Origin: Methylococcaceae bacterium
Lineage (GTDB): Bacteria; Pseudomonadota; Gammaproteobacteria; Methylococcales; Methylomonadaceae
Length of the DNA stretch: 40,427 nucleotides
Assembly (NCBI GenBank): GCA_014191975.1
Contig: BJHG01000013.1
Span: 1 to 40,427 of the forward strand
Direction: 5' to 3'
Both the position numbers and the translations under genes were made by a program. The notes below the pieces were generated by a model, which saw only the letters and a program-made list of their open reading frames with translations, was not told the DNA's origin and searched no databases. This document shows, in pieces, positions 1 through 40,427 of this stretch. Numbering within the stretch: position 1 is the stretch's first letter; the number at the start of each line of letters is the position of its first letter.

Positions 1-43
1 GTGTTATCCACGCCTGTCTTTCCGCTATAGGCTGATTCCAGAC
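1..43 (-). CDS. IS3-family transposase OrfB, first codons only
   Basis: After a -1 shift at the heptamer, the minus strand stays open to position 1 and encodes VWNQPIAERQAWIT, resembling the start of IS3 OrfB integrase-type proteins. Only about 14 residues are visible, so the assignment rests on its position after OrfA and the frameshift signal. Confidence 0.5.
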
Positions 44-318
44 TTTTTTTTAAGCCAATCTAATTCCATATTCAACTGCCCAATTTTGGCATACAGCCGA
101 TCCGGATCGCTCTGTGCATTGACAGGCTTGGGACCCCGTTTACCTTCAAAAAGACTACCCGCATTGTCCATCAATTCCTTTTTCCATTGACTTACCTGGG
201 TCGGATGGACTCCGTTTTCCTGGGCGATCTCATTGATTGTCTTTGTGCCTTTAACCGCTTCCAAGGCAATCTTAGCTTTTTGTGATCCTGTAAAAATCTT
301 CCGCTTGCTTTCACTCAT
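25..318 (-). CDS. IS3-family transposase OrfA
   Basis: A 97-residue protein with the N-terminal helix-turn-helix typical of IS3/IS911 OrfA: a basic start, then ALEAVKGTKTINEIAQENGV and HPTQVSQWKKEL. The C-terminal stretch QLNMELDWLKKK resembles the leucine-zipper end of this family. It probably binds the element's terminal repeats and is fused to the OrfB catalytic domain by ribosomal frameshifting. The stop TAG lies just past the A-rich slippery site. Length fits the family. The catalytic OrfB is almost entirely outside the window, so activity cannot be judged. Confidence 0.9.
   Translation of the reverse strand: MSESKRKIFTGSQKAKIALEAVKGTKTINEIAQENGVHPTQVSQWKKELMDNAGSLFEGKRGPKPVNAQSDPDRLYAKIGQLNMELDWLKKKSGISL
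43..49 (-). other. Programmed -1 frameshift heptamer A_AAA_AAG
   Basis: Read on the minus strand in the OrfA frame, the codons CTT AAA AAA AAG contain the heptamer A_AAA_AAG, the classic -1 slippery site of many IS3-family elements. Slippage moves the ribosome into the frame that continues as VWNQPIAERQAWIT, open to the window edge. Confidence 0.75.
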
Positions 319-385
319 TTGCCACTTCTCTTTTTTCGACAGAGTATAGCTTAAACTATTGTCCGGATTTCAGGGTCCACTATAG

Positions 386-812
386 GTGGCGTTTGAATCT
401 GATGAGATTGTTATTCAAATTGAGTCAATTGATTTACATCAAATTATTACGAACTTAGCGGTAAATGCCTGTGATGCAATGAAGGAAAATGGTGGAATCA
501 TTATACTATTTCTTTAAAAATACTAACAAACTTACAAGCCTGTTGTGTCACGTGCGCCGAAAAAATTGATGGCGAGTTTATTGAATTAAGTGTGATGGAT
601 AATGGAACAGGCATTCCCCCTGAAATTATTGACCAAATGTTCGCTGCTTTCTTCACAACAAAAAACGAGGGAGCAGGTACGTGATAAGGGCTATTTCTGT
701 AAGTGGAATGGTACATCCCTCAGGTTGGCATCTTTCAATAGATTCAAAATTAGATGCGTTAAATCATGGGACGACATTTAAATTATGGTTTCCAATTTCT
801 GCCAAAGCTTAA
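386..812 (+). pseudogene. Decayed histidine-kinase ATPase domain, interrupted by an IS element
   Basis: Plus-strand pieces in different frames spell the catalytic ATPase domain of a sensor histidine kinase. The first frame has an N box, LHQIITNLAVNACDAMKENG, and then hits a stop. A second frame has the G1/F boxes, VMDNGTGIPPEIIDQMF and FFTTKNEGAGT. A third gives GMVHPSGWHLSIDS and ends GTTFKLWFPISAKA with a stop. The pieces are in the normal domain order, so this is one gene that has suffered at least two frameshifts. Its 5' half is missing at the IS boundary near 379. Not functional. Confidence 0.8.
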
Positions 813-884
813 TAATTAAAAGCGTAAATGTAGCAGAGTCGTTAACTGCAAAATGCATGCATCCTAAAAAATTCCATTTTGGTG

Positions 885-1013
885 CGTTTATTTGTACTTT
901 ATGTAGTTAAAGTTCACTATCGCCGTTTAAGTAAAGATTATGAAGTCTTAACCGATTCAAGTACGGCGTTCATACATATTGCGATGATAAACTTGATGCT
1001 CGGACGGCTTTAA
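885..1013 (+). pseudogene. C-terminal remnant of an IS5-type transposase
   Basis: From 915 the plus strand reads [20 protein letters not shown] and continues [12 protein letters not shown], followed by TAA at 1011. This matches the conserved C-terminus of IS5-family DDE transposases (RRLSKDYE, then SEA..IAMI.LMLRRL). Upstream the same frame is open only a short way. No catalytic domain remains. It lies about 120 bp upstream of narK, so an old transposition event shaped that promoter region. Confidence 0.65.
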
Positions 1014-1131
1014 AGCGGATTTCTGACTTTTAAAACACGCACTAAGAATCCAGTAAATTAAGGTATCGCGGTATTTTGGCATATAAGATGCTTATATCAT
1101 ATTAACTTTATTTTTAATCTTAAGGATTTTT

Positions 1132-2613
1132 ATGTCATTGCAAACTTTTAACCTGTTTTCGCTTACCGGAAAAATGCGGATTCTGCACGCTTCGTGGCTC
1201 GCGTTTTTTATAACGTTTGTTGTTTGGTTCAATCACGCGCCGTTGATGATGGCGATTGCGGAATCGCTGCATTTGAGCAAGTCCGAAATTAAAACCATCT
1301 TAATTTTAAACGTCGCGCTGACCATTCCCGCGCGGATTGTGATTGGTATTTTGGTGGATAAATTCGGGCCCAAACGCACTTATTCGACGTTGCTGGCGTT
1401 GGGCAGTATTCCTGCATTTATGTTTGCGTTTGCGAATAATTTTGAGCAATTGGCATTGGCGCGGTTTTTATCGGGTTTTATCGGCGCAGGTTTTGTGATT
1501 GGCATTCGATTAGTCGGCGAATGGTTCCCCGCAAAACAAGTCGGGATTGCCGAAGGGATTTATGGCGGTTGGGGCAATTTTGGTTCAGCCGCTGCCGCTG
1601 GCGTGTTGCCGATATTGGCATTAACATTCGGAGGCGCAGACGGTTGGCGTTATGCGATTGCCGCGACGGCCGTAATGTCGTTGGTTTATTCGGCAATTTT
1701 CTATTTTAGCGTTTCCGATACACCCAAAGGTTCCACCTATTTCAAACCCAAAAAAGCCGGCGCAATGGAAATCACCAGCGTAGGCGATTTGTGGTTTTAT
1801 ATTTTCATGACGATGCCACTTTACGCGACGTTGACGTTGTTAACGTGGAAATTATCGTCCGCACCAACGGGGAATTTATTGTCGATGCCCATCGCAACAG
1901 TGATTTATGTAGGCATTTGGTTGATGTATTTTTACAACGTTTACAAAATTTTCCACGTTAATTCTGAACATTTAAAACAACCGATTGAAGAAATTCACCG
2001 CTACAAATTCAAACAAGTTGCCGTTCTCAATTTAGCGTATTTCATCACGTTTGGTTCGGAATTAGCCGTCGTGTCCATGTTGCCGCTATTTTTCTTCGAT
2101 ACGTTTCATGAATCGCAAGGCGTAACGATGGTTCAAGCGGGATTATTAGCGGGAAGTTTTGCATTTATCAATTTGGTGGCCCGTCCAATGGGCGGTTTGT
2201 TGAGCGATAAATTTGGACGCAAACTGTCGTTGAGTATTTTCGTTTTAGGTTTGGCGTTGGGCTATTTTGGAATGTCGCAAATTGACGCGCAATGGTCATT
2301 ACCCGCAGCGGTTTTATTAACGATGACGTGTTCGTCTTTTGTATCGGCGGGATGTGGCGCGGTGTATGCGATTGTGCCGTTAATCAAACGTCGCATGACG
2401 GGACAAATTGCGGGAATGGTGGGCGCGTATGGCAACGTGGGCGGCGTATTATTCTTAACGATTTTATCTTTTGTGAATTCAAATGTATTTTTCACAACCA
2501 TTGCGTGCGTTGCACTGGTGATTGTGGGTTTCATTCAATTTATCGACGAACCCAAAGGTCACATGGTTGAAGTTCAGGAAGATGGAACGGTTGAAATGAT
2601 TGAGTTGAGTTAG
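1132..2613 (+). CDS. narK: NarK/NasA-type nitrate/nitrite MFS transporter
   Basis: Inner-membrane carrier of the nitrate/nitrite porter family (major facilitator superfamily), 493 residues and strongly hydrophobic along its length. The first nitrate-signature region reads [20 protein letters not shown] followed by [12 protein letters not shown], and a second lies in the C-terminal half ([18 protein letters not shown]). MFS loop motifs are present (VDKFGPKR and SDKFGRK), and an arginine occurs in each expected substrate-binding helix (PARIVIGI and VARPMGG). The ATG at 1132 follows an AAGGA ribosome site at 1122-1126. Its TAG stop overlaps the GTG of the next gene, so the two are probably co-translated. 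Whether it takes up nitrate for assimilation or exchanges nitrate and nitrite for respiration cannot be told from sequence; no nitrate reductase gene is in the window. Confidence 0.93.
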
Positions 2614-4334
2614 TGTTAAAACTAAAAATACTAGTCAGTGTCGCCAGCGACAAAGGCATAAAACCCCGCAACGAAGATTTTGTCGGCACACATTTTCCCG
2701 ACGGTTCGGAATTAACATTAAAAGGCGCAGTCGCCGCGATTGCCGACGGAATGAGCGGCAGCGAAGCGGGTCAACAAGCCAGCCAATGTTGCGTCGTCAG
2801 TTTTTTAGCAGATTATTACAGCACGCCCGATTCGTGGTCAGTGAAACACGCCGCGCAGAAAATTTTATCCGCCACTAATTCGTGGCTTTATAGTCAAGGT
2901 CAAGCGCGTTATCAATCCGCAAAAGGCATGGTCAGCACGTTGAGTTTGATTGTTTTTAAAGCGACCACCGCCCATTTATTTCACATTGGTGATTCTCGAA
3001 TTTACCGTTTACGCGCGGGGAATTTAGAACAATTAACACGCGATCATCGAGTTTGGGTGTCGAGCGATAAAAGTTATTTGAATCGTGCAATGGGAATCGA
3101 CCCGAGTTTGGAAGTCGATTATCAAGCGATTTCGTTAGAATTAGGCGACGTATTTTTGATGACGACCGACGGCGTGCATGATTTTATCGATGAAAAATCG
3201 ATGAAAAAATTGCTGCAAAGTGACCCAGATTTGAACGTTGTGGCACATCGTTTTATTCAAAAAGCCAGCGACAATAACAGCGACGATAATTTAACCTGTC
3301 AAATTCTGTGCGTGACGGAATTGCCCGAAATCAAAGAAGACGCAATTATGCGTTCACAAACGGCATTGCCTTTTCCGCCGCCGTTATCGATTGGCGACAA
3401 ATTAGACGGTTATCAAATCATTGCCGAACTTCATGCAAGCAAACGCACGCAAATTTATCAAGCGGTTGACATCGATTCGGACGAAATGGTGGTGTTAAAA
3501 ACGCCGTCTATTTTGTACGACGACGACACCAATTATATTGAAAATTTTCTGCATGAAGAATGGGCGGGAAAACGTTTGAATCACGCGAACATTTTGAACG
3601 TGTTAACGCCGAATCATGCCAGAACGCGGTTGTATTATGTGACGGAGTTTTTGGACGGAAAAACTTTGCGCGAATGGATTGAAGCGAATCCAAAACCTGA
3701 TATTAAAATCGTCGTCAAAATCATTGAACAATTGGTGAAAGGCTTGCAAGCGTTTCACCGAATGGAAATGTTACACCAAGATTTAAAACCCGAAAACGTG
3801 TTAATTGACGCAAATGGGGGGGTGAAAATTATTGATTTTGGTTCGGTGAAAATTGCTGGCATTGCGGAAATCAGTCCGTTGTATTCCGACGAAGAAGAAA
3901 ATGTGTTGGGAACGTTGAATTATACAGCGCCAGAATCTCACGCAGGACAACGTGGTATAATGAAATCAGATTTATTTTCGTTGGGTGTAATTGCTTATGA
4001 ATTGTTGAATGGCGCGTTGCCGTTTGGTGATACATTGCCCGATAAACCGACGGCAGCACATTTTGCAAAATTGATTTATGTGCCGAGTTCGCAGCATAAC
4101 GAAATGATTCCAAACTGGATGGATGGCGCGATGCGTAAAGCGACTGCAATCAATCCTGCGCTGCGTTATGACACATTATCTGAATTTTTGTACGATTTTA
4201 CGCACCCGAATTCGGCGTTTTTGAAAGCCGAAAAGTTTGTGCCGTTAATCGAACGAAACACGACGTTATTTTGGAAAATAACCGCGTTACTTTTACTTAT
4301 TATGAATCTTATTACTCTGTATCAACTTGTTTGA
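2613..4334 (+). CDS. Fused PP2C phosphatase / Ser-Thr protein kinase with C-terminal membrane anchor
   Basis: A 573-residue two-domain signalling protein. Residues 1-240 are a PP2C phosphatase: the metal ligands appear as RNED (19-22), IADGMSG (43-49), TTDG (184-187) and SDDN (223-226). Residues 265-530 are a Ser/Thr kinase: the lysine is in VVLKTP (K296), the catalytic loop is HQDLKPEN (388-395), then DFG (408-410) and TAPE (438-441). The glycine-rich loop is degenerate (ELHASKRTQIYQA). Residues 551-571 form one hydrophobic helix, so the enzyme is probably anchored with both domains in the cytoplasm. It starts with GTG at 2613, overlapping the narK stop by one base. Kinase/phosphatase fusions next to nitrate transporter genes are known, for example in the Pseudomonas nas region, so regulation of nitrate uptake is a reasonable inference. 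The substrate is unknown. Confidence 0.9.
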   Translation: MLKLKILVSVASDKGIKPRNEDFVGTHFPDGSELTLKGAVAAIADGMSGSEAGQQASQCCVVSFLADYYSTPDSWSVKHAAQKILSATNSWLYSQGQARYQSAKGMVSTLSLIVFKATTAHLFHIGDSRIYRLRAGNLEQLTRDHRVWVSSDKSYLNRAMGIDPSLEVDYQAISLELGDVFLMTTDGVHDFIDEKSMKKLLQSDPDLNVVAHRFIQKASDNNSDDNLTCQILCVTELPEIKEDAIMRSQTALPFPPPLSIGDKLDGYQIIAELHASKRTQIYQAVDIDSDEMVVLKTPSILYDDDTNYIENFLHEEWAGKRLNHANILNVLTPNHARTRLYYVTEFLDGKTLREWIEANPKPDIKIVVKIIEQLVKGLQAFHRMEMLHQDLKPENVLIDANGGVKIIDFGSVKIAGIAEISPLYSDEEENVLGTLNYTAPESHAGQRGIMKSDLFSLGVIAYELLNGALPFGDTLPDKPTAAHFAKLIYVPSSQHNEMIPNWMDGAMRKATAINPALRYDTLSEFLYDFTHPNSAFLKAEKFVPLIERNTTLFWKITALLLLIMNLITLYQLV

Positions 4335-4361
4335 TTTTAAATAATAGTAATATAGAAGCTC

Positions 4362-4390
4362 AAAAAAACGAAAAGCCGTTGTCGTTTTTA
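4362..4390. terminator. Bidirectional terminator between the kinase gene and selO
   Basis: The stem AAAAACGA / TCGTTTTT (4364-4371 and 4382-4389) encloses a 10-base loop, with A-rich and T-rich flanks on either side. It lies between convergent genes and overlaps the selO stop codon, so it can serve both strands. Confidence 0.6.
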
Positions 4391-5932
4391 TGAACTACAC
4401 GACAACATCGAACATCCCACACCATCAGGACGTTTTTCAGCATAATAAGAAAGTTCAGGTTGTTCATCATAGGGTCTACGTAGCACATCTAACAAACTAT
4501 GAATTTCAGTAAAATCACCATTTTCCGCAGTAGAAATAGCTTGTTGAGCCAAATAATTTCTCAACACATATTTTGGATTGACTGCGTTCATGCAAGAGCG
4601 TCTCTCAGTTTCTGAACTCTGTTCCTGCTTTAACTGCGATGCGTAACGACTCAACCAAGTTTGTAAGTGCCGCTGATAAGACTCGTCTAAATACCCATTA
4701 TCGTAATACGCATAAGTTAAATGTGTAGAATCGATTTCCCCAGACATATCCATTTTAGCAAGTTGCCGATAAAAAATAGTCATGTCTGTTTCGGTTGATT
4801 GCAATAAAACAACGAGATCATTCATCAACTTTTCATCAAATCGTTTAAGTCCCAACTTTCCTGCCATCATTTTTTCATAACCACGTTGAAACGTTTTGGT
4901 GTAATGCTGATCTAAAATATCTTGCAAAGATTGTGACGGTTCAATCAGCGGGTAAATAGCATTTGCTAACTGAGCCAAGTTCCAAAATGCCACTCGAGGT
5001 TGATTGCCAAAATGATAACGCTGATGATCTGAATCTGTTGTATTTGGAGTCCAGCGCAAATTAAAATTCTCTAGCCAGCCATAAGGACCGTAATCAATCG
5101 TAAGCCCTGTAATTGACATATTGTCAGTATTCATGACACCGTGAACAAATCCTACACGTTGCCAATGTATTATCAATTCAGCGGTTCGCTGACAGACTTC
5201 GCCAAACCAAGTTAAATAAGTTTCGACACTCGGTTTTCCTAAATGTGGAAAATCTGTTTGAATTGTGTGGTCAAGAAGCTGCTTGAGTAAAGTAATGTTA
5301 TTACGCGCAGCGAGAATTTGAAAATGCCCAAATCTTGTGAACGTTGGAGCGACCCGACAAACCACTGCACCAGGTTCATATTTAGCATTGCCATCATAAA
5401 ACATATCGCGCCAAACCGACTCCCCTGTCAGCATCAAACTTAAAGCACGGGTAGTTGGAACACCCAAATGGTGCATTGCTTCACTGCATAAAAATTCTCG
5501 GACGGAAGAACGTAACACAGCTAAACCGTCGGAATTGCGTGAATAAGGGGTTTTACCTGCCCCCTTGAGCTGTAGCACCCAACGCTCTTTTTTGCTGTTG
5601 ATGGCTTCACCCAAATTGATAGCTCGACCATCCCCTAATTGTCCAGCCCACTGCCCAAACTGATGACCACCATAGCAAGTTGCGTGAGGTTGCATACCTG
5701 GCAAAAGTTGATTACCTGAAAAAACCTGCTCAAATAAGAGAGATTTACAGTGTTTATCATCTAAATCAAGTAATTGCGCGACCTCTGGCGAATAAATAAT
5801 TTGCTGGGGTCGTGGTACTTTTTGTGGTTGAACCATTGAATAGCAAGCGTTAAACACCTGACGACAAGTATTATCCTGGTTTTCATCTTCAGGAAGTGTA
5901 TTAATGAACGTATTATCGAAATGAAATTCCAT
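4388..5932 (-). CDS. selO: Protein adenylyltransferase SelO (YdiU family)
   Basis: SelO is a pseudokinase-fold enzyme that transfers AMP from ATP to Ser, Thr or Tyr side chains of proteins and is linked to oxidative stress. Family hallmarks are GGHQFGQWAGQLGDGRA, the nucleotide-binding stretch KGAGKTPYSRNSDG, the metal-site loop HGVMNTDNMSI followed by IDYGP, and the C-terminal SCSS. The cysteine there occupies the place of the selenocysteine in animal SelO. The ORF track extends to a TTG at 5992, but that adds 20 unusual residues (MIYFRTFNRARRSSYLIILI). The family-like start MEFHFDNTFINTLPED begins at the ATG at 5932, giving about 514 residues. Neither start has a clear ribosome site. It is likely a single-gene unit between two hairpins. 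Confidence 0.93.
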   Translation of the reverse strand: MEFHFDNTFINTLPEDENQDNTCRQVFNACYSMVQPQKVPRPQQIIYSPEVAQLLDLDDKHCKSLLFEQVFSGNQLLPGMQPHATCYGGHQFGQWAGQLGDGRAINLGEAINSKKERWVLQLKGAGKTPYSRNSDGLAVLRSSVREFLCSEAMHHLGVPTTRALSLMLTGESVWRDMFYDGNAKYEPGAVVCRVAPTFTRFGHFQILAARNNITLLKQLLDHTIQTDFPHLGKPSVETYLTWFGEVCQRTAELIIHWQRVGFVHGVMNTDNMSITGLTIDYGPYGWLENFNLRWTPNTTDSDHQRYHFGNQPRVAFWNLAQLANAIYPLIEPSQSLQDILDQHYTKTFQRGYEKMMAGKLGLKRFDEKLMNDLVVLLQSTETDMTIFYRQLAKMDMSGEIDSTHLTYAYYDNGYLDESYQRHLQTWLSRYASQLKQEQSSETERRSCMNAVNPKYVLRNYLAQQAISTAENGDFTEIHSLLDVLRRPYDEQPELSYYAEKRPDGVGCSMLSCSS

Positions 5933-5997
5933 TATTAAAATAATCAGGTAGCTTGAGCGTCGAGCTCTGTTAAAGGTTCTAAAATAAATCAAGTTTC

Positions 5998-6023
5998 AAA
6001 GAGCAAGTAATGATTTGCTCTTT
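5998..6023. terminator. Perfect 9-bp hairpin after the first collagen-like gene
   Basis: AAAGAGCAA and TTGCTCTTT pair perfectly around an 8-base loop, 22 bp downstream of the stop of the collagen-like gene. There is no long T tract on the minus strand, so termination is probable rather than certain. It may also separate selO from the gene upstream. Confidence 0.5.
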
Positions 6024-6045
6024 AATTTTATCCAAAGAAAATTAA

Positions 6046-7524
6046 TTACGGTTTCACAGTAGAATCACCTTTCGGTCCCTTATCACCTTTATCCCCTTTA
6101 ACACCTAGATTGCCTTTTGAACCGGGCTCTCCTTTGGCGCCAGCATCGCCTTTTGGACCAGGATCACCTCTAAAGCCTTGATCACCTTTTGGACCTTGAT
6201 CACCTTTAAAGCCTTGATCACCTTTCACACCTTGATCACCTTTTGGACCTTGATCGCCTTTTGGACCTTGATCACCTTTTACGCTATCGCCTTTAGTACC
6301 TTGCTCACCTATTGGCCCTTGATCACCTTTAGGTCCTGGATCGCCCTTAAATCCTGGATCACCTTTAGGTCCTAAATCACCTTTAAAGCCTTGATCACCT
6401 TGTACGCCTTGATCACCTTTCAAGCCTTGGTCGCCTTTCAAACCTTGATCACCTTTCAAGCCTTGGTCGCCTTTTTGTCCTTTAATACCTTGTGGACCTT
6501 GATCACCTTTCACACCTTGATCACCTTTCACACCTTGAGGTCCTTGTACGCCTTGAAGTCCTTGTTCACCTTTGGAGCCGACATCACCTTTCACACCTTT
6601 GATACCTTGAATACCTTGATCACCTTTATCTCCTTGATCGCCAGTATCCCCTTTTGGTCCAGGGATGCCTTCTATTCCTGATATTCCTTTAATACCTTTA
6701 TCGCCTTTTGGTCCAGGGGGGCCTTCTTTACTTACGACTTTATCAATCCAGCTATAAATACGCTTTTCCAATGATCCATCCGCATGTAAATATAGATGCC
6801 CCTCATTTTCTATCTTAACTTGTTGATAATAAGAGTTTTTCTTTCCTGCGACCTGACGATCACGCGCACTTTCGACTACATTTAGCAGATCCTCTGAACC
6901 ATAAACATCTAGCATAGGCAGCCTAGATTTTGATATGAATGATAGGACTTGTATATTTGGATCCTTTGTTTCTGGAACGGGCAAACTAATGGTAATCAAC
7001 GCATTTACACCCAGTGTTTGTTCCGACAACATATAACTTGCCATCAATCCGCCTAAACCATAACCAATGACAACGATTCTTTCAGATTTTTCTTTTTTAG
7101 CGAATTTAATCGCCTCCAATAATCTCGCTTTAGCTTCAGGAAAAAGCGAATAATAATCTTGAGTGGTTGCGCCTTCTTCACGCAAAGGCATCTGTACCGA
7201 CAATGTTGCCCAATGATGATTAGGAAAAAATGATCGAAGCGGCTTAATCACGGTATCCAAATTTGGATGCCCGCCAATATCATGTAGAAGAATAATTACA
7301 CCATCACGATAACTTTGAGATGTATCCGTATAAAGATTTAAAAACTTTTTTCCACCGGTCTCAAGCCAAACGATATGCCCTAGTTTTAAGGTTTGCTGAA
7401 TATCATTTACGAATACAGTCTCTCGCTTTTCATCACTTGCGAGGCAAGCTAACGCACTACATAAACAAATCGCAAGACTTGCCTGAGTGAATTTTCTCAT
7501 GACTACAAATGAATTATCTTTCAT
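6046..7524 (-). CDS. Secreted alpha/beta-hydrolase-like protein with collagen-like tail (copy 1)
   Basis: 492 residues. A signal peptide covers roughly residues 1-30 (a basic start, then LAICLCSALACLA). Residues 35-265 form an alpha/beta-hydrolase-like domain resembling DUF3530: LLHDIGGHP (79-87), HHWATLSVQMPL, and the elbow VVIGYGLGG (151-159), with a possible acid near 206-212 and a histidine in YLHADG. The nucleophile position of GxSxG holds glycine (GYGLG), so classical serine hydrolysis is doubtful. From residue 268 to the end run about 70 Gly-X-Y triplets rich in GPKGDQ and GxKGDQG, broken once in register at GDSVKGDQ; the protein ends STVKP. It is probably exported and forms a trimeric stalk. 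The start ATG is supported by the parallel start of the tandem copy (MK-D/N-NSFV). It has no recognisable ribosome site. Function unknown. Confidence 0.85.
   Translation of the reverse strand: MKDNSFVVMRKFTQASLAICLCSALACLASDEKRETVFVNDIQQTLKLGHIVWLETGGKKFLNLYTDTSQSYRDGVIILLHDIGGHPNLDTVIKPLRSFFPNHHWATLSVQMPLREEGATTQDYYSLFPEAKARLLEAIKFAKKEKSERIVVIGYGLGGLMASYMLSEQTLGVNALITISLPVPETKDPNIQVLSFISKSRLPMLDVYGSEDLLNVVESARDRQVAGKKNSYYQQVKIENEGHLYLHADGSLEKRIYSWIDKVVSKEGPPGPKGDKGIKGISGIEGIPGPKGDTGDQGDKGDQGIQGIKGVKGDVGSKGEQGLQGVQGPQGVKGDQGVKGDQGPQGIKGQKGDQGLKGDQGLKGDQGLKGDQGVQGDQGFKGDLGPKGDPGFKGDPGPKGDQGPIGEQGTKGDSVKGDQGPKGDQGPKGDQGVKGDQGFKGDQGPKGDQGFRGDPGPKGDAGAKGEPGSKGNLGVKGDKGDKGPKGDSTVKP
6060..6722 (-). 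repeat. Gly-X-Y coding tandem repeats, copy 1
   Basis: Degenerate 9-bp codon-triplet repeats that group into 18- and 27-bp units, such as recurring TTGATCACCTTTCAAGCC and TTGATCACCTTTTGGACC on the plus strand. The near-identity of neighbouring units indicates recent expansion or contraction by slippage or recombination. The repeats are in frame throughout. Confidence 0.85.
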
Positions 7525-7557
7525 GATTTATAATGTTAAGTAACGACAAAATCATTA

Positions 7558-7752
7558 CTACACGTCTCTAACATTGTGCAATTCAATATTAATAAAACAA
7601 ATAGGCATATTTTCTCTTGATTCTGGATAGTTTCCTTTATTTACAATATCACCTTTTAGATTCTTATATTGCTCAATATAAACAGAATACGACTTATCTT
7701 TTTTTAAGAAAAACAAATTGGAACGTCGAATAATCGGAAAAAATATTTTCAT
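7558..7752 (-). CDS. Doubtful small ORF between the collagen-like paralogues
   Basis: A 64-residue open frame (MKIFFPIIRRSNLFFLKKDK...) fills the 287-bp space between the two paralogues. No family is recognised, there is no clear ribosome site, and its 3' end lies inside a stretch similar to the DNA upstream of the second paralogue. Chance openness in AT-rich DNA is at least as likely as a real gene. Confidence 0.15.
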   Translation of the reverse strand: MKIFFPIIRRSNLFFLKKDKSYSVYIEQYKNLKGDIVNKGNYPESRENMPICFINIELHNVRDV

Positions 7753-7811
7753 ACATTTATAAAAGTAAGATTAAGTAATTGAGTTATTATGGTTTTACAA
7801 CGAAATCAATT

Positions 7812-9281
7812 TTATTGACCTTTATCGCCTTTTTCACCTTTATCGCCTTTTTCACCTAGATTGCCTTTTGAGCCAGGATCCCCTTTATCGCCTTTATCGC
7901 CTTTTGAACCTGGATCACCTTTTACGCCTGCATCCCCTTTTACGCCCGTATCGCCTTTTACGCCCGTATCGCCTTTTGAACCTGGATCACCTTTGGGTCC
8001 TTGATCACCCTTTGGCCCCTGATCACCTTTAAGGCTATCACCTTTAATGCCTTGCTCACCTATTGGTCCAGCGTCACCTTTTGCTCCAGGATCACCTTTG
8101 GGTCCTGCGCTACCTTTGGGACCTGGATCACCTTTGAAGCCAACATCGCCTTTCACACCTTGGTCGCCTCTCAAGCCAGCATCACCTTTCGCGCCTTGAG
8201 TACCTTTTTGTCCAGGTTCACCTTTTTGTCCCGCAACACCTTGTAGTCCTTGGTCACCTTTCACGCCTTGATCACCCCTAACGCCTTGCTGTCCTTGTGC
8301 GCCTTGCTGTCCTTGCTCACCTTTTGGACCAGCGTCACCTTTTTCACCTTTTATGCCTTCAAAACCTTGATCGCCTTTCTCACCTTGGTCGCCTGAATCA
8401 CCTTTCGGGCCAACACGTACTTCACGCACGTCACGTACTTGTTTTGTCCTACTCGAAGAAAGACTGCCACTTCCTGCTATGCCGTCAAGCACTTTTTTAT
8501 CAATCCAGCTATAAATGCGCTTTTCTAACAATCCATCCGCATGCAAATATAAACGCCCTTCGTTTTCGATTTTAATTTGTTGATAATAAAGATTATCTTT
8601 GCCTGCAAGCTGACGGTCACGTGCACTATCGACTACACTTTCCAGATCCAATGATCCATAAATATCTAGCATTGGCAGTTTAGATTTTGCTATAAATGAC
8701 AGTACTTTTGTATTAGGGTCGCTAGCTTTTGGAACAGGTAAACTAATGGTTATTAGCGCATTTACACCTAGTGTTTGTTCATCCAATATGTAGCTTGCCA
8801 TCAACCCTCCTAAACCGTAACCAATAACAACGATTTTTTCGGATTTTTCTTTTTTAGCAAATTTAATCGCTTCTAATAATCTCGTTTTGGCTTCAGGAAA
8901 AAGAGGGTAATAATCTTGACTACCTGCATTTTCTTCACGCAAAGGCATCTGCACCGACAATGTTGCCCAATGATGGTTAGGAAAAAATGTACGAAGTGAT
9001 TTAATTACCGCCTCCCGATTTGGATGCCCACCGGCATCATGTAGGATAATAATTACGCCATCACGGTGACTTTGTGTCGTATCCGTGTAGATATTTAAAA
9101 ATTTTTTTCCATCCGCTTCAAGCCAAACAGCATTCCCTAAATTTAAGCCTTGTTGAATATCGGTTGCAAATACATTCTCACGGCTGGTATCAGTTGCCAC
9201 GCACGTCAATGACCCACTTAAACAAAGAGCCAGACTTACTTGAGTTAATTTTTTAATAGATACAAATGAATTATTTTTCAT
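7812..9281 (-). CDS. Secreted alpha/beta-hydrolase-like protein with collagen-like tail (copy 2)
   Basis: Tandem paralogue of the gene at 6046-7524, with near-identical blocks throughout the N-terminal domain. It has a signal peptide (LTQVSLALCLSGSLTCVA), IILHDAGGHP, HHWATLSVQMPL and the same VVIGYGLGG elbow lacking serine. A linker (GSLSSSRTKQVRDVREVRV) then leads into about 65 Gly-X-Y triplets with more GxKGDxG charge pairs and the same register break (GDSLKGDQ). The ATG at 9281 is preferred over the one at 9296 because MKNNSFV aligns with the start of copy 1. The frame ends GEKGDKGQ, but a shifted frame just downstream reads DFVVKP and a stop, matching the DSTVKP end of copy 1, so the natural C-terminus has apparently been lost to a frameshift. 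It lies upstream in the same direction as copy 1. Confidence 0.85.
   Translation of the reverse strand: MKNNSFVSIKKLTQVSLALCLSGSLTCVATDTSRENVFATDIQQGLNLGNAVWLEADGKKFLNIYTDTTQSHRDGVIIILHDAGGHPNREAVIKSLRTFFPNHHWATLSVQMPLREENAGSQDYYPLFPEAKTRLLEAIKFAKKEKSEKIVVIGYGLGGLMASYILDEQTLGVNALITISLPVPKASDPNTKVLSFIAKSKLPMLDIYGSLDLESVVDSARDRQLAGKDNLYYQQIKIENEGRLYLHADGLLEKRIYSWIDKKVLDGIAGSGSLSSSRTKQVRDVREVRVGPKGDSGDQGEKGDQGFEGIKGEKGDAGPKGEQGQQGAQGQQGVRGDQGVKGDQGLQGVAGQKGEPGQKGTQGAKGDAGLRGDQGVKGDVGFKGDPGPKGSAGPKGDPGAKGDAGPIGEQGIKGDSLKGDQGPKGDQGPKGDPGSKGDTGVKGDTGVKGDAGVKGDPGSKGDKGDKGDPGSKGNLGEKGDKGEKGDKGQ
7830..8412 (-). repeat. Gly-X-Y coding tandem repeats, copy 2
   Basis: In-frame 9-bp triplet repeats, for example repeated CCCGTATCGCCTTTTACG units near 7936-7975 on the plus strand. 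They are less homogeneous than in copy 1. The repeat number differs between the two genes, showing independent length change after duplication. Confidence 0.85.
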
Positions 9282-9449
9282 GATTATATGCTTCAAGTAA
9301 TGTCACAATTGCTACTACATGCCACTAACGCTAAGCAATTCCCTGTCAATAAAAAGTGGACGCTTCTTCGTTACAAGTACGCTGAAATTACAAGTATCTC
9401 GAATTAAACGTAAAATAGATAAACATTATAAACTGAAGCCCATTTTTTT

Positions 9450-11162
9450 ATGCTGGAATTTATCACTTTACTTCGCCAACGCTATCAAATCGTTTTGAAT
9501 TCAAATTTAAATTCAAACGAAATGCAAAATTATCAACACTCCTTTGAACAATTAACACTTGCCGAAGCTTTTTTTCGTAAAGGTCAACTTGTCAAAACAT
9601 CACCATTACACATAGTGATTATCGGACCCACGCAAGTAGGTAAAAGCTCGCTCACGAATGCTTTTCTACAATCGCAAAATGCTGGCGTGAGTCCCTTAGC
9701 TGGTTATACCGTTCACCCACAAGGTTTTTGTCATAATTTAGACTTATTCGATTGTAAAGATTTAGCAGATTATTTCATTCCATTTGTTCAAATTTCAAGC
9801 GAGAATTTGCGTAAAAATTGTTTTAATAATTATTCACTCGAAAAAACTGAAAATGCATCGCATTTTTTACCTCCTGCCATTTTTTGGGATACCCCCGATT
9901 TTGATTCCATCGATTCCACTGATTATCGAGAAGGGGTTTTGAAAACTATTGCGCTTGCTGATGTTATTATTCTAGTCGTCAGCAAAGAAAAATACGCAGA
10001 CCAAACTGTGTGGGACACGTTAAAAATTATCGAACCGTTGCGCCAACCTACGCTCATTTGCGTTAATAAATTAAATGAGGATTCGGAAGCGATTATTTTG
10101 GAATCACTCAAAGAAAAATGGCACGATTATCGGCGTGATATTTTTCCAGAAATCATTTCTTTGCTTTATCAACAAACCACAAAATCTCCTGAAATTCCGG
10201 AATCAAAACAGCATATTTTGTTTGAATTAACGAAAAAAGTGCAACGTGAAAAACAGAAACAACATGAACAAAAATTAGTACAAACGCATTGGCAAGAATG
10301 GACAAAACCATTACGCGTTGAACATGAGATTTATAGCGCGTGGCAAACATTGGTTGATGACGTAATGGGGCAAACATTAAAAAATTATGAACACGATTAT
10401 TTAAATCATCCGTATCACTACGAAACCTTTCAACAAGCTATTGCCGAGTTATTGTTATTGCTCGAAATTCCTGGCGTGGCCAAAGTTATGATGACAACAC
10501 GAAAAGTCTTACTTTATCCACTGAAATTAGTGCGGCGATTGGGTAAAAGTCGAAATCATCCTCAGCGCAGCCATGAAATGACGGTTTTAACATCTGCGTT
10601 AAATCACACATTGACTGAATTGGCACACGAATTATTGGATAAAAATACACATTCAATGTGGCGAGAGTTAAGTGAGCAATTACGCAAAAATCGAGCAGCT
10701 ATTTTAAATGAATTCCAGCACGAGACTGAAAATTATCATCAAAATTTTCAGCAAAATGTCGAACGTGCCGCGCAAGGACTTTATTCAAAATTAGAAGAAC
10801 AGCCGCTGGTTTTAAATACGCTTCGTGCTACTCGAATTACCGCTGACGCTGTAGTTGTTGCGTTAACACTTTACACGGGCGGGATTGGCTTACATGATTT
10901 AGCAATTGCGCCAGCGATGTTGATGTTGACAAATTTACTGACTGAAAGTGTAATTGGCAGCTACATGAAAAAAATCGAAACTGATTTAAAGGCACAGCAA
11001 CTGGCCGCAGTTAAACTGCAGGTTTTCACACCACTTGCACAACGTTTGCACGCTTTACCTCAACATCTAAAAACTAAAACGCATTTTGCGATTTCACCTG
11101 AACAACTGGCAATCGCCGAAACTAAATTTAATGAAAAACCGCATGGCTTACGATTACTCTGA
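9450..11162 (+). CDS. Large membrane-associated GTPase (first of an overlapping pair)
   Basis: A 570-residue P-loop GTPase. The Walker A/G1 motif is GPTQVGKSS (59-67), G3 is WDTPDFDS (146-152), followed by DVIILVVSKEKYADQ, and G4 is degenerate (VNKLNED, where NKxD is expected). After the GTPase domain (to about residue 235) come helical regions, then hydrophobic segments around 458-500 (AVVVALTLYTGGIGLHDLAI and following). The size and layout recall bacterial dynamin-like or YfjP-type GTPases, but the exact family is not recognised. The ATG at 9450 is the likely start; a second Met at residue 25 is possible. The 3' end overlaps the start of the next gene, which encodes a related protein, so the two may act as a heteromeric pair at the membrane. 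Function unproven. Confidence 0.8.
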   Translation: MLEFITLLRQRYQIVLNSNLNSNEMQNYQHSFEQLTLAEAFFRKGQLVKTSPLHIVIIGPTQVGKSSLTNAFLQSQNAGVSPLAGYTVHPQGFCHNLDLFDCKDLADYFIPFVQISSENLRKNCFNNYSLEKTENASHFLPPAIFWDTPDFDSIDSTDYREGVLKTIALADVIILVVSKEKYADQTVWDTLKIIEPLRQPTLICVNKLNEDSEAIILESLKEKWHDYRRDIFPEIISLLYQQTTKSPEIPESKQHILFELTKKVQREKQKQHEQKLVQTHWQEWTKPLRVEHEIYSAWQTLVDDVMGQTLKNYEHDYLNHPYHYETFQQAIAELLLLLEIPGVAKVMMTTRKVLLYPLKLVRRLGKSRNHPQRSHEMTVLTSALNHTLTELAHELLDKNTHSMWRELSEQLRKNRAAILNEFQHETENYHQNFQQNVERAAQGLYSKLEEQPLVLNTLRATRITADAVVVALTLYTGGIGLHDLAIAPAMLMLTNLLTESVIGSYMKKIETDLKAQQLAAVKLQVFTPLAQRLHALPQHLKTKTHFAISPEQLAIAETKFNEKPHGLRLL

Positions 11163-12702
11163 ACTTTTACAGCGCACTGAAAACTGGGCGCAGCAGGCTT
11201 ATGAACTGGGTTGGATTAGTGAAGTAAATCCAACTTCTTTTTTGCAGAAAGAAAAAAATCCACTTTTTGAAAATACAATGCGTCCTTTAATTGTTGCTTT
11301 CATGGGTGGAACAGGCGTAGGTAAAAGTGCATTATTAAATCGACTCGCTGGTAAACCCATTGCAAAATCGGGTGTGGCGCGTCCAACGTCAAAAGAAATC
11401 ACGATTTTTCACCATCAAAATATTACGTTACCGCAATTACCGCTGACCGATATTCGTGTTGCCAATCACGATGATGATTCACAAAAAAACGTGGTTTGGA
11501 TTGACATGCCTGACTTTGACAGCACTGACACACATAACAAAGAGCTCGTTTTAAGTTGGTTGCCACATATTGATATCTTAATTTATGTTGTCAGCCCAGA
11601 GCGTTATCGAGACGAAAAAGCATGGCGATTATTACTTGCCGAAGGTGCAAATCATGCGTGGTTATTTGTAATGAATCAGTGGGATAGAGGACAAATAGAA
11701 CAAGCAGACGATTTTGAGAAACAATTGCACGTTGCGGGATTTGACGCGCCAATAATTTTTAAAACGTGCTGTGACATTCTATCGAATTTAAACGACGAAT
11801 TTAATGAATTAGCTGAAACATTAACGTCGCTCGCTACACAAAAAACTGTCGAACAATTAGAGCAGCGTGGCGAACACATTCGTATTAATGCGCTGCATAA
11901 TCAGTTACAAAATTATCTTCTTCAATTTGGTAATACAGCGGCTTTGAAAAAACTGCACTCACATTGGCTTTCAAATTGGAAAAGTACTGCCACGCAATTA
12001 CAACAAGGCTTTACGTGGCAACTTCAGCCCTTAGCGCAACAATTTGCAAAACTGTCACCATTTGAAAAAGGCATTGAGTGTCTTTGGGATCATTGGGCTA
12101 AAACCCGTTTTGATGATACTTTGAATGTATTGGTCATTGACACGCAAAATTTCGGATTACCAACTAAGCCGTTAGAAATCGAGCTTTTAAGCTTGCGTGA
12201 AAAGGCACAAAAACAGTTTACTTCCAATACAGAACTTCAAACGCGGCGAGCCATCACAGAGCGTGGGAATTTAGTGCAACGCACATTATTAAAACTCGTG
12301 GGAATAGCAGAAATTATTTTACCGTTAGCAGCTATGAGCTGGGTTGGCTTTCAAGTCGTAAATGGCTATTACGAAAGCAATCAAACACATGACCATTATT
12401 TGAATCTCGATTTTGCGATTCATAGTACGTTGGTTTGTGGCTTATCATGGCTGGTGCCATTTTTCATTTTGAAAAAATGCCAGCCATCCTTAGAAAAATG
12501 TGCATTACGCGGCTTAAATAAAGGGATTTTACAAAGTTTAGAGAACTTGAATCAGGAAGTAATTATGGCGATTGAGCAATTCGAACAGCAACGCGCAACG
12601 CAGTTACAAAATGCAAATGCGTTATTAACATTGTGTGAATCGATTACATCTGAAAAGATTGAATTTGAGCGAAATAGCACATTAAATAGAATGATGATTT
12701 AA
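11131..12702 (+). CDS. Large membrane-associated GTPase (second of an overlapping pair)
   Basis: About 523 residues. G1 is GGTGVGKSA, G3 is WIDMPDFDSTDTHNK, a distinctive IDILIYVVSPERYRDEKAW follows, and G4 is a good NQWD. Hydrophobic segments near the C-terminus (IAEIILPLAAMSWVGFQVV and STLVCGLSWLVPFFIL) suggest a membrane hairpin. The order G1, PDFDS, then V-V-S-x-E-x-Y parallels the upstream gene, so the two look like ancient duplicates. The ORF track starts at a non-ATG codon at 11086; ATGs at 11131 (MKNRMAYDYSE) or 11143 are more likely, both inside the end of the upstream gene. The TAA stop overlaps that of glnD by 3 bases on the opposite strand. Cellular role unknown. Confidence 0.8.
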   Translation: MKNRMAYDYSELLQRTENWAQQAYELGWISEVNPTSFLQKEKNPLFENTMRPLIVAFMGGTGVGKSALLNRLAGKPIAKSGVARPTSKEITIFHHQNITLPQLPLTDIRVANHDDDSQKNVVWIDMPDFDSTDTHNKELVLSWLPHIDILIYVVSPERYRDEKAWRLLLAEGANHAWLFVMNQWDRGQIEQADDFEKQLHVAGFDAPIIFKTCCDILSNLNDEFNELAETLTSLATQKTVEQLEQRGEHIRINALHNQLQNYLLQFGNTAALKKLHSHWLSNWKSTATQLQQGFTWQLQPLAQQFAKLSPFEKGIECLWDHWAKTRFDDTLNVLVIDTQNFGLPTKPLEIELLSLREKAQKQFTSNTELQTRRAITERGNLVQRTLLKLVGIAEIILPLAAMSWVGFQVVNGYYESNQTHDHYLNLDFAIHSTLVCGLSWLVPFFILKKCQPSLEKCALRGLNKGILQSLENLNQEVIMAIEQFEQQRATQLQNANALLTLCESITSEKIEFERNSTLNRMMI

Positions 12703-15335
12703 ATCGTTACCAATTGTTTAAAAATAGACTGCTTTAAGGCTTCTAGTTTTTGTGAATTATTAATTGCTAATTCATCAGTGTCGGTCACATAAAACATATC
12801 TTCAACACGGCTACCAATGGTAGTAATTTTTGCACTGTGCAAATGAATGTGTTGCTGTACAAATGCTTTGCCTACACTCGACAATAATCCCGCATGATCT
12901 GTCGTAATTAATTCAATAATAGTGTAACGATTTAAAGGATCGACATGAAACTCAATGCTGGTTGGAATTGGAAAATGCTTGGCTTGGCGTGAATTGGATT
13001 GTCGATGAATGTTTTTAGTTTTCTTCACTTTGTTTTGCAGTAAATTTTGTCGTAACGACGAGCAAATATGTACTTCTCGAAATAAATCTTCAATCGGTTC
13101 TCCCGATTGTTCAAGCACTAAAAAGCTATTTAAAACGTAATTATCCAGTGTCGTAATAATTCGCGCATCTAAAATCGTTAGCCCTAATTGATCTAACGTT
13201 GCAGTGCTGAGTGAAAAAATTGCCCCTTCATTTTTGGTATAAATAAAGACTTCTGCACTGCCTCGTTGCGTTTGTGGGCGTAATAAAACCAAAGGCAATT
13301 CTTGTTCATTTGACGCCGCAATTGCTATTGTATGCCATGCAATTTCGTCCGCAGAATAACGTAAAAAATAATCATCATTAACACGCTTCCATGCCGAATC
13401 AATTGCAATTTCTACCATTCCAAATTTGAGTAATTCTATTTTAGCTTCTAGCTTATTTTCGGTTAAACGATCTGCTAAAGCGGCAGGATTTGGCAAACCA
13501 GTACGAATTACTTTGTACGTTTCAGAATAAAGTTCTTTTAATAACGCATCTTTCCAGGAATTCCAAAGTTCAGGATTTGTGGCACGAATATCCGCGACGG
13601 TAAGTAAGTACAAATAATTTAAATACTCAGTACTAATGACTTTTTGTGCAAATTGATGAATGACATCAGGATCACTAATATCTTTACGCTGTGCAGTCGT
13701 AGACATGACTAAATGATTACGAACTAACCATGCCACTAAATTTGCATCAGGACGTGAAAGGTCGTGCTGCAAACAAAATTCCCGTGCCATATGTTCACCC
13801 AAAACCGAATGATCTCCGTTTTGACCTTTCGCAATATCATGAAATAACCCAGCCAAATACAATAACTCCGGTTTTTCAATATGTTGAAAAACGGTAGTAC
13901 AAAATGGAAACTCGTTATTGTGTTTTTCAATCGTAAAACGGCGTAAATTACGCACGACAAATAACGTATGTTCATCGACAGTATAAATGTGAAATAAATC
14001 GTATTGCATTCGTGCAACGATATTTGCAAATTGCGGAATGTAAGCCGCCAAAACGCCATATCGATTCATTCGCCGCAATTGATTTGTAATGCCATGCGGC
14101 TGGCGAAATGCTTCGATAAACAAATGATTTGCGGATTTATTAACACGAAAATCTGCATCGATTAAATACAAGTTTTTACGAATCAATCGTAATGTTGTGG
14201 CGCGAACGCCTTTGATGTTGTCGTGTTGCTCAAGAACTAAAAATAATTCAAACAATGCTAACGGATTTCGTTCAAAAACTTGCGTGTCTATGGCTTCTAA
14301 ATAACCATTAATCACGTCAAAATCTGCATTTAAACGACGGACTTCATTATATTCACGCGGTACAAAGCGCTCACTAAAAAGCTGTAATAACATTTCATTC
14401 AATCGCTCCAAACCCATCACAGTTTTGAAATAAAATTGCATAAATTGCTCAACGTCTTGGTTATATTCTTGATTACAACTTTTAAAACCAAATTGCTCGG
14501 CAAGATCACGCTGATAATCAAAAACCAAACGATCTTCAGAGCGATTTGTAAGTAAATGTAGTGCATAACGAATCCGCCAAAGGACGTTTAATAATGCGAC
14601 TAATTCAACATATTCTTCTTCAGGTAAAAAGTCGTATTTGATTAACTCTTTTAGCGTCGCTGCGTTGTAATGACGTTTAAAAACCCATGCGATAACTTGT
14701 CTATCACGCAATCCACCTGGACATTCTTTAACATTCGGCTCTAAGTTATAAGCCGTGTCGTGAAATTTCGCATAACGGGCTTGCTGCTCTGCCATTTTTG
14801 CAGCAAAAAACTTATCTGAAGCCCAGATTTTATCTGGTGTAATTTCGTTTTGGAGCATTTTTAATAATGCTGAACAACCGACAATTTGTCGAATTTCGAG
14901 CAAACTGGTCATGATTGTTTGATCATTTGTGGCTACGTCTACACATTCTGAAATGCTTCTTACGCTGTAACCAAGTTTTAAACCTATGTCCCAAAGAAAC
15001 GTAAAAAATTCCCCCAAGCTTTCTTGGAAATCCACAATATCGTCAACAGGTAAAAGTACCAAAATATCAATATCAGAATACGGAAACATTTCACGTCGCC
15101 CATAACCACCGACGGCACATAACGTCATTATATTTGTTTTATCACCTAAAAAATGTTGGAAACAAACGCTTAAAACACTGTCGATAAAATCAGATTTTTC
15201 ATGCAACAATTTTAAAACGGATAATTTTGGATTGAATTTTTCGCGTAATTCAATTTCTTTGTTTTTTATAAGTGTTTTAAATGCTACTAAAACGTTTGGT
15301 GATTCAAATAAAGTAATATCAAGTGTTGTATTCAT
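12699..15335 (-). CDS. glnD: Bifunctional PII uridylyltransferase / uridylyl-removing enzyme GlnD
   Basis: The primary nitrogen sensor: it adds UMP to PII proteins when glutamine is low and removes it when glutamine is high, and so controls NtrB and glutamine synthetase. At 878 residues it matches the family length. The nucleotidyltransferase motif is VGGYGRREMFPYSDIDILVL (about 75-94). A PII-uridylyl domain follows, then an HD hydrolase domain (AGLFHDIAKGQNGDHS) and two C-terminal ACT domains for glutamine sensing, the second reading TTDHAGLLSSVGKAFVQQHI. It lies 23 bp downstream of the epimerase gene on the same strand and is probably co-transcribed with it. Its cognate partners ntrB and ntrC are also in this window. 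Confidence 0.97.
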   Translation of the reverse strand: MNTTLDITLFESPNVLVAFKTLIKNKEIELREKFNPKLSVLKLLHEKSDFIDSVLSVCFQHFLGDKTNIMTLCAVGGYGRREMFPYSDIDILVLLPVDDIVDFQESLGEFFTFLWDIGLKLGYSVRSISECVDVATNDQTIMTSLLEIRQIVGCSALLKMLQNEITPDKIWASDKFFAAKMAEQQARYAKFHDTAYNLEPNVKECPGGLRDRQVIAWVFKRHYNAATLKELIKYDFLPEEEYVELVALLNVLWRIRYALHLLTNRSEDRLVFDYQRDLAEQFGFKSCNQEYNQDVEQFMQFYFKTVMGLERLNEMLLQLFSERFVPREYNEVRRLNADFDVINGYLEAIDTQVFERNPLALFELFLVLEQHDNIKGVRATTLRLIRKNLYLIDADFRVNKSANHLFIEAFRQPHGITNQLRRMNRYGVLAAYIPQFANIVARMQYDLFHIYTVDEHTLFVVRNLRRFTIEKHNNEFPFCTTVFQHIEKPELLYLAGLFHDIAKGQNGDHSVLGEHMAREFCLQHDLSRPDANLVAWLVRNHLVMSTTAQRKDISDPDVIHQFAQKVISTEYLNYLYLLTVADIRATNPELWNSWKDALLKELYSETYKVIRTGLPNPAALADRLTENKLEAKIELLKFGMVEIAIDSAWKRVNDDYFLRYSADEIAWHTIAIAASNEQELPLVLLRPQTQRGSAEVFIYTKNEGAIFSLSTATLDQLGLTILDARIITTLDNYVLNSFLVLEQSGEPIEDLFREVHICSSLRQNLLQNKVKKTKNIHRQSNSRQAKHFPIPTSIEFHVDPLNRYTIIELITTDHAGLLSSVGKAFVQQHIHLHSAKITTIGSRVEDMFYVTDTDELAINNSQKLEALKQSIFKQLVTI

Positions 15336-15358
15336 GGCGGTTTATTACCCTGAGGAAT

Positions 15359-16324
15359 TTAATTTTTTACTTCGTAAAATGCTGTATACCACGCGACAAA
15401 TTTTTCAATTCCATCGTTCAATTGTGTTTTGGGCGAAAAACCGAAATCACGCTCCAAATCACGGATATCCGCATAAGTATCTTGTACGTCACCGGCTTGC
15501 ATCGGCAAAAGATTTTTCACCGCTGCCTTCCCCAAATGTTTTTCTAACGTTTCCACAAAGGTTAATAATTGTTCAGGCTGACTATTTCCAATGTTATAAA
15601 TGCGATATTTAGTGGTGGGCGGTTTATCAATGACGCACATAACACCTTCAACAATGTCATCAATATAAGTGAAGTCGCGCCGATGATTACCATAATTGAA
15701 TAAATCAATTGGCTTATCTGCCATGATTTGCCGCGCGAAAATAAACGGTGACATGTCGGGGCGTCCCCATTCGCCATAAACCGTAAAAAAGCGTAATCCT
15801 GTTGTCGAAAAGTTATATAAATGACTGTAGCTGTGCGCCATCAATTCATTTGCTTTCTTTGTCGCAGCATATAACGAAACAGGATTATCAACATTATCAT
15901 TCGTTGAAAAAGGTAATTTCGTATTCGCGCCATAAACCGAACTTGACGACGCATAAATCAAATGGTCAATGTGTTGATTTCGGCAGCCTTCTAAAATATT
16001 CAGAAAACCGATTAAATTCGATTCAGCATAAACATGTGGATTTGTAATTGAATAACGCACACCTGCTTGAGCCGCTAAATTTACTACACAATCCACTTTT
16101 TCCGCTTCAAATAATTGCGCCATTCCCTCACAATCTGCGATATTAAGGCGAATGAATTTAAAATTTTTGAATGGTGTTAATCGCGCCAATCGCGCAAGCT
16201 TTAAATTTACGTCATAGTAATCATTTAAATTATCCACACCTATTACATCGTCACCCCGTTCAAGTAAATGTAAACTTAACGCGGCACCAATAAAACCTGC
16301 TGCCCCCGTGACTAAAATCTTCAT
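15359..16324 (-). CDS. NAD-dependent sugar-nucleotide epimerase, UDP-glucuronate 4-epimerase-like
   Basis: 321 residues of the extended short-chain dehydrogenase fold. The NAD site is GAAGFIG (7-13), the adenine-ribose acid is in VIGVDNLNDYYD, and the catalytic residues are SSSSVYG and YAATKK (YxxxK). RFFTVYGEWGRPDMSPF and GNHRRDFTYIDDIV are typical of UDP-glucuronate 4-epimerases and related enzymes that supply galacturonate for surface polysaccharides. UDP-glucose, made by GalU encoded at 30 kb, would feed this pathway after oxidation. The exact substrate cannot be fixed from sequence. It is transcribed divergently from ispA and lies just upstream of glnD. Confidence 0.88.
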   Translation of the reverse strand: MKILVTGAAGFIGAALSLHLLERGDDVIGVDNLNDYYDVNLKLARLARLTPFKNFKFIRLNIADCEGMAQLFEAEKVDCVVNLAAQAGVRYSITNPHVYAESNLIGFLNILEGCRNQHIDHLIYASSSSVYGANTKLPFSTNDNVDNPVSLYAATKKANELMAHSYSHLYNFSTTGLRFFTVYGEWGRPDMSPFIFARQIMADKPIDLFNYGNHRRDFTYIDDIVEGVMCVIDKPPTTKYRIYNIGNSQPEQLLTFVETLEKHLGKAAVKNLLPMQAGDVQDTYADIRDLERDFGFSPKTQLNDGIEKFVAWYTAFYEVKN

Positions 16325-16415
16325 CTTTTTCTATCCTTGAGTTGTTTTTGTTGTTTTTTGAGATATTTTTGTTGTTTGGGGTAAAGCGTCAATCCACGCG
16401 CCACTCAATTTCCTA

Positions 16416-16421
16416 TATAAT
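16416..16421 (+). promoter_or_regulatory. Likely -10 box upstream of ispA
   Basis: A perfect TATAAT lies 60 bp before the ispA ATG in the divergent epimerase/ispA spacer. The -35 region at 16-18 bp spacing (around ATCCACGC) is a poor match, so this is a candidate only. Confidence 0.4.
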
Positions 16422-16480
16422 GACTTATATTTTAGTCGTTAGTTGATAATAATCGGCGTTTCAAACTTTTGGAGTTTTTC

Positions 16481-17377
16481 ATGAATCAGGATTTAAAGAC
16501 TTATCTTAGCACTTGCCAAGCACGTGTCGAAAGCGCATTGAAACAACGCTTACCAAGTGAAAATATTTTGCCATTACGTCTACATGAATCAATGCGTTAC
16601 AGTGTTTTAAACGGTGGAAAACGAATGCGCCCAATGCTCACTTACGCAACGGGGAAAGTATTGGGGCTTTCACACGATGAATTAGATGCGATTGCTTGCG
16701 CTGTCGAATGTATTCACGTTTATTCACTAATTCATGACGATTTACCCGCGATGGATGACGATGATTTACGCCGTGGAAAACCAACATGCCATAAAGCATT
16801 CGACGAAGCGACCGCAATTTTGGCGGGTGATGGATTGCAAGCCTTCGCATTTGAATTATTAGCGCATGATCTAACCATTACAGCGAGCGCAGAAAAACGT
16901 CTCGAAATGATTACTTGCCTTGCAAAAGCAAGCGGTTCACAAGGTATGGTAGGTGGTCAGGCGATTGATTTAGAATCTGTTGGCAAAATGCTTACCTTAC
17001 CCGAACTTGAAAATATGCACATTCACAAAACAGGTGCATTGATTCGTGCAAGTGTGGTTTTGGCAACATTAGCAGGTAAAAATGTAGATGCTGAAACGGC
17101 GAAAAAACTTGATAATTATGCAAAATGTATCGGTTTATCCTTCCAAGTAAAAGACGATATTTTGGACGAAGAAAGTGACACGGCAACGCTTGGAAAAACG
17201 CAAGGTAAAGACAAAAATAATAATAAACCGACTTATCCTGCTCTTTTGGGATTAGCGGGTGCAAAAGAAAAAGCGCAATATTTACATGAAAAAGCCTTAG
17301 AAAATCTGGCTCATTTTGGTGACGAAGCCAATTTATTACGCGAACTTTCGCTTTACATCATTCAACGTGACTACTAA
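16481..17377 (+). CDS. ispA: Farnesyl diphosphate synthase (geranyltranstransferase)
   Basis: Condenses isopentenyl diphosphate with dimethylallyl and geranyl diphosphates to make farnesyl diphosphate, the precursor of quinones and undecaprenyl carriers. Hallmarks are NGGKRMRP, the first aspartate-rich motif DDLPAMDDDD (about 86-95) with the short insertion of bacterial FPP synthases, GGQAIDL, and the second aspartate-rich region FQVKDDILDE. The ATG at 16481 is chosen over the TTG at 16469 because GGAG at 16471-16474 is a good ribosome site in front of it, giving 298 residues. dxs follows after 42 bp in the same direction, the common ispA-dxs arrangement. Confidence 0.96.
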   Translation: MNQDLKTYLSTCQARVESALKQRLPSENILPLRLHESMRYSVLNGGKRMRPMLTYATGKVLGLSHDELDAIACAVECIHVYSLIHDDLPAMDDDDLRRGKPTCHKAFDEATAILAGDGLQAFAFELLAHDLTITASAEKRLEMITCLAKASGSQGMVGGQAIDLESVGKMLTLPELENMHIHKTGALIRASVVLATLAGKNVDAETAKKLDNYAKCIGLSFQVKDDILDEESDTATLGKTQGKDKNNNKPTYPALLGLAGAKEKAQYLHEKALENLAHFGDEANLLRELSLYIIQRDY

Positions 17378-17419
17378 TCCAAGTCACTCACGCCCGAAAA
17401 TCAAGGAATTCAAAGCATC

Positions 17420-19282
17420 ATGACTTATACGACCTACCCTTTACTCGACAAAATTAATTCACCCATCGATGTTCGAAAACTCGAAAAAGACCAACTCAAA
17501 CAGCTTTCGAAAGAAGTGCGCGAATTTTTGACAAAATCTGTCAGTGTCTCAGGTGGGCATTTTTCAGCAGGGCTGGGAACAGTTGAATTAACAGTAGCAT
17601 TGCATTATGTTTTTGATACACCAAGCGATAAATTAATATGGGACGTTGGACATCAAGCCTATCCACATAAAATTTTGACGGGTCGTAAAGATCGAATGAC
17701 CAGTATTCGGGCAAAAAATGGCCTGTCAGCGTTTCCGAATCGCGATGAAAGTGAATACGATGCGTTTGGAGTTGGTCATTCGAGTACATCAATTAGCGCG
17801 GCATTAGGCATGGCGATTGCGGCAAATTTGAAAGGCGATAATAATCGTCAAATGGTCGCGATTATTGGGGATGGAAGCATTACGGGCGGTATGGCTTTCG
17901 AGGCTATGAATCATGCTGGGTCGATTGATGCGAATTTGCTAGTGATTTTGAATGACAACGATATGTCTATTTCCCCACCTGTTGGCGCGATGAGTAATTA
18001 TCTGACCAAGATTTTGTCGAGTCGATTGTATTCGTCAATGCGTGAAGAAAGTAAAAAAGTATTGAGTAAAATGCCACCGATGTGGGAATTGGCAAGACGT
18101 ACCGAAGAGCATATAAAAGGTATGGTGATTCCAGGAACGTTATTCGAAGAACTCGGTTTTAATTATATTGGTCCTATCGATGGGCATGATATTGAAATGT
18201 TAGTTTCAACATTAGAAAATTTGAAACACATTAATGGCCCACGTTTTTTGCATATTGTGACAAAAAAAGGCAAAGGTTATCCGCCTGCTGAAAAAGATCC
18301 TCTCGCATATCACGGTGTTCCTGCATTCGACCACACACTAGACCATTTGCCAAAATCTGCACCCGCACCACACCCAACTTACACCGAAATTTTTGGTCAA
18401 TGGCTATGCGATATGGCGGCGCAAGATTCACGTTTATTAGGTATTACGCCTGCAATGCGTGAAGGTTCGGGATTGGTTAAATTTTCAGAGCAATACCCTG
18501 AGCGTTATTTTGATGTGGCAATTGCTGAACAACATGCCGTGACACTCGCGGCAGGTCAAGCCTGTGAAGGTGCGAAACCTGTAGTGGCGATTTATTCGAC
18601 TTTTTTACAACGTGCTTACGACCAGTTAATTCACGACGTAGCATTACAAAACCTGGATGTACTGTTTGCGTTAGATCGCGCTGGATTAGTTGGACCTGAT
18701 GGTCCGACGCACGCAGGTAGTTTTGATTACAGTTATTTACGCTGTATTCCAAACATCATCATAATGGCGCCAGCCGATGAAAACGAATGCCGCCAAATGC
18801 TTACAACAGGATTTCTATACAAAGGAACTGCTGCGGTACGTTATCCACGGGGCAAAGGTCCAGGTGTGGCGGTTGATAAGCAATTAACAACCTTGGAAAT
18901 TGGCAAAGCGGAAATTTGCCATACAGGTAGTCGAATTGCCTTTTTAACCTGGGGAAGTATGGTTACTCCAGCATTGAAAGTGGGCAAGCAACTCGCTGCT
19001 ACTGTGGTAAATATGCGTTTTGTGAAACCTATTGATGAAGCGTTAATTTTAGAGCTTGCCAAGACTCACGATGTTTTTGTGACGGTTGAAGAAAATGTTT
19101 CGGCTGGCGGCGCAGGGGAAGCAGTAAATCGTTTTTTACAATCTCAAAAAATCTTGATGCCTGTTTTAAATTTAGGATTACCTGATTATTTCGTTGAACA
19201 AGGTACTCGCGAAGAATGTTTAACTGAATGTGGTTTGGACGCATCAGGTATTTTAACGAGCGTTGAAGAATTTTGTTCTTAA
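17420..19282 (+). CDS. dxs: 1-deoxy-D-xylulose-5-phosphate synthase
   Basis: First enzyme of the methylerythritol phosphate pathway: it joins pyruvate and glyceraldehyde 3-phosphate using thiamine diphosphate. At 620 residues it is full length. It shows [10 protein letters not shown] near the N-terminus, the TPP/Mg motif [18 protein letters not shown] ending NDNDMSIS, the pyrimidine-domain residues [15 protein letters not shown], and the loop [15 protein letters not shown]. The ribosome site AAGGA (about 17402) precedes the ATG at 17420. It is probably transcribed with ispA from the promoter near 16.42 kb. It converges with the hydrolase gene, 26 bp away. Confidence 0.98.
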
Positions 19283-19308
19283 ATTTCTATTGCAGATATT
19301 TTCGCTTT

Positions 19309-20028
19309 TTAAAGGAAAATTTCAGTGAAAAAGTTTTCCATCGCTTGCCACGAACGATGGTTTGCTTTTTCATCAAATTTATAACCAGCAGCAAAATCGG
19401 TCGCCAAAGGATTGGTAAACGCATGAACGGTGTTGCCGTAAGAATGCAATTGCCAATCCACGCCGGCTTGCGTCATTTCGTGTTCAAAAGCGGCGACTTG
19501 TTCAGTCGGCACAAGTGGATCTTGGTGACCATGCAAAACTAAAACTTTCGCGCCGATGTTGGAATTCTCTAAATTAGTAGGCGGCGTTAAATTACCGTGA
19601 AAACTGACCACGCCTTTTACATTCGCACCGATTCGCGCCAAATCTAACACGCATAATCCGCCAAAACAAAAGCCCATCGCGGCAATTTTTTTGTCATTCA
19701 CCCACGGCAATAATCGAACATTTGCCAACGCGGCTGAAATTCGCCTTTGCAATGCTGCACGGTCAGCGATTAACGGATTCATCAACGCGCTACATTCTGC
19801 GTCGGTTTGTCCTAATTTCCCTGCTCCGTACATATCGAGCGCAAATCCAACGTAGCCTAATTTTGCTAATTCACGGGCTTTATTCTCTGTAAATTCGCTG
19901 CGTCCTGCCCATGGATGACTGATTAAAACGGCGGGGCGTTGTCCTTGAATTTCATCGTCGAACGCAAAAAATCCTTCTAAAAGCGTGTCGCCATCGACGT
20001 AATTGATGGTGTTTGTAATAATTGCCAT
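19309..20028 (-). CDS. Dienelactone hydrolase family protein
   Basis: 239 residues with the alpha/beta-hydrolase fold of the dienelactone hydrolase family. The nucleophile elbow is GFCFGG (cysteine nucleophile), the acid is probably in HGHQDPLVP, and the histidine is in GNTVHAF. The early segment ISHPWAGRSEFTENKA is also typical. Members act on small lactones or esters, and many bacterial ones have no known substrate. No signal peptide, so cytoplasmic. It starts 2 bases after the stop of the phosphatase gene, indicating translational coupling. A link to chlorocatechol degradation is not supported by the neighbours. Confidence 0.88.
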   Translation of the reverse strand: MAIITNTINYVDGDTLLEGFFAFDDEIQGQRPAVLISHPWAGRSEFTENKARELAKLGYVGFALDMYGAGKLGQTDAECSALMNPLIADRAALQRRISAALANVRLLPWVNDKKIAAMGFCFGGLCVLDLARIGANVKGVVSFHGNLTPPTNLENSNIGAKVLVLHGHQDPLVPTEQVAAFEHEMTQAGVDWQLHSYGNTVHAFTNPLATDFAAGYKFDEKANHRSWQAMENFFTEIFL

Positions 20029-20030
20029 GT

Positions 20031-20516
20031 TTATCCTAATTTTTGGGTGTCGTGTAAATGTTGTAAAAAGCCTTCGCTTGCTGCTTCAATCATATCTAAA
20101 ACCCGTTCAAACCCGTTTCCGCTACCGTAATATGGATCTGGGACTTCGCGAATATTAAGCTGTGGCGCGTAATCAAGAAAGTAATGAATTTTGTACTGAA
20201 GTTGTGGTGGACACGCTGCCATTAAAATCGAATGATTTTCATCGTCCATCGCGAGAATAAAATCAAAATCTTCAAAATCGCCAAACACCACTTTACGCCC
20301 GCGTAAATTACTGATGTCAACTCCACGCTCTAATGCAGCTTTTTGTGAGCGTAAGTCTGGTGCATTACCGATATGATAAGCGTGTGTTCCAGCAGAATCG
20401 ATTGAAAAATGCTTCGTCAATTTTTTCTCCAAAACCAAATGTGTGAAAACACCTTCAGCGGTTGGAGATCGACAAATATTGCCCATACAAACAAATAAAA
20501 CGTTAATTTTTTTCAT
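20031..20516 (-). CDS. Low-molecular-weight protein-tyrosine phosphatase
   Basis: 161 residues. The P-loop CMGNICRSPTAEG (CX5RS, near residues 10-22) carries the cysteine nucleophile and arginine, and the general acid is in DPYYGSG. It removes phosphate from tyrosine residues. In exopolysaccharide clusters such enzymes act on BY-kinases, but none is present here, so the substrate is open. It is the middle gene of a ppk - phosphatase - hydrolase run on the minus strand, 46 bp after ppk and 2 bp before the hydrolase. Confidence 0.93.
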   Translation of the reverse strand: MKKINVLFVCMGNICRSPTAEGVFTHLVLEKKLTKHFSIDSAGTHAYHIGNAPDLRSQKAALERGVDISNLRGRKVVFGDFEDFDFILAMDDENHSILMAACPPQLQYKIHYFLDYAPQLNIREVPDPYYGSGNGFERVLDMIEAASEGFLQHLHDTQKLG

Positions 20517-20562
20517 GAAAAGCGGTGAACTCTCAAAATAAATAATACGCTGATTTTAACAC

Positions 20563-22680
20563 CTAAATTGTTTGTGCTTCCGCTAATAACATTGATTGTG
20601 CTTGAATAATTTCCTCATCTTCAGCACGCGTTACGCGATTATAACTGCCATCGGATTGTAAAATCCATGCTTGCGAATTATCACTCAAATACCATTCCAA
20701 ATTTCGAATAATACGTTGCGACAATTTTTTATTTTCAATCGGAAAGCAGATTTCAACTCGTTTAAACAAATTTCGACTCATTAAATCGGCACTAGACGCA
20801 TAAACTTCCGGATTACCGTCATTTTCAAACGTATAAATGCGAGCGTGCTCTAAAAATCGTCCCACAATCGCCCGCACTTCGATATTTTCAGAAACCCCCT
20901 TAATATTTGGACGCAAGCAACACATTCCACGCACAATTAATTGCACTTTAACGCCAGCTTGCGACGCACGATAAAGTGCTTGAATCGATTGTGGCTCAAC
21001 GATAGCGTTAACTTGGATAATTATTTTTGCTGATTTTCCACTTTTCGCGTGACGAATTTCACGTTCAATTTTCTCCATCAAACCGCTATACAACGTAAAG
21101 GGCGATTGTAAGAGTTTATTGAGTTTCGTGACCTTTCCCAAACTAGTTAATTGCGTGAATACACGTCGCACGTCATCACCCAATTCTTTGTTGCATGAAA
21201 ATAAACCGTAATCCGTATAAAAAAATGCTGTTTTTGGATGGTAATTTCCTGTACCTAAATGTACATAATTACGTAATTCCTTTCCTTCACGACGCAACAC
21301 TAAACACATTTTAGCGTGTGTTTTATACCCAACCACACCATAAACAACGTGAACTGCCGCCTCTTGAAGTTTCGATGCCAAATCGATATTTGCCTTTTCA
21401 TCAAAACGCGCACGCAATTCAATCACCACCGTAACCACTTTTCCATTTCGTGCTGCTTTCACCAACGCATTTACAATCGGCGAATCTAAACCTGTGCGAT
21501 AGAGCGTTTGTTGAATCGCCAACACATCAGAATCTGAAGCGGCTTGGCGTAAAAAATCAATGACAGAGCAAAAAGATTCAAACGGTTGATGCAGTAAAAT
21601 ATCGTTACGCCTTATCGCCGCAAAAATATCTTTGTGCCGTGTTAATTTTGCGGGAATGTTGGGTTTAAAAGGCACGAACTTTAAATCAGGTCGATCCAAA
21701 ATCAAGTCATTTATTTCTTGTAATCGACTTAAATTCACCGGGCCGTTTACTAAAAATAGTCGTTCGCGTGTCATGCCAAAACGCGCCAATAAAAAAGCAA
21801 TTGTTTCTTCGGGACAATTCGCATCGATTTCTAATCGCACTTCATAGCCATAATTGCGCATCGCTAATTCACCTGCTACTGCCAGTAACAAATCATCAAT
21901 GGCATCGTCATCAACAAAAAAATCAGTGTTGCGGGTCACACGAAATTGATAACAGCCTTTGACGTTCATGCCATGAAAAAGTTGGTCGATAAAGGCATGA
22001 ATAATGGAAGACAAGAATACAAAATCATTTGAGCTACTATTTGTTAAGGCACTAGGTAATTTAATAATTCTTGGTAACGAACGGGGCGCTTGTAGTACTG
22101 CACGTCCACTATTTCGACCAAACGCATCTTTGCCTGTCAATGAAATAATGAAATTTAAACTTTTATTTAAAATTCGTGGAAATGGATGGGCTGAATCTAA
22201 ACCGACTGGTGTTAAAACAGGCAGAATTTCTTCGTTAAAATACACTTCTAACCATTTACGCTGCACTTCCGTCCATTCCGCTCGACGCACAAAATTAATA
22301 CCTTCTTTTTTAAGTTCAGGTAACAAAATATTATTCAATGTCGCATATTGATCCTCAACCAAAATGCGTGATTGAACTGAAATTAACTCCAATTGTTCCT
22401 TAGGTTTTAAGTCGTCAATCGCACGCGTATCAGGATCGATCTCCACCATTTCAATGACGCTAGCGACACGAACCTCAAAAAACTCGTCTAAATTTGAGCA
22501 AGAAATACACAAATAATTCAGTCGTTCAAGAAGCGGGACGCTTTCATCTTTTGCCTGTGCTAAAACCCGTTTATTGAATTCTAATAAACTTAATTCGCGG
22601 TTAATGTAAAGATCAGGTGTTTTCAGGTTAATTTCTTCTGCAGCAGTTGTCATGATTAGATTTTTAAGGGCGTATGTCAT
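20563..22680 (-). CDS. ppk: Polyphosphate kinase 1
   Basis: Polymerises the terminal phosphate of ATP into polyphosphate reversibly, through a histidine-phosphate intermediate. About 700 residues, full length. Family features are YINRELSLLEFNKRVLAQA, the autophosphorylation region VGYKTHAKMCLVLRREG, then YVHLGTGNYHPKTAFFYTDY, and the second catalytic region RAIVGRFLEHARIYTFENDG. The listed start at 22680 (MTYALKNLI) and an internal ATG at 22653 (MTTAAEE) are both possible, and neither has a clear ribosome site. A PhoB-box-like direct repeat lies about 70-85 bp upstream, suggesting induction by phosphate limitation. Confidence 0.97.
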   Translation of the reverse strand: MTYALKNLIMTTAAEEINLKTPDLYINRELSLLEFNKRVLAQAKDESVPLLERLNYLCISCSNLDEFFEVRVASVIEMVEIDPDTRAIDDLKPKEQLELISVQSRILVEDQYATLNNILLPELKKEGINFVRRAEWTEVQRKWLEVYFNEEILPVLTPVGLDSAHPFPRILNKSLNFIISLTGKDAFGRNSGRAVLQAPRSLPRIIKLPSALTNSSSNDFVFLSSIIHAFIDQLFHGMNVKGCYQFRVTRNTDFFVDDDAIDDLLLAVAGELAMRNYGYEVRLEIDANCPEETIAFLLARFGMTRERLFLVNGPVNLSRLQEINDLILDRPDLKFVPFKPNIPAKLTRHKDIFAAIRRNDILLHQPFESFCSVIDFLRQAASDSDVLAIQQTLYRTGLDSPIVNALVKAARNGKVVTVVIELRARFDEKANIDLASKLQEAAVHVVYGVVGYKTHAKMCLVLRREGKELRNYVHLGTGNYHPKTAFFYTDYGLFSCNKELGDDVRRVFTQLTSLGKVTKLNKLLQSPFTLYSGLMEKIEREIRHAKSGKSAKIIIQVNAIVEPQSIQALYRASQAGVKVQLIVRGMCCLRPNIKGVSENIEVRAIVGRFLEHARIYTFENDGNPEVYASSADLMSRNLFKRVEICFPIENKKLSQRIIRNLEWYLSDNSQAWILQSDGSYNRVTRAEDEEIIQAQSMLLAEAQTI

Positions 22681-22899
22681 TTTATTTTAAATGAAGGAAG
22701 ATTTTAATTACAAGATAGGTATAAGTATTTAAGTTTATTTAGCCATTGTGACAAGATTGTGACTAAATGATTTATTCAAATTTAAATCGTTAGAATTTTA
22801 ATACGAATTAAAATGTAAATATGGGGGCGAATCTTAAAAAATTAAGATGTTATTGACTACATAAAACACAGTTCACCTAATTCAATTCATCTCAGCATT
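22681..22899. other. Intergenic region between ntrB and ppk
   Basis: 219 bp without a gene. It contains the Pho-box-like repeat plus two perfect 7-bp AT hairpins, TTTTAAT/ATTAAAA (22796-22813) and ATCTTAA/TTAAGAT (22831-22848). The hairpins may act as a weak end for the ntrCB transcript. They are short and GC-free, so termination is uncertain. Confidence 0.5.
22748..22765 (-). promoter_or_regulatory. PhoB-box-like direct repeat upstream of ppk
   Basis: On the minus strand, TAGTCAC-AATC-TTGTCAC shows two 7-mers with an 11-base period, the architecture of the PhoB box (CTGTCAT, four AT-rich bases, CTGTCAT). The second half matches TGTCA fully and the first half GTCA. It points toward ppk, about 70-85 bp before its start. 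ppk is a known Pho-regulon member in several gammaproteobacteria; control here is inferred. Confidence 0.45.
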
Positions 22900-23958
22900 T
22901 TATCTATGGGTAGTTCTATCAGAAAGCAGCGGTAAAATAATAGTGAAAATGGTTCGTCCTTTTTCACTGCTACATTCAATCAAGCCTTGATGTTCTGAAA
23001 TAAGGGTTTGTGAAATAGACAAGCCTAATCCGGTGCCTTCAACGCGCCCTGTGACCATAGGATAAAAAATTTTGTTCAGCATATCAGCTGAAATGCCTTC
23101 ACCATCATCAATAATTTCACAGCGTAACGCCAATTTATAAAGCTGGCGTTCAATAGTGACATGACGACAAATTCGTGTTTTCAACGTAACATTACCCGAT
23201 TCAGAAATGGCTTGTACCGCATTTCGGACAATATTCAAAACCGCTTGAATTAATTGATTTTTATCGCCCAAAAATTCTGGAATGCTTGGATCATAATCAC
23301 AATAAATTTGGATGTTTTCACCCACTTCGGTTTGAACCAACCAGCGCACACGCTCTAACACTTCATGAATATTGAGTAATTTTTTATTTGGCAATTCGTT
23401 TGAGCCAAGCAGTCGATTTACCAAATCTTGTAGCCTGTCAGCTTCTTCAATAATGACGTGTGTATATTCTTTAAGCTCAATATCTTCCAATTCTAAATCC
23501 AATAACTGCGCTGCGCCACGCAATCCACCAAGTGGATTTTTAATTTCATGTGCTAAACCTCGAACCATCAAACGGGCTGTATTTTGTTGTGCGTACAGTT
23601 GCTCTTCTTGTGAAATCCGCAGACGATTATCAATCGGTAATAATTCAACAATCATTTCATGAGTGGAATTTTCAAAATCGAATAATGTCATGCTAGCATT
23701 GACGAAAATGCTTTGGCTTGCACGGTGTAATTCTAATCCATAATCAATTAGCGATTCTCGGACATCATAGCAATGCTTTAAATTTTTGAGAAATGCGGCA
23801 TCCGATAATTTGAATAAATTTTCTGCTGAAATACCAACTAAATGTCGTGCGCTATCTCCGAATAAAATTTCTGCCGCCATATTTACATAACGTAAATTCA
23901 AATTTGCATCAAATAACAAAACAGCAGTGTTTAAATTATCAAGTAAATGACTTTTCAT
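22900..23958 (-). CDS. glnL: Nitrogen regulation sensor kinase NtrB (GlnL)
   Basis: Cytoplasmic histidine kinase/phosphatase that sets NtrC phosphorylation in response to PII. 352 residues with no membrane segment. An N-terminal PAS domain (about 5-115; LLFDANLNLRYVNMAAE) precedes the dimerisation/phosphoacceptor motif RGLAHEIKNPLGGLRGAAQL with H137. The ATPase domain shows the N box (AVLNIVRNAVQAI), DDGEGIS, and GRVEGTGLGLSISQTLI. It lies 6 bp downstream of ntrC on the same strand, so ntrC is transcribed first. GlnD, which modifies PII upstream of this kinase, is encoded about 7.5 kb away. Confidence 0.96.
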   Translation of the reverse strand: MKSHLLDNLNTAVLLFDANLNLRYVNMAAEILFGDSARHLVGISAENLFKLSDAAFLKNLKHCYDVRESLIDYGLELHRASQSIFVNASMTLFDFENSTHEMIVELLPIDNRLRISQEEQLYAQQNTARLMVRGLAHEIKNPLGGLRGAAQLLDLELEDIELKEYTHVIIEEADRLQDLVNRLLGSNELPNKKLLNIHEVLERVRWLVQTEVGENIQIYCDYDPSIPEFLGDKNQLIQAVLNIVRNAVQAISESGNVTLKTRICRHVTIERQLYKLALRCEIIDDGEGISADMLNKIFYPMVTGRVEGTGLGLSISQTLISEHQGLIECSSEKGRTIFTIILPLLSDRTTHR

Positions 23959-23964
23959 GGTGTT

Positions 23965-25386
23965 TTAATTATCCATATCGATGTTTAATTCACTCACTTT
24001 TCGAGTCAGTGTATTTCGACCATAACCCAATAAAACTGCAGCTTCATTGCGTTTATTTCCCGTGAAATTTAACGCTGTTTTAATCAAAATACTTTCCACT
24101 ATTGGGATAATTTGTTTCGCAATATCGGATGTTTTATTGTGTAAAAGCTGATCAATTGTTAAACGTAACAACGCTTCCCAATTGCCACCCTCTGACGATG
24201 TATTTTCATTGTCTATCGCTAATATTTCGGGCGGCAAATCATGAAGATGAAGTTCTCGTCCAGAAGCCATTACCGTCAACCAGCGACAGGTATTTTCTAA
24301 TTGCCGTACATTTCCAGGCCAATCTAAATGACTTAATAGCTCTTCAACATCAGGTTTTAAAATTTTAATTTCCATATCTAATTCTTTTGCAGCTTCTTGC
24401 AAAAAATGATTTAACAATAATGGAATATCTTGTTTTCGATTACGTAACGGCGGAATGTGAATTCGAATCACATTCAAACGGTGAAATAAATCTTCGCGGA
24501 ATCGCCCTTTTTTCACCAACTCTTCTAATTTTTGATGCGTGGCAGCAATAATTCGCACGTCCACTTTGGTTGAAGCGTAAGCGCCAACGGAATAAAATTC
24601 ACCATCCGCCAATACGCGCAATAATCGCGTTTGTAATTCCGCAGGCATATCTCCAATCTCATCTAAAAATAACGTCCCGCCATTTGCTTGTTCAAACCGT
24701 CCCGCTCGACGCTGAATTGCGCCTGTAAATGCACCTTTTTCATGCCCAAATAATTCCGATTCCATTAAATCTTTCGGAATTGCGGCCATATTTAATGCAA
24801 TAAAGGGTTTCGCGCTTCGCGGACTGTGTCGATGCAATGCTTTTGCAACTAATTCTTTGCCCGTGCCAGATTCACCGTTAATTAACACCGTGATTTGTGA
24901 TCGTGCCAAACGCCCAATAGCACGAAAAACCTCCTGCATTGCAGGTGCTTCGCCAATAATATCGGGGGTAACACCTGCTAATATCGCAGTATTTGTAACA
25001 ACTTCACGTTGTTGTTGTGCGTGAATACAAGCACGATGGGTTAATTCAACGAGATCTTTAATATCAAAAGGCTTGGGTAAATAATCAAATGCCCCACCAT
25101 GAAATGAAGAAACGGCACTGTCCAAATCAGAATGCGCTGTCATGACAATAACGGGTAATTTGGGATGTTCAATTTGAAGTTTATCGAGTAATTCCAAGCC
25201 ATTCATGTTTGGCATTCGTATATCGGTAATCAGAACATCAGGCATTTCGGTTTGTAATGCAATCAGTAAGTCTTTTGAATTTTGAAAACTTCGAGTAGAT
25301 ATTTCAGATTTTTGCAGCGCTTTTTCGATTACCCATCTAATCGACTTATCATCGTCAACAATCCAAACTGCTTGTAATTCATTCAT
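23965..25386 (-). CDS. glnG: Nitrogen regulation response regulator NtrC (GlnG)
   Basis: Sigma-54-dependent activator of nitrogen-limitation genes. 473 residues. A receiver domain carries D55 in [12 protein letters not shown] and the acidic pocket DDD at 11-13. The central AAA+ domain has GESGTGKE (171-178), the sigma-54-contacting GAFTGA (218-223) and FLDEIGDMP. The C-terminal Fis-type helix-turn-helix reads [20 protein letters not shown]. It is the promoter-proximal gene of an ntrC-ntrB pair, opposite to the enteric glnL-glnG order. No glnA lies next to it. The 5' flank runs into the transposon island. Confidence 0.97.
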
Positions 25387-25479
25387 TTATTTTTTAATTA
25401 TTTTTAGGTTTATTTAACGTTCGATTTTAACTTAAACTTTAGTCACGTGGGCAAGTAGTGTTCAACGAAAATTGCACAG

Positions 25480-25731
25480 TGTGTTTTTAGTTGGAAAAAT
25501 AGGTTACTTTTTTACGCTCTTTTTTCCGATAACTACTCTGATCAAGCAACTTAATGTTCTTACTGTCTTTTTCATCATCAAGCTCTACTTGTTCAACCCA
25601 TTTGTACAAAATACCGCTACCATCCACAAGTTTTTTACGGCTTCTGGCACCATTTTCTCGCCTTCAAGTACCAATTTTACTGCTGTTGCTTTGAATTCTT
25701 TTGTGTAGATTTTTTTAATGTTGCTTGTCAT
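25480..25731 (-). pseudogene. IS3-family OrfA remnant
   Basis: The minus strand starts MTSNIKKIYTKEFKATAVKL followed by VLEGEKMVPEAVKN, then shifts frame to DGSGILYKWVEQVELDD. This is the helix-turn-helix protein of an IS3-type element with a frameshift in the recognition region. The catalytic part is missing. The plus-strand ORF listed at 25472-25708 is only its antisense shadow. Confidence 0.7.
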
Positions 25732-25855
25732 TTAGAACGTCTTTTTGTTGTAGAATACCTCAAAAATGCGTCCTAATTTTTACATAGTGATCATTCACCT
25801 TCTTGTTTGCGTTCGCAAATTCGATTAAAACCATCCATATTAATAAAAATAAAAC

Positions 25856-26878
25856 ATGATGCAATCAACTCATAGAAAGCAAAATGTATTTGTCATTTAC
25901 GGCGGCTACACACAAGAAGCAAGCGTTTCAATAAGAAGTGGTCAAAATATCATTGATACTTTAGACGACTCTTTATTCATTGCTTATGCAATTACCTTTT
26001 TTGAACAAACCATTGTGTGTGTTTTAAATGGTGAAAAATATAAAATGGACTTAAATACCTTTTCCTTTATTACGCATGATGGCAGGAAAATAAACCCTGA
26101 TTATTGTTTTATTGCGGTGCATGGCGCCCCCGGGGAAAATGGGCAACTACAGTCTTTGTTTGAATTAATAGGTATTCCTTATTTTTCAGTCAATTCAAGA
26201 ATATCTGCATTAACCAATCATAAATACCATACCGTGTGTTACGTCAAATCACATGATGTTTGTGTAGCACAAAATCATTATATCAATAACGATCATTACG
26301 ATATTGATGTGATATGCGAAAAAATGGCATTTCCATTTTTTATTAAAGCTTGTAAAAATGGAAGTAGTATTGGTGTAAATAAGGCTTATTCAAAAGAACA
26401 AGCTGATCAATTTATAAAAGAAACTTTGAAAATAGATGATGAAATTATTATCGAACAATCTATTTCGGGGAGAGAATTTACCATTGGTATTTTTACGCTC
26501 GATAATCAAATTACTATAACGTCTCCGAGCGAAGAATTATTAATTGAAAATAATATTGATTTTTTATCACATGAAAACAAGATAGACAGCACAAAAAACA
26601 TTACATTGACGGTCGCAAATGTAGATAAACTGTTACTTTTAAAAATGCAAAATTTTGTCAGAAAAATTTATGGTATTTTTGGGAATAAAGGCGTTATGCG
26701 GATCGATTTTATTTTAAATGATAACGATAACGAGCTCTATTTTCTGGAAATTAATACCATTCCGGGTATGTCGCCGCAAAGTATATTTCCGAAAATGTTA
26801 GTGGCGGCGGGGATGACATTTAGTCATTTCTTAACCACAACTATCCGTGAAGCCATTGAAAATAATACATCACAATGA
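25856..26878 (+). CDS. ddl: D-alanine-D-alanine ligase-like ATP-grasp enzyme, probably acquired
   Basis: 340 residues. Ddl enzymes join two D-alanines for peptidoglycan. Motifs in order: FVIYGGYTQEASVSIRSGQN, AVHGAPGENGQLQSLFELIG followed by IPYF, SALTNHKYH, the ATP-grasp loop FIKACKNGSSIGVNKA, IIEQSISGREFTIGIF, MRIDFIL, and the metal-binding end FLEINTIPGMSPQSIFPKM. HGAPGENG.LQ and SALT.NK are reminiscent of Bacteroidetes Ddl. The omega-loop motif, usually DYEAKY, reads SHENKI here, so the tyrosine that contacts the active site is replaced. The gene is more AT-rich than its neighbours and sits between IS remnants, both signs of transfer. It starts ATGATG without a ribosome site. It may be a second Ddl, or a ligase with different acceptor use (D-lactate, D-serine or a secondary metabolite). 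Confidence 0.85.
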   Translation: MMQSTHRKQNVFVIYGGYTQEASVSIRSGQNIIDTLDDSLFIAYAITFFEQTIVCVLNGEKYKMDLNTFSFITHDGRKINPDYCFIAVHGAPGENGQLQSLFELIGIPYFSVNSRISALTNHKYHTVCYVKSHDVCVAQNHYINNDHYDIDVICEKMAFPFFIKACKNGSSIGVNKAYSKEQADQFIKETLKIDDEIIIEQSISGREFTIGIFTLDNQITITSPSEELLIENNIDFLSHENKIDSTKNITLTVANVDKLLLLKMQNFVRKIYGIFGNKGVMRIDFILNDNDNELYFLEINTIPGMSPQSIFPKMLVAAGMTFSHFLTTTIREAIENNTSQ

Positions 26879-26887
26879 TCCGTCAAC

Positions 26888-27172
26888 AGTAATCAGGACA
26901 AAAACACAGCGAACTTTACTATATGTTTCAAAATTTTCTGGTGGCATTGATCTATTAGGGGAATGGCTGTGTTTGTGGTTAAAAGTCTTCAATATATTCG
27001 AAGAGATAACTCCCGCTTGCCCTCTATAATTTTGTAGCGAATGTGCTAACCAACTCAGTTTTGAGTATGTGAAAAAGGCTCTCAGCGACCACGTTGTCGC
27101 AACAATCGCGACTTCTTTGTTCGATTTCATGCATTTTAAACAAAGCGCAATGTGATTTTGAAGCATATTGCA
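26888..27172 (-). pseudogene. IS3-family OrfB (integrase-type) C-terminal remnant
   Basis: On the minus strand, successive frames give QYASKSHCALFKMHEIEQRS, then RDCCDNVVAESLFHILKTEL, a stop, then YLFEYIEDF, and after another shift NHKHSHSPNRSMPPENFE. These match the conserved end of IS3 transposases, including the catalytic glutamate of DN.VAES. At least one stop and two frameshifts mean it is dead. The ORF-track proteins at 26847-27029 and 26870-27166 are partial or wrong-frame reads of it. Confidence 0.75.
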
Positions 27173-27479
27173 ATCATTCTCCAGTTACGTTCTCATATTC
27201 CCTGCCATCGACCAGCTGACGATTTTGGGTAAAAATAAGTCAATCGCTGTTGCCAAAAGTAAAATAATCCTTCCCCAGATCATGAAAACAGCACGATTAG
27301 TCGAAACCGTTATCGGTCAATTAACAGATCATTTTCAAATCGAAAAAGTTCACGCTCGAGATTGTTTGCATCTAAATCATTGCTTCATCAGAAAAATTCT
27401 TGCTTATACTATGGGAACGTTTCTGAATAGAATTTTGGGGAATTCTATTTTATATTTTGATGACTTGGTTTTGACCTAA
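27168..27479 (+). pseudogene. IS982-family transposase C-terminal remnant
   Basis: From about 27205 the plus strand encodes the C-terminal part of an IS982-type transposase: SIAVAKSKIILPQIMKTARL, VETVIGQLTDHFQIEKVHAR, then RKILAYTMGTFLNRILGN and a natural stop. The catalytic N-terminal two-thirds are missing, cut at the junction with the IS3 remnant at about 27172. From 27480 to 27724 there is no recognisable gene; the only structure seen is a short inverted repeat GTATCG-A-CGATAC (27522-27534), possibly an element end. Confidence 0.65.
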
Positions 27480-27724
27480 AAGTCGAACATTGCGTATCCA
27501 GCTAATTTTTATGAAAAATCCGTATCGACGATACAAGCTTTTGAGAGGTTGTATACGTTGTTGCCATAGGGTCTACTCCTGGTTGTGATTACTCAATGTG
27601 TTTCTACAAAATACCGTCAAAAAAACATTCCCTCTGTCAAAATGTTGAGAGCGGTTTTTTATGGGTAATGTGTGTAAAATCACAACTATATTTTTCACAT
27701 TTATATTTCGTAGGACAGTTATTC

Positions 27725-28507
27725 ATGCGTAGAGTTATTTTCAATCAAAAAGGTGGTGTTGGGAAATCGACTATCACCTGTAATTTAGCTGCCATTAGTG
27801 CAATGGAAGGCAAACGCACACTGGTTATTGATTTAGACGTGCAAGGAAATTCAAGTCAATATCTGCTTGGAAAAAAAGTCGCCGAAAGCGATAAAACTAT
27901 TGTGCATTTTTTCAAAGAAACATTAAGTGTTTCATTATTTGGCGGAAATAAAAGTGGTTCAGGCTTAGAAAATGCGATTCACGCCACACCATTTCCTAAT
28001 TTATTTGTATTACCATCACACCCTGAACTTGAACCATTGCAAGGACGTTTAGAATCGCGTTATAAAATTTTTAAACTCAAAGAAGCCCTCGATAAACTAG
28101 AAAATTTTGATGAAATTTACATTGATACGCCACCAATTTTGAATTTTTACAGTCAATCTGCGTTAATTGCAGCCCATAAATGTTTAATTCCATTTGATTG
28201 CGATACATTTGCGCGTGAAGCATTGTATTTATTGATGCAAACACTTACTGAAGTGAAAGCGGATCACAATCCTGGTTTAGAAATAGAAGGAATTGTCGTC
28301 AATCAATTTCAAAAACAAGCCAATTTACCACGTCAACTCGTTAATGAATTGATTGCAGAAGGTTTGCCTGTTTTAGCATCAATGCTTTCTTCGTCAGTGA
28401 AAGTACGTGAATCTCATTTTGAATCAAAACCCCTAATACATTACGTTCCCACTCACAAATTAACCGACGAATTCCGTGCGCTTCATGCTGAAATTCACAG
28501 CCGTTAA
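27725..28507 (+). CDS. Orphan ParA/MinD-type P-loop ATPase
   Basis: 260 residues from the ATG at 27725, which has AGGA at 27712-27715. The ORF track extends 43 residues upstream to 27596, but that part looks non-coding. It has the deviant Walker A NQKGGVGKSTITCNLA close to the N-terminus, VIDLDVQGNSSQYLLG, and the Walker B region EIYIDTPPIL. ParA ATPases form gradients on the nucleoid or membrane that position DNA or protein complexes. No parB or second partner follows; the next gene, lnt, overlaps its end. It is therefore more likely a cargo- or complex-positioning ATPase than a chromosome segregation protein, and its partner is unknown. Confidence 0.9.
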   Translation: MRRVIFNQKGGVGKSTITCNLAAISAMEGKRTLVIDLDVQGNSSQYLLGKKVAESDKTIVHFFKETLSVSLFGGNKSGSGLENAIHATPFPNLFVLPSHPELEPLQGRLESRYKIFKLKEALDKLENFDEIYIDTPPILNFYSQSALIAAHKCLIPFDCDTFAREALYLLMQTLTEVKADHNPGLEIEGIVVNQFQKQANLPRQLVNELIAEGLPVLASMLSSSVKVRESHFESKPLIHYVPTHKLTDEFRALHAEIHSR

Positions 28508-30047
28508 AACGTATGCTTTGCCGATTCTTTCAGGAATTTTTATCGGAACCAGTTACATTCCATTTCCACCTTGGGCAGCATTATTTGGATTTGTACCACT
28601 ATGGATTTTTTGGCAACGCCAAACTCAATTAAAATCCGTCATTTTCGGCGGCATGACGACAACATTTGTTTTTACGTTAATTGGATTTAATTGGATGACG
28701 TATTTGCTTCATGAATTCGCAGGTTTGCCATGGATTTTGGCGTTTGTCGGTATGATTTTATACGCACTATTTGCACATACGTTTGTAGTAATTGCAGGCG
28801 GATCGTGGTTTTTATTGAATCAGAAATTGAATTATTCGCCCGCGTTATCTGTGGGTTTAATGGCGATAATTACAATTTTAAGCGAAGCATATTCCTTTAC
28901 ATTGTTTGATTGGAATTTTGGCTATTCATGGTTTGGCTCTCAAATGCCAATTTATCAACTCGCTGAAATCATTGGTTTTAGTGGTTTAAGCGCAATTACA
29001 TTAGCGTTTAACTTACCCTTGTATTTGGCTTGGCAATGGCGAAATGAACAGCGGGGGAAAATCCTTTTTAGCGCAGTAATTAGCATTTTTGTGTTGTTGA
29101 ATGTTGGTGGATTAGCATTGGAAGCACGTTTACCGAAAACGGATGCTGAATTCAATGTATTAATGGTCCAAGGTAATGTCGGCAGCATGGAAAAAATGGC
29201 GGCTGAAACAGGCGACGGTTATGGACAAGTGATTCTAAATCGTTATTTATCACTCACGCATGAGACAGTAGAAAAATACAAAAACCAAAAAATCGATTTT
29301 GTATTTTGGGCAGAAACAGCGTTTCCGACATTTTTGGGTGAAAATTTAACACCACAAAATGATTATCCAAGACAACTCAGAAAATTTTTAAAAGCACATA
29401 ATGTACCGTTAATCACTGGGGCGTATAGCGTTAAATTTCCTGAAAAATTACTGACAAATTCGCTATTTTTGTTAGATGAAAACGGTGAAATTTTACCACC
29501 ACATTACAGCAAAACGATTTTATTGGCGTTTGGTGAGTACATTCCTTTTGAAAAATTTTTCCCACAAATCCGCAATTTTTTACCACCAATTGGACATTTT
29601 GCACGTGGTGATGGTGCGACGATGTTGTTTAATTTAAAAGGTTTAAAACTTGCGCCACAAATTTGTTACGAAGATTTATTTGCCTATTTTTCGCGTGATC
29701 TAGCGAATTTAGGTGCGGATGTGATGATCAATGTCACAAACGATTCTTGGTATGGGGCGTGGCAGCAACCGTATCAGCATTTTTATATGGCGTTCGCGCG
29801 GGGTGTTGAGTTTCGACGTCCTGTTTTACGGGTCACCAATACAGGAATTTCATCAGTTAGTTTAGCATCGGGTGAAATTTTGCAACGTTCGCCAATTAAT
29901 GAACAATGGGCGGATGTTTATCGTGTGCCGTATTTGAAAAATCCGCCCGCAACGTTTTATCAACAATGGTTTTATTTATTACCGATTTTGTTGTGGATGT
30001 CATTTTTTAGTTTGATAATTTTGGCGTGGCAACGTCGCACAAAATGA
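28485..30047 (+). CDS. lnt: Apolipoprotein N-acyltransferase
   Basis: Adds the third acyl chain to the N-terminal cysteine of lipoproteins in the inner membrane. About 520 residues. Several N-terminal membrane helices (SGIFIGTSYIPFPPWAALFG onwards, to about residue 200) and a C-terminal helix enclose a nitrilase domain. The catalytic triad elements are the glutamate in WAETAFPT, a lysine in the following strand region, and the cysteine in PQICYEDLF. The ATG at 28485 (MLKFTAVK) is preferred over the GTG at 28476. It overlaps the parA end by 23 bp, implying coupling. A predicted lipoprotein, a possible substrate, is encoded two genes downstream. Confidence 0.96.
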   Translation: MLKFTAVKTYALPILSGIFIGTSYIPFPPWAALFGFVPLWIFWQRQTQLKSVIFGGMTTTFVFTLIGFNWMTYLLHEFAGLPWILAFVGMILYALFAHTFVVIAGGSWFLLNQKLNYSPALSVGLMAIITILSEAYSFTLFDWNFGYSWFGSQMPIYQLAEIIGFSGLSAITLAFNLPLYLAWQWRNEQRGKILFSAVISIFVLLNVGGLALEARLPKTDAEFNVLMVQGNVGSMEKMAAETGDGYGQVILNRYLSLTHETVEKYKNQKIDFVFWAETAFPTFLGENLTPQNDYPRQLRKFLKAHNVPLITGAYSVKFPEKLLTNSLFLLDENGEILPPHYSKTILLAFGEYIPFEKFFPQIRNFLPPIGHFARGDGATMLFNLKGLKLAPQICYEDLFAYFSRDLANLGADVMINVTNDSWYGAWQQPYQHFYMAFARGVEFRRPVLRVTNTGISSVSLASGEILQRSPINEQWADVYRVPYLKNPPATFYQQWFYLLPILLWMSFFSLIILAWQRRTK

Positions 30048-30077
30048 AATAGTTTTTTAACTTTTACGAGATTTGAA

Positions 30078-30968
30078 ATGAGCCAAAAAATCAGAAAAGC
30101 CGTTTTCCCCGTCGCCGGTTTAGGTACACGTTTTTTACCTGCAACGAAAGCTAGCCCAAAAGAAATGTTGCCAATTGTCGATAAACCATTGATTCAATAT
30201 GCAGTGGAAGAAGCGGTAGCGGCTGGCGTTGATACGATGATTTTCATTACAGGACGCAGTAAAAATGCGATTGTTGACCATTTCGACAAAGCCTATGAAC
30301 TTGAAAATGAGTTGATGATTCGCGGCAAAATCGAAACGTTGCAAATGATTCGTCAAATGATGCCGCCGAATGTGACGTTTATTTTTATTCGCCAAGCCGA
30401 AGCCTTAGGTTTAGGTCATGCGGTACATTGTGCGAAACGTGCTATTGGTAATGAACCGTTTGCGGTTATTTTGGCTGACGATTTAATTGTGAACGGTGAA
30501 AATAGCGGTTGTTTGACGCAAATGGTCGCGCAATATCACAAAAACCAATGCAGTATTTTAGGTGTTGAACGCATCAATCCGAGCGAAACCGACAAATACG
30601 GGATTGTGAAAACCAAAGAAATGACTCCAACATTGGGGCAAGTCGACTTGATTATTGAAAAACCTGCACCTGATCGTGCACCATCAAATTTAGCCGTGGT
30701 TGGACGTTATATTTTAACGCCTGCCATTTTCAAAAAAATCGAAGAAACAGGCAAAGGCGCAGGTGGTGAATTCCAATTGACCGACGCGATTGCGGCGTTA
30801 ATGCTAGATCAAAATGTATTTGCGTATGAGTTTGAAGGCAAGCGTTACGATTGCGGTTCAAAACTCGGTTATTTGCAAGCCAGTGTTGAAGAAGCCTTGA
30901 TTCATAGCGAATTGAAAGAAGACTTTTTGGCGTATTTGAAAGACTTCGTGGCGAATTTACCAGAATAA
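30078..30968 (+). CDS. galU: UTP-glucose-1-phosphate uridylyltransferase
   Basis: Makes UDP-glucose from UTP and glucose 1-phosphate for LPS, exopolysaccharide and, after oxidation, UDP-glucuronate. 296 residues, the usual length. The nucleotide-binding start is FPVAGLGTRFLPATKASPKE, followed by MLPIVDKPLIQY, then EALGLGHAVHCAK, VILADDLI and GGEFQLTDAI. It lies 30 bp after lnt and 15 bp before the lipoprotein gene in the same direction. The epimerase at 15.4 kb could use a product derived from it. Confidence 0.97.
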   Translation: MSQKIRKAVFPVAGLGTRFLPATKASPKEMLPIVDKPLIQYAVEEAVAAGVDTMIFITGRSKNAIVDHFDKAYELENELMIRGKIETLQMIRQMMPPNVTFIFIRQAEALGLGHAVHCAKRAIGNEPFAVILADDLIVNGENSGCLTQMVAQYHKNQCSILGVERINPSETDKYGIVKTKEMTPTLGQVDLIIEKPAPDRAPSNLAVVGRYILTPAIFKKIEETGKGAGGEFQLTDAIAALMLDQNVFAYEFEGKRYDCGSKLGYLQASVEEALIHSELKEDFLAYLKDFVANLPE

Positions 30969-30983
30969 AAAAGGGAGCGTGAG

Positions 30984-31739
30984 ATGACGAAAAAAATTCC
31001 TTTAATTAGCATTCTAATTTTCGCACTAATGTTGACGGGTTGCGTATATTGGTTACGGGCGTTTCAGGTTTACCATCAAATGAACGATTTTGATAAACAC
31101 TTTGCAATTGTCGTAACCGACGAATTTATGTTGCAATTCAAAGAGCCGATTTTATACAGCAAAGATTTTGTGTCGCTGTCACGGTTGTATCCGACTGACG
31201 ATTCGCCCACGCCTGACGGGAGAAAATGGCGATATTGGTTTCGTAAAATTGACAAAGATGGAAATTTGATTAAACCCGAAATTCACTTTTACACCGATTT
31301 ATATTTCAACAAAGAAAGTAAGCTGACGGCGTGGGCTTTCTCGTCGTTATTTTTACAAATTGCGCCGCCGAAGTTTTTAGAAGTGTCTTTGCGTTCGATT
31401 GGTGGCGCGGAAATCGACAAAGAGAAGCATCAACTCAAAGCAAATAGTGCGTTGCTGGAAAAAATTTCTGCCGATTTGCCCAAAAAATCCGTGGTTGTGG
31501 CGAAATTAGGTGAACCGTTAGAAATCAAAGATGAACCCGAACAGGAAATTTATGTTTATCATTTCTTGCTCGAAACGCACGAAATCGAAAAAGGTTACGA
31601 AGACCGGGCGTTAAATGAAGTGAAAATCACATTTGACAAAAAAACGCAGGAGTTAACGCGCATGGCAGGTCGATTTGCCGGTTTGAAAGTGTCGATTAAC
31701 TACAAAAAGTTTTTAGTTGAACAAACTGAAGCGGATTGA
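30984..31739 (+). CDS. Predicted lipoprotein of unknown function
   Basis: 251 residues. The N-terminus MTKKIPLISILIFALMLTGC is a lipoprotein signal peptide with lipobox LTGC, so the mature protein probably starts at C20 and is lipid-anchored. The rest is soluble, mixed alpha/beta and rich in charged residues; no family or catalytic motif is recognised. The start is firm: AGGGAG at 30972-30977 lies 6 bp before the ATG. It is the last gene of the parA-lnt-galU run and is followed by GC-rich palindromes. Confidence 0.8.
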   Translation: MTKKIPLISILIFALMLTGCVYWLRAFQVYHQMNDFDKHFAIVVTDEFMLQFKEPILYSKDFVSLSRLYPTDDSPTPDGRKWRYWFRKIDKDGNLIKPEIHFYTDLYFNKESKLTAWAFSSLFLQIAPPKFLEVSLRSIGGAEIDKEKHQLKANSALLEKISADLPKKSVVVAKLGEPLEIKDEPEQEIYVYHFLLETHEIEKGYEDRALNEVKITFDKKTQELTRMAGRFAGLKVSINYKKFLVEQTEAD

Positions 31740-31747
31740 AAAACTGT

Positions 31748-31770
31748 GCGGGTTAACTGCGTGAACCCGC
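31748..31770. repeat. GC-rich palindrome 1 after the lipoprotein gene
   Basis: GCGGGTT and AACCCGC pair perfectly around AACTGCGTG just after the lipoprotein stop. There is no T tract on either side, so this looks more like a repeat-type palindrome than a classic terminator, though it may still slow RNA polymerase. Confidence 0.5.
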
Positions 31771-31808
31771 GCAACGCAAACGTCCCATTTACGCACATTT
31801 CGTCATGC

Positions 31809-31827
31809 GGGCGCACGCAGTGCGCCC
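31809..31827. terminator. GC-rich palindrome 2 directly after the cysH stop
   Basis: GGGCGCA and TGCGCCC pair around CGCAG, ending one base before the cysH stop codon (31828). It sits between convergent genes. The stem is strong but lacks a T run, and the CGCACGCAGTGCG core resembles short interspersed palindromes found in many AT-rich genomes. Confidence 0.4.
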
Positions 31828-32541
31828 CTACATTTTCACATTCCCCGCGTGTAAACCACATTCTTTTTTCGTGCTATCTTCCCACCACCAACGCCCCACG
31901 CGCTCATGTTGATTCGGCAAAATCGCGCGGGTACACGGTTCGCAACCAATGCTGATAAAACCCTGTTGATGCAGCGGATTATAAGGCACTTGATACGCTT
32001 CGATATAATCCCAAACCTGCGCCGAAGTCCAATTCAACAACGGATTAAATTTAATCAACGTGTGTTCGGGAGTCGAAAACGCGCCATCGATTTGAACTTC
32101 AGGAACGGCTTGGCGCGTGTCCATACTTTGGTCTTTTCGTTGTCCAGTAATCCACGCATCGACATTCGCGAGTTTGCGCCGCAACGGTTCCACTTTCCGA
32201 ATCCCACAACATTCCGAATGCCCGTCTTCATAAAAACTAAACAAACCTTTCGTTTTCACAAACGCATCGAGCAATTCACGATTCGGACTTAACACCTCGA
32301 TTTGGATGCCGTAATGTTTTCGCACTTGCTCAATATAACGATAAGTTTCTGCGTGTAATCGTCCCGTATCCAGACAAAAAACCTGAATATCTTTGCGAAA
32401 ATTCAACGCCAAATCAATCAACACAACGTCTTCCGCGCCACTGAATGAAATGGCGATGTTGTCGAATTGCGCCAACGCCGCTTTTAAAATAACACGCGGA
32501 TTTTTGCCCGCAAGTTCTGTTTGTAAGGTTTCAATGTTCAT
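31828..32541 (-). CDS. cysH: Assimilatory adenylyl-sulfate (APS) reductase of the iron-sulfur type
   Basis: Reduces activated sulfate to sulfite in cysteine synthesis. 237 residues. The PP-loop-like nucleotide region is [16 protein letters not shown]111-C112 ([11 protein letters not shown]), then C200 and C203 (GCEPCTRAI), are the four ligands of a [4Fe-4S] cluster, and C228 in KKECGLHAG is the catalytic cysteine. The cluster motif points to APS rather than PAPS as substrate. It overlaps the gshA stop by four bases (ATGA), so sulfite and glutathione production are translationally coupled. Confidence 0.95.
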
Positions 32542-34088
32542 GATTGGGAAAAATAATGGGTTAAAAACTGTTCAAAAGGCAGTTGTGGCGCGAATTCTAA
32601 TTCACGTTGTTTCGCGTGAGATTCTGCCGCCAAGTTTATAAATTTCTGCCGTGTGGTGTCGTCTAATAATTGAGCCGCGAAAATTTTTGCTAATTCTGCC
32701 GATTGATTTAGCGCAAAGCCTGCAAATGGTTTTTTCATTTCACGCATCGCAGCCAACATTTTCGCAGACGGCGTTAAATCGGGGTTTTTAACCAATTCGC
32801 GCTGTAAATTCAATGCTTCAGAATAAGGCGAATCGGTTTCAGTCGAATCCAACGCTTCACAAATCGGTTGCGTCGAAATCAAAATTTCACGCGCCCAGTT
32901 TTGCAATGTAATCGTTTCGCCATTTTTCACCAATTCCACGTTCGGTTTGCGTCCGTTATTCGCCACAATTAACTGATTAGCATTATTCACGCGCAATTCA
33001 TCAGCGGTAATTTCGGGACTTGCGGTCAATAAACACGTCAATAATAACGCTTCAATAAAACGCGCCGTCGGTTCATCAACGCCCAATGGCTGGAACGGAT
33101 TTAAATCCAACGCACGCATTTCCACATATTCAACGCCACCTCGACGCAATGCCGAAGTCGGTTTTTCACCTGATAACGCAATTTGTTTCGGGCGCATAAT
33201 GCTGTAAAACTCGTTTTCAATTTGTAAAATATTGGTGTTCAATTGCTGATATTCGCCGTTTTTACACACACCAATTTTTTCATAATCCGCGTAAGGCGTG
33301 CTAATTGCCGTGCTCAAACTTTCAACGTAACCGTGAATCGAATTGTAATCAATGTGCAAATCCGCCTGATTTTTGCTTTTATAACCAATGTCGCTCATCC
33401 GTAACGATGTGGCAAAAGGATGATAAAGCGTGCCGTTGTCGAATTCTTCAAATTGCGCCATTAACGATGGGCGACTGTTGAAAAAGTTTTTACAAATCGC
33501 CGGCGACGCGCCAAATAAATACAAAATCAACCAGCCAATCCGTTGGAAATTCCGAATCAGCCCAAAATATGCCGCGTTTTTAAAATCGGCGAATGATTCG
33601 GATTTTCCTGATTGTTGATGCAGAAATTCCCACAACGGTTCTGGCACCGAATAATTAAAATGAATGCCCGAAATCGCTTGCATCGTGCGCCCATAACGAT
33701 GCCACAAACCATGCCGGTAAACGTGTTTCATGCGCCCGATATTGGAACTACCGTATTCCGCAATCCGAATGCTGTCGTCGCCATTGATGCCACACGGCAT
33801 ACTCGCGCACAATAATTGCTCGTCGCCCAAATTTTCGTAAACGAATTGATGAATCTTCTGTAATTCGCGCAACGTGTCTTGAATGTCGGAAAATGGCGAC
33901 GTAATCAATTCAATTAACGCTTCCGAATAATCTGTGGTGATGTGCGAATGCGTCAACGTTGAACCCAAACTGCGCGGATGGGTCGCTTGTGAAATCAAGC
34001 CGTGTGCATTAATGCGAAGGCTTTCTTTTTCGATGCCTTTTAAACCGCCACCGAGTAAATGAGGAGTATTTTTAAGCCAAAAAGTCAT
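32538..34088 (-). CDS. gshA: Glutamate-cysteine ligase (gammaproteobacterial type)
   Basis: First, rate-limiting step of glutathione synthesis. 516 residues, matching the E. coli-type GshA. Recognisable segments are [13 protein letters not shown] at the N-terminus, [29 protein letters not shown], and the later [20 protein letters not shown]. The enzyme is cytosolic and ATP-dependent. gshB is not in the window. The gene lies 18 bp downstream of rdgB on the same strand and shares an ATGA overlap with cysH, so it may be read from the mutL-ligA-rdgB transcript as well. Confidence 0.97.
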
Positions 34089-34106
34089 AAAGTATGAAAA
34101 ACAGAA

Positions 34107-38477
<4,371 letters not shown>

Positions 38478-38493
38478 TGGTTATTTTTTAAAA

Positions 38494-38519
38494 GAAAAAA
38501 GGCGCTTAAATTCGCGCCC
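38494..38519 (-). terminator. Rho-independent terminator after the amidase gene
   Basis: On the minus strand GGCGC-GAATTTAA-GCGCC is followed by TTTTTT, a classic short terminator placed between the amidase stop and the mutL start. mutL must therefore have its own promoter in the last few bases or depend on read-through. Confidence 0.75.
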
Positions 38520-38544
38520 TTGTAATTTTTGAATACGGTGAAAT

Positions 38545-39849
38545 TTATAATGCCGCAATCCGTTGTTGTTCGTTTTTAGGTTGTTTCATATAACTGTGAA
38601 CGCCTTTTAAAATTGCTGTCGCAATTTTAAACTGATGCCCTGAACTCAATAAATTGGCTTCTTCAATCGGATTAGAAATAAATGCTGTTTCAACCAAAAT
38701 TGATGGAATATCTGGCGACTTTAACACCGCAAAACCCGCTTTTTGTACTGCTTCAAAATGCAATTTTGATACATTTTCAAAGTTATGTAAAACCTTATTG
38801 GCTAACAAAACACTTGCCTCTTGTGTCGCACTTTGTGACAAATCTAGTAATACATTTGTTAATCCATTTTCGTCATCACTAAGCTGTTCACCTTCCACAA
38901 ATTCAACTGAATTTTCACTGTGTGCTAACCAATACGCAGATTCACTGGACGCGCCGTTAGTTGATAACGCATAAACTGAGGCACCACGAACGCCAGAATC
39001 TTTAATTGCATCGGCGTGAATTGAAATGAAAACATCTGCTTTAGCTGCGCGAGCGATGTCCATTCGTTTTCGCAAGGCAACGTAATAATCACCTTGGCGA
39101 ATCATGACTGTTTTCATACCTGCTTGAGCATTAACCATTACTTCTAATTTTTGTGCAATTGAAAGAACAACGTCTTTTTCATAAGTGCCCGCCAAACCTT
39201 GTGCACCAGAATCGTTGCCACCGTGTCCAGCATCAATAGCAACAATAAAAGGTTTTACAATTTTGCTGACTTCACTATTTTTAACAGGAACAATTTGAGA
39301 AACAGGCTTTTTAATTTCAACTTCTGAAATGGCTTTAGAAATTGGAACAACTTTAGGTAGTTTTTTTTCAGAAACGGGAATAATAGGGGTTGATTTTTCG
39401 GTAAGCTTTACGTCGGTCTTAGGTTCCATTTTTACTATTTTATTACTTAAACCTTTATCTAATAATTCAACAACAAAGTGATTATTTCCGAGCGCATCAG
39501 TATGTAACGTAGTGGTTTTATTAGAAAGTGGTTTTTTTAAATCAACCACAATTCGTAAATCCGTGCCATTTTTTGCGCCTACACGAATACCTGAAAATAA
39601 AGGATGTGACGCGGAAGGTTGTGCCAATTCTTTTGTGACCACTGCGTTATGTAAATCAATAACTAAACGTGCCGGATTTTCAAAAAACTGCACCTTATTT
39701 TGGCTAGCTGACGTATTAACATCAAATGTAATTCGTGACTGGCCCGGCGTCGTCCAATAACGTAGCGAATTTACACGCAAAACGTCTTCAGCATAAACCA
39801 GACCTTGCCAACTCAAAAGGATAAATAATATATTCAAATAATGTCGCAT
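38545..39849 (-). CDS. amiC: N-acetylmuramoyl-L-alanine amidase with AMIN domain (AmiB/AmiC type)
   Basis: Periplasmic zinc amidase that cuts the stem peptide from peptidoglycan during daughter-cell separation. 434 residues. Signal peptide at residues 1-20 (LNILFILLSWQGLVYA). An AMIN septal-targeting domain follows (about 22-130; LRYWTTPGQSRITFDV), then a Lys/Pro/Val-rich linker (about 135-200) and an Amidase_3 domain. The zinc and catalytic residues are in AIDAGHGG, the glutamate of TYEKDVVLSIA, FISIHADAI and ILVETAFISN. It has no C-terminal LysM repeat. The amidase-mutL order is the same as amiB-mutL in enteric bacteria, so amiB is an equally valid name. Confidence 0.95.
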   Translation of the reverse strand: MRHYLNILFILLSWQGLVYAEDVLRVNSLRYWTTPGQSRITFDVNTSASQNKVQFFENPARLVIDLHNAVVTKELAQPSASHPLFSGIRVGAKNGTDLRIVVDLKKPLSNKTTTLHTDALGNNHFVVELLDKGLSNKIVKMEPKTDVKLTEKSTPIIPVSEKKLPKVVPISKAISEVEIKKPVSQIVPVKNSEVSKIVKPFIVAIDAGHGGNDSGAQGLAGTYEKDVVLSIAQKLEVMVNAQAGMKTVMIRQGDYYVALRKRMDIARAAKADVFISIHADAIKDSGVRGASVYALSTNGASSESAYWLAHSENSVEFVEGEQLSDDENGLTNVLLDLSQSATQEASVLLANKVLHNFENVSKLHFEAVQKAGFAVLKSPDIPSILVETAFISNPIEEANLLSSGHQFKIATAILKGVHSYMKQPKNEQQRIAAL

Positions 39850-40062
39850 ATTCTAAAAATCCATAATTGATAATATGGTTTAAAGTATATCAGTATGTTA
39901 TTGTTTTTTCATATACTAATTATTAAATATTAAATATTAATGAGCAACTTGCAAAATGGCTGAAAGTGGTTTGATTTATGGCTAGATTGGCCAAGGAAAA
40001 AGAAAAACACCTGCTCTGAAATGATAAAATAGAATCGTAAAATAACCATTACTATCAATAAT
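39850..40062. other. AT-rich spacer between the amidase and the right-edge transposase
   Basis: 213 bp with no coding signal. It contains ATTAAATATTAAATATTAATG, a short direct repeat of TAAATAT, and presumably the left end of the insertion sequence, which cannot be located because the other end lies outside the window. Confidence 0.5.
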
Positions 40063-40427
40063 ATGAGCGGGCTACGAGAAACTTTATCACAAACATGGCT
40101 GAGTATTCAAATCAGTTTATTCCCCTGGTTATCCGAAGAGTTAGGGCCACTGACCAAAAAGCAACAAGAATTGGTGTCAATATTAGAGCTGATACGCATT
40201 GAAGAATTTATCTATTCAAGCCGCGGTTTTCCAGGGCGTCCACCAAAAGATCGTACGGCGATAGCCAGAGCCTTAGTGGCGAAAATGGTTTATCACCTGC
40301 CGACGACAAGGGCGTTGCTCGACCGGCTTGATTGCGATAGTGCATTAAGACGTCTTTGCGGATGGGAGCGAAAAAATGATGTTCCAGATGAATGCACGTT
40401 TTCTCGTGCCTTTGCCGAGTTCTCAGC
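40063..40427 (+). CDS. DUF772-type transposase, N-terminal part, cut by the window edge
   Basis: An open frame absent from the ORF track because it has no stop before the end of the window. It starts ATG at 40063 (MSGLRETLSQTWLSIQISLF) and runs 121 codons to the edge. The segments GRPPKDRTAIARALVAKMVY, RALLDRLDCDSALRRLCGW and DVPDECTFSRAFAEFS match the N-terminal domain of IS5/IS1182-type transposases (DUF772), which precedes the DDE domain. Apparently intact so far; catalytic residues are beyond the edge. Confidence 0.8.
   Translation, partial: MSGLRETLSQTWLSIQISLFPWLSEELGPLTKKQQELVSILELIRIEEFIYSSRGFPGRPPKDRTAIARALVAKMVYHLPTTRALLDRLDCDSALRRLCGWERKNDVPDECTFSRAFAEFS

Follow-up and report, generated by a model that had tools for sequence, protein, structure and literature searches.

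A second Ddl-type ligase in a Methylococcaceae bacterium lacks the omega-loop tyrosine and may have a changed acceptor

In this article, I describe a Ddl-like ATP-grasp ligase from a Methylococcaceae bacterium in which the omega-loop, including the tyrosine found at position 216 of E. coli DdlB, has been replaced, and from comparison with its homologues I infer, with a probability of roughly 0.55, that the enzyme is active, uses D-Ala as donor and has a changed or broadened acceptor. In the textbook view, Tyr or Phe at this position decides whether a ligase makes dipeptides or depsipeptides, and a natural, conserved Ile/Val form with a wholly different loop provides a ready-made test of loop selection; if the product is not D-Ala-D-Ala, a Gram-negative methanotroph would possess a cell-wall variant or a D-Ala metabolite that has so far gone unrecognised. 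The genome (2.13 Mb, 131 contigs) encodes a PmoA-family protein (AMO, 433 bits), which makes it very probable that this organism oxidises methane. The gene lies within a stretch of 40,427 nucleotides (the window), in which the following features matter here:

25856-26878, + strand: gene for the Ddl-like ATP-grasp ligase, 340 aa (open reading frame; Pfam PF01820 and PF07478; AlphaFold model)
25916-25918, + strand: Glu21, equivalent to DdlB Glu15 of the first D-Ala site, conserved (column table)
26363-26368, + strand: Ser170-Ser171, equivalent to DdlB Ser150-Ser151, conserved (column table)
26525-26620, + strand: remodelled omega-loop, residues 224-255, in which four orthologs agree at 30 of 32 positions, replacing DdlB FYDYEAKY
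26567-26584, + strand: SHENKI, residues 238-243 (column table over 112 homologues)
25487-25731, - strand: broken remnant of an IS3-type transposase OrfA, upstream of the gene (HTH_Tnp_1, E=0.008, below the Pfam cut-off, in two frames)
27024-27173, - strand: possible IS3-type OrfB remnant, downstream of the gene (DCCDNVVAESLFHILKTELV; by eye, no Pfam match at E<=0.1)

The protein is a member of the Ddl-fold ATP-grasp family, with identical catalytic residues and both domains above their Pfam gathering scores: Dala_Dala_lig_N (PF01820) at 61.5 bits (cut-off 34.6) and Dala_Dala_lig_C (PF07478) at 140.1 bits (cut-off 24). Within this family it is a variant whose scores stay under the curated thresholds for ligases of all three kinds, D-Ala-D-Ala, D-Ala-D-Lac and D-Ala-D-Ser. 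The best NCBIfam model, NF002527 (a Bacteroidota-type D-alanine--D-alanine ligase, EC 6.3.2.4), reaches 255.7 bits against a cut-off of 310 and TIGR01205 reaches 226.6 against 245.65, while the cut-offs of the VanA/B/D-type D-Ala--D-Lac models (NF000206, 143.3 vs 550; VanD, 126.7 vs 700) and of the VanC/E/G-type D-Ala--D-Ser models (NF000207, 147.3 vs 520; VanG, 162.3 vs 495) are missed as well. An AlphaFold model built from five sequences (mean pLDDT 82.6, pTM 0.81) has Ddls, VanA, VanG and LmDdl2 as its nearest solved structures, all at a TM of about 0.8, so the fold does not discriminate between these specificities; at residues 227-250, exactly the loop, pLDDT is below 50 and the geometry is not modelled with confidence.

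The preliminary description of this DNA had set the usual DYEAKY segment against SHENKI by eye, somewhere within 26440-26640, and this is borne out when 112 distinct homologues, taken from records of the genus, family, order, class, Bacteroidota, E. coli and plasmids, are aligned with MAFFT. FLSHENKI (236-243) falls under E. coli DdlB FYDYEAKY (209-216) and Bacteroidota FFDYEAKY, placing His239 under Tyr212, Lys242 at Lys215 (the loop lysine is thus retained) and Ile243 under Tyr216. In the Tyr216 column, all 108 homologues outside the subfamily have Tyr and the four orthologs have Ile (three) or Val (one); Tyr is also present in 18 extra homologues (Vibrio-like second Ddls, viral contigs and more Bacteroidota), giving Ile/Val in 4/4 orthologs vs Tyr in 126/126 other aligned homologues, a sample of best-scoring hits and hence one that leaves the Phe enzymes of lactic acid bacteria outside. 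The replacement of Tyr216 by Ile in the window enzyme therefore holds. A conserved Tyr elsewhere in the loop, named beforehand as the observation that would speak against this reading, was looked for in all four orthologs and is absent, and since the loop is without any Tyr, an alternative alignment placing one elsewhere is ruled out. The four orthologs have neither the Tyr of a D-Ala-D-Ala ligase nor the Phe of an LmDdl2-type D-Ala--D-Lac ligase at this position, and Ile/Val lies outside the Tyr/Phe switch of the literature. The subfamily further differs from DdlB by Tyr210 to Leu, Asp211 to Ser, Tyr212 to His, Ala214 to Asn and Asp69 to Asn, and has Ser/Ala in the Trp182 column.

In the same column table nothing has changed among the residues that serve ATP, Mg, the first D-Ala and the transition state. 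The retained DdlB equivalents are Glu15 (E21), His63, Glu68, Lys97, Lys144, Ser150 (S170), Glu180, Glu187, Lys215 (K242), Arg255 (R282), Asp257, Glu270, Asn272 (N300), Gly276 and Ser281 (S309), and the first-D-Ala site (Glu15, Val18, His63, Ser150) is retained in full, which points to D-Ala as the donor. It had been proposed that the Ser and Glu partners of the lost tyrosine remain; this stands for the Ser (S170), but the Glu of the IIEQ motif, E200, corresponds to DdlB Glu180 and is not the partner of Tyr216 and Ser150, which in the DdlB structure is Glu15 (also kept here).

The loop is not a singular oddity of one sequence, as orthologs occur in three further species of this genus, at 88, 79 and 68% identity across the full alignment, so that 4/18 genus genomes carry the gene, and no further copies were found in the sampled genomes of the order, class or phylum. 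Pairwise dN/dS among the orthologs is 0.09-0.15 (NG86), with synonymous sites almost saturated where the pairs are more distant, and residues 224-255 form the most conserved 32-residue window (30/32 invariant, window mean 20.4, four orthologs), indicating that the loop is the most constrained part of the protein and not a relaxed one. Judged from these four sequences, the loss of the Tyr is ancestral to the subfamily and under strong selection; sequencing error or decay is ruled out as its cause by the four open orthologs and the low dN/dS.

The window gene is the second ligase of the genome. An ordinary host Ddl with YDYEAKY is encoded in-frame behind MurB as a 603-aa protein (L002:1480-3291, - strand), and this fusion rules out the window gene as the only Ddl of its host. 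Open frames of about 600 aa at the Ddl match are also seen in the majority of genus genomes and, within the family, in several further genera, so the MurB-Ddl fusion looks widespread there. The window gene has a GC content of 32.1% vs 39.5% for the whole window and is flanked by ntrC on one side and a parA/lnt/galU block on the other, with the broken transposase pieces next to it. Its neighbours in the other three genomes are all different, with none in common, and no operon partner was found in the window or in the three ortholog contexts; together with its presence in 4/18 genomes, this suggests a solitary gene that is mobile or repeatedly lost. Upstream of the start codon, a segment of about 60 bases (25790-25851) is common to the closest ortholog (L034, 81%) and the flanks beyond differ; the shared segment holds the short inverted repeat TTTGCG-TT-CGCAAA. 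A promoter scan gave fewer matches than in shuffled sequence and is uninformative. Elsewhere in the window, 6046-7524 and 7812-9296 (both - strand) encode neighbouring DUF3530 alpha/beta-hydrolase-like proteins with long collagen-type Gly-X-Y tails.

As to its origin, the best matches outside the genus are Bacteroidota Ddls at up to 233.5 bits (248 and 396 sampled genomes), whereas the best gammaproteobacterial Ddl reaches 155.4 bits at most. In trees without the loop columns the four orthologs group together as a single clade (100), the stem of which is long at about 2 changes per site, and stand clearly apart from the host MurB-Ddl; one tree joins them to Bacteroidota Ddls with an SH-aLRT of 97, and in a fuller tree this grouping is weak (82/45). 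Transfer of the gene from outside the class is likely on the sequence comparisons. An origin within the Gammaproteobacteria was considered and rejected, with no near relative among the genomes sampled from the order (301), class (369) and phylum (399). A direct Bacteroidota donor was not found in those 248 and 396 genomes, where the best match has a normal loop. A viral scan with the protein alone gave no match that would indicate a phage origin, and among five distant Ddl-bearing viral contigs found with a mixed alignment, the three inspected have Tyr. By profile score, the nearest gammaproteobacterial relative is the additional type of Ddl that Vibrio-like genomes carry (L137-L145; PDB 6dgi), with EEKY in its loop.

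In the Ddl family, the D-Ala in site 1 is phosphorylated and attacked by the second substrate, while the omega-loop closes the pocket. By this scheme the window enzyme would bind ATP and Mg as every Ddl does, phosphorylate the D-Ala in its first site, which is intact (Glu21, His89, Ser170), and then hand the acyl phosphate to an acceptor. The acceptor pocket would be without the hydroxyl of Tyr216, which as a rule joins Ser150 to Glu15 and makes D-Ala the favoured acceptor, with Ile243 and His239 standing in for Tyr216 and Tyr212, and the housekeeping D-Ala-D-Ala reaction would be left to the MurB-Ddl fusion protein. Candidate acceptors would be D-lactate or another D-hydroxy acid first, and D-Ser or another D-amino acid next.

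A changed acceptor is the most economical reading because the Tyr/Phe switch is documented: Tyr vs Phe decides between dipeptide and depsipeptide activity in Leuconostoc/Lactobacillus Ddls, where 173 Lactobacillus enzymes surveyed have Tyr or Phe only (PMC5996685, which also cites Park & Walsh 1997), and a DdlB in which Tyr216 and Ser150 are altered acquires a weak D-Ala-D-Lac activity (Park & Walsh 1997, cited in PMC7691350). In MysD, another Ddl paralog, the acceptor is likewise set by residues of the omega-loop (PMC11983340). However, D-lactate is not implied as the acceptor, since Ile/Val is without a studied precedent that I know of, VanG, a D-Ser ligase, retains EKY in its loop, and no VanX-type dipeptidase (Peptidase_M15, PF01427) was matched in the 18 genus genomes. 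Against a changed acceptor stands that a role in rerouting peptidoglycan would usually call for both a VanX-type dipeptidase and an operon partner, neither of which was found, and vancomycin resistance is of little gain to a Gram-negative. A Van operon is ruled out as far as tested by the NCBIfam scores, the ortholog contexts and the missing Peptidase_M15. The earlier proposal that the altered loop may change acceptor specificity is partly supported: the Tyr loss is real and selected and a changed acceptor is plausible, but the residue is Ile/Val rather than Phe, nothing Van-like lies nearby and no Peptidase_M15 was matched in the 18 genus genomes. As to the idea that changes at this loop separate the Van specificities, VanG shows that not all Van types can be told apart by the Tyr.

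Several other explanations have to be weighed against a changed acceptor. Mobile, integron-cassette second Ddls with normal D-Ala-D-Ala activity and D-cycloserine resistance are a precedent (PMC7691350) for an ordinary D-Ala-D-Ala ligase with an odd loop, maintained as a spare copy that is, for example, less sensitive to D-cycloserine or similar inhibitors, and the intact catalytic residues and the solitary, mobile-looking, AT-rich gene would suit this; but those integron enzymes retain Ser150 and Tyr216 (PMC7691350) and the window enzyme is without the Tyr, it scores below both NCBIfam D-Ala-D-Ala cut-offs given above, and a strictly conserved replacement of the whole loop exceeds the needs of inhibitor escape, so that I consider a spare copy unlikely, albeit well worth keeping in mind. 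The most far-reaching reading, a new acceptor chemistry (not D-Ala, D-Lac or D-Ser) brought about by replacement of the whole omega-loop (FLSHENK[IV]DSTKNITLTVAN) in a subfamily that has passed between methane-oxidising bacteria as one mobile gene, is a tentative and rather doubtful proposal, which if true would provide methane oxidisers with either a cell-wall terminus or a D-Ala conjugate of a new kind.

An improbable alternative is a small-molecule ligase outside peptidoglycan that, like MysD, which acts on mycosporine-glycine in mycosporine synthesis, uses the Ddl fold to join an amino acid to another carboxylate. MysD is a Ddl homologue in which two omega-loop residues set the product (PMC11983340), and no cell-wall operon surrounds the gene in any of the four genomes, nor is there a VanX-type enzyme; against this, the retained first-D-Ala site points to a D-Ala donor and no biosynthetic partner genes were recognised beside the gene in any of the four short contexts. 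No mysA/B/C neighbours were recognised by eye in the window or the short ortholog contigs. Finally, the adjoining broken IS fragments and the AT-rich composition might suggest a decaying or inactive acquired gene, but this is very improbable for a frame that is open in four species at such low dN/dS, with every catalytic residue retained and the loop as its most conserved part.

When the window enzyme is placed among known systems, the closest sequences are Bacteroidota-type Ddls (e.g., Flavobacteriaceae MAG NVXD01000022, L007, 36% identity), which are alike in length, domains and catalytic residues but have the loop FFDYEAKY/FFDFEAKY where the window enzyme has FLSHENKI. E. coli DdlB (PDB 2dln, 1iov, 1iow) is alike in fold (TM 0.74 and 0.82 vs 1iow), catalytic residues and Lys215, and differs in that its Tyr210, Asp211, Tyr212, Ala214, Tyr216 and Asp69 are Leu, Ser, His, Asn, Ile and Asn in the window enzyme. 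The Leuconostoc/Lactobacillus D-Ala-D-Lac ligases (LmDdl2, PDB 1ehi) share the loss of the Tyr216 hydroxyl, but have Phe (PMC5996685) where the window subfamily has Ile/Val, and the similarity is low (85.8 bits). VanA (PDB 1e4e) has a similar fold and, with the loop Phe as anchor, its F241-R-I-H244 lies over F236-L-S-H239, a match of His239 to VanA His244 that is only a lead because HMMER sets the VanA His one place off; VanA differs in the loop Lys and the remainder of the loop, and the window gene is without a van operon. Likened by its description, MysD, the mycosporine-like amino acid ligase, is also a Ddl paralog whose acceptor is set by the omega-loop (PMC11983340), and the window enzyme differs from it in retaining the D-Ala donor site.
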